A DNA stretch of 57,521 bases. Source: Deltaproteobacteria bacterium (GTDB taxonomy: Bacteria > Desulfobacterota > Syntrophia > Syntrophales > UBA2210). The stretch is from contig JAFGTS010000007.1 of NCBI GenBank assembly GCA_016933965.1, forward strand, positions 1 through 57,521. Reading direction: 5' to 3'. This document shows positions 1 through 57,521 of the stretch, piece after piece (positions within the stretch are counted from its first letter, which is position 1; every line of letters starts with the position of its first letter). The translations under genes were made by a program, and so were the position numbers. Below the pieces are notes generated by a model. That model worked only from the letters and a program-made list of their open reading frames with translations, did not search any database and was not told the origin of the DNA.

Positions 1-3000
1 TCCTATGCCTGGACGACGGACTACACGGGCCCTGATGTAAGCATCACCGGCGGACCTGATGAGCTTACCAATCAGAACACGGCGGCCTTCACCTTCGGCA
101 GTGAAGAAACACCCATCACCTATGCCTACAGTCTCGACGGTGAGATCTGGACGGCCACCGGCGCCACACTCGATCTTTCGGGCATTCCCGAGGGCGAGAA
201 CCAACTTTTCATGAAAGGAAGCGACAACGTCGGGAACGAAAGCAACATTGCAATTTACATCTGGTCAACTGATTACACTGCACCTGACGTGTTGTTCATG
301 GGCACACCCGATGAATTCATCAATCAGCCCATGGCAGTTTTCTCCTTCGGTGCAGATGAAGCTCCTGTAACGTACTCTTACAGTCTCGACAACGGGGAAA
401 CATGGATTGGAACAGGCGACACCCTTAACCTTTTTGGTCTCGGTGAAGGTGTGTATGAGATCCTGCTCACGGCAACGGACGAAGCCGGGAACACATCCCC
501 TGCCATCGCCTATGGATGGGCCGTCGATATGACAAACCCTTTCATTGACGCCCTCACGGTTACCCCTGTTGCAGGGACAATCTGGTCGAATATCACCACG
601 TCCAGCGATGAAATAGTTACCTTTTCTTACAGCCTCGACGGCGGTGAAACATGGTACGTTACAGGAGGAACTCTCGATGTATCCGACATCCCGGCCGGAC
701 AGGTGGATCTTCTCGTATCCGCAACCGACCTCGCCGGTAACGACACTCAAAACAGTTATTCCTTTTATCTGAACCGGTATTTTCTCTCCGGCCTTGCTTC
801 AGGAACAGGAAGTGACCTTGAAGGCTCAGCGACCGGTGATGTATCCGTTGTTCTGGATGATAACTGGGGTAGCTGGCTCATTGATATGAACGGAACTTAT
901 ACGGGCACACACACCCTCGCCTGGAACCTTCTCTCGGGCGGTGATGTGTTGGATGAAAATGAACTTTCGGTCGGATACTGGTTGAGCAGTGCAAATGGCA
1001 CCTATGACGGCACCGACATGTCCGGATTTTCTTCTCTGACATACCTGACGAGAACGACGATCAGCAGAGGCAATACCGGAACGGTGACCGGTTCATACGA
1101 TGCAGGAAGCTCCACCTGGGATATCCAGGACAGCGGCATCGACGAGCTTTCTGAAATATCCCTGTCCTTTTCAAGCGATATCGGGGCCTCTTTTTATTAC
1201 GGAGAGGACAATGACGGATATCCCGGCTTTGTAAATGCCGGCGATATTGCCGGCCTCATGGGTGGTTCCGCTACTCTCTGGGATGGGACCGATATATATT
1301 CCTATCTCCTGGGCTCATACAGCCATGAGGGGAAAAGTGCCTGGTATGGAAGCGAGATCTACAGTAGCAACGCTTCAAATGAGAGCTATACCACCTATGA
1401 CGGCGGCGCCTATTGCGGACTGATGGGCGGCGTGGAGGAAAACGACCTCCTTCGGGGCGGTTTTCTGGGCATTTACATCGCCCCTGACGGTGAAGCGGGA
1501 TATCTCCTGGGCGACCTCGAGGGGACGGGCTATCCCGATATAGACATGTTCGAAATGACCGGCACCATGAACCGTGATGCGGTCACGGCAGGTTGTGGCA
1601 TAGCGGCGCAGGACCTGAGCGACAACCTTTATTATGGGCTCATCGTTCCCGTGGTCATACGCGGTGAGTTCCTCGACGGCGGGATGATCGGTGGTTACTG
1701 CGCTCAGGGGGACACCCTGTCCATTTTTGACTATTCTTCATCGGTCGCTCAGAACTGGGGTATATATGGTCTCTCTCTATATGGGACATTCTGGAATGAA
1801 ACAACCGATTGGGCCATGACCATCGGCGGCGACGGCTCATTCGGTGCCTACGGCGATGGAACAGGCAATTACGGGTATTTCATGCTGGATGTCTGGCAGA
1901 ATGAAGAGGGAGAAGGCGTTGATGGCCGTTTCCTGACGTACACCACGCTGGGAACCATGGGCGGCGACGGGTTCCTCTCGTCAAATTCCCTTGAGAGTTC
2001 CTGGGAAGGCGTTTTCCTGGGCGCATGGAACAGCGAGCCCCTTTCCTTCAGCGGTGACATATACGAATTGAACGGCTGGGACGAAGGACCGGCCTTTCAA
2101 CTGTACACCGATACGGGAGAAGTATTTGATTTTACCGGGGGGTATGTTGAGGGCTTAATGGGAGGGCTTGAATCAACGTGGTATCCGGATCCCTTTGCCG
2201 TCGTGTATCAGGGAGAATATGACGCCATGGGATACGCTCCCGGCACACCCTATATCTGGAACAGCGTTGTGTACTCATACAACTGGCTTGACGATACATA
2301 TACCACGTATGACGGCGGGGCATACCGGGGGTTTGCCGGAGGCGTCTGGTCGGATTCGGACATTACCGGCCGGACCATCATGCTGTCCGTTTTTCCTGAC
2401 GGCTCGGTGGGTTACCTAACGGGAGACCTTGCCGGCCGGTATTATCAGGACCTGTATTCCAATGACATCGGGATATACGAAGCTGATGGCACCTGGACAT
2501 CAACCGTCATTTCCTCTCCTGGATTGCTCGATCCTGCAGTTTTTTATGAAAGCATCAGCACCGACGCAGACATGTATGTAGTACTGGGTGGAACGTTCAG
2601 CGGGGGAAACGGCTCACTCAACGGCTCATCCCTCCTTATCGATGGTGACATCACCTGGGCTGGCTGGACGCAGTATCTTGACGGCCTGGACTGGGGTATC
2701 TACAACGTCATTATCGACGGCTACGGAAGCGGGTACACCAATCCCGACGGTGATACCGACTGGACGGGAAAGCTGGGTGGTACGGCCGTGTTCGGAACTG
2801 TGTTCGATGGAGAAGGTTATGTTAGTGACCAGGGATACTGGATCGCCGGCATACCGGACGGTGGCTGGCAGGATGGCATTCTTGACGGTACCCTGTCGGG
2901 AACGTTTATAAGCGCATACCGGATGGGCAGCATTACAGGTGATATGCTTGGTTATTACGATGAATCCGGCAACTGGGCCGCCACCGGTATGGGCGTGTAT

Positions 3001-6000
3001 GAAGGTGTCCCGCTTGCCTTCAGCGGGCAATGGGGGGAAACAGAAGGGGGAACACTGTATTACAACAATGCCGGCAACTTTACCGCCGGGGGCGATGAAT
3101 TCGGACTCATTGGTTCTTTCACCCTGCCGGCGGCGGGACCCATGACCTGTTCGATCATGGGGATCTATGGGTTATATGAGGAACCGTCCCCGTCTCTGTT
3201 CAATACGGTTGTTGAAGGCTGGGATACGGCCACAGGGGGAGACGATGTGCACTGTCTCGGATATGCCGCCGGTGTCTGGAGCGGTGAGTCGATGTTCGGA
3301 AGCATTCTCGCCCTCTACGGTGACAGCGATGACATGTATGGCATCCTCGCTGACGGTTCCTTTTCGGGATCCTTCTACCCGGAAATCGGCATGTGGGACG
3401 CAACGTCAACCCTGACCCTCCTGTTCACCGAAGAGCATGCCCTCGGAAATGTGAGCGCTGTAGAAGGGACCCTTTCCATGATGAGCGGGAATTATGCCTT
3501 TTCCGGTACCTTTGATGGTGATGGATATATCCGTGCGGCCGATCTGTCCGGAACGACCCTCTTCTTTTACTCGGATGTTACCGGAAGTGCTCCCTGGGGT
3601 ATCTACGATCTCAAGATCGGTTCCAGCGAAAACATCTTTTCCCGTCCTGCCGGTGCAGACTCATGGCAGGCGGTTACCGGCGGTTCTGGTGAGTTCGGCT
3701 ATGATGGTGCCGCCTATGACTGGGGATACTGGCTTGCCTCGGTAAATGGAAGCTGGTCCGCCGATGGTGTCCTTGAAGGATATCTGGGAAACGATCCAAC
3801 GGAATTGCCAGATGATCCCGACACGTGGAGTATCTTTCTCTCCTATTACCTGATGGGAACCCTCCAGGGTCCCTTTTACGGCATCAGTGACAGTGGAACC
3901 TATACCTGGATCGGCGAGAGCGTGGGTGCCTGGGAGTGTGACGAACTTGCATACTTCGCCTTTACCGATAACGCACCAGGGACTTATGAACTCTATGGTG
4001 CTCCCCCTGAACAGCCTTTTGGCTGGCTCGACGATGTTCCACCGGGATTCGTCGGCGGCCTCGCTTCTCCCTGGTATGGACCTGCCGACATCGTTGTGAT
4101 AGGTGATTACAGATCCGACTATGATGATCTGTATCAGTATATCTGGATCAACGACCTTTACAGCCATGATGATTCCCGCCCTCTTGACGAGGTAACCTTC
4201 GATGACGGCGCCTTTTACGGATTCATCGGAGGCGCGTGGAACGGCGGTGCCATTGATGCCGGCGTTACGGCCCTCTACCGCGCTCCCGACGGAACCATCG
4301 GGGTGCTCCTGGGCTCACTTGGTGGCGGTTTTTACCATGATCTGCGGATGTTTCAGGTAACGGGCAGCTGGGAACCCATTACCCTGGGGACCACGGTTAT
4401 CCCGGCTGATCTTTTCTATGAATCGGTTCAGGAATCGAGGTTCGCTCCCTGCGGTATTTACGGCACCTTTACCAGCGGCGGCTCGATCAGTGGCGACGTC
4501 TTCAACGTCCTTGACGGATGGACGCGGTATCTCGACGATGAGGATTTCGGCATTTTCACCTGCATCCTTGACGGCTCGTGGGACAATCCCCTGGACGAAC
4601 AGGTCTGGACGGGAACTCTGGGCGGGAATGCCGTTTTCGGGACCGTCTGGGACGGTTCCGAAAACGTTGACGATACGGGCTACTGGATAGCTGCTATCTC
4701 TGACGGAACCTGGCAGGATGGTTCTCTGACCGGAACCGTCTCACCGGGCATCTTCCTGAGCGAATACAGAATGGGAACCATCTCGGGGGAATTGACGGGC
4801 TATTATTATGATGAAGCCGACTGGGCGGGGATAGGCCTGGGGATGTATGAAGGGGAACGGCTCCTCCTGAGCGGCACGGTATCGGGGAACCTGTACCGTA
4901 ACGACAGCGGCACCGTTCTGTATGCCGGAGACGTTTCAGGGCTCATCGGCTCCACGGGTCTCCCCTGGGATGCGATAGCTGCTCCATACCGATCAATGGG
5001 ACGTTTTACTTTCGATCATGTCTATACGCACTATCTGTGGAACGGGACAGTGACCGCACAGGAAACGAGCGGCGCCGATGGTCTCGTCGCGGGGTATACC
5101 GGCGGCATTGCCGTCGCGGAAAACCTGTTCGGCAACACCATCGCCATATTCATCAATGAAGACGGCGAAGCAGGATTTCTTACCGGCGATGTCGACAACT
5201 GCGGTTACTATGATTGGTATTATGATAGTGATTCGGGGCATTCACTGTGGTATTTCGATGGTTTAATTGGAGCCGGCATCAAAAATGCCGGGATTGATGT
5301 CGCTTCCTGCGAACTCTCATCCGACGTATACGCGGAAAATCCACCCTTCATGTATGCCAACCTGGCCGGAGCGTTCCTGAATGATGGCTATGTCGGATAT
5401 ATTTACGGTGGGCCTGATGACGGCAGCACGACCTTTTTCCTCTATGAGGGAGAAGCACCGGGATGGGGCATCTATGACTTCAAGATGGCGACGGCCTTCG
5501 GTGGAGGATTTGACCTCAAACCGGCGGGGGATGCCGAATGGTATGCAGGCATCGGTGGAGATGGTGAATTCGACGAGAGTGGCAGTGGGTACTGGAGCGG
5601 CACCGTTCTTGGCACCTGGACCGATACGGGCGAGATCATCGGGAACCTCGACGGCGTCTTTCTTACGCAACTGTACACGGGGACCATGACCGGCACATTC
5701 TTCGGCATTTCTGATGCCGGCACCTCCGGCACCTGGATCGGGGAGAGTGTCGGCGCTTACGAAGCAACCGATTCTCTCACCTTCAGCGGTCGTTTCAATG
5801 GCGATGTCGAGGTCGGAGATGGTTTTGGAGGATACGTGGAAGGAATCATCGGCGGCACAGACCCGCTTGTGGGCGACCCGACGTGGGGAGACCCCGGAAC
5901 GGCGGTTGGCTCTCTGTGTCTTGGTATCTATGACGGAGACAGCCTCTTTGGTTTTGGTGGATCTCTCAACGGATACATCGGCGGCGGGTCACTCGATAAC

Positions 6001-8595
6001 ACGGTTCTCTTCATGGGAGAATTGTGGGGTGATTACGACAGCGAGCTTGGCTACTGGGATCTCTCGTCGAGTGACATTCAATACATGACGGGCACGGAAA
6101 TCGGCATTATAGAGCTTCCCGGGAGCGCATTCTGGATCGATGACCAAACGCGGACCTGCGGATACGATTGGGACGATATCACCTTTATCAAGTGGGATGA
6201 CCTGGCGCTCGGCGGGACCTGGGGTGGCGATTCATACCCGCCTGCAAGCCTCTACTACCTCGATAACGGTTCCTTCGTACTCGGCGGCCATGAGTGGGGC
6301 CTCATCGGTGCCATTGAAGGCGAAGGCCTGATGCTTGTGGCCATGGGCAAATATGACTGTGACGAAGAACTGGCTTTCTGTGACCTTCTCTGGAACAGCA
6401 GGGTATCCGGCGGTGATTTTGATGGAAACACGTTCGAAGGATTCACCGCCGGTCTCTGGCGCTCTGGAGATACCACCATAATGGACGGTTACATGATCGC
6501 AATCACAGACGTGCCGATTGGATTTCTTGTATCCGATATCAGCGGTTATGCGGATCCGTTACTGAAAATGTGGATGATCGGGATCAGCGAGGACGTGTTC
6601 AGTTGGGTCGAATTATCGGAACCTCCTTTTATTGATGAAACGATCAACCCTGATAAGGTCGGCTCTGGCAACCTTGGTATAACCTTTTCGGGATTATCCG
6701 GATCTTTTGTGGATGAAGTGATGGAACCCACAGGGATCATCAATGGTGACCTCTGGTGGAGCGAAACGATGTTCTTCTATGATGATTCCGGAATATCACC
6801 GGGAAAGGAAACACCTTTTACCTGGGGAGTATGTGATCTGAAGTTCGGCGGTGCTTTGAATACCTATGAAGGGAAACCCTTTGTTGACGACATAGTATTT
6901 CTTGCTTACACTGGTGGAACGGGAACATTCGGGTATTCTTTGGATTCTGGTGATGACACAGGGTACTGGATCGCGTCGCTTCTGGGAAGCTGGTATGGTG
7001 ACGGCACCATCAACGGTTATTTCGGCGTATGGACCGCCGGCGATGTCCCGGATTTAGTGGGATTTTACATAACGCACCGGCAGACGGGAAACATGGGCGG
7101 ATGGCTCTACGGATTGCATGACACTGTGGAAGACGGCACATGGATCGGTGAAAGCGTCGGGTTTTATGGGGGACATCTTTTGAACTACGCGTCAGACGTA
7201 ACGATCCCACTTACAGCGGCCTCTTACAATCCTGAACTGGAGCAGATCGAGGTCATTTCATCGGGAACGTTGAGCGGCATCCTGGGCGGTTTTATCTCAG
7301 TGGAGGATGAATTCCGGTCAACTTTTATCGGGGACTACATCCCACCGGGCCCTGGATCTATCTGGTCAGGCACATTCTATAGCCATAACTTCGTGGACGG
7401 TACGAATACCACCTATGATGGCGGCCACTTCTATGGATACATTGGTGGAAATCACCACAACGATATCCTGACAGGCGGATTGATCGGCATGTACATTGAT
7501 CCGGACGGCATTGGAGCCGGCTACCGGGTTATTAATTATCTCGAAGGGCGCATCTGCCCGGCCATTGAAATGTTTGAAATAACCGGATGGGGCGCTTCTG
7601 TGAACGGCATGCAGTCAGGAGATCTCCTGCCGGGAGACCTTTCAGACCCGCTCAATCGCGATGATGATGCGCTGATCCTCAGCGGTGAAGGGGCTTTCTG
7701 GTTAAGTGGTGATGGTTATATTGACATTGGATATATATCGGCTGACACTGGTTTCTACGATGCCAAATACACCTCCGAATTCACCTCCATAAAAAACGAG
7801 AACTGGGGTATATGGTGGACGAATCTCTATGGCGGATATGATTTCGATGCAGGATATGATGAAAGCTCACCCGATTACTGGCAGCTCTCGCTTGCAGATG
7901 ATACGGGAGAAATCCACCAGTGGGTGGAGATATACAGCCCCGATTGGAATGACGGGGAAAACACCTGCCAGGCTGATGTTACCGGCGCCTGGCTGGACTG
8001 GAACGATGCCGTCACAGGCGTCATGGGGGGCACTTTGAAAGGGACCTTCAATGCGGCAACGTTCACCTGGGAGGCCACCGCCCTCGGAACGTGGATGGAT
8101 ACGGAGAAATTCCTCGACATGGTCAGTACCAATCCCACGGAACTCGACAAATTGAAAATTCCCGCTGTAGAGATCGGACGAACCGACCTCGTGGGTTGGG
8201 GTCCCGGTGAAAATTATGTTGTATATATGGATAACGTCATCTTCTTCGGATATTCTTCGGGTGCGCCACCGAGAATATGGGCAACCAATGAGGTCTACGG
8301 AAGCTTCATTTCAGCCCCCTCTCCGGGCGACCAGGCCATAATGGATGGCACGGGATTCAGTGAGAATGTCATCCTGGAAATACAGCAGTGGGGAGACAAA
8401 GCGCTAGATCCCTGGTCCGCGGAAATATATATGCGGTATGGAGGATATCCCTCCGGGTCGGTCGGTGGATACAACGTAGATATCAATGGTGCCGCGGCTG
8501 GAACCATAACTCAGTTGCCTGTTTCCGGTGGAGATGTATTTATGCCTGGGTTATTCACGGGGAATGGAGCCGGCACATCTACGGTAGTTCCGTAA
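1..8595 (+). CDS. Giant extracellular-type repeat protein, 5' end cut by window
   Basis: The reading frame is open from base 1, so at least 2,864 residues are present and the N-terminus lies outside. Residues 1 to about 255 form about three Ig-like repeats of roughly 80 residues, with motifs such as YSLDNGETW and ATDEAGN, as in bacterial adhesins. The rest is Gly/Asp/Tyr/Trp-rich, acidic and lysine-poor, and consists of an internal repeat of about 300 residues. Landmarks are TTYDGGAY near nt 1390 and 2302 with variants near 4192 and 7409, WIGESVG near 3909, 5737 and 7141, and GYWIA near 2836, 4678 and 6964. I count about seven units plus a partial one near 5900. No enzyme motif, LPXTG, autotransporter barrel or membrane segment is seen. 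Function is unknown; a cell-surface or secreted beta-solenoid or barrel-like adhesin is an inference. A composite repeat begins 5 bp after the stop. Confidence 0.85.
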   Translation, partial: SYAWTTDYTGPDVSITGGPDELTNQNTAAFTFGSEETPITYAYSLDGEIWTATGATLDLSGIPEGENQLFMKGSDNVGNESNIAIYIWSTDYTAPDVLFMGTPDEFINQPMAVFSFGADEAPVTYSYSLDNGETWIGTGDTLNLFGLGEGVYEILLTATDEAGNTSPAIAYGWAVDMTNPFIDALTVTPVAGTIWSNITTSSDEIVTFSYSLDGGETWYVTGGTLDVSDIPAGQVDLLVSATDLAGNDTQNSYSFYLNRYFLSGLASGTGSDLEGSATGDVSVVLDDNWGSWLIDMNGTYTGTHTLAWNLLSGGDVLDENELSVGYWLSSANGTYDGTDMSGFSSLTYLTRTTISRGNTGTVTGSYDAGSSTWDIQDSGIDELSEISLSFSSDIGASFYYGEDNDGYPGFVNAGDIAGLMGGSATLWDGTDIYSYLLGSYSHEGKSAWYGSEIYSSNASNESYTTYDGGAYCGLMGGVEENDLLRGGFLGIYIAPDGEAGYLLGDLEGTGYPDIDMFEMTGTMNRDAVTAGCGIAAQDLSDNLYYGLIVPVVIRGEFLDGGMIGGYCAQGDTLSIFDYSSSVAQNWGIYGLSLYGTFWNETTDWAMTIGGDGSFGAYGDGTGNYGYFMLDVWQNEEGEGVDGRFLTYTTLGTMGGDGFLSSNSLESSWEGVFLGAWNSEPLSFSGDIYELNGWDEGPAFQLYTDTGEVFDFTGGYVEGLMGGLESTWYPDPFAVVYQGEYDAMGYAPGTPYIWNSVVYSYNWLDDTYTTYDGGAYRGFAGGVWSDSDITGRTIMLSVFPDGSVGYLTGDLAGRYYQDLYSNDIGIYEADGTWTSTVISSPGLLDPAVFYESISTDADMYVVLGGTFSGGNGSLNGSSLLIDGDITWAGWTQYLDGLDWGIYNVIIDGYGSGYTNPDGDTDWTGKLGGTAVFGTVFDGEGYVSDQGYWIAGIPDGGWQDGILDGTLSGTFISAYRMGSITGDMLGYYDESGNWAATGMGVYEGVPLAFSGQWGETEGGTLYYNNAGNFTAGGDEFGLIGSFTLPAAGPMTCSIMGIYGLYEEPSPSLFNTVVEGWDTATGGDDVHCLGYAAGVWSGESMFGSILALYGDSDDMYGILADGSFSGSFYPEIGMWDATSTLTLLFTEEHALGNVSAVEGTLSMMSGNYAFSGTFDGDGYIRAADLSGTTLFFYSDVTGSAPWGIYDLKIGSSENIFSRPAGADSWQAVTGGSGEFGYDGAAYDWGYWLASVNGSWSADGVLEGYLGNDPTELPDDPDTWSIFLSYYLMGTLQGPFYGISDSGTYTWIGESVGAWECDELAYFAFTDNAPGTYELYGAPPEQPFGWLDDVPPGFVGGLASPWYGPADIVVIGDYRSDYDDLYQYIWINDLYSHDDSRPLDEVTFDDGAFYGFIGGAWNGGAIDAGVTALYRAPDGTIGVLLGSLGGGFYHDLRMFQVTGSWEPITLGTTVIPADLFYESVQESRFAPCGIYGTFTSGGSISGDVFNVLDGWTRYLDDEDFGIFTCILDGSWDNPLDEQVWTGTLGGNAVFGTVWDGSENVDDTGYWIAAISDGTWQDGSLTGTVSPGIFLSEYRMGTISGELTGYYYDEADWAGIGLGMYEGERLLLSGTVSGNLYRNDSGTVLYAGDVSGLIGSTGLPWDAIAAPYRSMGRFTFDHVYTHYLWNGTVTAQETSGADGLVAGYTGGIAVAENLFGNTIAIFINEDGEAGFLTGDVDNCGYYDWYYDSDSGHSLWYFDGLIGAGIKNAGIDVASCELSSDVYAENPPFMYANLAGAFLNDGYVGYIYGGPDDGSTTFFLYEGEAPGWGIYDFKMATAFGGGFDLKPAGDAEWYAGIGGDGEFDESGSGYWSGTVLGTWTDTGEIIGNLDGVFLTQLYTGTMTGTFFGISDAGTSGTWIGESVGAYEATDSLTFSGRFNGDVEVGDGFGGYVEGIIGGTDPLVGDPTWGDPGTAVGSLCLGIYDGDSLFGFGGSLNGYIGGGSLDNTVLFMGELWGDYDSELGYWDLSSSDIQYMTGTEIGIIELPGSAFWIDDQTRTCGYDWDDITFIKWDDLALGGTWGGDSYPPASLYYLDNGSFVLGGHEWGLIGAIEGEGLMLVAMGKYDCDEELAFCDLLWNSRVSGGDFDGNTFEGFTAGLWRSGDTTIMDGYMIAITDVPIGFLVSDISGYADPLLKMWMIGISEDVFSWVELSEPPFIDETINPDKVGSGNLGITFSGLSGSFVDEVMEPTGIINGDLWWSETMFFYDDSGISPGKETPFTWGVCDLKFGGALNTYEGKPFVDDIVFLAYTGGTGTFGYSLDSGDDTGYWIASLLGSWYGDGTINGYFGVWTAGDVPDLVGFYITHRQTGNMGGWLYGLHDTVEDGTWIGESVGFYGGHLLNYASDVTIPLTAASYNPELEQIEVISSGTLSGILGGFISVEDEFRSTFIGDYIPPGPGSIWSGTFYSHNFVDGTNTTYDGGHFYGYIGGNHHNDILTGGLIGMYIDPDGIGAGYRVINYLEGRICPAIEMFEITGWGASVNGMQSGDLLPGDLSDPLNRDDDALILSGEGAFWLSGDGYIDIGYISADTGFYDAKYTSEFTSIKNENWGIWWTNLYGGYDFDAGYDESSPDYWQLSLADDTGEIHQWVEIYSPDWNDGENTCQADVTGAWLDWNDAVTGVMGGTLKGTFNAATFTWEATALGTWMDTEKFLDMVSTNPTELDKLKIPAVEIGRTDLVGWGPGENYVVYMDNVIFFGYSSGAPPRIWATNEVYGSFISAPSPGDQAIMDGTGFSENVILEIQQWGDKALDPWSAEIYMRYGGYPSGSVGGYNVDINGAAAGTITQLPVSGGDVFMPGLFTGNGAGTSTVVP

Positions 8596-8599
8596 GGGG

Positions 8600-8810
8600 T
8601 CGAAAAGCGACAAAGTGGCAGAGCGACAGAGTGACAAAGTGTCAAACACACAGCACGAGAAAGAAATGTAGTTGCCCGATTCATCGGGCGGTTTTCTCCT
8701 CCCTTTGAAAAAGGGAGGCCGGGAGGGATTTATAAAGGAGGGAATTTCGGGGAACTCAGGCAATTTCCTTCCAATTTGTAATCCGTAATCCAATTAATCC
8801 ATAATCCCGA
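8600..8810 (-). repeat. Composite intergenic element, full copy, reverse orientation
   Basis: Read on the minus strand it runs from ATTACGG-type repeats (8775-8805) through a core to a CACTTTGT/CGCTCTGT octamer array (8600-8645). The core has a CCTCCCTTT hairpin at 8699-8719 and the palindrome GCCCGATGAATCGGGC at 8674-8689. It matches 13041-13247 over its whole length with few mismatches. Confidence 0.85.
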
Positions 8811-8831
8811 TTCAGGCACTCAGGCACGTTC

Positions 8832-9269
8832 TCATCCGAACAATTCCGCCAGGAGTTCCCGGTTCTCCTCGTCCGATGCCGCCCGGTTCCAGAAGATCCT
8901 GATGCGGTCATGGAGCCAGAGCGTCTGGATCGGCTGCAGGGCACCCAGCTTCTCGGCAAGAGCTTCGGCATTGACACCGACGCGCTCGCCCAGCTTTTCA
9001 TATTTTTCCGTATCCTCCACATCCCAGGCGAATATGTCGGGCCAGTCCGCGAGCCTCTCGATGTCCATCTGTGTGCTCCGGAAGATGTCACAGAGAAGGG
9101 CCGCTTCCTTCAGGGAAAAACGGCCTTTCATGGTCTGTGCTGTTACGTCCATGAGCTGAAAGAACGCCTCCAGTGCGTCCCGCACGGTTGCATCCGTGTC
9201 ATTACCACGCTCTCTGATCTTGCTCAAAAGGTCTGTCGGTATCGTTATTGTTACGGACTGTGTTTCCAT
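8832..9269 (-). CDS. Small protein with ribbon-helix-helix-like N-terminus, unknown function
   Basis: A 145-residue protein. The first 40 residues (VTITIPTDLLSKI, then a predicted helix) resemble a CopG/Arc-type ribbon-helix-helix segment. The remainder is helical, acidic and not recognised. The open frame continues upstream to 9410, but that extension is a translation of the tRNA-His gene and its terminator and is not coding. An AGGAGG lies 10 nt before the ATG at 9269; another ATG at 9278 is only 1 nt from it, so 9269 is preferred. No toxin partner is adjacent. It could be a DNA-binding regulator; this rests only on the N-terminal pattern. Confidence 0.65.
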   Translation of the reverse strand: METQSVTITIPTDLLSKIRERGNDTDATVRDALEAFFQLMDVTAQTMKGRFSLKEAALLCDIFRSTQMDIERLADWPDIFAWDVEDTEKYEKLGERVGVNAEALAEKLGALQPIQTLWLHDRIRIFWNRAASDEENRELLAELFG

Positions 9270-9288
9270 CCTTTCCATGCCTCCTGAT

Positions 9289-9320
9289 AAAAAAGGGGTG
9301 ACGGCCTGCGCCGCCACCCC
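9289..9320 (-). terminator. Rho-independent terminator of the tRNA unit
   Basis: On the minus strand GGGGTG (9315-9320) pairs with CACCCC (9295-9300) around a GC-rich loop and is followed directly by a run of T. It sits 11 nt after the encoded CCA of tRNA-His and ends the tRNA-Arg/tRNA-His transcript. Confidence 0.8.
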
Positions 9321-9330
9321 GATATATTTT

Positions 9331-9408
9331 TGGGGTGAGTGAAGGGACTTGAACCCTCGACCTCCGGGGCCACAACCCGGCACTCTTACCAACTGAGCTA
9401 CACCCACC
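9331..9408 (-). tRNA. tRNA-His (GTG)
   Basis: A cloverleaf can be drawn with acceptor GTGGGTG/CACTCAC, anticodon loop TTGTGGC (anticodon GTG) and a T loop TTCAAGT. The G at position -1 opposite C73 that is diagnostic for tRNA-His is encoded (base 9408), and so is the 3' CCA. It lies 12 nt downstream of tRNA-Arg and shares its transcript. Confidence 0.97.
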
Positions 9409-9420
9409 ACATATAGTTTA

Positions 9421-9497
<77 letters not shown>

Positions 9498-9519
9498 ACA
9501 TCCTTTCATGAGACCGATA

Positions 9520-9548
9520 TCACTAGCGCCTTTGATAAAATTTGTCAA
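9520..9548 (-). promoter_or_regulatory. Sigma-70-type promoter of the tRNA unit
   Basis: Minus strand TTGACA (9543-9548), a 17-nt spacer and TAGTGA (9520-9525). The expected start is about 15 nt before mature tRNA-Arg. The -35 is consensus and the -10 is moderate. Confidence 0.6.
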
Positions 9549-9636
9549 GGAGTATGGTGAACAATTCCGTAAAAAGTTCATATGCTGTATCGCACTTCAT
9601 CATTCGATATTACTGTGCTTATTTTTGTTTGTGGTT

Positions 9637-9783
9637 CGCCGATTTATCGGCGTTTTAAAAGCGCCCGATGAATCGGGCAACTACATTTCTTTCTCGTACC
9701 GTGTATTTAGCACTTTGTCGCTCTGCCCCTTTGTCACTCTATCACTTTGTCACTCTGTCGCTTTGCCCCTTTGTCGCTGCATT
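9637..9783 (+). repeat. Composite intergenic element, right half only
   Basis: It contains palindrome CGCCGATTTATCGGCG (9637-9652), then GCCCGATGAATCGGGC (9663-9678), then CTACATTTCTTTCTCGT, then an 8-bp-period CACTTTGT/CGCTCTGC array to about 9780. This equals the right half of 13041-13247. It ends beside the stop codon of the convergent gene at 9786. Nothing else is seen between 9549 and 9785. Confidence 0.8.
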
Positions 9784-9785
9784 TC

Positions 9786-12659
9786 TTATTTCACATACCC
9801 CGCTATCCCATCATACCGGTATCCCCGGTTCTGATACCCTTCCCCCGCCGGGTCGGTAGTGAAATAGTGCCTGCCCGTATTCACGTTGTACCACCGGTAA
9901 AGTTCCTTCGTTCCCGGCAGGGGGATAGTGGCGATACTGCCGACAGGACCTTCAAGGACATAGCCTTCCAGATCCGTTTTCTCCACCTCGGTTTCATAAG
10001 AATAATAATAATCCTTCAGTTGCGGATTGAACCAGCGGAAGAACTCCGTCGTTCCCGGAGAACCTTTCTGAAAGAGTCGGAATGATACGGGTTGTTCAGC
10101 TCCTTCAGTTCGTGTCGACAGCAGCACGGAGCCTGCTGTTTGGTACGAATATATATCTATCATATCAGAGGGGTTACCCTCCATAATATCAAGTGCTACT
10201 TGAACTATCTCGCTGGTTTCATCGGTGTAAAAAATGATGTTTTCCGCATACTGTCCGGCCGGCAGTCCCCCGGTATCGACGGTCACGTTCACATAATCGG
10301 TCTCGTTCGTGGTTGTTCCACGGTCGGGAAAGATCTGAAGCCATTGCCCCCTTCCCCGTTTTATCTCTCCGCCGTAAACGGTCACACCCTCGATTTCAGC
10401 CACGCCCTTACGAACCGTCAGGGTAAGTATATGCAACCCCGCATCAAGCTCCTCGTCGATGGGAACGACGATCCTCTCTCTTTTAAAAGAGGCGCAGTCT
10501 ATTTCTTGCCGGGCCTCACCATCCATAAAGATGTTCACGATCCCCCCGTTGCTGTCCTTCCAGAGATAGAGGGCGACCCCCGTTCCGCTGAAGGTGAAAC
10601 GGAGGGTGTCACGGTTCGCGGTGCTTAACGGATATCCATCGTGTTGTCCCCACTCCCCGGACAAAAAGAGCTTTCCCTTGATATGCTCCGGCACGATGTA
10701 GGAAGTGGTGCCTGGATCCGTTTCATTCAGAAACGAATAGTACCGGCCCCGGGTGAGCGGAAAATTCCGAAAGCTCGTTCGGTTTTTCTGTGCGATCGTA
10801 TTCCATGCAAGAACGTTTTTCCCTCTGTTCTCAATGGTCACCTTTTTCACGGACCGTGTTCCCGTCCCGAGAACACCAAAATCCAGACCATGCGGCTCCA
10901 CGTACAATTCAGGTCGAGTACGTTTTCCGGTCACCTCGTAAGCAACAAAGAGAGTTCGCGCCCCGCCGTTATATTCGATGGGCAGTTCCTCACGATACCG
11001 GCCCTGCGGGAGGTCCCTGCGGTGGTATATGCGCCCCGTATCCGATTCAACGACCAACTGGACGGGATAGGTTTTCCGAAGAAGAGGCGCATCTGAACCA
11101 TCATCGATCAGTGACCGCGCATAAATATTTAAATATCGCCGATGACGGGTAACGGCACCGTTCAAGGACCGCCTTTCCTCCCCTTCCGGCACGTCTTTGA
11201 AGCCGGCAGACCACTCGAGCGTTCCGGTCCCCACGTTGCTGAGCAGGAAAACCCCCCGGCCGCTTTCACCGGGGCCGATCTTTCCAAGGCCCACTTCGTG
11301 AGGCGTCACCTTCAAAACAGGACTTAATGGTACGTCCTGGATATCTATGTGAACTTCGTTGCTGCGGGACCCCCCGATCATTCTCGACACCGCGGCGTGT
11401 CCTTCCTCCTTTGCGGCAAAACGTGCCCTGCCCGCGGTGAAAGAACCTTTTGCAGCATCCGATACCAGCCAGTTTCCGTCACGAGAAGTCGAAAGATCGC
11501 TTCTGCGCCCGTCCGACCAGATGCCGGTGACCCTGAAGTCCATCGTATCGCCCTTGTTCATGAAAACATTTACGGGGCTCAGAAGGATTTCCTTGAGTGT
11601 CACCACCTCCATGGATATATCGACCGCCTCATCTCCGCCGTTTGACTCTATATACAATCGTTCATGATAGGTACCCGCGGGGAGTCCCGTCGTATCAATG
11701 AAGACAGGCACCCGTGCAGGGCCTTTCCCCGCAAGAACCTGCAGACCTGCCTCATCCCCCCCGGGTCCTCCCTCCTGCAAGCCCCAGCCGCTCTCGGGTT
11801 CCACTGTTGCCCTGACGGGCGCTCCCGGTTTGGCAAATCGTATCCAGCCGCCGGAAGCGGTGACTTTCCATTCAAGCTCCCCGTCTTTGCTGTTTCTGAT
11901 ACTGATGAATTCGTCCCGAAGCATGCCCGATGGAACCCGCCCGACGGAAATCTCAGTGGACGGCACGGCCAGGACCGGCCCCTCCGTCGCATCGACCCGT
12001 ATAATGACAACGGGACTGCGCACCTGTGACTTTTCTGCAATAATAAAGGTGTCGCCCTCGGTCCGTGCGCTCAGAAGCCCGCCTCTTTCAAAGGCGGCGA
12101 TGCGGGTGTTTCCCGATCTCCATGAGACCTGATCCGAAAGGTCACGAACCGAACCATCGGCATATACTCCCCGGGCCTGGAACCGCTTTTTCCCGCCGGC
12201 GGGAATCGCTTCCGTCCCCCCGGTGATGATCAGTTCTTCAAGGATCGGCGGCGGGGCCGATCGCCACGCGAGAAGGGTAAAGGACACCGGCACGGTCTGG
12301 ATGCCTGCCGAAGATGCGATGATAAGCCGTGTATCATATCGGCCGGGTTTCAGGTCAAGGGGATCCAGGGTAAGGATGATCGACACCGGCTCGGCACCGA
12401 GAATGCCGGAGCCGGGACTGATATCAAGACCGTTTCCATTGCCTTCGGTGATCCACCAGCGGAGAGGGTCCACACCGTGACTTCGGGTCAGCAGGAGCGT
12501 GCGGCTCTTTAATTCTCTCCCTCTGACGATGCCGAAGTCCACGGTTTCAGGTTCTACCAGCAGATCCGTCGATCGAGCGTGGATCGAGGAGGACGTGATG
12601 AGCACCATGCCGCACACCATGACAAGAACGATACCGCATATCAATGCTCGAGAACCCAT
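9786..12659 (-). CDS. Secreted multidomain Ig-like protein with C-terminal DUF5648-like repeats
   Basis: A 957-residue protein. The ATG at 12659 has AAGGTGG just upstream; a GTG 63 nt further up lacks this. A signal peptide covers about residues 1-30, with cleavage near SIHA. After it come alternating ASH/BACON-like beta domains (VDFGIVRGRELKSRTL; LDFGVLGTGTRSVKK) and Big_2-like domains (VFMNKGDTMDFRVTG). Around residues 670-770 is a carbohydrate-binding-like segment (FSGTGVALYLWKD, NIFMDGE). The last about 95 residues carry two copies of the pattern FFRWFNPQLKDYYYS / YRWYNVNTGRHYFTT, typical of DUF5648. It probably acts outside the cytoplasm. No catalytic domain or anchor is seen. It is transcribed towards the tRNA unit, and a repeat array begins about 6 bp after its stop. 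Confidence 0.85.
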   Translation of the reverse strand: MGSRALICGIVLVMVCGMVLITSSSIHARSTDLLVEPETVDFGIVRGRELKSRTLLLTRSHGVDPLRWWITEGNGNGLDISPGSGILGAEPVSIILTLDPLDLKPGRYDTRLIIASSAGIQTVPVSFTLLAWRSAPPPILEELIITGGTEAIPAGGKKRFQARGVYADGSVRDLSDQVSWRSGNTRIAAFERGGLLSARTEGDTFIIAEKSQVRSPVVIIRVDATEGPVLAVPSTEISVGRVPSGMLRDEFISIRNSKDGELEWKVTASGGWIRFAKPGAPVRATVEPESGWGLQEGGPGGDEAGLQVLAGKGPARVPVFIDTTGLPAGTYHERLYIESNGGDEAVDISMEVVTLKEILLSPVNVFMNKGDTMDFRVTGIWSDGRRSDLSTSRDGNWLVSDAAKGSFTAGRARFAAKEEGHAAVSRMIGGSRSNEVHIDIQDVPLSPVLKVTPHEVGLGKIGPGESGRGVFLLSNVGTGTLEWSAGFKDVPEGEERRSLNGAVTRHRRYLNIYARSLIDDGSDAPLLRKTYPVQLVVESDTGRIYHRRDLPQGRYREELPIEYNGGARTLFVAYEVTGKRTRPELYVEPHGLDFGVLGTGTRSVKKVTIENRGKNVLAWNTIAQKNRTSFRNFPLTRGRYYSFLNETDPGTTSYIVPEHIKGKLFLSGEWGQHDGYPLSTANRDTLRFTFSGTGVALYLWKDSNGGIVNIFMDGEARQEIDCASFKRERIVVPIDEELDAGLHILTLTVRKGVAEIEGVTVYGGEIKRGRGQWLQIFPDRGTTTNETDYVNVTVDTGGLPAGQYAENIIFYTDETSEIVQVALDIMEGNPSDMIDIYSYQTAGSVLLSTRTEGAEQPVSFRLFQKGSPGTTEFFRWFNPQLKDYYYSYETEVEKTDLEGYVLEGPVGSIATIPLPGTKELYRWYNVNTGRHYFTTDPAGEGYQNRGYRYDGIAGYVK

Positions 12660-12763
12660 GATCCACCTTTTCTGAGGACTTCCCGGACCTGGCCGGCCCG
12701 ATGACCGCTGTTTTCTGCTCACGCGGCAACGCTATTATATGTACACCGGGTTGTCAAGATGAG

Positions 12764-12876
12764 GGATTCGGAAATCGTTATTCGTTATTCGTTATTCGGA
12801 AATCAGGAATCGGGATTATGGATTAATCGGATTAATGGATTAACGGATTAGTGGATTAGTGGATTAACGGATTATG
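12764..12876 (+). repeat. ATTACGG-type low-complexity array
   Basis: An array of GTTATTC units followed by 8-bp GGATTAAT/GGATTAAC/GGATTAGT units (12821-12876). It is the left-end type of the composite elements and is followed by a palindromic element and then a full composite copy. Together these fill most of the gene-free stretch 12660-13377. Confidence 0.85.
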
Positions 12877-12929
12877 GTGTTCCGGCGAGATTGCCGCGCC
12901 GCTTCTCGGCTCCATGACACACTCAGGTT

Positions 12930-13021
12930 GTCATTCCCGCGCAGGCGGGAATCCGGCTTTTATCACGTACATACAGACCCCCTGGATTCCGGATATCCGC
13001 TAACGCGGATTCCGGAATGAC
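12930..13021 (+). repeat. Palindromic element with GTCATTCC ends, copy 1
   Basis: It is bounded by GTCATTCC and GGAATGAC. Inside, ATTCCCGC-GCAG-GCGGGAAT forms one hairpin, resembling the ATTCCC-N8-GGGAAT pattern of neisserial dRS3, and ATCCGC-TAAC-GCGGAT forms another. It is nearly identical to 16939-17031. No reading frame is carried, so it resembles a MITE or REP-like element. Confidence 0.85.
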
Positions 13022-13040
13022 AAAGGGGCATGGTGAAAAC

Positions 13041-13247
13041 GGATTATGGATTAAGCGGATTACGGATTACAAATTGGAAGAAAATTGCCTGAGTTTTCGA
13101 ATTTCCCTCTTTTATAAATCCATCCCTGCCTCCCTTTTTCAAAAAGGAGGTGAAAAGCGCCCGATGAATCGGGCAACTACATTTCTTTCTCGTACCCTGT
13201 ATTTACCCCTTTGTCGCCCTGTCGCTTTACTCCTTTGTCACTTTATC
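13041..13247 (+). repeat. Composite intergenic element, full copy, forward orientation
   Basis: From left to right: GGATTACGG-type units (13041-13070), AAATTGGAAG...TTGCCTGAGTT, a CCTCCCTTT hairpin segment, palindrome GCCCGATGAATCGGGC, CTACATTTCTTTCTCGT, then a CCCTTTGTCGCCCTGTCGC octamer array. It matches the reverse complement of 8600-8810. Confidence 0.85.
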
Positions 13248-13302
13248 AAACGATTCACGTTTCCCGAATCCCGATTCACGTTTCCCCAATACCGAAAAAT
13301 AC

Positions 13303-13331
13303 TTGACAAGGAGCTCCATGAAATATATTTC
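13303..13331 (+). promoter_or_regulatory. Possible promoter of dprA-topA
   Basis: Consensus TTGACA (13303-13308), a 17-nt spacer and TATTTC (13326-13331), about 47 nt upstream of dprA. The -10 is weak. Confidence 0.45.
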
Positions 13332-13362
13332 TATGCCCCTGTTTCACCCCCGGAAATAATCT

Positions 13363-13378
13363 TTACGTGAACACGTAA
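13363..13378. promoter_or_regulatory. Palindrome TTACGTGAACACGTAA at the dprA start
   Basis: Perfect 7-bp arms with a 2-bp centre. The last A is the first base of the dprA start codon. It occupies the place of a Shine-Dalgarno sequence, which is absent. It could be an operator or a small hairpin controlling initiation. Confidence 0.5.
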
Positions 13379-14511
13379 TGGAACGGGATGAATTGAAATA
13401 CTGGCTTGCCTTGGGACGTATGCACGGCATGGGTCCGAGTACAGTCAACCGGCTCATCGACACATTCGGCACCGCGCGGAGTGTCTTCAATATCCCGGTT
13501 GCCGAGCTTATTGAAAGGGCCGGTCTGACCCGTCAGACGGCTTCACTGATAGGAAGATTCAACGACTGGTCCGCCGTTGAGAGGGAACTGGATGATTGCG
13601 AGGGGCGGGGAGTTTCCATCATTACGGCGAACAGTCCCGCATATCCGAAGCTGCTTCGCCATATTCATGATTATCCCCCGCTTTTGTATGTCAAGGGAAC
13701 GCTTCATCCCGGCGAGGTAACCATCGCCGTTATCGGTTCCCGAAAGGCAAGCACTTACGGTAGATTCATGACCGAGCGGCTCTGCCGTGAGTTGTGCCTA
13801 CAGAATGTCACCATCGTGAGCGGGCTTGCACGCGGCATAGATTCGGCAGCGCACCGGGCGGCGCTGACCGCGGGTGGACGGACAATCGCCGTCATGGGGT
13901 CGGGCATGGACGTCATCTATCCGCCTGAGAATAAGGAGCTCTTTCATCAGATAGCCGGGAGCGGCGCCGTCGTAACGGAGTTCCCGCAGATGACACAGCC
14001 GAAGGCCGAGCATTTTCCACGCCGGAACAGAATTATCAGTGGCATGTCCTACGGTGTCGTCGTCGTGGAAGCCGGAGAAAAAAGCGGTTCCCTGATCACG
14101 GCCCGCCTTGCTCTCGAGCAGGGCAGAGAGGTTTTCGCCGTACCGGGAATGATCGATTCACCGGGATCCAGAGGAACCCACCGGCTGCTTCGGGAGGGTG
14201 CCAAACTGGTCGAGACCGTCCATGATGTTCTTGAAGAAATAGTTTCTCAGATAGGGGAAACGGAAAAACTGCGGTTGCATGAACAGAACCATTTGACAGC
14301 CGATGAGCGGACAGACGTCCTTACGGACGGAGAATTCGAGGGCCACGAGCGACAATTACTCGAACTGCTCGGAGAAAAGTCCTGCCACATTGACGACATT
14401 GCCGCCGTTACCGGACGTCCCGTTCAGGATGTTCTGAACACGCTTCTGTCTCTCGAACTCAGAGGATGCCTGGAACAGCTTCCAGGAAAAATTTTCAGGG
14501 TACGGCGGTGA
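13378..14511 (+). CDS. dprA: DNA processing protein DprA
   Basis: A 377-residue protein of the DprA/Smf family, which loads RecA on incoming single-stranded DNA. The N-terminal helical domain carries a helix-hairpin-helix-like MGPSTVNRLI. The Rossmann-like core shows VIGSRKASTYGR (about 118), SGLARGIDSAAH (about 148), GMDVIYPPEN and FPRRNRIISG (nucleic-acid binding). The last about 60 residues form the winged-helix DprA C-terminal domain. Length is normal. The start follows a palindrome rather than a ribosome binding site, but the conserved N-terminus supports it. It lies 43 nt upstream of topA and both are probably cotranscribed. No com genes are visible. Confidence 0.95.
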   Translation: MERDELKYWLALGRMHGMGPSTVNRLIDTFGTARSVFNIPVAELIERAGLTRQTASLIGRFNDWSAVERELDDCEGRGVSIITANSPAYPKLLRHIHDYPPLLYVKGTLHPGEVTIAVIGSRKASTYGRFMTERLCRELCLQNVTIVSGLARGIDSAAHRAALTAGGRTIAVMGSGMDVIYPPENKELFHQIAGSGAVVTEFPQMTQPKAEHFPRRNRIISGMSYGVVVVEAGEKSGSLITARLALEQGREVFAVPGMIDSPGSRGTHRLLREGAKLVETVHDVLEEIVSQIGETEKLRLHEQNHLTADERTDVLTDGEFEGHERQLLELLGEKSCHIDDIAAVTGRPVQDVLNTLLSLELRGCLEQLPGKIFRVRR

Positions 14512-14554
14512 CGCCCCTTGCACCAGCGGGTACCGGAAGGAGAAATACTCAGCC

Positions 14555-16834
14555 ATGGCGGATGCACTGATCGTTGTTGAATCCCCCGCAAAGGTAAGAA
14601 CCATAAAGAAATATCTCGGCGCCGATTTCGATGTGAAGGCCTCTGTGGGACACATCAAGGACCTGCCGAAAAGCAAGCTGGGCATTGATATTCAGAAAGG
14701 GTTCGAACCGACCTATACGGTCATCAAGGACAAGAAAAAAGTTATCGATGACCTGAAGAAATCGGCACGGAAGGCCCGTTCGATCTATCTCGCTCCCGAC
14801 CCGGACAGAGAGGGCGAAGCCATCGCCTGGCACATAATGGAAGAAATAACCGGGCCGGGGCAGGACATATACCGCGTTCTCTTCAACGATCTCACCAAAC
14901 ATACGATCCTCAACGCGATCCAGAACCCGCAGAAACTGAACCTTGAACGCTACGAAGCCCAGCAGACCAGGAGGATCCTCGACCGGCTCGTGGGCTACCA
15001 GATAAGCCCGCTTCTTTGGGAAAAGGTCAAACGGGGTCTGAGCGCGGGACGTGTTCAGTCCGTCGCCGTCCGCATCATCTGCGAGAGAGAGGAAGAAATA
15101 CAGAACTTTGTCACCGAGGAGTACTGGCATATCACGGCACTTCTGGAAGGAACCGAACAGCCCTCCTTCGAGGCACGCCTGGTAAAGATCGGGAAGGAAA
15201 AGGCCCGTATCGGCGACAAGCCAGCAGCTGACGGCATACTGGCCGATCTCGCGGGGCGTTCTTTCATCATTGCGGGAATTGAAAAAAAGGAAGTAAAGCG
15301 GACCCCCCCTCCCCCTTTCACGACGAGCAAGCTCCAGCAGGAAGCGTCCCGCCGCTTGCGGTTCCCGGCGAAAAAGACGATGCGCGTAGCCCAGAAACTG
15401 TATGAGGGCATAGAGATCGGCAACGAAGGGTCGGTGGGCCTGATCACGTATATGCGGACAGATTCGGTGCGGATCGCACCGGAAGCGCTTTCAGAGGCCC
15501 GTGATTTTATTCGAAAGCGCTATGGCAACGACTATCTTCCCCAGAAGGCGCGGGTCTTCAAGACCTCAAAATCGGCTCAGGACGCCCACGAGGCGATACG
15601 GCCCGCCTCTCTCATATACGCTCCCGATAATATCAAGCAGTTCCTCTCCCGCGACGAACACCGGCTCTACCAGCTGATCTGGAACCGATTCGTGGCCAGC
15701 CAGATGAACCCCGAGGTCCTCGATCAGACGACCGTTGACATCACCGCCGATCGATACCTTTTCAAGGCACAGGGCTCGGTAGTGATCTTCCCGGGATACA
15801 CGGTCCTTTACGCAGAAAGCAGGGACGAGGAAAACAACAGAGAAAAAGGGTCATCTCCCGATGCTCGTGAAAAAGGCACCGTTCTTCCTGTCCTTGAAAC
15901 GGGAGAAGTTCTTTCCGTCATTTCCATTGAGGGCGAACAGAATTTCACTCAGCCGCCCCCTCGGTTTTCCGAGGCCACACTGGTAAAGGAACTCGAGGAA
16001 AAAGGTCTGGGCCGCCCCAGCACGTATGCTGCCATTCTGAGCACCATTCAGGACCGGGAATACGTCAGACTCGACAAGGGACGGTTTTACCCGACGGAAC
16101 TGGGAACCATCGTCAATGAACTCCTGGTGAGCAATTTTCCACGGATCCTCGATGTCGGGTTTACCGCCGCCATGGAGGATACGCTCGACCGGATCGAGGA
16201 GGGTCAGGCGACCCGTCATGAGACGCTTCAGAATTTCTACGCGGCCTTTGAGACCGAACTTGAAACGGCAAAGAAAGGAATGAGGAACCTGAAGCGTGAA
16301 GAGATACCGACGGAACATGTCTGCAATAAATGTGGCAGTCCCATGGTGATCAAGTGGGGGCGGCACGGCAGATTTCTCGCCTGCTCAAATTATCCCGCAT
16401 GCCGGAACACGGCCAATATCCCATCCGTCGACAGTGAGAATGGCACTGAAAACGTTACAGTGACCGGGGATAATGAGGTCATTTGTGATAAATGCGGAAA
16501 GCCCATGGTCATCAAGGAAGGCAAATTCGGCCGTTTCTATGGATGCACCGGCTACCCCGAATGCACCAACACAAAATCGATCGATACCGGCGTTTCCTGC
16601 CCGGTGGAGGGGTGCGGCGGTGTCCTCACAGAGAAGCGGACCCGCAAAGGAAAACTTTTTTTCGGTTGTTCGAACTACCCGAATTGCACGTACGCCACAT
16701 GGAACAAACCAATCCCCGAAAAATGTCCCCTCTGTGATCACCCGTTCCTCGTCGAGAAAGCGGTCCGCGGCAAGGGACTTATCAAGGCCTGCCCCAACAA
16801 GGGGTGTGGGTATAAAGAGGAAAAGGGGGAGTGA
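14555..16834 (+). CDS. topA: DNA topoisomerase I
   Basis: A 759-residue type IA topoisomerase that relaxes negative supercoils. TOPRIM residues are Glu9 and the DPDREGE motif at 82-88. The catalytic tyrosine is Tyr299 in LITYMRTDS. The C-terminus (about 588-755) has four zinc-ribbon modules of topoisomerase type, with CNKC, CDKC, CPVEGC and CPLC pairs. The start has GGAAGGAG upstream. It follows dprA as in many bacteria. The stop is followed directly by a GGATTAC heptamer array, with no hairpin terminator of classical type. Confidence 0.97.
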   Translation: MADALIVVESPAKVRTIKKYLGADFDVKASVGHIKDLPKSKLGIDIQKGFEPTYTVIKDKKKVIDDLKKSARKARSIYLAPDPDREGEAIAWHIMEEITGPGQDIYRVLFNDLTKHTILNAIQNPQKLNLERYEAQQTRRILDRLVGYQISPLLWEKVKRGLSAGRVQSVAVRIICEREEEIQNFVTEEYWHITALLEGTEQPSFEARLVKIGKEKARIGDKPAADGILADLAGRSFIIAGIEKKEVKRTPPPPFTTSKLQQEASRRLRFPAKKTMRVAQKLYEGIEIGNEGSVGLITYMRTDSVRIAPEALSEARDFIRKRYGNDYLPQKARVFKTSKSAQDAHEAIRPASLIYAPDNIKQFLSRDEHRLYQLIWNRFVASQMNPEVLDQTTVDITADRYLFKAQGSVVIFPGYTVLYAESRDEENNREKGSSPDAREKGTVLPVLETGEVLSVISIEGEQNFTQPPPRFSEATLVKELEEKGLGRPSTYAAILSTIQDREYVRLDKGRFYPTELGTIVNELLVSNFPRILDVGFTAAMEDTLDRIEEGQATRHETLQNFYAAFETELETAKKGMRNLKREEIPTEHVCNKCGSPMVIKWGRHGRFLACSNYPACRNTANIPSVDSENGTENVTVTGDNEVICDKCGKPMVIKEGKFGRFYGCTGYPECTNTKSIDTGVSCPVEGCGGVLTEKRTRKGKLFFGCSNYPNCTYATWNKPIPEKCPLCDHPFLVEKAVRGKGLIKACPNKGCGYKEEKGE

Positions 16835-16930
16835 GGGATTACGGATTACGGATTACGGGGTACGGGGTACGGGGTACGGGGTACGGATTACGGGGTATGG
16901 AGTAAGGATTACGGGGTATGGAGTACGGAG
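16835..16930 (+). repeat. Heptamer array GGATTAC/GGGGTAC
   Basis: About 13 tandem units with a 7-bp period begin at the base after the topA stop codon. It is the left-end module of the element filling 16835-17146. The gap from topA to trmFO (373 bp) contains nothing else apart from the next two entries. Confidence 0.9.
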
Positions 16931-16938
16931 CAGATTAT

Positions 16939-17031
16939 GTCATTCCCGCGAAGGCGGGAATCCAGGTTTTATTGTGTACATACAAATGCCCTTGGATTCC
17001 GGATATCCGCTGACGCGGATTCCGGAATGAC
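16939..17031 (+). repeat. Palindromic element with GTCATTCC ends, copy 2
   Basis: Same architecture as 12930-13021: ends GTCATTCC/GGAATGAC, hairpins ATTCCCGC-GAAG-GCGGGAAT and ATCCGC-TGAC-GCGGAT. Both copies are followed by AAAGGGG. The middle differs by substitutions and one indel. Confidence 0.88.
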
Positions 17032-17045
17032 AAAGGGGAACTTTT

Positions 17046-17146
17046 CACTCTGTCACTTTGTCACTCTGCCACTCTGTCGCTCTGTCACTCTGTCGCTTTG
17101 TCACTTTTTCACTCTGTCGCTCTGTCGCTTTGTCACTTTGCCACTG
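17046..17146 (+). repeat. Octamer array CACTYTGT/CGCTYTGT
   Basis: About 12.5 tandem units with a strict 8-bp period, varying only at position 2 (A/G), position 5 (C/T) and positions 7-8. It is the right-end module of the composite elements. There are no unique spacers, so it is not CRISPR. Confidence 0.9.
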
Positions 17147-17207
17147 TTACCCATGAACACTATGTAGTTAAAGATTTTTACCAGGTTGTCGAACTTTAAA
17201 ACTTGAA

Positions 17208-18539
17208 ATGAACAAAGAATCAGTAACCATCATCGGCGCCGGTCTCGCCGGTTGCGAAGCATCCTGGCAACTTTTGCGGCGGGGTTTCTCCGTCGACTTG
17301 AAGGAAATGAAGCCAGCATGTTTTTCGCCCGCCCATACATCGCCGCATCTCGCGGAACTGGTGTGCAGCAATTCCCTTCGTTCCGCAGACATCGGCAGCG
17401 CCGTCGGGCTTCTGAAGCAGGAAATGCGCGAGCTTCATTCCCTGATCATGATGGCGGCCGACGCGACGGCCGTTCCCGCGGGCAAGGCGCTCGCCGTTGA
17501 CCGAAAGCTCTTTTCCCGCTTTATTGAAGACCGTCTGTTCTCACAACCGGGCTTCTCCATCATTCGGGGAGAGTGCCGTGAAATTCCCCGTGACGGCTCG
17601 GTCGTCATTGTCGCGGCGGGTCCTCTCGCGTCGGATGCGCTGGCACATGCCATTTCCGAAATGACCGGCGCCGATTCGCTCTATTTCTACGATGCCATAT
17701 CGCCCATTGTCCTGGCGGAGTCGGTCGATCGGAACATCGCTTTCCAGGCTTCGCGCTACGATGAGGAGCAGCCGGGGGATTACCTGAACTGCCCCCTCTC
17801 GACAACCGATTATGAACGTTTTCTGAGCTCCCTGCTCAAAGGTCGCGAAGTCCCCCTGCGGGACTTCGAGGACCGCAGGTGCTTCGAGGGGTGTCTTCCC
17901 ATTGAAGTAATGGCGCGGCGGGGTCCGGAGACACTGCGATTCGGCCCGATGAAACCGGTGGGGCTGAACGATCCACGGACGGGACGCAGGCCCCATGCCG
18001 TCTTACAGCTTCGCCGTGAAAACCGGGAGGGGACCCTCTTTAACATGGTGGGTTTCCAGACAAAACTGGCATGGCCGGAACAGAAGCGAATCTTCAGGAT
18101 GATCCCCGGACTCGAGAAGGCCGAGTTCATGCGCTTCGGCAGCATTCACCGTAATACCTTTATCGACTCACCCCGTCTTCTGACCGACAATTTCATGCTG
18201 GCGAACGGGCCGGGCCTCTTTTTCGCCGGGCAGATCACCGGGGTGGAGGGGTATGTGGAATCCGCCGCGTCGGGCCTGCTGGTCGGGATCAGCGCCGGCC
18301 GGTACCTTTCAGGTGTTCCCTGGCATTCAGCGCCGCCGGAAACATCGCTGGGATCGTTGATCCGTCATATTAAAGGAGAAGCGGGCGGGAATTTTCAGCC
18401 CATGAACATTAACTTCGGTCTCTTCCCTCCCCTCGAAAAAAAAGTACCCCGGAACAGGAGAGGAGCGGCCTACGCTGACCGTGCTCTTCAAGCACTTCAC
18501 GAGTGGATGGAAAAGTATTCCGTTATCCCTGAACCCTGA
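17208..18539 (+). CDS. trmFO: Methylenetetrahydrofolate-tRNA-(uracil-5-)-methyltransferase TrmFO
   Basis: A 443-residue flavoprotein that forms ribothymidine at position 54 of tRNA using 5,10-methylenetetrahydrofolate. The N-terminal FAD-binding motif is IIGAGLAGCEA (8-18). Family cysteines are present in LVCSNSLRS (Cys53) and in RRCFEGCLPIE (Cys225, Cys229). GQITGVEGYVESAASG is the C-terminal FAD contact. Length matches the family. No strong ribosome binding site precedes the ATG. It is separated from topA by a repeat element, so it may need its own promoter. It converges on coaX with a 29-bp gap. Confidence 0.96.
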   Translation: MNKESVTIIGAGLAGCEASWQLLRRGFSVDLKEMKPACFSPAHTSPHLAELVCSNSLRSADIGSAVGLLKQEMRELHSLIMMAADATAVPAGKALAVDRKLFSRFIEDRLFSQPGFSIIRGECREIPRDGSVVIVAAGPLASDALAHAISEMTGADSLYFYDAISPIVLAESVDRNIAFQASRYDEEQPGDYLNCPLSTTDYERFLSSLLKGREVPLRDFEDRRCFEGCLPIEVMARRGPETLRFGPMKPVGLNDPRTGRRPHAVLQLRRENREGTLFNMVGFQTKLAWPEQKRIFRMIPGLEKAEFMRFGSIHRNTFIDSPRLLTDNFMLANGPGLFFAGQITGVEGYVESAASGLLVGISAGRYLSGVPWHSAPPETSLGSLIRHIKGEAGGNFQPMNINFGLFPPLEKKVPRNRRGAAYADRALQALHEWMEKYSVIPEP

Positions 18540-18568
18540 TCCCCGACCCACGATCTCCAACGGAGCCG

Positions 18569-19333
18569 TCATCTATTGCGTGAGTGAATAATTCTCAGAC
18601 CTTCAAGGGTGAGCGCCTCATCGATTATGTCAATGGACTTCGCTTCCGACGCGATAACGCTGATCAGACCGCCGGTGGCAACGACGGTTGTTTCATGACC
18701 GATCTCGTCCTTCATTCGCTGGACGATCCCGTCGACAAGGCCTGCATAACCGTAGATGATACCTGCCTGCATGCTGCTGACGGTATCCTTCGCAATAACC
18801 GTTCTGGGTTTGCCGAATTCGACACGGGGCAGTTTCGACGCTCTCTTGAAGAGTGCTTCCGTCGATATGATAATACCCGGTGTGATACAGCCCCCCATGT
18901 ACTCACCTTTGGCCGTGACATAATCGAAGGTCGTCGCCGTTCCGAAGTCCACGACTATAAGGTCCCCGGCATATTTCTCGTGGGCTGCCACGGCGTTCAC
19001 GATCCGGTCGGCTCCGACCTCCTTCGGGTTGTCGTAATAAATGGGCATGCCCGTTTTGATCCCGGGCCCCACGATCAGCGGCTTGAGATGAAAGTACTTC
19101 TGACAGAGAGGTTCCAGGATATTGAGCATGGGCGGCACCACGCAGGATATGATAATGTCGCTGACCGATTTCGTCTGGATCTTGCCCGTCCGGTAGAGGT
19201 TGAGGATGAGCATTCCATATTCATCGACCGTATGGTCGGCGACCGTCCTCACACGCCAGCTGTTCAGCAGTTTTTCGCCGTCGTACAGACCGACAACCGT
19301 ATTTGTGTTACCCACATCGACAACAAGTAACAT
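18569..19333 (-). CDS. coaX: Type III pantothenate kinase
   Basis: A 254-residue CoaX that phosphorylates pantothenate in the first step of coenzyme A synthesis. The phosphate motif [14 protein letters not shown] is at residues 4-17. [24 protein letters not shown] and VVATGGL are typical of the acetate/sugar kinase fold. The ATG at 19333 is chosen because the family starts just before DVGNTN and GGGGA lies upstream; the frame is open to 19444 but that part has no conservation. It is last in valS-nadC-birA-coaX, with an own promoter candidate at 19447-19475. Confidence 0.95.
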
Positions 19334-19446
19334 GACGTCCCCGTATAATCTTGAATTTTTGCTTATATCCGAAAAAGTTGCTGTCTGTTTTTCAGGTTTC
19401 GACCCCTTGACCCCTTGAACCCTCTTCTTAAGTGAAAGTGCCACGC

Positions 19447-19475
19447 AGCATAGGGACTTTTCGGGAAGTTGTCAA
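19447..19475 (-). promoter_or_regulatory. Promoter upstream of coaX
   Basis: Minus strand TTGACA (19470-19475), a 17-nt spacer ending in AAAAGTCCC, then TATGCT (19447-19452). The -35 overlaps the birA stop codon. The same spacer end recurs at 35700-35708. Confidence 0.6.
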
Positions 19476-20257
19476 TAGCATGTTTCCTCTTCTATCACAG
19501 TAACATCGCCGGCGAGGACCTGCGTTGTTCCCTGTTGTTCTTCTTTCAACAGAAGCGCCCCCGTTTCGTCGATCCCCAGGAAGGTGCCCGTCCTAACCGT
19601 TCCCCTGTCGTTCACTTCGATCGTCTTCCCCGTTACGGAGGCATAGTTCATCCAGGCCTCACGGATCGGAGGAAACCCGTCCGCGTTGAGTTTCTCATAC
19701 CATTCTTCAAACGATTCAAGGAGCGCGGCGGTGAACTCGGAACGCGAAATATCACAGCGGCATTCTTCCTTCAGGGATGTTGAGCGATAGCGATACCCTT
19801 CGTCAAAGGTGTCCTTGGTCATGTTTATGTTCACCCCGATGCCGACCACAGCGAAATCGATGCCGCTGGTCGTCATCTTGATCTCCGTCAAGATACCGCA
19901 GAGTTTCTTCCCGTGCGCCATCACGTCATTGGGCCACTTGATCGAGACACTATCCGGGCAGTAACGGGAAACCGTCTGCGCAACGGCGACACCCGTCATG
20001 AGCGTGATCCATGAAGCATCGGCAGGTTTTATCCGGGGCCGAAGGATCACCGACAGATAGAGATTGACCCCCGGCGGCGATTGCCATGTCCGGCCGAGCC
20101 TTCCCCGTCCCTCGATCTGGCGGTCCGCGATGACCACTTCACCTTCACCGGCACCCTGTAACGCCAGGGTCATGGCATGACCGTTCGTCGACGGCAATTC
20201 ATCATAAAAATGAATCTCTTTCCCCATGAGGGGCTTTTCCTGCTGTGTTGTTTTCAT
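19472..20257 (-). CDS. birA: Biotin-[acetyl-CoA-carboxylase] ligase
   Basis: A 261-residue biotin protein ligase. The biotinyl-AMP loop is GRGRLGRTW and the catalytic lysine motif KWPNDV follows, with GIGVNIN and a small C-terminal beta domain. There is no N-terminal winged helix, so it is a monofunctional ligase and not a repressor. A start at 20227 with AGGAAAA upstream is an alternative to the ATG at 20257. It lies 53 nt after nadC in the same operon. Its likely target is a biotin carboxyl carrier not in this window; the carboxyltransferase at 31498-33051 belongs to a biotin-dependent system. Confidence 0.95.
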   Translation of the reverse strand: MKTTQQEKPLMGKEIHFYDELPSTNGHAMTLALQGAGEGEVVIADRQIEGRGRLGRTWQSPPGVNLYLSVILRPRIKPADASWITLMTGVAVAQTVSRYCPDSVSIKWPNDVMAHGKKLCGILTEIKMTTSGIDFAVVGIGVNINMTKDTFDEGYRYRSTSLKEECRCDISRSEFTAALLESFEEWYEKLNADGFPPIREAWMNYASVTGKTIEVNDRGTVRTGTFLGIDETGALLLKEEQQGTTQVLAGDVTVIEEETCY

Positions 20258-20310
20258 TTCTTTCTTCTGTGTTCGAGGCCTGAGTGGGGCGCGGGGCAGA
20301 GCAAGGAATA

Positions 20311-21156
20311 TCAGGAGGTTCCGAAAAGCAGGGATATATCCGCCGCCGGAGCGGAATGGGTAATGGAACCGACCGAAATGAAGTCAACACCGCACTCGGC
20401 GATCTCCCTCACATTTGTGAGGGTCACATTTCCGGAAGCCTCAACTTTGGCCATGCCGCCGATGAGTCTCACCGCTTCCTTCATTTCAGGCACGCTCATA
20501 TTATCAAGCATGATGACATCGACGCCCCCCGCGGCAAGGACCTCCCGAACCTCGGTGAGGTTCTTAACTTCCACTTCCACCGGGAGTTTTCGTATATTTC
20601 CTTTCGTCACTTTCCGAATGGCGGCGCTCACCCCGCCCGCGGCGCTGATATGATTATCCTTTATCATTATTGCATCGTACAGACCGAACCGATGATTGGA
20701 AGCGCCACCGATACTGACGGCGTACTTTTCGAGTTTACGAAGGGTGGGTGTTGTTTTCCGGGTATCGAGGATGACCGCTTTCGTGTGCCGGGTCTGCTCG
20801 ACGTAACGGCGTGCCGCTGTGGCAATGCCGCTCATGCGCTGCAGGAAGTTCAGCGCCGTTCGCTCGGCAGTGAGCATGCTCTTCAACGAACCGTCGATCT
20901 CAGCGAGAACGGTCCCCTGTGCGGCCGTCATGCCGTCACGAACGACCGTGAGGACCTGTGTCGTTTCGTCCAGTGACAGGAATACTTCGCGAAACACGTC
21001 CATTCCGGCGATCACAATGCCGTCGCCTTTCGCGACCGCCCGTGCCGTCCCCTTCTCTCTGCCGCTGAGAATGAGCGATGAGGTCTCATCCCCTGTCCCG
21101 ATATCCTCCGCAAGGGCCTCCCGGATCAGTTCCCTGATTTTTTCGCTGTTCATCAC
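20311..21156 (-). CDS. nadC: Nicotinate-nucleotide pyrophosphorylase (carboxylating)
   Basis: A 281-residue quinolinate phosphoribosyltransferase of de novo NAD synthesis. Family motifs: NFLQRMSGIAT, DTRKTTPTLR (PRPP/quinolinate contacts), HRFGLYDAIMIKDNHI and a late VEASGNVTL. Length is normal. Start is GTG at 21156 or ATG at 21153; GAGG within the valS end serves as binding site. Only 4 nt separate it from valS, so translation is probably coupled. No nadA or nadB in the window. Confidence 0.96.
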   Translation of the reverse strand: MMNSEKIRELIREALAEDIGTGDETSSLILSGREKGTARAVAKGDGIVIAGMDVFREVFLSLDETTQVLTVVRDGMTAAQGTVLAEIDGSLKSMLTAERTALNFLQRMSGIATAARRYVEQTRHTKAVILDTRKTTPTLRKLEKYAVSIGGASNHRFGLYDAIMIKDNHISAAGGVSAAIRKVTKGNIRKLPVEVEVKNLTEVREVLAAGGVDVIMLDNMSVPEMKEAVRLIGGMAKVEASGNVTLTNVREIAECGVDFISVGSITHSAPAADISLLFGTS

Positions 21157-21160
21157 CCGA

Positions 21161-23821
21161 TCACGCCTCGATCTCCCTGAGACGCCGTATCGATGTTTCC
21201 AGGATATCGCTTTTGCGTTTCAGCTCTTCAAACTTATCCTGCTCTTTTTCTATGATCTCCGGAAGGGCCTTTTCCATGAAATCCGCATTCCCGAGTTTTC
21301 TCGACACCACGGCGATCTCTTTGGCCAGCTTTTCCTGTTTCTTTTCCTGTCGGGCCAATTCCACCGCCACATCCACCAGGCCTTCAAGAAACACGAATAT
21401 CCTGATACTCCCCACGACATCGACGGCGACCCCGTGCAGTTCCCCGGCACGGTCCTGTATGGTCAATTTTGATAGATTCGCCAGGTCCGTGATATAGTCC
21501 GCACCGTTATCAATGACCGCTCTCAGTTCCTCGTCGGAAACAACTACAAGGGCGTTCAGCTTTTTTGACGGCGGAATGTTGACCACTCCCCGAATATTCC
21601 TGATACTGGTGATAATATCCCTGATGATATTGAACCGGTACTCGGCCTCTTTGTCTTTCAGATCATCGTTCTCTGCGGGGAAGCCGCTGATCATGATCGA
21701 ATCGCCCGCGGGGTCCATCCGTTTCCATATCTCCTCGGTCACAAAGGGCATGAAGGGATGGAGAAGAAGGAGGGAATCCTTCAGGACCAGCCTCAGCGTC
21801 GCCTGGGCCGCCCGGCGCCTGCTTCCGTTCTCGACACTGTAAAGTACCGGTTTTATCATCTCCACGTACCAGTCGCAGAATTCATGCCAGAAAAACTGGT
21901 AGATGACGTTAGCCGCGTCATTGAACCGATACTCCTCAAGATAGCGCGTCACTTCCCTGATCGTCTCGTTCAGACGGTCTTTTATCCAACGGTCACCAAG
22001 TGAGAGGTCCCCGTCGGCACCCGTGTTCTCCGCTGGCGGGAAATCCGCGAGGTTCATCAGGGAGAACCGGGCCGTGTTCCATATCTTGTTCACAAAGTGG
22101 CGGTAGCCCTCGATTCGCCCTTCGGACATTTTAACGTCCCTTCCCTGGGCGGCAAAGGCGGCCATGGTAAAGCGAAAGGCATCGGCACCGTAGCGCTCGA
22201 TCATCTCGAGGGGGTCGATGCTGTTCCCCTTCGATTTGCTCATCTTTTCGCCCCGTTCGTCACGGACCAGGGCGTGGAGATAGACATCGTGAAACGGTAC
22301 GTCCCCCATGAAGTGCAGCCCCATCATCATCATGCGGGCGACCCAGAAGAAAATGATATCGAAACCCGTCACGAGCAGCGAAGTGGGATAAAAGGTCTTC
22401 AGCGCCTCTGTGTTCTCCGGCCACCCGAGGGTGGAAAAAGGCCAGAGGGCGGAACTGAACCAGGTGTCGAGCACATCTTCTTCCTGCCTGAGCGATGTTC
22501 CGCCGCAGTCCGGACACGCCTCCGGTTCATCCACCTGAACGATTATCCGTCCGCAGTCACCGCAGTACCAGACGGGAATCCGGTGCCCCCACCAGATCTG
22601 CCGGGATATGCACCAGTCACGGATATTCTCAAGCCACTCGAAGTAGGTACCTTCCCATGTCTTTGGAATTATCCGCGTCTTTCCTTTTATGACGGCGGCG
22701 CTCGCCTCTTTTGCCAGGGGCTTGACCCTGACGAACCACTGCTTTGATACGGCCGGTTCAACGATCGTCTTGCAGCGGTAACATCTTCCGACATTATGCG
22801 TATAGGGTTCTTCCTTTATGAAGTAGCCCTGCTTTTTCAGGTCTTCCACTACGTTGTTGCGACAGGTGTAACAATCCTGTCCCTCATATATGCCGCCGTT
22901 CTCGTTGATAATCGCATTGCCGTCCATGATGATCACGATCTCGAGCCCGTGCCGTTCCGCCATGGCGAAGTCGTTCGGATCGCAGGCGGGAGTGATCTTG
23001 ACGGCACCTGTTCCAAATTCTTTTGAAACATAATCATCGGCGATGATCGGTATTTCCTTGTTGACCAGGGGAAGGATGACCGTTTTCCCGACAAGGCCCC
23101 GATACCGGTCGTCATCGGGATTAACGGCGACCGCTGTGTCTCCCAGCATCGTCTCCGGTCTTGTTGTGGCTACCACCACTTCCCCGGAACCGTCGGCAAA
23201 GGGGTACCTGATATGCCACAGGTGTGTGGCCTCTTCTTCATACTCCACCTCGAGGTCCGATATTGCCGTGTGACAGCGGGGGCACCAGTTGACGATATAG
23301 TCTCCCTGATAGACCAACCCCTCGTTATAGAGATCGACAAAGACCTTCCTGACGGCCCGCGAGAGCCCATCGTCCATGGTGAACCTCTCCCGCGACCAGT
23401 CACAGGAACAGCCGAGCTTCTGGAGCTGGTTCAATATGATGCCGCCGTACTTTTCCCTCCATTCCCAGACCCGCTCGATGAACTTCTCCCGGCCGAGGAC
23501 AGCCCTGCTTGTACCTTCCCGTGCAAGTTCCTGTTCCACGACGTTCTGCGTGGCGATGCCGGCATGATCGGTGCCGGGCATCCAGAGGGTGTTATATCCC
23601 TGCATCCGTTTGAACCGGATTACGATATCCTGGAGGGTGTTGTTCAGCGCGTGCCCCATGTGAAGCATTCCCGTTACATTCGGAGGTGGTATGACGATAC
23701 AGAAAGGCTCCCGGTCGCTCTTGTCCAACGCCCGGAAATACCCCCTATCGATCCAGTACTGATACCATTTGTCCTCTACATCCTGCGGGTTATAGGATTT
23801 GTCCAACAATTCATTTTCCAT
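21161..23821 (-). CDS. valS: Valyl-tRNA synthetase
   Basis: An 886-residue class I aminoacyl-tRNA synthetase. HIGH-type HMGH is at 54-57 after PPPNVTG, and KMSKS at 526-530. The editing domain contains TTRPETMLGD. A zinc-like pair of CxxC motifs lies at about 430-450 (CGDCG, CPDCG). The last about 65 residues form the coiled-coil arm typical of ValS. Length is as in bacteria. It is first of valS-nadC-birA-coaX; the upstream SLH lipoprotein ends 69 nt before it. Confidence 0.98.
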   Translation of the reverse strand: MENELLDKSYNPQDVEDKWYQYWIDRGYFRALDKSDREPFCIVIPPPNVTGMLHMGHALNNTLQDIVIRFKRMQGYNTLWMPGTDHAGIATQNVVEQELAREGTSRAVLGREKFIERVWEWREKYGGIILNQLQKLGCSCDWSRERFTMDDGLSRAVRKVFVDLYNEGLVYQGDYIVNWCPRCHTAISDLEVEYEEEATHLWHIRYPFADGSGEVVVATTRPETMLGDTAVAVNPDDDRYRGLVGKTVILPLVNKEIPIIADDYVSKEFGTGAVKITPACDPNDFAMAERHGLEIVIIMDGNAIINENGGIYEGQDCYTCRNNVVEDLKKQGYFIKEEPYTHNVGRCYRCKTIVEPAVSKQWFVRVKPLAKEASAAVIKGKTRIIPKTWEGTYFEWLENIRDWCISRQIWWGHRIPVWYCGDCGRIIVQVDEPEACPDCGGTSLRQEEDVLDTWFSSALWPFSTLGWPENTEALKTFYPTSLLVTGFDIIFFWVARMMMMGLHFMGDVPFHDVYLHALVRDERGEKMSKSKGNSIDPLEMIERYGADAFRFTMAAFAAQGRDVKMSEGRIEGYRHFVNKIWNTARFSLMNLADFPPAENTGADGDLSLGDRWIKDRLNETIREVTRYLEEYRFNDAANVIYQFFWHEFCDWYVEMIKPVLYSVENGSRRRAAQATLRLVLKDSLLLLHPFMPFVTEEIWKRMDPAGDSIMISGFPAENDDLKDKEAEYRFNIIRDIITSIRNIRGVVNIPPSKKLNALVVVSDEELRAVIDNGADYITDLANLSKLTIQDRAGELHGVAVDVVGSIRIFVFLEGLVDVAVELARQEKKQEKLAKEIAVVSRKLGNADFMEKALPEIIEKEQDKFEELKRKSDILETSIRRLREIEA

Positions 23822-23890
23822 TACTGCCTACCTGCCGGTTTGATTTTATGAGATACGATCGTATTGATTTCTTTTCAGGTTCTCCGTCAA

Positions 23891-25030
23891 TCAATACATC
23901 CTTAATTCTTCCTTCATGTTCCTCATGATCAACAGAGCATCCGGGCCGGGCACGGAAGCAAACGGCGCGAATTCACCGGATGTAAGGTCATGGGCCTTCA
24001 TGATCCCCCGCGCAGTGACAACCATGACGGCGTTAAAGGAGGGATTGTCGTTTTTGACGTCCGGGAAAGGTGAAACCTCTTCACGGTATTTTGTTGACAG
24101 TGTATCATCACGCTCTGCCACGGCGAGAACATCCTGGAGCATGACGGCAAGATTTGCCCTGGAAACAAGATCGTCCGGACGGAATGTTCCATCGGAATAC
24201 GGTTCCAGACCTTCGATCTCCAGGCCGAGAACCTTCTGTATCTCCTCTTCAAATGCATGGCCCGCGATATCCTTCACCGCCTGACCTTTTGCGTTTTGAA
24301 GCTTCTCTTCACCGACCGCCGGAGACCTCCAGCAATCGTAAAGTTCATCGATCCGCAACTCCCGTATCATGAGTGCCGCCATATCGGCCCGGGTGATGCT
24401 GTCCATGAGAGCTATTTTCTTCGCCGTTTCCGTTTCAGGCTGTGCCTTTACAATCTTCTGAACCAGTTTCCACTCCCTGTATGTTTCCTCGATGTATTCT
24501 TCATTCAAATCGAGGACCCGGGCAAACATGGACGCCGCATCCTGGAACTGAAGACCGGCCTTGCATGCTAGCCCCATGAAATAATGGGCTGCCGCGGATG
24601 CAGGCTCGTGGATCAGTGCCTGTTCAAATTCGCGTCGTGTACGATCAAGCCAGTCGGGGATCCCCTTCCGCATGGTGTAGAGACGCATCATTCCCACATG
24701 ATAAAAGGCCTTGTCCTGCCTCTGGCGAGCCAATCGACCCGCTTCGGCCATGAATTCAAATGCCCCGGCGAAGTCACCCCTGAAGGCCTTGACCAGACCT
24801 GCCCCCGCGTGTGCCTGTGAATGTTCCTCATCCAGCATGATCGCCAACTGGAATTCCCGCGCGGCATCATCATATTTACCCTGGTTCATCAACTGAATGC
24901 CGGCGTAACAGTGGTGGTCGGGCGTATCGATCCGGCTGAGTGGATGACGTTCCGAAGGCGCACAACTCGTGAGAAAGAACAGTATCGGTATACTGATGAG
25001 CATGGCCCGGAAACAATAATAGCGGATCAT
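23891..25030 (-). CDS. Lipoprotein with TPR repeats and S-layer-homology-like region
   Basis: A 379-residue protein. A lipoprotein signal ends in LTSC (Cys23). Residues 40-190 contain TPR-like helices (YAGIQLMNQGKYDDAAREF). Residues about 210-379 have three degenerate SLH-type repeats: ITRADMAALMIREL, GTFRPDDLVSRANLAVML, and a final one with NPSFNAVMVVTARGIMKAH. AAGGAG lies before the ATG. Family members are thought to be envelope proteins; the SLH part may bind peptidoglycan-linked polymer or an outer membrane partner. The pairing of lipid anchor, TPR and SLH is seen in the sequence; the role is not known. Confidence 0.82.
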   Translation of the reverse strand: MIRYYCFRAMLISIPILFFLTSCAPSERHPLSRIDTPDHHCYAGIQLMNQGKYDDAAREFQLAIMLDEEHSQAHAGAGLVKAFRGDFAGAFEFMAEAGRLARQRQDKAFYHVGMMRLYTMRKGIPDWLDRTRREFEQALIHEPASAAAHYFMGLACKAGLQFQDAASMFARVLDLNEEYIEETYREWKLVQKIVKAQPETETAKKIALMDSITRADMAALMIRELRIDELYDCWRSPAVGEEKLQNAKGQAVKDIAGHAFEEEIQKVLGLEIEGLEPYSDGTFRPDDLVSRANLAVMLQDVLAVAERDDTLSTKYREEVSPFPDVKNDNPSFNAVMVVTARGIMKAHDLTSGEFAPFASVPGPDALLIMRNMKEELRMY

Positions 25031-25251
25031 CTTCCGCTCCTTATGGTACTTCTCCGGTGCGCCACAGCAGGCGTCCTCCTTCTGTAACGGGGAAACTTAT
25101 ATGCATCTCCGGTTCAAGTCAAGAATTTTTGGAATATCGATACCGGACCCCGATCTGCCTGCCGGCGTCATATGTGCCTTTCACAAGTCGTCAGTGCCCG
25201 CTCCTCTCTGATCCAGGCTTCCGGAGTTTCACCCGCGCATGAAATCCTGCT

Positions 25252-26184
25252 TCATTCCTCAGGCCCGTGACGATCGAGGAACTCACCAACAATGCGCTCC
25301 ACCCGTTCCCGGTTTTCAGACCCAACCCATTGTATGTCCCGCTCCTGCCGGAACCAGGTCATCTGCCGCTTCGCGTAGTGCCGTGTGTCGCGCTTCATGA
25401 GCGCCACTGCCTCGGGGAGACCATGAACCCCCTGAATGAACGCGACGATATGACGATAACACATTGACTGCATCGGCTTCAGGTCCCCATGGTATCCTCT
25501 GCCCAGCAATCCTTCGACTTCCACCACCAGTCCCCGGGAGATCATGGTGTCGGCCCGCCTGTCTATCCTGTCATACAGTTCCGATCGGTCCGGCACGATA
25601 CCGATGACAAGGCTTTTGTACCGCTCGTCCCGGAAACCGTGCTTCCTCTGCAGGTCGACGATCGATTCACCGCTGTCATTGAACACTTCAAGGGCCCGGA
25701 TGAGACGCACCGTATCGTTGGGATGAATGAGCCGGGCCGCCGCGGGGTCTTTTTCCCGGAGTCGCTCAAAAAGATGGTGCGAACCGAATCGATCGGCATC
25801 TGTGCGCAGCGCTCTGCGGTATTCGCTGTCAGGCCCCGGACCGGGGAATATTCCGCCGATGAGGGCCCGCACATACAGTCCCGTTCCCCCTGCAACAAAT
25901 ATGTTCTTATCCCTTTCCTCTATCTGTTCCATGTGTTCTCTTGCCTCATCGACGAACCGGGCGACGTTGTACTCCTCATCGGGGTCTACCACATCGATCA
26001 GGTGATGGCGAATACCCCGTCGCTCCTCGGCGGTCGGCTTTGCCGTTCCGATATTCATATATCGATAGACCTGCATTGAATCGGCGCTGATGATCTCGCC
26101 ATCGAAGGTGTGTGCCAGCGAAACGGCGCATTCCGTCTTTCCGGCGGCGGTCGGTCCCACTATGACGACCATACGGGTGTCCAT
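25252..26184 (-). CDS. miaA: tRNA dimethylallyltransferase
   Basis: A 310-residue enzyme that adds the dimethylallyl group to A37 of tRNAs reading UNN codons. P-loop GPTAAGKTE is at 10-18, followed by ISADSMQVYRYMNIGTAK, the DVVDPDEEYNVARF stretch and GGTGLYVRALIGG. The C-terminal part has RQMTWFR. Length is normal. It lies 18 nt after mutL and the pair is a common arrangement. Start ATG 26184 with GGGGA upstream; ATG 26172 is possible. Confidence 0.96.
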   Translation of the reverse strand: MDTRMVVIVGPTAAGKTECAVSLAHTFDGEIISADSMQVYRYMNIGTAKPTAEERRGIRHHLIDVVDPDEEYNVARFVDEAREHMEQIEERDKNIFVAGGTGLYVRALIGGIFPGPGPDSEYRRALRTDADRFGSHHLFERLREKDPAAARLIHPNDTVRLIRALEVFNDSGESIVDLQRKHGFRDERYKSLVIGIVPDRSELYDRIDRRADTMISRGLVVEVEGLLGRGYHGDLKPMQSMCYRHIVAFIQGVHGLPEAVALMKRDTRHYAKRQMTWFRQERDIQWVGSENRERVERIVGEFLDRHGPEE

Positions 26185-26202
26185 GACATGTCCCCGGTTC
26201 TT

Positions 26203-28008
26203 CTATGCTCTCTTGAACATCCTTTCGAGCTCGGTCCGTGTGATTCTAACCAGGAGCGGTCTGCCGTGCGGACAGGTCGCGGCAAAGGATATGGAATCAA
26301 GTTCGCGGCACAGGGCTGATATCTCGGCGTCGGAAAGAACGGTGTTCGCCTTGACGGCACCTCGGCAGGCAAGGAGGATATACAGCTTTTCTCTACGGCC
26401 ATCAATGTTACCCGCTGTCCCGGTTGTACTGAATTCATCGATGACATCGGTGATAAGCAGGGCGGGACTCACCTGTGAAAGGAGGGTGGGCACGGCCTTC
26501 ACGGCAATGGTGTTCTCACCGTAGGGTTCCACGATGAACCCGGCTTCCTGCAGGAGCGGCATGGATTCTGAAAACCGGGAGAAAACGGCGGGATTCAGGG
26601 TGATGATCTCGGGGATCAGCAGGTGCTGGCTTTCCAACGTGGTGTCATCCCGTGAATTCTTCAGCCTTTCAAAGAGAACCCGTTCATGGGCGGCATGCTG
26701 GTCGAGCAGCACCAGTTCATCTCCTGAAGCAAAGACAAGATAGGTCCCGGCTATCTGCCCCAGGTATTGCAGAGATGAAAAGAACCCTTCCCGGCTGCCC
26801 GGTTCCTGACCAGGGCTGTCATACAGGCCTGGCGTCATCACCGGACCATGCGGGACACCGTGCCGTTGGAATACACCTTTGAAAGTCTTTTTATCCGAAC
26901 CGGTGGAAATGGTATACCTTCTCAACGCCTTCAAGACATCGCCGGCATGGGGGTATCCCGCATCTTTTTCCACCCCCGGTGGAGAAACCGGCGTCTGCGC
27001 GTGCTCGTTCACGGGACCGGTCGCCAGGGCGCTTGCAACCATGTCCGAAACGAAGCCGTACAGCTCCCGGGGAGACTGAAATCGAACTTCACTCTTCGCG
27101 GGATGAACATTGATGTCGACATCCTCAGGGGGCATGTCCACATGGAGCACGACGGCGGGGTACCTTCTCGCTTCCATCACGTGTCGATAGCCGGCCATGA
27201 CAGCAGTGTGCAGGAACGTGTCGCGTACCGGCCGCGAATTGACGAAAAAGAACATTTCCCTGGTGTTCGATCGGCTGAATTGCGGGTGTGACAGGTACGC
27301 CTTCAGGTGCATGGAACCCCGCGAACCCTGCACGGACAAAAATCTCTTTCTGAAATCCTTCCCGAAAATGAAGGCGGCCCGCTGAGCTGTGTCGTCTGTT
27401 TGCGGTATGCTGAGAACCTCACGTCCGTCGGCCCTCACGAGCATCCTGATACCGGAGTGAGAGAGGGCGAGTCGGGCAATGACATCGAGGCAATGGGCCT
27501 GTTCCGTCGCGTCACGTTTGAGAAACTTCAGACGGGCGGGAGTCGCCGCGAATATGCGCGTAACGGTGACCGTCGTTCCCACGGGACAGCCGACATCGGT
27601 GATCTCCCGGACTTCCGCTCCTTCGGCGACCGCCCTGACACCGGAGAGAGATCCATCGGTTCTGGTCAGTATTTCCACGTGTGAAACCGCTGCAATGCTG
27701 TTGATCGCCTCTCCCCGGAATCCGAACAGCCCGGTCCGATAGATATCGTCGAATTCATACATTTTGCTTGTTGCATGCCGCTCGAAAACGAGGGCGACAT
27801 CCTGCCGGTCGATGCCTTCACCGTTGTCCGCCACACGTATTGATCTCTTACCGCCTTTCTCTATATCGACGACGAGCTCCGTCGCACCCGCGTCGATCGA
27901 GTTCTCGACGAGCTCCTTCACGATCGACGACGGTCTTTCTATGACCTCACCGGCCGCGATCTTGCTCGAAAGCTCCTCGGGCATGACTATGATCTTTCTT
28001 CTCTCCAT
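26203..28008 (-). CDS. mutL: DNA mismatch repair protein MutL, endonuclease type
   Basis: A 601-residue protein. The N-terminal GHKL ATPase has KELVENSIDAGAT, DNGEGI and GFRGEAINSI. The C-terminal domain carries DQHA-x2-E-x4-E at 436-447, the metal-dependent nicking motif absent from E. coli MutL, along with ACRGAVKA and CPHGRP. This MutL is therefore expected to nick DNA itself. No mutS or mutH lies nearby. The start has GGAAGG 5 nt upstream. Confidence 0.96.
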   Translation of the reverse strand: MERRKIIVMPEELSSKIAAGEVIERPSSIVKELVENSIDAGATELVVDIEKGGKRSIRVADNGEGIDRQDVALVFERHATSKMYEFDDIYRTGLFGFRGEAINSIAAVSHVEILTRTDGSLSGVRAVAEGAEVREITDVGCPVGTTVTVTRIFAATPARLKFLKRDATEQAHCLDVIARLALSHSGIRMLVRADGREVLSIPQTDDTAQRAAFIFGKDFRKRFLSVQGSRGSMHLKAYLSHPQFSRSNTREMFFFVNSRPVRDTFLHTAVMAGYRHVMEARRYPAVVLHVDMPPEDVDINVHPAKSEVRFQSPRELYGFVSDMVASALATGPVNEHAQTPVSPPGVEKDAGYPHAGDVLKALRRYTISTGSDKKTFKGVFQRHGVPHGPVMTPGLYDSPGQEPGSREGFFSSLQYLGQIAGTYLVFASGDELVLLDQHAAHERVLFERLKNSRDDTTLESQHLLIPEIITLNPAVFSRFSESMPLLQEAGFIVEPYGENTIAVKAVPTLLSQVSPALLITDVIDEFSTTGTAGNIDGRREKLYILLACRGAVKANTVLSDAEISALCRELDSISFAATCPHGRPLLVRITRTELERMFKRA

Positions 28009-28086
28009 GACCTTCCACCCGCAGCATTAAAAGATTATGGACATTTACTGAGTAGCCAATTATCACCGGCTGTTGCCCGCACATCC

Positions 28087-28114
28087 CTTTTGAAGCGGCC
28101 ATTGAAACGTTTTG
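28087..28114 (+). repeat. Dispersed repeat TTGAAGCGGCCATTGAAACG, copy 1
   Basis: A 28-bp segment that recurs in reverse complement at 51533-51561 with a single extra T. It lies upstream of mutL in a gene-free stretch. Confidence 0.7.
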
Positions 28115-28130
28115 CAGGGAGCGTGATTTG

Positions 28131-28250
28131 AGAATCGGGAATCGTGATTCGGAAAATCAGTATCGCTTTACAGTTGCGTTGGTGTTTTTCTGTTATACGT
28201 TTTGTGATTTTCACTCTGTCACTCTGTCGCTTTGCCCCTTTGTCACTGAC
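28131..28250 (+). repeat. Degenerate composite element with octamer array
   Basis: The left part has GAATCGGGAATCGTGATTCGG units, and 28211-28247 is an octamer array (CACTCTGT, CACTCTGT, CGCTTTGC, CCCTTTGT). It lies 30 bp downstream of the rfbD stop codon and has the same orientation relative to the gene as at 8600 and 9780. Confidence 0.7.
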
Positions 28251-28277
28251 TGCAGGGGATGTGCAGTCACCTGCCCT

Positions 28278-29123
28278 TTAATATTCCATTCTATTCACAT
28301 AGTCTCTCAGCGCTATCTGCCAGAAACGCATGGTCTTCCCCGTCGCCTCAATGAATTTTCTGCAGCTCAGGATCGAGTACCGGGGCCGCATGGCCTTTCG
28401 TGTCAGGTCCTTCGATTCGATCGGTATGATCCGGGCATCCGCCTGTTCTCGATATTCAAGGATCTTGAGGGCGAATTCATACCAGCTGCATGAACCTCTG
28501 TTCGTCACATGGAAGGTACCTCGAAAATCCCCTTCTATCAATTCCTGCACGGCACCGGCCAGATCAAAGGCATAGGTCGGTGAACCGAACTGGTCGGCAA
28601 CGACGGTCAGCTCTCCGCCTCCTTTGGCCTTTTCGGCGACCGCCTTGACGAAATTATTCCCTCCCTTTCCAAAGAGCCACGATGTGCGTACCAGAAGAAA
28701 GTCGCCCGCCTCTTTTTTCAGATATATTTCTCCCTGGAGCTTGGACCGCCCGTAACTGTTGATAGGATTACAGATGTGGTCTTCATCGTAAGGCCTGTCG
28801 GCGGTTCCGTCGAAGACATAATCGGTGCTGAAATGAACTATCTTTATCCCTCTTTCACGGCAGAGCGCCGCCACGTGCCGGACACCCTCGGCATTGACGG
28901 CGAAACAATCATCCTCGCGGTCCTCGCAACCATCAACGTCTGTAACGGCGGCAGCGTTGATAACAACATCAGGATCGGTGCTCTCGATAGCATCACGGCA
29001 GTCATCCCGGAGGGAAATATCGAACTCATCGATATCCCTGCCCTCCATTTCATGACGCCTGCCCAGGCGCGACATGATTTCGCCGCCGAGCATCCCCTTG
29101 TGACCCAGTACCAGAATCTTCAT
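28278..29123 (-). CDS. rfbD: dTDP-4-dehydrorhamnose reductase
   Basis: A 281-residue short-chain dehydrogenase of the RmlD family, which makes dTDP-L-rhamnose for surface polysaccharide. NAD(P) motif GHKGMLGG (8-15), INAAAVTDVDGCE, STDYVFDG and the catalytic YGRSK (Tyr-x3-Lys) are present, with RTSWLFG behind. AAAGGA lies before the ATG. No rfbA, B or C is adjacent. Confidence 0.93.
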   Translation of the reverse strand: MKILVLGHKGMLGGEIMSRLGRRHEMEGRDIDEFDISLRDDCRDAIESTDPDVVINAAAVTDVDGCEDREDDCFAVNAEGVRHVAALCRERGIKIVHFSTDYVFDGTADRPYDEDHICNPINSYGRSKLQGEIYLKKEAGDFLLVRTSWLFGKGGNNFVKAVAEKAKGGGELTVVADQFGSPTYAFDLAGAVQELIEGDFRGTFHVTNRGSCSWYEFALKILEYREQADARIIPIESKDLTRKAMRPRYSILSCRKFIEATGKTMRFWQIALRDYVNRMEY

Positions 29124-29200
29124 ATCCGTCCTTTCGGGCTTGATGAAAAAGATGAATTCAGTAACATGCCGTCTCGTGAAGCGTGAGGCGAGAAACGTTG

Positions 29201-29941
29201 TCAGTACTTGACCTCCTTCAGGCAGAGACCCTGCGGCGGCGCCGTCGGACCCGCCAGGGTGCGGTCCCGTCGCTCCAATAACGCATGAAATTCATCGATG
29301 GCCATCTTCTTCTTTCCCACGTCGACAAGGGTCCCCACGATATTTCTCACCATGTGGCGCAGAAAGCCGTCGGCTTCGATCAGAATTTCAATGCATTCCG
29401 GATCGGTACGATCGATCCGGGCGAACAGGATGTTTCTGACTCCCGTCTTTACATCGCTGCCGGCAGCCTGGAAAGATGCGAAATCATGACGTCCCTCCAG
29501 AAACCGCAAGCCCTGTTTCATGAGATCAATATCAAGCGGTTCGCGAACATGCCATGCAAGGTTCCTCAGGAGGGGGGAACGAACTTGACCGTTCATGATC
29601 CGATAGAGGTACACCTTGCTTTTCGCGTCGTAACGGGCGTGAAATGAAGGCTCCACGTCGCATACCTCCCGCACGACTATGTCTGCCGGCAGAAGGCTGT
29701 TCAGGCCCTTGAGCAGACCTGTTGTCCCAATGAGGCTTTCTGTCTGAAAGTTCGCCGTCTGACCGAGAGCATGAACCCCGGCATCGGTCCTGCCCGATCC
29801 GGTCAAACGGACCCGCTGCTGGGTGACCATGGCGATGGTCTCCTCCAGCACCTCCTGAACGCTGGTCCCGTTGGGCTGCCGCTGCCAGCCGCAATAGCGG
29901 CTGCCATCATACTCGATGATCAACTTGATGTTTCTCATCAT
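29201..29941 (-). CDS. truA: tRNA pseudouridine synthase A
   Basis: A 246-residue enzyme that converts U38-U40 of many tRNAs to pseudouridine. The catalytic aspartate is Asp53 in GSGRTDAGVHA. FHARYDAKSKVYLY and GFLRHMVRNIVGTL are family motifs. Two ATGs are adjacent at 29941 and 29938; no clear ribosome binding site is seen. It lies downstream of pgk, separated by a long perfect inverted repeat. Confidence 0.96.
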   Translation of the reverse strand: MMRNIKLIIEYDGSRYCGWQRQPNGTSVQEVLEETIAMVTQQRVRLTGSGRTDAGVHALGQTANFQTESLIGTTGLLKGLNSLLPADIVVREVCDVEPSFHARYDAKSKVYLYRIMNGQVRSPLLRNLAWHVREPLDIDLMKQGLRFLEGRHDFASFQAAGSDVKTGVRNILFARIDRTDPECIEILIEADGFLRHMVRNIVGTLVDVGKKKMAIDEFHALLERRDRTLAGPTAPPQGLCLKEVKY

Positions 29942-29959
29942 GCAGGTTCGCTCAAATTA

Positions 29960-29994
29960 CATGAGGGTTAACCGTTTGACGGTTAACCCTCATG
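29960..29994. repeat. Perfect 15-bp inverted repeat between pgk and truA
   Basis: CATGAGGGTTAACCG, a 5-nt loop TTTGA, then CGGTTAACCCTCATG. On the minus strand it follows pgk by 38 nt and precedes truA by 18 nt. No T-run follows it, so an intrinsic terminator is uncertain; an operator or RNA stabiliser is as likely. Confidence 0.75.
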
Positions 29995-30032
29995 AGAGAT
30001 CCCGACGGAACTATGATGACGGCAGACCTTTT

Positions 30033-31235
30033 TCAGTTTCCCGTCTCTCGGTCATCACAATCTTCGAGGGCCTGGATCGCCGGCAAGGGCTTCCCTTCCA
30101 GAAGTTCGAGAAAGGCACCGCCCCCCGTCGATATGTATGAAATGTTGTCCGTTTCACCGGCTCGATGGATGGCAACATCAGTATCACCTCCACCGACGAT
30201 TGTCAATGCATGGGAATCAGCCACGCGATGCACCATCGCATAGGTCCCCCTGCTGAAGGCATCTATTTCGAAAACTCCCAGCGGGCCGTTCCAGATGACG
30301 GTCCTGGCATTGCTGATGACCTCTGAAAAAAGTCTGATCGACGCGGGACCGATGTCGAGCCCCATCCAGTTCGGGATCATTTCCTGAACGGGGACGATCT
30401 TTGTCACCGCCGCCTTGTCGATCTTCTGGGCGATCACGCAGTCCACGGGAAGATAGAACTTTATGCCCGACTCGTTCACCGTTCTCAGTATCTTCTGAGC
30501 TATTTCAAGCTGGCTGTCGTCGACGAGAGAACTCCCCACTTCCACACCGAGAGACTTCATGAAGGTAAAGGCCATGCCCCCGCCGACAATGATTTTATCG
30601 GCGATCTTCACCAGGTTTATCAAGGCTGCCAGTTTGTCGGACACTTTGGATCCACCGATGATGGCCACCAGGGGACGGTATGGGTTTTCCATGGCGTTCT
30701 TGAAATAGTTCAATTCCCTCTTCATAAGGAACCCGGCGCAGCATGTCTCGACATACTTGCAGATCCCGACGTTGGAGGCATGACTGCGGTGAGCGTTGCC
30801 GAAGGCGTCATCCACATACACATCGGCATAGCTTGCAAGGGTTCTCGCGAAATTGTCGTCATTCTCCGTCTCCCCCTTGTGGAACCGGAGATTTTCGAGA
30901 AATACGATGGAACCCGGGTTCATATTGTTCACCAGGTAAGAGATGTCTTCACCGACACAGTCCCGTTCCAGAATGATCTCCTTGTTGAGAAAACGTGACA
31001 ACCGTCGTGCCACGGGTGTCAGTCGCAGGCTTTCCACGACCTTTCCCTTCGGCCTGCCAAGGTGGGAAACGATGATGATCTTCGCATGCTCGTCAAGGGC
31101 ATAATTGATGGTCGGCAGGGCCGCCCGGATCCGTCGATCGTCGGCGATAGTCAGGTTCTCATCGAGAGGAACATTGAAATCGAATCTGCACAGAAGGCGC
31201 TTTTCATTGATATCCACTTCATTTATGAATCTCAT
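30033..31235 (-). CDS. pgk: Phosphoglycerate kinase
   Basis: A 400-residue glycolytic kinase. Motifs: RFDFNVPLD near the N-terminus, SHLGRPKG, ENLRFHKGE, DDAFGNAHR, the nucleotide site IGGSKVSDKL, NGPLGVFE and GGGDTDVA. Of two in-frame ATGs, 31235 has AGGAG with 6-nt spacing and 31241 has none, so 31235 is chosen. No gap gene is adjacent. Confidence 0.97.
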   Translation of the reverse strand: MRFINEVDINEKRLLCRFDFNVPLDENLTIADDRRIRAALPTINYALDEHAKIIIVSHLGRPKGKVVESLRLTPVARRLSRFLNKEIILERDCVGEDISYLVNNMNPGSIVFLENLRFHKGETENDDNFARTLASYADVYVDDAFGNAHRSHASNVGICKYVETCCAGFLMKRELNYFKNAMENPYRPLVAIIGGSKVSDKLAALINLVKIADKIIVGGGMAFTFMKSLGVEVGSSLVDDSQLEIAQKILRTVNESGIKFYLPVDCVIAQKIDKAAVTKIVPVQEMIPNWMGLDIGPASIRLFSEVISNARTVIWNGPLGVFEIDAFSRGTYAMVHRVADSHALTIVGGGDTDVAIHRAGETDNISYISTGGGAFLELLEGKPLPAIQALEDCDDRETGN

Positions 31236-31497
31236 AACCATCTCCTCACTCCGGATTGCGGTCGGTATCGGACTGAAGAAGCTTCCGGTGAAACCGAAAA
31301 GAGCGATGGAATCACCGATTGCCGGGACAGTTCAGCGAAAGCCCGGACCGACTGTTCGTGCTGGATGACCGGCGCGATTGTGATATATATGAGAGAACGG
31401 ATTAGGTCAAGACGGAATTCTTGTGTTGAATTTACAATAAAATCCGTGATATTTAAGCAAAAATTTTGTCTATAGCGTGAAGAAAGGGACGGGATGC

Positions 31498-33051
31498 ATG
31501 ATGACCACCGCCGACAAGATCAAGGCCTTTGAAAAGGAGCGCGACCGCCTCATGACCATGGGTGGCGACGCCATGATAGAAAAGCAGCACCGTCTTGGTA
31601 AATTGACCGCCCGGGAGAGAACGGACCTCCTTTTCGACGAGGGTTCCTTCCAGGAAGTGCAGCTCTTCGTAAAGCACCGCGCGAACCTCTTCGGATTGGC
31701 GGACAAGGAGATCAAGGGAGACGGGATCGTTACCGGCTTCGGGAAGGTCAATGGCAGGACCGTCTTTGTCGCCTCTCAGGACTTCACCAGTTCCGGCGGA
31801 AGTCTCGGTGAAATGCACGCAAAAAAGATCTGGAAGATCATGGACATGGCCATAGACGCCAGGAAACCGATCGTCTTTCTTAACGATTCGGGCGGTGTTC
31901 GAATCCAGGAAGGGGTACCCGCCCTCGATGGCGGCGGTGGCATATTCTTCAGAAAGGTGAAGGCCTCGGGCTATATCCCCCAGATCGCCGCCATAATGGG
32001 TCCCACGGCTGGCGTCGCCGTTTATTCCCCCGCTCTCACCGATTGGGTGTTCATGGTCAAGGGAAGCAGTTACATGTATATCACCGGACCGGAAGTGGTA
32101 AAGACGGTGATCGGTGAGACCGTGACCCACGAAGAGCTCGGAGGAGCCATGGTCCACGCGACGAAGAGCGGCGTCTGCCACTTCGCCACCGAAAGCGACC
32201 GGGACTGCATTGAAAAAATAAAGACCATCCTGTCCTACCTGCCTGACAGTTGCCACAGCCCGCTTCCGGCGGTGAATTGTTCGGACAGCCCCGACAGGGA
32301 GTGCCCGGAACTTGATGACATCATCCCCGACAGACCTTCGCGCACCTACGACATGAAAAAGATCATCAGGGCGATCGCCGACGGCAATGAAATGTTCGAA
32401 CCCCACGAACTCTGGGCACGGAACATCATTGTCGGCTTTATCAGAATAATGGGTTCACCCGTCGGCGTTGTGGCGAACAATCCGCGCTATAACGCGGGAG
32501 TGCTCGACATCGATGCGTCCGACAAGGCATCACGCTTCATCCGGTTCTGCGATTCGTTCAATATCCCCATCATTACCTTCGCCGATGTCCCCGGGTATAT
32601 GCCGGGCACCGAACAGGAATGGTCCGGTATCATCACTCACGGGGCGAAATTGCTCTATTCATATTCAGAAGCAACGATACCGAAGATCACCGTTGTCGTC
32701 AGGAAGGATTACGGCGGGGCATACATCGGCATGTGCAGCAAGAATCTGGGGGCGGATTACGTCATGGCCTGGCCGTCGGCCGAAATGGCCGTCCTCGGCG
32801 CTGAGGCCGCCTGTAGTATCATTTACCGGAGAGAGATCGCCGAAGCCGCCGATCCGGATGCACGGAGGCGGGAATTGATCGAGGAATTCGAGAAGCAGTT
32901 CTATAACCCCTATTTCGCCGCCAACATGGCAAGCATAGAAGAGATCATCGCACCCCGGGAAACACGGAAACGGATCGTCGTTCTTCTTGAAACGTTCAAG
33001 GACAAGGCGGAGAAAATGCTGCCGAAGAAACACAGCAATATTCCCCTCTGA
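31498..33051 (+). CDS. Acyl-CoA carboxylase, carboxyltransferase subunit
   Basis: A 517-residue subunit of the propionyl/methylmalonyl-CoA carboxylase type, which moves carboxyl from biotin to an acyl-CoA (or the reverse). N-terminal RLGKLTARERTDLLFD, the oxyanion segments GGGGIFFRKVKASG and FADVPGYMPG, and RKDYGGAYIGMCSK are family features. AAAGGG precedes the ATG at 31498; the GTG at 31477 has no site. No biotin carboxylase, carrier or decarboxylase beta subunit lies nearby, so partners must be elsewhere. The substrate cannot be told from sequence. A GTAATCC array begins 4 bp after its stop. Confidence 0.93.
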   Translation: MMTTADKIKAFEKERDRLMTMGGDAMIEKQHRLGKLTARERTDLLFDEGSFQEVQLFVKHRANLFGLADKEIKGDGIVTGFGKVNGRTVFVASQDFTSSGGSLGEMHAKKIWKIMDMAIDARKPIVFLNDSGGVRIQEGVPALDGGGGIFFRKVKASGYIPQIAAIMGPTAGVAVYSPALTDWVFMVKGSSYMYITGPEVVKTVIGETVTHEELGGAMVHATKSGVCHFATESDRDCIEKIKTILSYLPDSCHSPLPAVNCSDSPDRECPELDDIIPDRPSRTYDMKKIIRAIADGNEMFEPHELWARNIIVGFIRIMGSPVGVVANNPRYNAGVLDIDASDKASRFIRFCDSFNIPIITFADVPGYMPGTEQEWSGIITHGAKLLYSYSEATIPKITVVVRKDYGGAYIGMCSKNLGADYVMAWPSAEMAVLGAEAACSIIYRREIAEAADPDARRRELIEEFEKQFYNPYFAANMASIEEIIAPRETRKRIVVLLETFKDKAEKMLPKKHSNIPL

Positions 33052-33054
33052 GGA

Positions 33055-33140
33055 ATCGTAATTCGGGATTCGTGATCCGTAATCCGTAATCCGTTAATCC
33101 CTTAATCCGTAATCCGTTAATCCGTAATCCCTTAATCCCC
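33055..33140 (-). repeat. GGATTAC/GGATTAA array in the convergent gap, overlapping ispDF
   Basis: Read on the minus strand it is GGATTAAGG, GATTACGGATTAACGG and similar 7-8 bp units. It fills the 42-bp gap and runs 45 bp into the ispDF reading frame. Confidence 0.9.
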
Positions 33141-34350
33141 AGGTCTTCTCCAGCGTCACAACCGCCATGGCGGCGATCCCCTCGCCGCGACCGATGAATC
33201 CCATGCCTTCGTTCGTCTTCGCCTTCACGTTGACGGCTTTTTCCGGTATCCCCAGTATGGACGCCGTCGATCTCGTTATTGCATCACGGTACGTTGCGAG
33301 TTTCGGGTGTTCAAGGATTATCGTGGCATCAACATTGCTCACCCGGAATTTACCGGCATGGACCATGTCACAGATCTCGGAGAGAAGGTTCCTGCTTCTG
33401 ATGTTCCGGTAACGGGGGTCGCTGTCCGGAAAGTGCCGTCCCAGGTCTCCGGCTCCCAGTGCCCCGAGGATCGCGTCCCCGATGGCATGGAGAAGAACAT
33501 CGGCGTCGGAATGTCCCAGAAGACCCTTATCGTGAGGTATCTCCACTCCGCCGAGATACAACGGGCGCCCTTCCACAAAACGGTGGCTGTCATAACCGAA
33601 CCCGGTCTTCATGCTCCAAACTCCTGAATATCGCCCCACGGCATCACCTTCCCCCGGTTCCCCGTCCTCGGCTTCGGCAAGAAGCCCCGCCAGCAGAAGA
33701 TCGTCCTCCGTGGTGATCTTTATATTTCGGTATGATCCTTCCATGACCCTGACCGGGTGTCCCATGCGTTCCACAAGTCCGGCGTCATCGGTCCCGTAGA
33801 ATCCATCCTGGTAAGCTTTTCGGTATGCCTCGGCGAGTATTTCCCTTTGAAAGGCCTGCGGCGTTTGAATGAATCGAAGGGTTTCCCTGTCCGGTGTATC
33901 CAGTACCACCCCCCCGGTACCGACGGCCTTGACCGTATCACGGACCGGAACCGCCAAAGCGGCTGCACCGAAGCGGACCGCCTCCGCTATTACCTGTTCG
34001 ATAAGGGCAACATCCACGAATGGACGGACCCCGTCATGGATCACAACGATATCGGCCTCGTCACCAACGGCACCGAGCCCGTTTCTGACCGAATCCTGCC
34101 GCGCCGCTCCCCCCGCCACCACATCGATGACCTTCGTCCTGGGCTGCACTCCGACGATGGAGTGCCGGACGTGCTCCATATCACCCTTCGGCACGACGAG
34201 CACGATACGGGTTACCGATGATGCCTGCTCGAAACGGCTGATCGTCCGTGAAAGTACCGGCATTCCCCCCAGGTTGATAAACTGCTTCGGCACCGGTGTG
34301 TTCATTCGCTTGCCTGAACCACCGGCAACGATTATTGCAACGGTCCTCAT
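33094..34350 (-). CDS. ispDF: Bifunctional 2-C-methyl-D-erythritol 4-phosphate cytidylyltransferase / 2,4-cyclodiphosphate synthase
   Basis: A 418-residue fusion for two non-consecutive steps of the MEP isoprenoid pathway. Residues 1 to about 240 are IspD: IIVAGGSGKRM, PKQFINLGG, VIHDGVRPFV. Residues from about 250 are IspF: GFGYDSHRF with the metal-binding D-x-H, GHSDADVLLHAIGDAILG, FPDSDPRYRN and KAKTNEGMGFIGRGEGI. The final 14 residues (GLRDYGLTDYGLRD) are encoded by the tandem array and are not part of the family. The upstream gene is the PIN/TRAM protein, as in other Deltaproteobacteria. Confidence 0.96.
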   Translation of the reverse strand: MRTVAIIVAGGSGKRMNTPVPKQFINLGGMPVLSRTISRFEQASSVTRIVLVVPKGDMEHVRHSIVGVQPRTKVIDVVAGGAARQDSVRNGLGAVGDEADIVVIHDGVRPFVDVALIEQVIAEAVRFGAAALAVPVRDTVKAVGTGGVVLDTPDRETLRFIQTPQAFQREILAEAYRKAYQDGFYGTDDAGLVERMGHPVRVMEGSYRNIKITTEDDLLLAGLLAEAEDGEPGEGDAVGRYSGVWSMKTGFGYDSHRFVEGRPLYLGGVEIPHDKGLLGHSDADVLLHAIGDAILGALGAGDLGRHFPDSDPRYRNIRSRNLLSEICDMVHAGKFRVSNVDATIILEHPKLATYRDAITRSTASILGIPEKAVNVKAKTNEGMGFIGRGEGIAAMAVVTLEKTWGLRDYGLTDYGLRD

Positions 34351-34400
34351 TTCATCGGCCTCCGCCGCGGCGGTTCACCCGGGTGTTCTTTTCCGAATGA

Positions 34401-34433
34401 TAAAATGCCCGGGACCGCCGAAGCATCCCGGGC
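34401..34433 (-). terminator. Hairpin between the PIN/TRAM gene and ispDF
   Basis: GCCCGGGA (34407-34414) and TCCCGGGC (34426-34433) are perfect 8-bp arms. On the minus strand they are followed by ATTTTA. The T-tract is short, so it may only attenuate transcription into ispDF. Confidence 0.5.
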
Positions 34434-34461
34434 GTCACTGTGTCAAACGGAGCAGGAAGAC

Positions 34462-35469
34462 CTACGGTACGACATCCTTCATGTCCGTGAATATCATCCG
34501 CCCTGCCGTTGTCTGCAGAACACTCGTAACGGTTACCTGAACGTTCTTTCCCTGATGACGGATCCCGTTATCGACGATGACCATCGTTCCATCATCGAGA
34601 TAGGCGACTCCCTGTCCCTGTTCCTTGCCTTCCTTTATTACCTTGACGACCATCGTCTCACCCGGCAGGACGACGGGTTTCAGGGCGTTCGCGAGCTCGT
34701 TGACGTTGAGAATTTTTATTCCCTGCAGTTCGGCTATCTTATTGAGATTGTAATCATTGGTTACAATCTTCCCCTCCTGACGTTTCGCCAGCTCCACGAG
34801 CTTTGCATCGACCCCCTTGAGCTTCGGGAAATCGATATCGACGATTTCGACATCTATTCCCGGGATTTTCTGCATCCGGTTGAGAATGTCCAGGCCTCTT
34901 CTCCCCCGCGACCGTTTCATGTGGTCCGATGAATCGGCTATCTGCTGCAGCTCATCAAGCACGAACCTGGGAACGACCAGGCTTCCCTCGATAAAACCCG
35001 TATCACAGATATCGGCCAGGCGACCGTCAATGATGACGCTGGTGTCAAGGATCCTGCATTTGTTGCATTCGTCTTCGGTTTCATGGGAACCGAGAACGGC
35101 TATGTTCAGCTCTTCAGTTTTCTTTGCACCGAGAAACAGACCGAGATACCCGAAAATAAAGATGAACAGAAGGTAGAGATACTCCCAGGGAATGATCGTC
35201 CGGCTTTGAATTTCCGGGATAAGCTGAAGACCGTATACGAGAAGAAACGTGATGAGAAATCCCGTTATCAGCCCGAGAGCCCCGCCGATAATGACCTTTA
35301 TCGACAGTTTCAGAATGGTTTTCTCAACTTCGATGACAAGAAGCGCCACGATGAGCCCTGCGACAATACCCAGCATGGCGGTGGGAGATCCATAATACTC
35401 AAGGGCGATAAAATAACCGCTGAGGGAACATGCTAAGATTAATAAAAGCCTGATAATAAATTGAAACAT
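34462..35469 (-). CDS. Membrane protein with PIN and TRAM domains (YacL type)
   Basis: A 335-residue protein. Residues 1-115 contain about four membrane segments. A PIN nuclease-fold domain follows: ILDTSVIIDGR, VLDELQQIAD, VTNDYNLNKIA give the acidic triad pattern. A TRAM RNA-binding domain ends the protein (GETMVVKVIKEGKEQGQGVAYLDDG region). The ATG at 35469 with GGAAGGGG upstream fits better than the ATG at 35487. It lies between carD and ispDF, the order known for this family. The function is unproven; a membrane-bound ribonuclease is the usual inference. Confidence 0.9.
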   Translation of the reverse strand: MFQFIIRLLLILACSLSGYFIALEYYGSPTAMLGIVAGLIVALLVIEVEKTILKLSIKVIIGGALGLITGFLITFLLVYGLQLIPEIQSRTIIPWEYLYLLFIFIFGYLGLFLGAKKTEELNIAVLGSHETEDECNKCRILDTSVIIDGRLADICDTGFIEGSLVVPRFVLDELQQIADSSDHMKRSRGRRGLDILNRMQKIPGIDVEIVDIDFPKLKGVDAKLVELAKRQEGKIVTNDYNLNKIAELQGIKILNVNELANALKPVVLPGETMVVKVIKEGKEQGQGVAYLDDGTMVIVDNGIRHQGKNVQVTVTSVLQTTAGRMIFTDMKDVVP

Positions 35470-35693
35470 TTTTCCCCTTCCTTTCATTTTTAATAATTTT
35501 CAAAGAACCGATGAATGTGCTGCAACCACAAGTAAGATAAGTTAATAATGAATGATGTCACCACAAAAATCAAAGATCGGTAATAAAAAAGGCCTGTTCC
35601 GTAAAAATTTCCACGGCTGTTGCATGCGCATCGGGAGGAAAAATGAGGATGATTCATGCATGCATCGCCATGATGAGGGGGAAAGCCCGGCAC

Positions 35694-35722
35694 CGCATGG
35701 GGACTTTTTACAAAAATGTCAA
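35694..35722 (-). promoter_or_regulatory. Promoter-like motif upstream of the PIN/TRAM gene
   Basis: Minus strand TTGACA (35717-35722), a 17-nt spacer ending AAAAGTCCC, then CATGCG (35694-35699). The -10 is poor, but the layout equals that at 19447-19475. The rest of the carD-PIN gap (35488-35693) shows no gene. Confidence 0.45.
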
Positions 35723-35734
35723 TGAATAAAGAGA

Positions 35735-36217
35735 TCAATTATTGAAAATAGCGCTGAGTTCCCGTTCGATCTTTCCTTCATCACTCTTGGTCGCAATGGA
35801 TATTTCCTTTACAAGGAGATTCTTCGCCGTATCCATCATCTTTCTTTCTCCGAAAGAAAGGTCCTTGTCACATTTGAGGGTCAGAAGGTCTCGGAGAACC
35901 CGCGCAATCTCGTACACGGAGCCTGTTTTTATCTTTTCCCAGTACTCCTTGTATCGCTTGTTCCAGGTCTGCTTATCGACGATAATATCTTTTTCTTTCA
36001 ATATCTCAAAGATCTTCGGTATTTCCTTTGCGGAAATGACTTCCCGTAATCCGACCGATTCGGCACCGTTCTGGGGGATCATGATCTTTGCGTTGTTTCC
36101 GAGGATCTTCATGACATAGAAATGCTGCTTGCTGCCCATTATCTCCTTGTTTTCGATAGCTTCTATGATCCCGACGCCGTGTGCCGGGTAGACAGCCATA
36201 TCACCAATCTTAAACAT
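35735..36217 (-). CDS. carD: CarD family transcriptional regulator
   Basis: A 160-residue protein. The N-terminal RNA-polymerase-interacting domain reads FKIGDMAVYPAHGVGII and is followed by a helical DNA-binding part with KTGSVYEIARVLRDL. CarD proteins bind the RNA polymerase beta subunit and stabilise open promoter complexes. Length is typical. It is first of carD-PIN/TRAM-ispDF, and divergent from the EF-G paralogue with an inverted repeat in the shared upstream region. Confidence 0.95.
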   Translation of the reverse strand: MFKIGDMAVYPAHGVGIIEAIENKEIMGSKQHFYVMKILGNNAKIMIPQNGAESVGLREVISAKEIPKIFEILKEKDIIVDKQTWNKRYKEYWEKIKTGSVYEIARVLRDLLTLKCDKDLSFGERKMMDTAKNLLVKEISIATKSDEGKIERELSAIFNN

Positions 36218-36231
36218 TCCCGTTTATGCTC

Positions 36232-36299
36232 CTCAGTGATTTAACGAACTATTACTCATACCATAATTAACCGTTTCAGTCAATTAAATCATCACTGAG
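36232..36299. promoter_or_regulatory. Inverted repeat in the carD / EF-G paralogue divergent region
   Basis: CTCAGTGATTTAA (36232-36244) and TTAAATCATCACTGAG (36284-36299) are inverted copies, one with 3 extra bases. They lie 14 nt upstream of the carD start. They may be binding sites of a regulator. Confidence 0.45.
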
Positions 36300-36422
36300 C
36301 AGGCATGAAAGGGAATTTTATCTTGACTTTGAAAATGGGAATATATTAAACATGCTGACTTATGAAATTTGACGGGCCTGTGCCGACGGGCCGCCCGAAC
36401 ATCACCGAGGGAAGGATCTTCA

Positions 36423-38498
36423 ATGGCAAAGTATGAATCGAGGAATCTCAGGAACATCGCGATAGCAGGTCACGGTGGAACGGGAAAAACATCGCTCTGC
36501 GAATCTATGATGTTTGTCAGTGGAAAAACGGATAAGCTCGGCCGTGTTGACGACGGCTCCTCCTCACTCGACTTTGAGCCGGAAGAGCAAAAGAGACATA
36601 TATCGATCAACCTCGCCGTCAATTTCTTCGACTGGAGCAAGAGAAAGATCAACATAATAGACACTCCCGGTGACAGCAACTTTTCCTTTGATATGAGATA
36701 CGGTCTTCGTGCCGCCGACAGCGCGGTGATCGTCATCGACGCTTCGAGCGGTGTCGAGTTCCAGACCGAGAATGTCTGGCGATACGCCGATGAACTGAAA
36801 CTTCCCCGTATCGTCTATATCAGCAAGATGGATCGAGAACGGGCAGATTTCTTCTCGGCCATCAAGAGCGTGAATCAGGTTCTGGGCAGAAAGATCACCA
36901 TCTGCTATCTCCCCATCGGAGCGGAGCAGTCTTTCAGGGGTCTTATAGACCTGATCACTATGAAGGCCCTTCTCTACGACGGCCCGAAACCGAAAAAGGA
37001 AGACATCCCGGCAGACCTGATGGAGACGGCGCAAAGTTACCGGGAATCGATGGTGGAGGATATCGCCGAATGCGACGAAGAACTGATGGAAAAATATCTT
37101 GATGAGGGAGAACTTTCGATCGAGGACATCGAGCGTGGACTGCGCAAGGGCATTCATTCGGGTGAACTGGTTCCGGCCATTTGCGGTTGCTCTCTCGCTG
37201 CAACGGGAATCTCCGAACTCATTGACATGATAGTTGAATATCTCCCGTCCCCTGTCGATCGGGGTCCCCTGTCCGGGCGAAAACCGAATTCAGATGACAG
37301 GGAGGAACGGTTACCTGACGAGTCAGCACCGTTTTCGGCGCTCGTCTTTAAAACAATCGCCGATCCCTACGCCGGCAAATTGACGATCTTCCGGGTTTAT
37401 TCCGGCACACTCACATCTGACTCGAACTTCTATAATGCGACGAAAAAACTGAGCGAGCGCCCCGGCAATTTATTCTACCTGGAAGGAAAGACCCAGAAGC
37501 CGGCTGAATCTCTTATCGCCGGAGACATCGGCGTCGTTGCCAAGCTCAAGGAAACAGCCACGGGAAATACCATGTGCGACGAGAAAACCCCTATCATCTA
37601 TGATCCCGTGCCGCCCATTAAGGCCGTCGTTTCCTACGCGGTGGAACCCAAGTCAAAGGGTGACGAAGAAAAGATCGTATCATCCCTGAACAGATTGACC
37701 GAGGAAGACCCGACCCTTTCCATCAGGCGAAACGACGAAACGAAAGAGACGATTCTTTCCGGCGTCGGGCAGGTGCATATTGATGTTACGGTGGAAAAGC
37801 TGAAAAGAAAATTCGGCGTTGAGATGACCTTCCGAAAACCGAAGGTCCCATATAAGGAAACGATCAAAGGCAAGACAAATATTCAAGGCAAGTATAAGAA
37901 GCAGTCCGGGGGACGGGGTCAGTATGGTGACGCCTGGCTCGATATCGAACCGATGCCCCGTGGCGAGGGATTCGAATTTGTCGATAGGATCGTGGGAGGT
38001 GTGGTGCCACGACAGTACATTCCCGCCGTGGAAAAAGGCATCGTTGAAGCCATGGAGGAAGGGATTATCGCCGGGTATCCTGTTGTCGACGTCCGGGTAT
38101 CCCTTGTTGACGGCTCTTACCACACCGTGGATTCATCGGAAATGGCATTCAAGATAGCCGCATCAATGGGCTTCAAGAAAGGGTTCATGCAGTGCCAGCC
38201 GACACTGCTCGAACCGATCGTTAATATCACCATAGAGATCCCCGACGATTATACGGGGGATATCATCGGTGACCTCAACAGCCGCAGGGGACGGGTCCTT
38301 GGAATGGACAAGGAAGGGCGAATCCAGATCATCCGCGGGCAGGTCCCCCTTGCCGAGATTCTCGACTACGCGCCGGACATGACATCAATGACAAGCGGGC
38401 GGGGAACGTTCTCCTATGACATCTCCCATTACGAAGAGGTCCCGGCGCATCTTCAGGAAAAGGTCATCGCGGAGTCCCAGAAAAAGAAGGAGGAATGA
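36423..38498 (+). CDS. Elongation factor G paralogue with altered GTPase motifs
   Basis: A 691-residue protein with the complete EF-G domain order. The G1 motif is GHGGTGKT (16-23). G3 is DTPGD (80-84): the catalytic histidine of the usual DTPGH is Asp84. G2 has RHIS instead of RGIT, and the NKxD motif is SKMD (134-137). Domain IV shows GGRGQYGDAWLDIEP and the C-terminal domain V GDLNSRRGRVLGM. The start at 36423 has GAAGGA before it; the frame is open to 36369 without support. Such paralogues exist in many bacteria and their role is not settled. Reduced or different GTPase use is inferred from Asp84. Confidence 0.93.
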   Translation: MAKYESRNLRNIAIAGHGGTGKTSLCESMMFVSGKTDKLGRVDDGSSSLDFEPEEQKRHISINLAVNFFDWSKRKINIIDTPGDSNFSFDMRYGLRAADSAVIVIDASSGVEFQTENVWRYADELKLPRIVYISKMDRERADFFSAIKSVNQVLGRKITICYLPIGAEQSFRGLIDLITMKALLYDGPKPKKEDIPADLMETAQSYRESMVEDIAECDEELMEKYLDEGELSIEDIERGLRKGIHSGELVPAICGCSLAATGISELIDMIVEYLPSPVDRGPLSGRKPNSDDREERLPDESAPFSALVFKTIADPYAGKLTIFRVYSGTLTSDSNFYNATKKLSERPGNLFYLEGKTQKPAESLIAGDIGVVAKLKETATGNTMCDEKTPIIYDPVPPIKAVVSYAVEPKSKGDEEKIVSSLNRLTEEDPTLSIRRNDETKETILSGVGQVHIDVTVEKLKRKFGVEMTFRKPKVPYKETIKGKTNIQGKYKKQSGGRGQYGDAWLDIEPMPRGEGFEFVDRIVGGVVPRQYIPAVEKGIVEAMEEGIIAGYPVVDVRVSLVDGSYHTVDSSEMAFKIAASMGFKKGFMQCQPTLLEPIVNITIEIPDDYTGDIIGDLNSRRGRVLGMDKEGRIQIIRGQVPLAEILDYAPDMTSMTSGRGTFSYDISHYEEVPAHLQEKVIAESQKKKEE

Positions 38499-38505
38499 CC
38501 TCCCC

Positions 38506-38994
38506 TTGTTCTCGGCCGCCATCATAACAGTCAGCGATAAGGGGTCCCGCGGCGAGAGAGAAGACCTGAGCGGGAAAGAGATCATGGACCTGTTGAAGGA
38601 GACGCCTTTTCAGGTTGTTGCCTATGAAATCATTCCGGACGACACCGACAGGATAGAAACAACCCTTATCGAATATTCCGACGGGAAAAACATAGATCTT
38701 ATCATTACGACGGGAGGCACGGGCGTTGGTCCCCGCGATGTTACGCCCGACGCTACCCGGCGCATCATGGACAAGGAGATTCCCGGCATGGCTGAAGCCA
38801 TGAGGCGGGAAAGCATGAATAAAACGCCTCACGCCATGATATCGAGGGCGTTGGCGGTAATCAGAAAAGAAACGCTCATCATCAATCTGCCCGGAAGCCC
38901 CCGGGGCGCGCGGGAAAACCTTCAGGTCATCCTTCCCGCGCTGAAACATGCCGTTGAAAAGATCAAGGGAGATGAATCAGATTGTGCTTCCTGA
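38506..38994 (+). CDS. mogA: Molybdopterin adenylyltransferase family protein
   Basis: A 162-residue MogA/MoaB-type protein of molybdenum cofactor synthesis. TVSDKGSRGEREDLSG is at the N-terminus, TTGGTGVGPRDVTPDAT is the MPT-binding loop, and LPGSPRGARENL follows. No ATG is available in frame; TTG at 38506 gives the family N-terminus, with AAGGAGG in the last EF-G codons as binding site. It follows the EF-G paralogue by 7 nt. Its 3' end overlaps the convergent Mut7-C gene by 32 bp. Confidence 0.93.
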   Translation: MFSAAIITVSDKGSRGEREDLSGKEIMDLLKETPFQVVAYEIIPDDTDRIETTLIEYSDGKNIDLIITTGGTGVGPRDVTPDATRRIMDKEIPGMAEAMRRESMNKTPHAMISRALAVIRKETLIINLPGSPRGARENLQVILPALKHAVEKIKGDESDCAS

Positions 38995-39430
38995 GGTATC
39001 GGAGCATGTTTTCTCTGTGGGTACCGGCCCAGTAGACCCTGCGGCACCGGGGACACCGGAGAAAACTTTCCTGCGTCTGAAAGACGTACGGCGGAACCAG
39101 CCCTTCCGCATCCTGCCGGGGCATGTCTTCAAGATGGATGTTGCAGTGAAGGCAGAGGGTCAGCATATTCCGCGGGTCCGGATGAAGGGAGAGCCCGTGC
39201 AATACTTCCGCGACCTGGTCCACCGGCCGGTCCGAGCGGATGAGAAGCATGCTGCCGAGGTAATCCCTTCGGGTCATGTCCCTTCGCCTGGTGAGAACCG
39301 TTCGATCCTCCCGAAGGCCGCGGTTCAGCAGCGTCCTATCGATCCCGCCCCGGCTGTAGACCGTATCATACCCCAGGATGCGCAGCAGCTTGACCAGTTT
39401 TCCAAGGGTAGGATCGGCTATGAATTTCAT
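38963..39430 (-). CDS. Mut7-C RNase domain protein
   Basis: A 155-residue protein. KFIADPTLGKLVKLLRILGYDT is the start of the Mut7-C domain, a PIN-like fold, with Asp6 as likely acidic residue; VLTRRRDM follows. The C-terminus has a zinc-ribbon pair CLHC and CPRC. The start at 39430 fits the family and lies 7 nt after the LapA stop; there is no binding site, so coupling is probable. The domain is predicted to be an RNase. It overlaps mogA at the 3' end. Confidence 0.88.
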   Translation of the reverse strand: MKFIADPTLGKLVKLLRILGYDTVYSRGGIDRTLLNRGLREDRTVLTRRRDMTRRDYLGSMLLIRSDRPVDQVAEVLHGLSLHPDPRNMLTLCLHCNIHLEDMPRQDAEGLVPPYVFQTQESFLRCPRCRRVYWAGTHRENMLRYLRKHNLIHLP

Positions 39431-39437
39431 TGAAATA

Positions 39438-39746
39438 CTAAACTTTGGAGGCCTCACCACCTGAATTCACAGGAAGAGTTTCACCCTGCGGTTGCTGTCG
39501 TTTCAGCAGCCGTATTCGTTTCTCAAGTCTTTTGACCTTCCAGGATAGCCGGAAACGCTCGAACACATTCAGAAATGCCGCAAGGATGAAACCCGCGCCG
39601 AAGGATATGAAGATGAGCAGATAGAGATGTATGGTATATCCCTCCATGCCATAGTAGGTCAGGGTCACGAGGGTATTGTTCTCCAGAGAAAAAGTGATGA
39701 AAAAAAGCATGACTATCATACCGATAACAACATAGATAAACTTCAT
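39438..39746 (-). CDS. LapA-domain small membrane protein
   Basis: A 102-residue protein with two membrane segments (about 2-20 and 42-64) and a basic, helical C-terminus (KVKRLEKRIRLLKRQ). LENNTLVTLTYYG between the segments is the LapA/YciS (DUF1049) pattern. GAGGAGG precedes the ATG. The start lies 1 nt after the HIT gene stop. YciS/LapA in E. coli takes part in lipopolysaccharide assembly; here only the fold is indicated. Confidence 0.83.
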   Translation of the reverse strand: MKFIYVVIGMIVMLFFITFSLENNTLVTLTYYGMEGYTIHLYLLIFISFGAGFILAAFLNVFERFRLSWKVKRLEKRIRLLKRQQPQGETLPVNSGGEASKV

Positions 39747-39747
39747 C

Positions 39748-40230
39748 TCAGACCTCCTCGTAATTTTGAAAACAGGGCAATAAAACACTCCGTGTCGTTT
39801 CAATGTCTTCAGGAATGACCCTCACCTCTCCTAAAACCGTCGTAAAGTTCGTATCACCGATCCAACGCGGAACGATATGGAGGTGAAGATGACAGTCCAC
39901 GCCGGCGCCGGCGGCTTTACCGAGATTGATGCCGATATTGAAACCTTCCGGATTCATTGCCTGTTTCAATATCCCGATGCATCGATCGGTCAGGTTCATC
40001 ATTTCCTGTTTCTCTTCGGCCGTCATATCCGAGATCTCGCAGATATGACGGTAAGGGATCACCAGGAGATGCCCCGTCGTATAGGGATATTTGTTCATCA
40101 TCACATAGCAGGACCGCCCCTCGAAAAGCACCAGGCGTGCGTCCCGTATCGAGTTCTCACAAAATATGCAGCCGTCAGGCTTCGAACTCTTCAAGTACTC
40201 CATCCGTCCGGGGGAAATTATGACATCCAT
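39748..40230 (-). CDS. HIT family hydrolase
   Basis: A 160-residue histidine-triad protein. The triad is HLHLHIV in DCHLHLHIVPRW. CIFC near residue 22 and NKYPYTTGHLLVIPYRH are typical of the Fhit/AP4A-phosphorylase-like branch. It is likely to act on a dinucleoside polyphosphate or a nucleoside phosphate; the substrate is not determined. Gene order: phosphodiesterase, HIT, LapA, Mut7-C. Confidence 0.93.
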   Translation of the reverse strand: MDVIISPGRMEYLKSSKPDGCIFCENSIRDARLVLFEGRSCYVMMNKYPYTTGHLLVIPYRHICEISDMTAEEKQEMMNLTDRCIGILKQAMNPEGFNIGINLGKAAGAGVDCHLHLHIVPRWIGDTNFTTVLGEVRVIPEDIETTRSVLLPCFQNYEEV

Positions 40231-40264
40231 ATTGCCGTCACCGGGTTTTATAATACCCGTCTCT

Positions 40265-40753
40265 TTATTTTATTTCAACAATACAACCCTTGATGGTATC
40301 ACCGACTTCCAGTATTCCGACTGAATTGAAAGGAGCGAAGCGGCGGTCCGTGGGTGATCCGGGGTTGAAAAAAAGTATGTCATCGATGACCGTATTTACT
40401 GGTCGATGGGTATGACCGTAAACGATACAATGAATATCCTCGAATTCACCCAGCAATTTCTCCTCCATCCCGAAGGGTGACCCCCATCCGTGTATAAGTC
40501 CTATATGGTGGTTGTTGACCTCGACCACCTGTTTTTCCGGGAGTACCGTGCACAGGGATTGCGGGTCCATATTTCCCCTGACCGCCAACACCTCTCTGTC
40601 ACCGAAGGCGGAGAGAATATCGAGAGAGATCAGGTCTCCCGCGTGAAAGACCATGTCCACATCGTTGAAATGCTGTTCTATGATCTGTTCAAACCACGGA
40701 TTGCGTTGTGTCAGATGCGTATCCGAAACGACACCGATCTTTATCGTTTTCAT
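40265..40753 (-). CDS. YfcE/MJ0936 family metallophosphoesterase
   Basis: A 162-residue calcineurin-like phosphodiesterase. Metal ligands sit in SDTH (10-13), HAGD, RGNMD, IHGWG and YGHTHRP. Enzymes of this family hydrolyse phosphodiesters in vitro; the natural substrate is unknown. It is transcribed away from the ligA unit and lies 34 nt upstream of the HIT gene. Confidence 0.93.
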   Translation of the reverse strand: MKTIKIGVVSDTHLTQRNPWFEQIIEQHFNDVDMVFHAGDLISLDILSAFGDREVLAVRGNMDPQSLCTVLPEKQVVEVNNHHIGLIHGWGSPFGMEEKLLGEFEDIHCIVYGHTHRPVNTVIDDILFFNPGSPTDRRFAPFNSVGILEVGDTIKGCIVEIK

Positions 40754-40817
40754 TGTCTGTGTGGCATTACCATCATCCCGGGTTAAAAGACAAGAATTAT
40801 TTTACTAACCTTTTGGT

Positions 40818-40846
40818 TTGACTTTTCTTCTGTCTATGGATAGAGT
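40818..40846 (+). promoter_or_regulatory. Possible promoter of the ligA unit
   Basis: TTGACT (40818-40823), a 17-nt spacer and TAGAGT (40841-40846), about 35 nt upstream of the first gene. Confidence 0.45.
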
Positions 40847-40881
40847 ATTTATCATGGTTTCAGGGGGAAGAACGGTCAGAC

Positions 40882-43199
<2,318 letters not shown>

Positions 43200-43200
43200 A

Positions 43201-43237
43201 GGATTACGGATTATGGATTACGGATTACGGGGCACAG
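43201..43237 (+). repeat. GGATTAC array between ligA and acyP
   Basis: Five units of GGATTAC/GGATTAT begin 2 bp after the ligA stop and end a few bases before the acyP start, so the array forms the acyP leader. Confidence 0.85.
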
Positions 43238-43241
43238 GCAA

Positions 43242-43517
43242 ATGACGAAACGGGTACATGTGTATATAAGCGGCCGCGTCCAGGGTGTTTTCTTCCGGTC
43301 CGAAACGAACGATGCTGCACAGCGGCTTGGAGTGACCGGCTGGGTAAGAAATCTTCGTGACGGAAGGGTCGAGGCGCTTTTTGAGGGAGACGACGGCGCC
43401 GTGGAACAGATGGTCGCCTGGTGTTCGCAGGGACCGGCGCTTTCCCTTGTCGACCATGTTGAAACCATCGAGGAGGAATACCGGGGGGAATTTAGCGATT
43501 TTAATATCCGGTATTGA
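43242..43517 (+). CDS. acyP: Acylphosphatase
   Basis: A 91-residue enzyme that hydrolyses carboxyl-phosphate bonds. The phosphate-binding loop GRVQGVFFR carries the catalytic Arg, and GWVRNLRDGRVE the catalytic Asn. Length is normal. The ribosome binding site is poor (CAGG) because the leader is made of the repeat array. It probably shares the ligA transcript. Confidence 0.95.
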   Translation: MTKRVHVYISGRVQGVFFRSETNDAAQRLGVTGWVRNLRDGRVEALFEGDDGAVEQMVAWCSQGPALSLVDHVETIEEEYRGEFSDFNIRY

Positions 43518-43828
43518 GAGCATGCTGCCTGGATATGCTCTTTTTGAAATGATGGGCCTAAGGGATCGGAATTCGTGAACCGCAATTCGGAATATTTTTT
43601 TCGCTTCACGTTTAATACCTTACGTTGCATGCATCACGATTTACAATTTTTTTATCACATCTGTCGATTTGGCCCTCTGTAGCTGTCGATATTGACAACG
43701 TGGTAACAAAAGTCTATGTATGAATTTCACCAATTTAGCTTGACCATCATCCCTCCCGATGCTATGAATTTATGCGATACAGGGTGCGGTGGGAAAAGCG
43801 ACCCCGCCGGTAATGATCGAGGGGATCC
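43518..43828. other. Gene-free stretch with a promoter candidate
   Basis: A degenerate GGAATTCG/CAATTCGG remnant of the left-end array lies at about 43565-43595. TTGACA (43692-43697), 17 nt and TATGTA (43715-43720) make a promoter candidate for the next gene. A weak hairpin around 43790-43811 precedes its ribosome binding site. No gene is seen. Confidence 0.55.
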
Positions 43829-44482
43829 ATGCAAAAATCCAACGGAATGAAATCTTCCCTGCTGGTGACGATGCTGATACTTATAAGCACCATCCTGTTC
43901 TTTGCTCAACCGGTTCATGCCGATGACTGGCGCTATGCCCTGGGAATCAGCTACATGAACGTCTATTCTGAATTAGCAGATACCTTTGAAAAAAATTTGG
44001 ATTACGCCGGCGTCTCGGATACAGAAGAAGGTGCAATTCCGGCAGGTATTAATTTCCAACCATATTTACAGTTTGATAACGGCATGCGGATCGGTGTCGG
44101 TCTCGGCCCATGTTCATATATGTATGGGAATGTGGACTATATAGACACACCGGTAAATTTTAATGTCGGCTATACATTTAATAATTCAGGATCAATTTCA
44201 CCCTATTTCAGGATGGGGTTTATCCGACACATTATCGCCGGCGATTACGTCAAGGGCACCGATCCCGGTTTCTTCGGAGCTGTCGGTGTTGAATTTCTCA
44301 GAGATAGATCGATCAGCTACGGACTGGAAATGGTCTATGATACATGTGAGATCAGGGCAGAAAGTAAAAAGGAAATTCGATGGACAGATATAACCGGTAC
44401 GGCCCAGGTTTCAACTTTCGTGTCATCAAAAACCGAAAGATACAAAGTGGCACTCTCATTCAACTTTTATGTTATTTTTTAG
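43829..44482 (+). CDS. Probable outer-membrane beta-barrel protein
   Basis: A 217-residue protein with a signal peptide (about 1-31, cleavage near VHA). The rest has alternating residues and Gly/aromatic-rich strands (RIGVGLGPCSYMYGN, VNFNVGYTFNN, GFFGAVGVEFL), and ends in SFNFYVIF with a terminal Phe, as in BAM substrates. Size suggests an 8-strand barrel. GAGGGG precedes the ATG. No specific family is recognised, and it stands alone. Confidence 0.75.
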   Translation: MQKSNGMKSSLLVTMLILISTILFFAQPVHADDWRYALGISYMNVYSELADTFEKNLDYAGVSDTEEGAIPAGINFQPYLQFDNGMRIGVGLGPCSYMYGNVDYIDTPVNFNVGYTFNNSGSISPYFRMGFIRHIIAGDYVKGTDPGFFGAVGVEFLRDRSISYGLEMVYDTCEIRAESKKEIRWTDITGTAQVSTFVSSKTERYKVALSFNFYVIF

Positions 44483-44619
44483 GCCCTTCTATTTTTCACA
44501 TCTGTGTCATCCAGAATATTGATTTTCTATAATTCTCATTGATTTTTTTACCGGATTCTGTATGTTTTGCCTCAGTGCAATACGAAGCATGCAGGTCACG
44601 GGATCCGGAGCCACAAACG

Positions 44620-45102
44620 ATGAAAATAAAATTCTTTACCGTTGGCGGAACAATAGACAAGATATATTTTGACCGTAAGAACACCTATGAAGTAGGGGAA
44701 TCCCTCCTGAACGAGATACTTCGTGAGGCGAACGTCGGTTTTGAATATGAAATAGAATCGGTTCTGAAAAAGGACAGCCTCGACTTCACCGATGAAGACC
44801 GCCTGATCATCCACGGGAAAATTTCGAGCGAGCCGGAGCGATTGATCGTTATCACCCATGGCACAGACACCATGGTGGAAACCGCCCGGGTCCTTGAAGA
44901 CATCCGCGATAAGGTCATCGTCCTGACAGGCTCAATGCAACCGGCGCGGTTCAGAACAAGCGACGCCGTCTTCAATGTGGGAAGCGCCATAGCGGCCGTC
45001 CAGTCAAAACCGCCCGGCATCTATATCGCCATGAGCGGAACCATCTTTGAGTCACACCGGGTCAGAAAGAACGTCGACAAGGGCTGTTTTGAGGAAATCT
45101 GA
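44620..45102 (+). CDS. Short asparaginase-domain protein
   Basis: A 160-residue protein equal to the N-terminal domain of L-asparaginase. The first threonine motif is TVGGTIDKIYFD (8-19) and the second THGTDTMVETA. The second (C-terminal) domain is absent. Stand-alone proteins of this size occur in other bacteria, so truncation is not certain. The start is ATG 44620 with GGAG 9 nt upstream; the open frame back to 44539 is unsupported. Activity on asparagine is unproven for this short form. Confidence 0.85.
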   Translation: MKIKFFTVGGTIDKIYFDRKNTYEVGESLLNEILREANVGFEYEIESVLKKDSLDFTDEDRLIIHGKISSEPERLIVITHGTDTMVETARVLEDIRDKVIVLTGSMQPARFRTSDAVFNVGSAIAAVQSKPPGIYIAMSGTIFESHRVRKNVDKGCFEEI

Positions 45103-45138
45103 TATGGTTCCCGATCCTGCTTACTTCCTGCCGCCTGT

Positions 45139-45414
45139 TTAAATCGCCGGTGACAATTCAATTTTTATGAGATCCTCAGCTACCTGAAGGTCACCATGGC
45201 AGGCGGTCCAGCATTGCGCTGCCACGTCCACCTGGTCGCACTCTGGGAACAGGTGGGTCAGGGCAAGCTTGCCCACGCCCGCTTCAGAGGCGATCAACCC
45301 CGCCAGGGATGGTGTCAGGTGTCCCGTTATCTTCATCTCATCTGGCATGGCTGATTCGCACACGATCAGGTCGGCGAATGCAGTAATTTTTTTCTCTGGT
45401 AATGTACATGATTT
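45139..45414 (-). pseudogene. 3' remnant of an MBL-fold hydrolase
   Basis: Frame open from 45414 (a TGA lies just before) with FADLIVCESAMP, GHLTPSLAGLIASEAG, LALTHLFPE and AEDLIKIEL. This is the end of a metallo-beta-lactamase-fold protein of the RNase Z-like/ElaC type: the His of GHLTPS and of LTHLFP are late metal ligands. The first about 170 residues, with the HxHxDH motif, are missing, and no piece of it lies upstream, where the EamA gene starts on the other strand. The remnant is probably not functional. Confidence 0.7.
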
Positions 45415-45433
45415 TCAAATAAAGGAAATGTCC

Positions 45434-46294
45434 ATGACTCCCTGGTTTCTCTTTACTGTTGGAGCGCTCGTTCTTTTCGGTGTTCAGCGCTTCCTGTACA
45501 AGGTTTCCGCTGAACGAGGATGCAATACGGCATGGACGAGTTTCGCCTTCATGGGTACCGTGGCGGCCCTCAGTACCGCCTTTTTCATTGCCACTGCTCA
45601 AAAGGTGGAAGGATTCGCCTTTTTTATCATCATTTCCTTTGTCAACAGCGCCACTTTTCTTACGGGAACAATGACAACCATGGAGGCGTTGAAACGGGTC
45701 CCCGCAAGCATCGCCTACCCCTTGATACGACTGAACACGGGTATCGTGGTCATTTTTTCGGTCCTGTATTTCAAGGATGACCTGTCCCCCTGCCAGGTCG
45801 GAGGAATCCTTCTGGCAATGGTCGTCATCTTGCTCCTTGCGGGCCTTGACGATGAGCGAAAGAATTCGCGGGGAGAAACGCGCGCCGGGCTGCTGCTCGT
45901 TTTCGTTGCGTCCCTGGCGGGAGCGATCGCCGCGATATCAAGCAAGTTCGCCGCCCTTCACACCAATATCCTGGGATTCATGGCCCTCTCGTACCTGATG
46001 AGCATGGTCTTTTCCTTTGCCTTGAGAAACAGGCTTCAAAGAAACGGGGAAAACGGCTGCGCCGGCGAAGCCCTGCGTATCGGGTTTTTCATGGGATTGG
46101 TCAATTTTCTCGGGTTCTACTCGCTCCTTCGCGCCCTGTCCATGGGCCCTCTGTCGCTTATCATATCCATAACAGGGATGTATTTCATTGTGGCGATCAT
46201 ACTTTCCCTTATCTTCTACCGGGAACGGTTGACCTTCACGCGGGTGTTCGCAATTATCCTGACGGTCCTTTCGATCGTCCTGATGAGAATGTAG
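45434..46294 (+). CDS. EamA/DMT superfamily transporter
   Basis: A 286-residue protein of about ten membrane segments in two halves of five. RVPASIAYPLIRLNTG ends the first half and SMGPLSLIISITGMYF the second, as in the drug/metabolite transporter family. AGGA with 7-nt spacing supports ATG 45434; the upstream ATG 45428 has none. The substrate is unknown. Its start faces the MBL remnant, so a deletion at this border is possible. Confidence 0.88.
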   Translation: MTPWFLFTVGALVLFGVQRFLYKVSAERGCNTAWTSFAFMGTVAALSTAFFIATAQKVEGFAFFIIISFVNSATFLTGTMTTMEALKRVPASIAYPLIRLNTGIVVIFSVLYFKDDLSPCQVGGILLAMVVILLLAGLDDERKNSRGETRAGLLLVFVASLAGAIAAISSKFAALHTNILGFMALSYLMSMVFSFALRNRLQRNGENGCAGEALRIGFFMGLVNFLGFYSLLRALSMGPLSLIISITGMYFIVAIILSLIFYRERLTFTRVFAIILTVLSIVLMRM

Positions 46295-46319
46295 ACCAAT
46301 TCCTTTCCGCAGGCCTTTC

Positions 46320-47300
46320 TTACGCCCCCGTGAGAAAGCGACGGGGGTTTTCGATCATCATGGTGTCGATCTGGTCCTGCGTAACGCCGGCTTTAAGCAA
46401 TGCCGGTATAATGTTTTCAAAAATGTTCGTCGGGCTCCAGCGGGGCATCACCATACTCACGATCTCGGTAACACCCGGCCTTCCAAGCCAGTGATTCACC
46501 CAGTCCTGTGAAATCATGATCTGGTGAGCGTATCCCACACCAAGGAGGCCGATCAGGCAGGCTTTCCGCCTCTCATCGGTCGGCGCCCCCGCGAGTCCTT
46601 CTATACCGAAACGATCGAAAGAGATATATACTCCCTTTTCAAGAACGTTCATCAGGTAATTGATATCCGTATTACCGCCGATATGGCCAATGGCGATCCG
46701 TTTCGGATCCGCCCCCTCGCTGATGAGAAGGTCCGCCTGTTCCGGTCCCATTGTTCCCTCTTCCGTATGTGTGATTATCGAGACCCCCTCTTCCCTGGAA
46801 ACATGTGCCGCCGCTTTGAAGAACATTTCTTCGTAAGCGGTTATCGTCCCCTTGCTTGAGGCCAGCTTGAAGACGGATGGTTTTATGCCCGTTTCTCCGA
46901 TGCCCTCGGTGACCTCTTTTTTGAACATCTCCTGTATCTGGGCAACCCCGTCGCCAAGCTGACTCCGCAATTTGAAATAAGCGGACGCGCCTTCCGCCTC
47001 GGAATAGAAACCGCTTGAGCAGATAATGTTCATGCCGGTCTTCTCGGCTATCTCTCTGAGAATTTCAGGATTCCGGCCGGTTTCATTCGGTGTTGCATCA
47101 ACGATGGTATTGACACCATGAGCCCGTACCTTTTCTACCATTTCGAGCCCGGCCTTCAGGCACCCTTCCCGGTCAAAGGGGCCAAGTGTCACATCCCCCG
47201 ACCATCCGGGGTATCCGAACAGGAAATGCTCATGGACGAGCGTCCTCCCCAGTTCTTCGGCTGAAACAGGCCCTAAGACAGTATTCACCTTCCCCATCAT
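46320..47300 (-). CDS. Phosphotriesterase-like metal-dependent hydrolase
   Basis: A 326-residue TIM-barrel hydrolase of the phosphotriesterase/lactonase family. Metal ligands: VHEH (His23, His25), a lysine in KPSVFKLAS, ITHTEEG, GHIGGNTD and ISQDW. AAAGGAGGTGAC lies just before the ATG. It follows the acyl-CoA synthetase by 49 nt in the same direction. In this family, lactonases and amidases are common; the substrate here is open. Confidence 0.88.
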   Translation of the reverse strand: MMGKVNTVLGPVSAEELGRTLVHEHFLFGYPGWSGDVTLGPFDREGCLKAGLEMVEKVRAHGVNTIVDATPNETGRNPEILREIAEKTGMNIICSSGFYSEAEGASAYFKLRSQLGDGVAQIQEMFKKEVTEGIGETGIKPSVFKLASSKGTITAYEEMFFKAAAHVSREEGVSIITHTEEGTMGPEQADLLISEGADPKRIAIGHIGGNTDINYLMNVLEKGVYISFDRFGIEGLAGAPTDERRKACLIGLLGVGYAHQIMISQDWVNHWLGRPGVTEIVSMVMPRWSPTNIFENIIPALLKAGVTQDQIDTMMIENPRRFLTGA

Positions 47301-47349
47301 GTCACCTCCTTTTTCCGCACACCGTGCAGTATCTTCTCAATCCTTACCC

Positions 47350-49035
47350 TTACATCTTCTTGAGTTCATCCTTCATGATCTTCCCCCCGGGATTCTTGGG
47401 GAGCATCATTTCCGAAAATACGACATAGTCGGGCACCTTGAACTCGGCGATCTTTCCCTTACAGAACTCCTTGACCTCATCTTCCGTCAGGGTCTCTCCC
47501 GGGACGGGCCAGATGACGGCCTTTATCTTCTCACCGAGGACCTTGTCGGGGACACCGACCACCCCGACCTCAAGGACCTTCGGGTGCTGGCTTATGAGGT
47601 TCTCGAGCTCAACGGAATAGACATTTTCGCCACCGCGGCATATCATGCTCTTGATGCGATCAATGATGAACGTATACCCGTCATCATCCATATAGGCCAC
47701 ATCTCCCGTCAGGAACCAGCGCCTGCCTTCCTTGTCGGTGACGAAGCTCTTCGCCGTTTCCTCAGGCAGGTTCCAGTACCCCGGGCTGATACTGGGACTT
47801 GACGCCAGGATCTGACCGGGTATGCCACGGGGCACATCCTTCATGTCCTCATCCACGATGCGAAGGAGACTGTTGCCCACGGTACCGCCCACGCTTCCCG
47901 GCTTGGCAAGCACGGTCTCCACATCGCCCCCCATGAACAGCAACCAGCCGACGGAAGCTCCCTCGGTAAAGCCATATCCGTTACCGATCTTCGCATTCGG
48001 AAATTCTCCGGAAAGTTTATTGCAGATCTCGGGCGGCATCGGAGAGCCTCCTTGCATGATATATTGAAGGTTGTTCGCCTTGACAAGTTCCTGGTATCGG
48101 GGCTGAAGGCTGAGGATCCAGTACATGGCCGTGACCATGACGCTGAAGTTGAGTTTTTCTTCTATCAGGAGATCGAGCACCTGTTGTGGATTGAAGGTGG
48201 TTGTCGCGACGGCGCTTGCCCCCATGAGGTTGAGGTTGACAAGCGTATGCAGTGTGGTGACGTGAAAGAAGGGTGTCACGATGAGTTGCCGCCAGGCACT
48301 GAGATCGGCTTCATCATCATAGATCCTGGCCAGCGAGTATTTGCAGTTCATCGCGTTGTTGACGACGGCCCGGTGCAGCGTGATTGTTCCCTTCGGCCGT
48401 CCCGTCGTCCCCGATGTATAGATCAGGCTGCAGATGTCGCGTTCGTTCACATCGACATACACCTCTCTCGGTGCCTCTGTCTCCATGAGCTTTGCCAGCG
48501 GAATTGAACCGTTCTTCTGTTCCCTGCCGGATATGAACAGGCGTTTCAACCCCGGCAGCTTTTCAGGAATGTGCTTGACCGTTTCCCAGAGCGGTGCCTC
48601 TATCGCGGCGGCGATGCATCCGCTGTCGATGAACTGGCGTTCGACCTCGTCGCCGGCGAGGCGTGCGTTGATGATCACCGATATCGCCCCTATCTGTGAC
48701 AGGGCGAGATACATGACGAATGCTTCCGGAATATTGTTCATCATGATGGCGACCCGGTCGCCCTTTCGAATCCCGTAATCCTTCATCAGTGAAAAGGCAA
48801 CATTGTTCACCACGGAATCGAACTGATTATAGGTCCATCGAATATTGAAATCGGGGAAATAGAGCATTTCCCGGTCACCGAACCGGGCAGCACCCTCTTT
48901 CATGACCTCCGTCAGCGTTCCATAGCGCTGCGCCCAGACATCCTGTACTTCGTTTTCGAAACCGACGGTAATGACCCCCTCTTTCGGCCACCGGTGAGGT
49001 GGTTTTATCCCTCCCTTTTCGACATTCTCCGGCAT
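47350..49035 (-). CDS. AMP-forming acyl-CoA synthetase
   Basis: A 561-residue acid-CoA ligase. ATP motif LIYTSGTTGRPKGT, then GYGFTEG, FLTGDVA, IDRIKSMICRGGENVY and the catalytic Lys in NPGGKIMK near the C-terminus. It activates a carboxylic acid by acyl-AMP; chain length and ring type cannot be read from these motifs. AAAGGAGG precedes the ATG. It heads a likely two-gene unit with the phosphotriesterase-like hydrolase. Confidence 0.93.
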   Translation of the reverse strand: MPENVEKGGIKPPHRWPKEGVITVGFENEVQDVWAQRYGTLTEVMKEGAARFGDREMLYFPDFNIRWTYNQFDSVVNNVAFSLMKDYGIRKGDRVAIMMNNIPEAFVMYLALSQIGAISVIINARLAGDEVERQFIDSGCIAAAIEAPLWETVKHIPEKLPGLKRLFISGREQKNGSIPLAKLMETEAPREVYVDVNERDICSLIYTSGTTGRPKGTITLHRAVVNNAMNCKYSLARIYDDEADLSAWRQLIVTPFFHVTTLHTLVNLNLMGASAVATTTFNPQQVLDLLIEEKLNFSVMVTAMYWILSLQPRYQELVKANNLQYIMQGGSPMPPEICNKLSGEFPNAKIGNGYGFTEGASVGWLLFMGGDVETVLAKPGSVGGTVGNSLLRIVDEDMKDVPRGIPGQILASSPSISPGYWNLPEETAKSFVTDKEGRRWFLTGDVAYMDDDGYTFIIDRIKSMICRGGENVYSVELENLISQHPKVLEVGVVGVPDKVLGEKIKAVIWPVPGETLTEDEVKEFCKGKIAEFKVPDYVVFSEMMLPKNPGGKIMKDELKKM

Positions 49036-49459
49036 TCCTGTCCCTCCTTTCGGTCGTTGGGAAAAACGGTGAGTATTTTATGAAACCAAACACATGTTAA
49101 CGCCGACAACATTCCGATCACCCATTTCCCGGAAAATCGGAAGATCAATCTGAGACCATGCGTAAGAGACAATAAGAAGAGATATTAAGCGACTTGTCAG
49201 TAAAACGGTTTTCCCGGTTCGAAGCACGCGGCGCGAGATGCATTCTGATAACCGCCCGAACAGCGCCGCTCCTGAAGGTTCAGCCGTCAGGAGCAATAAA
49301 TGCTTCTCTTGAACCGAATCGATCACCTCCCGGTTCGTCACGCTGTAAGACTGGTAATTGGAAGAAACCGTCATGTGGCATGAAAAGGCCGGTTCTTTCA
49401 TGACGGAACGCATAAGAAATACGGAAGATATCGAATTTTGTCAAGTGATGATTGAATAT
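49036..49459. other. Gene-free stretch with one strong hairpin
   Basis: GCTCCTGA (49268-49275) and TCAGGAGC (49287-49294) are perfect 8-bp arms. Neither side has a good T-run. It lies between the DUF3108-like gene and the acyl-CoA synthetase, both on the minus strand. No convincing reading frame is seen. Confidence 0.5.
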
Positions 49460-50257
49460 TCAGCATCCGGGGTTCTCTGTGGCGTCTCTTTTTCTCCAGT
49501 ATTCACCATTGTGAGTTCTTTCAAAAACCACACTGCCGATAATAACCTCAACCTCCATTCTTACAGGGATCTTGAGCTGGTCGGCGGTGACCCATATCTC
49601 AAGCTTTTTTTCGGGGCTCTTCTTGAAAACACCGCCGAAGTGTTCGAGACTTGGTTCAATTTTATAGGTATCGTAATGGATACCGTCGACTTCTATAGTT
49701 TCCCTGGCCGTAACACGGGCAATACCCTCTACGGATTTTTTCCCATCGGTCACTGGAAACCGGACCACATCACCGACACCGAAATCATGAAGCCGGAACG
49801 CATAATACACCGAAAGCGGATCGAAAGAACCTGCCAGCACCGGCACCGGTTCCTCGGTCTTACCGAAGTTTGAATAGCACACTTCCTGCCGCTCCCAGTC
49901 AAATTGAACGACGATATCGCGTTTTTCTCTGCCCTCGTTGCGTCTTTTATACAAAAGTGAGTGCGTCATGCCAAGGTCCGTGTAGGAATCATATCTGTCC
50001 CTGACCTTGTATATCAGATCAACGAATGAATTTGTGCGGGCGGTAAATACGAAATGACGTGCGGGCTCACCGTTCAGCTCCGTCAGGGACCGGATTTCCA
50101 GGGAACCGGTACCGGCGGGGATGAAATTCCATCTGGCACTGAAACATATCTTCTCCCCCGGTGGAAATGGAAGCGAATCTTCGAGGGCACCGGCTGAACC
50201 GGTAACACCAAAAAGAAGGACTGCGGCCAGTGCGTTGACAAATACGGACAACCTCAT
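49460..50257 (-). CDS. DUF3108-like periplasmic protein
   Basis: A 265-residue protein with a signal peptide (about 1-24, GSAGALE). FPPGEKICFSARWNFIPAGTG, RTNSFVDLIYKVRDRYDSY and DPLSVYYAFR are typical of DUF3108. The family is beta-rich and periplasmic; its function is unknown. It is divergent from the EamA gene at 50415. Confidence 0.86.
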   Translation of the reverse strand: MRLSVFVNALAAVLLFGVTGSAGALEDSLPFPPGEKICFSARWNFIPAGTGSLEIRSLTELNGEPARHFVFTARTNSFVDLIYKVRDRYDSYTDLGMTHSLLYKRRNEGREKRDIVVQFDWERQEVCYSNFGKTEEPVPVLAGSFDPLSVYYAFRLHDFGVGDVVRFPVTDGKKSVEGIARVTARETIEVDGIHYDTYKIEPSLEHFGGVFKKSPEKKLEIWVTADQLKIPVRMEVEVIIGSVVFERTHNGEYWRKRDATENPGC

Positions 50258-50414
50258 GGGGATACCTCTTGTTATGAGGGGTACTGTGCGTTCAGTATAT
50301 CATCTTCCACGGTAAAACCGAAACCGCGAGTTCCGGGATCATCTTTTCTTGACTCCCGCTCCCGCACCGTGTATTGTCGCCCCCTGCCAATAAATTCCAG
50401 TGTTCAGACGTTCC

Positions 50415-51323
50415 ATGGAAAAAACATCGTTCAAGTCAGACATCATTCTTCTCACAACAGCGGTCATCTGGGGGTTTGCCTTTGTCGCCCAGCGGGTCGG
50501 CATGGACCATGTGGGTCCCTTTATCTTTAACGGCGTTCGATTCGCCCTCGGCTGCCTTGTGCTCCTCCCCTTCATCATCATGAAAGGCGCTGGGCAATCT
50601 CAGCCCCCCGGCATGGGAGGAACGGGAAACGGAAGGTTCCTTGCCACCGGAGGTTTCCTGGCGGGATTGGCTCTCTTCGCCGGATCGTCCTTTCAGCAGG
50701 TGGGAATCGTATACACGACGGCCGGAAAGGCCGGATTCATAACCGGCCTGTACGTGGTGATCGTACCCGTCCTTGCCCTGTTTTTCAGAAAGAAAACGAA
50801 CCGGGGCACCTGGCTCGGCGCATTCCTTGCCGCCGCCGGATTGTACCTGTTGAGCGTGACTGAGCAGTTCACCATTGACTTCGGTGACGTTCTCGTGTTG
50901 ATCGGATCGGCCTGCTTCGCCGCGCATGTCCTTGTGATCGGCTGGCTTTCACCAAGAGTGGATTCACTGAAACTCGCCGTTATTCAATACGCCGTTGTAT
51001 CCTTTCTGAGCACCGGGATCTCCGCCGTTTTCGAGGACACCACCCTTCAGGGTCTTTCCGGTGCCGCTACTGCCATTCTCTATGGAGGAGCCATGTCCGT
51101 CGGGATCGCCTATACCCTTCAGGTGATCGGCCAGAGAAAGGCACACCCGGCCCATGCATCGATCCTTCTGAGCATGGAATCTGTTTTTGCCGCCCTGGGT
51201 GGCTGGATGCTCCTGCAGGAAACAATGAACCTCCGCCAGTTCATGGGCTGCGCCCTCATGTTTTCAGCAATGCTTGTCTCCCAGCTCTGGGGATTCTTTC
51301 AAAACCGGACAAGAAAACCATAA
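50415..51323 (+). CDS. EamA/DMT superfamily transporter
   Basis: A 302-residue protein with ten predicted membrane segments in two EamA repeats (TTAVIWGFAFVAQR at the start, ASILLSMESVFAALGGW in the second half). ATG 50415 is chosen over GTG 50400; neither has a clear binding site. Low similarity to the EamA protein at 45434 apart from the fold. Substrate unknown. Confidence 0.9.
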   Translation: MEKTSFKSDIILLTTAVIWGFAFVAQRVGMDHVGPFIFNGVRFALGCLVLLPFIIMKGAGQSQPPGMGGTGNGRFLATGGFLAGLALFAGSSFQQVGIVYTTAGKAGFITGLYVVIVPVLALFFRKKTNRGTWLGAFLAAAGLYLLSVTEQFTIDFGDVLVLIGSACFAAHVLVIGWLSPRVDSLKLAVIQYAVVSFLSTGISAVFEDTTLQGLSGAATAILYGGAMSVGIAYTLQVIGQRKAHPAHASILLSMESVFAALGGWMLLQETMNLRQFMGCALMFSAMLVSQLWGFFQNRTRKP

Positions 51324-51426
51324 CCTGAAGAAACTGCGATCTGCAATGGTTCACGCGTTCTGTATGCTGGATTGCCAGGAATGGTTTGCCTCTCATTCAA
51401 CAATGAATCCCTTTTTCGCTGGGCCC

Positions 51427-51561
51427 GAAACGTTTTTGATACATCTTTGCGGCTTGCTTCAGGCGATCTCAAAACTCGCCTGCGGCTCAGACAGATGAGA
51501 TCGCTGATCTTCCGCTTCGCCGAGATGTATGACAAAAACGTTTCAATGGCCGCTTCAAAAG
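51427..51561. repeat. Long inverted repeat with dispersed repeat copy 2
   Basis: Arms GAAACGTTTTTGATACATCT (51427-51446) and, inverted with 2 extra bases, 51523-51544. Inside is AGGCGA-N9-TCGCCT. The outer right part (51533-51561, minus strand) equals the 28-bp repeat at 28087. The 302-bp gap 51324-51625 holds no gene. Confidence 0.75.
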
Positions 51562-51625
51562 AGATTTATTGTTGAACAAGGACCATTCCATCATCTTGCT
51601 GTTATCAAAAGAAGGAAAGCCAAAT

Positions 51626-52615
51626 CTAGAGTTTCTCCAGTCCGAGTGCCGCCGCCCCCATGAGGACGGCCTTTCGGTTCATGATGACCTTCACGGGGAT
51701 CTTCCTGAGAAGGCCGGTGAATCTCCCCTTTGCCGTAAAGGTCTTCAAAAAGCATTCGCGATACAGTTCATCCGGTATCAGCGGCGGAATACCGCCGCCC
51801 AGGTAGATGCCGCCGAGGGCGAATACCTTCAGAGCGAAATTTCCAGCTTCCGCTCCGAGAATGGACAGGAACAGCTTCAGCGTCGCGCGACAGAGAAAAC
51901 AGGGACGCGATTCACCGAGGGCGGACCTGATTATCAATGCCCCGGCATCGTCTGTTTCAGCCATTTCCTGCTGAAACCACCGTGGCTCCTCTGCGTAACC
52001 GATGTCCCTGAGAAACTCATAAAGAAGCCTCATGCCGCCGCCTGAGCAGACCCTTTCGCAGCTCACATGCTCAAAACGCTTTCCGGCAAACTGCAGGAGT
52101 TGGATCTGGATATCATCAATGGGCGCAAAGTCGGCATGGCCTCCCTCAGAAGCGTGGACATGGTACCGATCGTTCCTTTCTGTCAGATACGCTTCTCCAA
52201 GCCCCGTCCCGGGTGCCACAACGCCCGTCACTCCCGAGGCATGCGGATCACCTTCCTCGATCGTCCTCAGATCATCGCCGGCAAGCAGTGGTATGCTGTA
52301 TGCCATTGCCTGAACATCATTCAGAAGCAACACCGATTCAATGGACAGATATTTTTTCAGGCTGTCCGCGGTAACCGTCCAGGGCAGATTCGTAACCTCA
52401 ACAAAGGCTCCTCCCCTGACGGGACCGGCTATCCCGAAAACGGCACCATCTAAGCAAACATCGAGTCCGCTCATGAATTCATGAATCATGGGCTCAAGTC
52501 CCTCATACCGATTACTTGAATAGTGTTCTTCCCGCAGAGGTTTGCGGCTCCCCCCCTCCTTTGAAAAAATCCCGAGGATGGTCTTTGTTCCACCAATGTC
52601 ACCGGCAATCAGCAT
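51626..52615 (-). CDS. glk: Glucokinase
   Basis: A 329-residue hexokinase-fold glucokinase of the Glk (not ROK) type. AGDIGGTKTILGIF is the phosphate motif (4-17), NLPWTV, LLNDVQAMAYS with the catalytic Asp, APGTGLGEAYL and EGGHADFAP follow. AGGAGG lies 6 nt before ATG 52615; the frame runs on to 52633 through that site. It phosphorylates glucose with ATP. Confidence 0.94.
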   Translation of the reverse strand: MLIAGDIGGTKTILGIFSKEGGSRKPLREEHYSSNRYEGLEPMIHEFMSGLDVCLDGAVFGIAGPVRGGAFVEVTNLPWTVTADSLKKYLSIESVLLLNDVQAMAYSIPLLAGDDLRTIEEGDPHASGVTGVVAPGTGLGEAYLTERNDRYHVHASEGGHADFAPIDDIQIQLLQFAGKRFEHVSCERVCSGGGMRLLYEFLRDIGYAEEPRWFQQEMAETDDAGALIIRSALGESRPCFLCRATLKLFLSILGAEAGNFALKVFALGGIYLGGGIPPLIPDELYRECFLKTFTAKGRFTGLLRKIPVKVIMNRKAVLMGAAALGLEKL

Positions 52616-52690
52616 AATATACCTCCTGATCACATGCCTCTCCGGCAGGCACCGCCCTGGAAGAAACCTGCCGACAGAACCGTCCGTATA

Positions 52691-53227
52691 TTATTGATCT
52701 TCAGACTGTTTGAGAGTTTTGAGCGTTTTTACAAGCAGTTCAAGGTCGGGCCTGCCGAGATACTCATGGTAAATGAGGAGGTTCTGTTCCAGGGATTCTA
52801 TTTTTTCTACTCGCGTCGGTTTGCTGTTCAGGTCTCTCATGATTCGGTCGTAATTCAGTTTCCCGATCTCCTGCATCTTTCTGATCGCTGAATCCGTCAA
52901 ATCGTGTCCCGGATACCGGTCATGGAGGATCCTGAAGAAATCATAGGCCGTGAACGTGTCCGTTCCCTCGTATTCGAGGCCTTTCTGATAATAGTATTCG
53001 GGCGTTTTCGGACGCTCTTCCTCTATCTCCTCAAGTTCCCGGGTTATGGTGAGGTTCTTTTTTTTCAGCAAACGGTATCGTTTCTTCAGCTCGACAAATT
53101 CTTTTTCCAGTTCTTCCGTCTGTAGTTGAAGTTCCCTGTGTCTCGGTTCCGGGGCGGAGCAGCTCACCGTCACAATGACCGGCATACACATAAAGAGACA
53201 TATGATAATTATACATTTAAACCGCAC
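52691..53227 (-). CDS. Lipoprotein with coiled coil
   Basis: A 178-residue protein. A hydrophobic N-terminus ends in VTVSC, a weak lipobox. Residues 30-75 form a coiled coil (LQTEELEKEFVELKKRYR). The rest is helical with one TPR-like segment (YYYQKGLEYEGTDTFTAYDFF). GTG at 53227 with AAGGGG 8 nt upstream is preferred; GTG 53251 has none. It might be an envelope assembly factor, but this is a guess. Confidence 0.68.
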   Translation of the reverse strand: MRFKCIIIICLFMCMPVIVTVSCSAPEPRHRELQLQTEELEKEFVELKKRYRLLKKKNLTITRELEEIEEERPKTPEYYYQKGLEYEGTDTFTAYDFFRILHDRYPGHDLTDSAIRKMQEIGKLNYDRIMRDLNSKPTRVEKIESLEQNLLIYHEYLGRPDLELLVKTLKTLKQSEDQ

Positions 53228-53299
53228 AGAGCGATCCCCTTCGCATAACACCAGATTCCGGACGTCCGTTTCACCTCGTGAAAGACGGGAATCGCAGAA

Positions 53300-53638
53300 T
53301 CAGGTCCGTCCGTAGTCGTCCTCGATACGTTCTATGTCATCCTCACCGAAGTATTCACCGCGCTGGACCTCGATGAACACCACATCTTCCGTTCCGCCGT
53401 TCTGTAACCGGTGAACCATGCACCGCGGGATATCTATGGAATCTCCGGCGTTCAGGACCATGCTCCGCTCACCCACGGTTACCACCGCATCGCCTTTCAC
53501 AACATACCAGTGTTCATCACGCTTACCATGCTTTTGGAGGCTGAACCGCCTTCCGGGATGAACGACGATTCGCTTCACCTTGTGATCCGGGTCATCGGAA
53601 AGGACCTCATAGTATCCCCAGGGTCGATGGTTTTTCAT
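53300..53638 (-). CDS. Cupin of the mannose-6-phosphate isomerase type II family
   Basis: A 112-residue protein equal to the C-terminal isomerase domain of bifunctional ManC proteins. RPWGYYEVL, LQKHGKRDEHWYVVKG and IPRCMVHRLQN contain the metal-binding His/Glu residues. It has no guanylyltransferase domain. It may interconvert mannose- and fructose-6-phosphate, or be a sugar-binding cupin. It lies 36 nt downstream of the aminotransferase. Confidence 0.87.
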   Translation of the reverse strand: MKNHRPWGYYEVLSDDPDHKVKRIVVHPGRRFSLQKHGKRDEHWYVVKGDAVVTVGERSMVLNAGDSIDIPRCMVHRLQNGGTEDVVFIEVQRGEYFGEDDIERIEDDYGRT

Positions 53639-53674
53639 GACACTAAGCCCCCGGCGCCGTGAGCAACGGACCTG

Positions 53675-54862
53675 TTATTGACATTCATTGAATGCTTCTT
53701 CAAAACCCTTCATTGAGTTGGCGATCGTCCTGTCATCGACACAATAGGCTATCCTGAAATACCCTCCCCTGCCGAATCCGCTTCCGGGAACGGTCAGGAT
53801 GTTCTTCTGCTGCAGGAGTTGGACAAATGCCACATCATCATCTATGGGGGAACGCGGGAAAAGGTAAAAGGCCCCCTGCGGTTTATCAAAGCGATACCCT
53901 ATTGCGGCAAGGCCTTCGCAGAGCATATCCCGTTTCGTCTGGTAGATCGTCGTGTCGACCACAACACCCTGCATTTTTTCGATCACTCGCTGCATAAATG
54001 CGGGGGCATTCACAAAACCGAGAATCCGGGTAGAAAGCACGAGGCCGTCCATGAGCGTTTTCGCCCCCCCTATCCGCGGGTTCAATGCGACATAGCCGAT
54101 CCGCTCACCCGGGATGGACACATTCTTTGAATAGGACGTCGCGATGATACTGTGTGCATACGCCTTGAACACGCTCGGTACCTTGATGCCGTCAAAGATA
54201 ATGTCCCGGTAGGGCTCGTCGGATATGAGATAGATATCCGTTCCGAAACGCCTGTCTTTTTCCTGGAGTGCTGCGGCGAGCTCCCGGATGGAATCTTCGT
54301 CATAGACCTTTCCCGTAGGATTGTTGGGCGAATTGATCAGCACGGCTTTTGTTTTTTCCGTTACGGCCGCTGCTATTGCCTCGACATCGAGTGAAAAGTC
54401 TTCGTGGGTCGGCACGATCCGGGGGATCCCGTCAAAGTTATCGATGTAGAAACGATATTCAACGAAATAGGGTGCGGGAATAATAACTTCATCACCGGGG
54501 TCAAGCAGTGTTTTCAGCACGACGTTCAATGCGCCGCCGGCGCCGCAGGCCATGACGACATGGTCGATATGCATCTTTACACTGTGTTCTTCGCTCAGGT
54601 AGTCGGCGATTGCTTTCCGGGTACCGGGAAAGCCGGCATTCGGCATATAGGCATGAACCCCCAGGGCCACATCGTCGGCCACCTCGGCGAGAAGTTCCTT
54701 GAACCTGTCCGGTGTATCGATATGTATATTGGGGTTCCCGAGGCTGAAATCAAAGACATTCTCATCGCCCAGTTCTCTTTTTAACCTCAGCCCATCCTCG
54801 AACATCTTCCTTATCCATGAAGACTGGGACATAAAACCCTCTATTTTTCTTGAAATCGCCAT
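53675..54862 (-). CDS. Pyridoxal phosphate-dependent aminotransferase, class I/II
   Basis: A 395-residue fold-type I aminotransferase. FSLGNPNI, the NSPNNPTGKVY loop, SDEPYRD and the PLP lysine Lys246 in SYSKNVSIPGERIG are present, as is the C-terminal Arg in FRIAYC. AAGGGG lies before ATG 54862; the frame is open for 30 more codons without support. The amino-acid substrate is uncertain; aspartate/alanine-type enzymes look similar. Upstream 54863-55119 (257 bp) shows nothing. Confidence 0.92.
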   Translation of the reverse strand: MAISRKIEGFMSQSSWIRKMFEDGLRLKRELGDENVFDFSLGNPNIHIDTPDRFKELLAEVADDVALGVHAYMPNAGFPGTRKAIADYLSEEHSVKMHIDHVVMACGAGGALNVVLKTLLDPGDEVIIPAPYFVEYRFYIDNFDGIPRIVPTHEDFSLDVEAIAAAVTEKTKAVLINSPNNPTGKVYDEDSIRELAAALQEKDRRFGTDIYLISDEPYRDIIFDGIKVPSVFKAYAHSIIATSYSKNVSIPGERIGYVALNPRIGGAKTLMDGLVLSTRILGFVNAPAFMQRVIEKMQGVVVDTTIYQTKRDMLCEGLAAIGYRFDKPQGAFYLFPRSPIDDDVAFVQLLQQKNILTVPGSGFGRGGYFRIAYCVDDRTIANSMKGFEEAFNECQ

Positions 54863-55119
54863 ACCAGCCCCTTCCCGTCTGTTTCCCTTTTCATATTTTT
54901 TATCGTGCCTTTCCGGTATATTCCCATGCCGTCTCTCAATGTGACCGGCCACTTTGTAAAACGTAAAAGGTATCTCCTTCCCACAGGCGGCGTATTATAC
55001 ACAGGTCAACCATCATATTCAATCAGGGATAGAAGAACCGGACGATTTATTCAAAACGGCACGCACCGTTTTCACCGGCATTGTCACGGAGCTGGTCGCC
55101 GGAAACCCCGGCCCCCTTC

Positions 55120-56697
55120 CTACAGCATCGGAATATCATAACGTTCCATCAACCCCGGCACAGAGGACGGCCCCCTTCGGTCGACAGCAAGGGCACAAGG
55201 CAGATATTCCAGAATGTCCTGCGCCGTCATACCGTCTTCACCGATCTCGAGAGCTGCGAGATCTCCGCTGAGACCGTGAAGATACACACCTTTCGAAACG
55301 GCCTCCTCCAAAGGTAACCCCAGGCCGAACTGAGCCGCAACGGTACCCGTGAGAACATCGCCGGACCCCGCCGTCGCCATTCCCGCATTTCCACTCATGT
55401 TTATTCTTACCCGGCCATCGGGAAATCCAATCAGGGAATGTGCCCCCTTCAGTACGATGATGGCCTTCAGGTCCGCCGCCGTTCTTTGCAGAATGCCGAT
55501 CGGATCCTTTTCTATCTCTTCAACGGAAAGACCGGTCAGGCGCGACATTTCACCAGTGTGCGGGGTCAGTACGGTCGGACTTTTCCTCCGGCGAAGGATG
55601 GCTATATCGTCACAAAGGGCGGTGATCCCGTCCCCGTCGAGAACAATCGGCCTTTCGATACGGCGCGTCAGGTTCTTCATCAGGCGCCGCGTCTCATCTT
55701 CCAGGGACACTCCGGGACCCATAACAACAATGTCCATGCGCCGGGAAAGTTCCACAAGTTCGCTCTCGTTCGACAGGGCGATACTCCCTGCCGGTGTTTC
55801 ATTCTGGGGGATAAAAACGATCTCGCTTCCCTTGGTCGCGATGAAGGGTGTTATCGATCGGGGCGATGCCAGTCTCGAATACCCGCCTCCCGCCTTCATG
55901 AACGAGAGCGCCGCAAAATAGGGCGCTCCGAAATACCCGGCTGCTCCCGCAATGAAGAGCGCTTCGCCGAAATCGCCCTTGTGGCCGTCCGCCTTTCGCA
56001 GGGGTGAAGGACCCGGCCGGTTGACGGACACCAGTATCTCTTTCTGATCATAGTGTTCGGGAGGGAAGGATATGTGACTGACGTAGAGGCGGCCGCAGAG
56101 TCCATACCCCGGGTAAAGCAGATTCCCCCGTTTCGGCAGACCGTATGTGACCGTGTGGTCAGCACGAACAGCGGCACCCATGACCGCTCCCGTATCTCCA
56201 TTGACTCCGGAGGGGATATCGACACTGAAGACAGGTCTTCCACTCCGATTGATGAGTTCTATCACATCATGATACAGGCCGGTAACCTCCCGGGCAAGGC
56301 CGGTCCCAAAGATGGCATCGATGACGGCATCGCAGTGAACCAGGTCTTTTCCGGCAGCCGCGGCACGGGTAATGCTCTTCGTGTCCAATGGCAACCGCTG
56401 AATGATATCAAGATTCATCTTCGCGGCGCCCGTGTATTTTGTGGGATCACCGAGGATGAACACCTTCACCGTGCCACCCATGGAATGGAGTTTTCGCGCA
56501 ATGACACATCCGTCTCCCCCGTTATTCCCAACCCCGCAGAAAACGACGAATTTTTTGTTCGTGCTTCCGACTTCCCGCAGGATCAGCTGACAGGTCGCCA
56601 ACCCGGCATTTTCCATCAGCAGTTTTTCCTCTATTCCATATTTTAGGATCGCGACTTTGTCGAGGTTCCTCATTTCCGCAACGGAACTTACCTTCAT
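55120..56697 (-). CDS. nnr: Bifunctional NAD(P)HX epimerase / ADP-dependent NAD(P)HX dehydratase
   Basis: A 525-residue repair enzyme. The N-terminal epimerase domain (YjeF_N, to about 215) has GVGNNGGDGCVIAR and SVDIPSGVNGDTG. The C-terminal ribokinase-like dehydratase has VLTPHTGEMSRL and NAGMATAGSGDVLTG. It restores NAD(P)H hydrated by side reactions. AGGAGG is 7 nt before ATG 56697. Length is normal. Confidence 0.95.
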   Translation of the reverse strand: MKVSSVAEMRNLDKVAILKYGIEEKLLMENAGLATCQLILREVGSTNKKFVVFCGVGNNGGDGCVIARKLHSMGGTVKVFILGDPTKYTGAAKMNLDIIQRLPLDTKSITRAAAAGKDLVHCDAVIDAIFGTGLAREVTGLYHDVIELINRSGRPVFSVDIPSGVNGDTGAVMGAAVRADHTVTYGLPKRGNLLYPGYGLCGRLYVSHISFPPEHYDQKEILVSVNRPGPSPLRKADGHKGDFGEALFIAGAAGYFGAPYFAALSFMKAGGGYSRLASPRSITPFIATKGSEIVFIPQNETPAGSIALSNESELVELSRRMDIVVMGPGVSLEDETRRLMKNLTRRIERPIVLDGDGITALCDDIAILRRRKSPTVLTPHTGEMSRLTGLSVEEIEKDPIGILQRTAADLKAIIVLKGAHSLIGFPDGRVRINMSGNAGMATAGSGDVLTGTVAAQFGLGLPLEEAVSKGVYLHGLSGDLAALEIGEDGMTAQDILEYLPCALAVDRRGPSSVPGLMERYDIPML

Positions 56698-57010
56698 GTG
56701 CATCCCTCCTGGATCATCGGCCGCTTTTTCCACTCAGATCCTCTTACCGGTGTGAACTCGTCCCCGTTACCGGATCGTATTTTAACTCCCCGTAAAACTG
56801 TGTGAAAATATCATGCTTCATACAAATGAGCAATCATTAACAGGACGGCGGCCTCGGGAAGGATCAGAATAACCCGTTGATTGAGAAGGGCAAGTATGAT
56901 AGCTTTCACGCAAACCGGACACAGTGGAATGGCTGTGCCTGACACACGCCACAGCCGGCGCGTCATCAGGTGCTCCATCATCCATGAGGACCAGAAGGAA
57001 GGAGACGGAT
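56698..57010. other. Gene-free stretch
   Basis: The 313 bp between the divergent nnr and the 57011 gene contain no convincing frame, repeat or terminator. A TATGAT-like -10 lies near 56894, but no good -35 is in place. Confidence 0.4.
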
Positions 57011-57382
57011 ATGAAAAAGATACTTGTTCTGATAATAAGCGTTCTGATGCTATTCTCGTTCAGCGGCAGTGTAAACGCCTTTGAAACGGGCGGCAGTCTC
57101 ATTCTGAAAGACACCCTGTTCGGAACCGTGACCGGCGCCGTCATCGGAGCCGCCGTTATGGCCTTTACGGAAGACCCGGGAGACCATCTCATGTATATCG
57201 GTTATGGCGCGGCCAGTGGCGCCATTGTGGGTATGCTGTTCGGTGTATATGAAGCAACGGCCATTGTTGAAATCGAAAAGGGAGACATGAAAATCGCTCT
57301 CCCCACGCCGCAATGGTCCTATGGCTCCGTTTCGGCACCTGACACGACGGCATCGATCGATATCGTTCGGGTCCGTTTTTAA
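57011..57382 (+). CDS. Small exported glycine-rich protein
   Basis: A 123-residue protein. A signal peptide (about 1-23, SVNA) is followed by two hydrophobic glycine-zipper-like segments (TVTGAVIGAAVMAF, YGAASGAIVGMLFGVY) and a short polar tail. AAGGAG lies 6 nt before the ATG. Glycine-zipper proteins insert in the envelope; no closer function is recognised. Confidence 0.78.
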   Translation: MKKILVLIISVLMLFSFSGSVNAFETGGSLILKDTLFGTVTGAVIGAAVMAFTEDPGDHLMYIGYGAASGAIVGMLFGVYEATAIVEIEKGDMKIALPTPQWSYGSVSAPDTTASIDIVRVRF

Positions 57383-57521
57383 GCACATCACCTTTATATC
57401 ATAAGATTTTTATTGCACCGCCCGGCCGGACCAGGAAGGCGACGAACTTCCACCGTTGATCTCCCCGTCACGCCCGGGGAATGATGCCCTCGAAAAAACC
57501 CAGAAACGATAATGGATACAA

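Follow-up and report, generated by a model that had tools for sequence, protein, structure and literature searches.

The first gene of the window, the 57,521-bp stretch of DNA analysed here, encodes a giant β-rich protein that is likely to be a surface protein of many lobes, transported as cargo by a Slam-like (type 11) translocon and carrying a FecR domain in place of the lipid anchor. The window is one entire contig (C7), from an assembly of 2.85 Mb, and the giant gene extends beyond the first base of this contig. The reading draws on the array of two-part units in the protein, the predicted fold of these units, and the domain order and gene neighbourhood of intact relatives in other genomes.

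An array of two-part units

The window protein starts with three Ig-like repeats. A single half unit comes next, and after it seven full units and then a conserved C-terminal domain (Table 1). Each unit is composed of an A half, which carries the YDGGAY motif, and a B half of the type WGIY ... GYWIA ... GTxxGxxxG. A unit HMM, derived from 54 lobes found in other genomes and free of window sequence, recovered all seven full units (i-E 1e-33 to 6e-68), and 200 shuffles of the window protein produced no comparable score with the half-unit profiles. With units 2-3 as query, positions 4513-5784 were recovered at 43% identity (E 2e-52), and identity among the window units amounts to 27-34%.

An earlier note, made from the sequence alone, had described a giant β-repeat protein of about seven highly divergent units of about 300 residues, each in two halves and about 900 nt apart. 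The open frame of 2864 aa, the all-β model of 1.5 units, the seven full units (plus one half) and the low identity between them bear out this description, and each landmark position that it gave coincides with the start of a unit's first half. The spacing holds in general but is broken by a stretch of about 480 nt between units 5 and 6, and the motifs that it quoted are approximations, YDGGAY-like sequences occurring in four of the seven units and GYW[IL]A also in four of seven.

Table 1. Features of the giant protein gene in the window; scores of units 1 to 7 are from the profile without window sequence.
Feature	Position (nt)	Strand	Evidence and remarks
Giant protein gene	1..8595	+	2864 aa and stop (8593-8595); 5' end lost at contig start
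Three Ig-like repeats	1..786 (about 1-267, 268-519, 520-786)	+	first incomplete; OmpL47-type and Big_13 matches under cut-off
Lone B half (second half of a unit)	856..1188 (about)	+	profile match i-E 6e-12
Unit 1 (A half and B half)	1234..2061	+	i-E 1e-57
Unit 2	2137..3039	+	i-E 6e-68
Unit 3	3088..3969	+	i-E 1e-55
Unit 4	4045..4887	+	i-E 1e-65
Unit 5	4921..5805	+	i-E 9e-54
Interval between units 5 and 6, about 480 nt, tentatively a degenerate A-half-like stretch	5806..6282	+	translation; partial match 6064-6795
Unit 6	6283..7200	+	i-E 2e-35
Unit 7	7261..8121	+	i-E 1e-33
AlphaFold2-modelled stretch (unit 3 B half and unit 4)	3586..4914	+	all-β, pLDDT 84, pTM 0.86
Conserved C-terminal domain, GAAAG...GxFxGxGAG type tail	8035..8592	+	i-E 1e-38, profile from other genomes; overlaps the end of unit 7

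The A-half and B-half profiles can be aligned over 101 columns with a score of 39, compared with at most 13.9 for 20 shuffles, so that the two halves are probably related and the unit itself probably arose by an old internal duplication; caution is needed here, since the reversed profile, too, had an elevated score (24.5). Searches of Pfam, NCBIfam and the PDB sequences with the entire protein, with 17 stretches covering units and with 55 lobes matched no family. By sequence the unit thus has no named family, in line with the earlier note, which recognised none. TbpB_B_D (PF01298) in particular was undetected by sequence both in the 55 lobes and in the window protein. Because this sequence test failed, we do not file the window protein in the TbpB family; our claim is that it works like one of its members.

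The Ig-like repeats that the earlier note had placed at the N-terminus are present, although their matches stay under the cut-offs for the OmpL47-type model (32.6 versus 40 bits) and for Big_13 (18.7 versus 27 bits). In the relative L026 Big_13 reaches 103.5 bits, and in L026 and L035 Ig-like repeats resembling those of the window come after the FecR domain. The C-terminal tail of the GAAAG...GxFxGxGAG type is common to most relatives in the alignment.

Distribution and domain order of relatives

Units are carried by 29 of the 155 genomes in the window's order (Syntrophales), by 22 of 395 genomes sampled across the phylum and by 13 of 193 genomes in Omnitrophota; one carrier is a complete genome on a single contig of 3,179,300 bp. 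Because the same unit is present in two phyla, the expansion is, judged from sequence, an old one, as had been proposed from the divergence of the repeats.

Intact relatives of 900-2900 aa share one domain order: a signal peptide is followed by a FecR domain, a linker, in some cases Ig repeats, the units (up to about eight) and the C-terminal domain. The linker looks disordered and is rich either in Pro and Thr or in Lys and Glu. FecR (PF04773) scores above cut-off in four intact relatives, and a FecR motif is found in 27 of the 36 unit loci. Read by eye, the N-termini of the relatives are signal-peptide-like and devoid of a lipobox Cys. One relative from Omnitrophota (L041, 4145-11191, + strand) appears to have two tandem FecR domains before its units. 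At six loci (L028, L031, L039, L045, L055 and L059) the FecR portion is apparently encoded in a different open frame from the units, by assembly error or as a real split.

Predicted fold of the unit

For structure prediction, which the earlier note had suggested as a check, AlphaFold2 was given 443 residues comprising a B half, an A half and a further B half (1.5 units), with 17 sequences from the window and from named genome records. The resulting all-β model contains many strands of 12-18 residues, and its second B half has about eight strands; a lobe of TbpB-like T11SS cargo combines a handle with an eight-stranded barrel. A model of an A half together with the C-terminal domain, for which only four sequences were available, had a pLDDT of 32. 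Foldseek searches with the 1.5-unit model were led by porins and other outer-membrane proteins at TM 0.09-0.18; the best E was 4.5e-3, with nothing under 0.001, and this ranking was not used.

When Foldseek's candidates were re-aligned against the model with VIA, 32 of 34 first places fell to hemophilin (the haemophore 6om5), HphA, fHbp, TbpB, HpuA and LbpB, all of them Slam/T11SS cargo or close relatives thereof, and the porins of the same candidate list ranked lower. Most alignments lie within model residues 121-428, a range made up of one A half and the B half after it. The best match has a Z of 5.7 (rmsd 3.8, 140 residues), at a level (Z 5-6) that unrelated models can attain, and 443 residues make a poor query for a single domain. 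In the model, the unit most resembles the haem- and transferrin-binding lobes of bacterial T11SS cargo, the match being modest and not decisive. Taken by itself, a Z of at most 5.7 may reflect a common arrangement; the match gains weight because its class is uniform and because the neighbouring gene, described below, was found independently.

The modest Z, together with the lack of any sequence-profile match to TbpB-type barrels, would also fit a surface rod or adhesin that is exported by the neighbouring TPR-barrel and whose units are an unrelated β-fold with a merely convergent likeness to T11SS lobes. We regard such convergence as rather unlikely, given that almost every leading structural match is a cargo protein of a single pathway and that a homolog of the translocon of this very pathway adjoins nearly every locus.

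In relatives, a SlipAM-related TPR-barrel gene precedes the unit gene

Clustering of the genes that neighbour the unit genes yielded one dominant family of about 530 aa, with a signal peptide, TPR repeats and a barrel that ends in an aromatic residue. Of the non-duplicate loci, 31 have 1.5 kb or more of upstream sequence. In 30 of these the TPR-barrel gene lies directly upstream of the unit gene in the same orientation, and it usually overlaps the unit gene or is separated from it by no more than about 100 nt; at the sole exception the upstream region is masked by Ns and retains a TPR-barrel fragment. In Syntrophales the barrel is present in 25 of 29 unit genomes, compared with 7 of the 126 genomes that lack units (Fisher p 1.4e-18); independently of this, the Omnitrophota have it in 13 of 13 unit genomes, compared with 5 of 180 (p 1.6e-16). 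These p values overstate independence because the species are related. The window's own genome is one of the four unit genomes in which a strong barrel match is missing. Where a barrel occurs without detectable units (L089, L091 and L093), a FecR protein still comes next.

The alignment of the partner barrel with SlipAM (PF04575) proteins covers 277 columns and has an E of 1e-10; its score of 77 compares with at most 24 for 20 shuffles and 16 for the reversed profile. Against a SlipAM-positive paralog group, to which two proteins of the window genome belong, one of them over the SlipAM cut-off, the match improves to E 2e-22. A barrel member from the window's family (L087) attains 23.0 bits for SlipAM against a cut-off of 22, and the barrel of G024:C53 also exceeds it; most other partners stay under. 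All 18 partners examined give weak TPR_Slam matches and combine an N-terminal TPR part with a C-terminal outer-membrane barrel. At the level of profile comparison the partner barrel is homologous to SlipAM/Slam, and the partners make up a separate barrel group with 26-51% identity to one member.

The layout of TPR and barrel, and the BBP2_2 matches of 17 of the 18 partners, are likewise compatible with a polysaccharide exporter related to PgaA, BcsC or PelB, in which case the unit protein would not be secretion cargo but a polymer-binding matrix protein of the periplasm or surface. This assignment is improbable in view of the strong homology between barrel and SlipAM and of the one member that exceeds the SlipAM cut-off; moreover, neither glycosyltransferase nor polymer genes are prominent among the recurring neighbours, and at loci that lack units the barrel is still paired with a FecR protein.

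Other genes recur less often. An OmpH/Skp-like gene is found near 8 of the 36 unit loci and a SurA-like gene near 7; Skp is required for the transport of TbpB by Slam and keeps TbpB unfolded (PMC9090332). A CHASE2 sensor gene lies near nine unit loci, including L041, L043, L044, L045, L047, L048, L054 and L055, and the sensor protein of L041 carries a SpoIIE phosphatase domain. Autotransport and two-partner secretion were also considered and rejected, as neither a C-terminal autotransporter barrel (Pfam) nor a recurring TpsB-like neighbour was found.

The surface location that the earlier note had deduced from the Ig repeats is supported, chiefly because intact relatives have a signal peptide and an adjacent Slam-like barrel gene and not by the Ig repeats alone.

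Proposed export route and comparison with known systems

On this basis we propose that the giant chain is exported by Sec, with a signal peptide like that of the relatives, and that periplasmic chaperones such as Skp would hold it unfolded. The neighbouring TPR-barrel of the SlipAM superfamily would then recognise the C-terminal domain and carry the chain across the outer membrane; once at the surface, each unit of about 300 residues may fold as a two-part lobe like those of TbpB and hemophilin. Seven such lobes behind the Ig repeats would form a long rod. The FecR domain, probably periplasmic, and the charged or Pro/Thr-rich linker, threading the barrel, would replace the lipid anchor. A function in binding or cell contact is proposed, of which adhesion or ligand capture by the lobes is, by analogy, the likeliest form. 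That the units are instead membrane-embedded, porin-like barrels is highly improbable: porins led the first Foldseek list and many strands have a suitable length, but the E values and TM scores of these matches are poor, soluble cargo outranks porins after re-alignment, and we know of no precedent for a single chain that forms some 14 membrane barrels in a row.

Cargo of the Slam/T11SS (TXISS) pathway includes TbpB, hemophilin, HphA, fHbp and HpuA (PMC8406197, PMC12282271). The proteins described here are like such cargo in the best structural matches of the unit, in the conserved C-terminal domain, in the Skp-like genes near some loci and, in the relatives, in the Sec signal and the adjacent TPR-barrel gene of the SlipAM superfamily. 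They differ in the number of lobes, which is one to three in T11SS cargo, seven here and up to about eight in relatives, as well as in the N-terminal FecR domain and missing lipobox of the relatives, in the lack of sequence similarity to TbpB_B_D, and in their occurrence in Desulfobacterota and Omnitrophota. Two to three lobe copies have been reported for proteins of Sphingomonas and Psychrobacter, and T11SS is predominantly known from Proteobacteria, its experimentally verified translocons coming solely from one animal-associated cluster (PMC12282271).

The partner shares the N-terminal TPR of SlipAM/DUF560 proteins (PF04575) and aligns with their barrel over its whole length, whereas most partners fall under the Pfam cut-off and group separately. 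Intact relatives share the FecR domain with other FecR-domain proteins (PF04773) and carry it immediately after the signal peptide; no regulator domain is seen, and linker, Ig repeats and units come after it. The anti-sigma FecR proteins that act in iron signalling are laid out differently. Giant Ig-repeat adhesins (Bap/RTX type, Ca_tandemer, OmpL47-type) have Ig-like repeats, large size and a likely surface rod in common with the window protein; in contrast to them, its bulk consists of two-part units of about 300 residues, and type 1 secretion genes are absent from the recurring neighbours.

Our literature search found no paper that links FecR with Slam/DUF560, and no report of giant lobe arrays, of FecR cargo or of T11SS in these phyla. 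At these loci, barrel genes and FecR cargo are clearly paired in bacteria from the environment, in syntrophs and in members of candidate phyla; one pair lies in a complete genome, and the cargo extends up to giant multi-lobe proteins. These data suggest that the T11SS pathway also exports giant proteins in phyla for which we found no report of it. If true, this would widen the pathway, suggest a route to long surface proteins and provide an anchor that needs no lipid. We see about even chances that the loci represent a separate Slam/T11SS branch of Desulfobacterota and Omnitrophota, with non-lipidated cargo, a periplasmic FecR anchor and giant rods of seven to eight lobes too far diverged from TbpB to be recognised by sequence.

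SlipAM-FecR pairs and the window locus

In Syntrophales, genes with a full SlipAM domain adjoin FecR-like proteins that display a C-terminal GSFYGPxAExxGG pattern. Several of these proteins match TbpB_B_D weakly, with E of about 1e-4, two matches in one genome being over cut-off, and FecR cargo beside SlipAM therefore has Pfam-level evidence. Seven loci of this kind (L095, L096, L097, L115, L116, L119 and L120), at which a SlipAM gene adjoins a FecR-like protein whose C-terminus resembles TbpB_B_D, are apparent classical T11SS pairs. Direct homology between the units and these TbpB_B_D-type tails was not found: profile comparison gave a probability of 0.7% against the unit barrel and 1.3% against the unit-type C-terminal domain. 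Since the tails match neither, these data do not establish a shared ancestry for the two kinds of cargo.

The window genome itself contains two triads of a TPR-barrel, a small FecR protein and a large secreted PKD-type protein with a terminal GG-x-CFI tail (L082, 10360-16938 on contig C27; L083, 7462-14004 on contig C3), which may represent a further class of cargo for this barrel superfamily. The only two FecR genes of the assembly belong to these other triads. Contig C27, on which a TPR-barrel gene precedes a FecR gene, was considered as the missing 5' part of the giant gene and rejected, as the cargo there is another one, a PKD-type protein of 1312 aa.

The signal peptide and secretion gene that the earlier note had proposed to look for upstream are seen in relatives, the secretion gene being SlipAM-related; the window's assembly lacks the 5' end of the gene, a matching FecR domain and a close cognate barrel. 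Downstream, the window encodes in order tRNA-His, tRNA-Arg, a DUF5648 protein, DprA, TopA and a TrmFO-like protein. In G010, a genome of the window's family, the unit gene is flanked by tRNA-His, tRNA-Arg, a homolog of the DUF5648 protein, DprA, TopA and TrmFO in the same order, and its ortholog in G013 (91% identical) is intact, with a barrel gene 20 nt upstream. From this synteny and the barrel adjoining the G013 ortholog, a barrel gene is expected past the contig start, upstream of the window's giant gene.

Just beyond the giant gene, two inverted arms of 92 nt (8604-8695 and 9657-9748; 85% complementary, with an 8-nt period of the GACAAAGT type) bracket a 148-aa ORF and the tRNA-His/tRNA-Arg pair. 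The adjacent DUF5648 protein (9789-12722, - strand, 978 aa) also has Ig-like (HYDIN-type) matches, and its homolog in the equivalent position beside the G010 unit gene (L086) is 30% identical.
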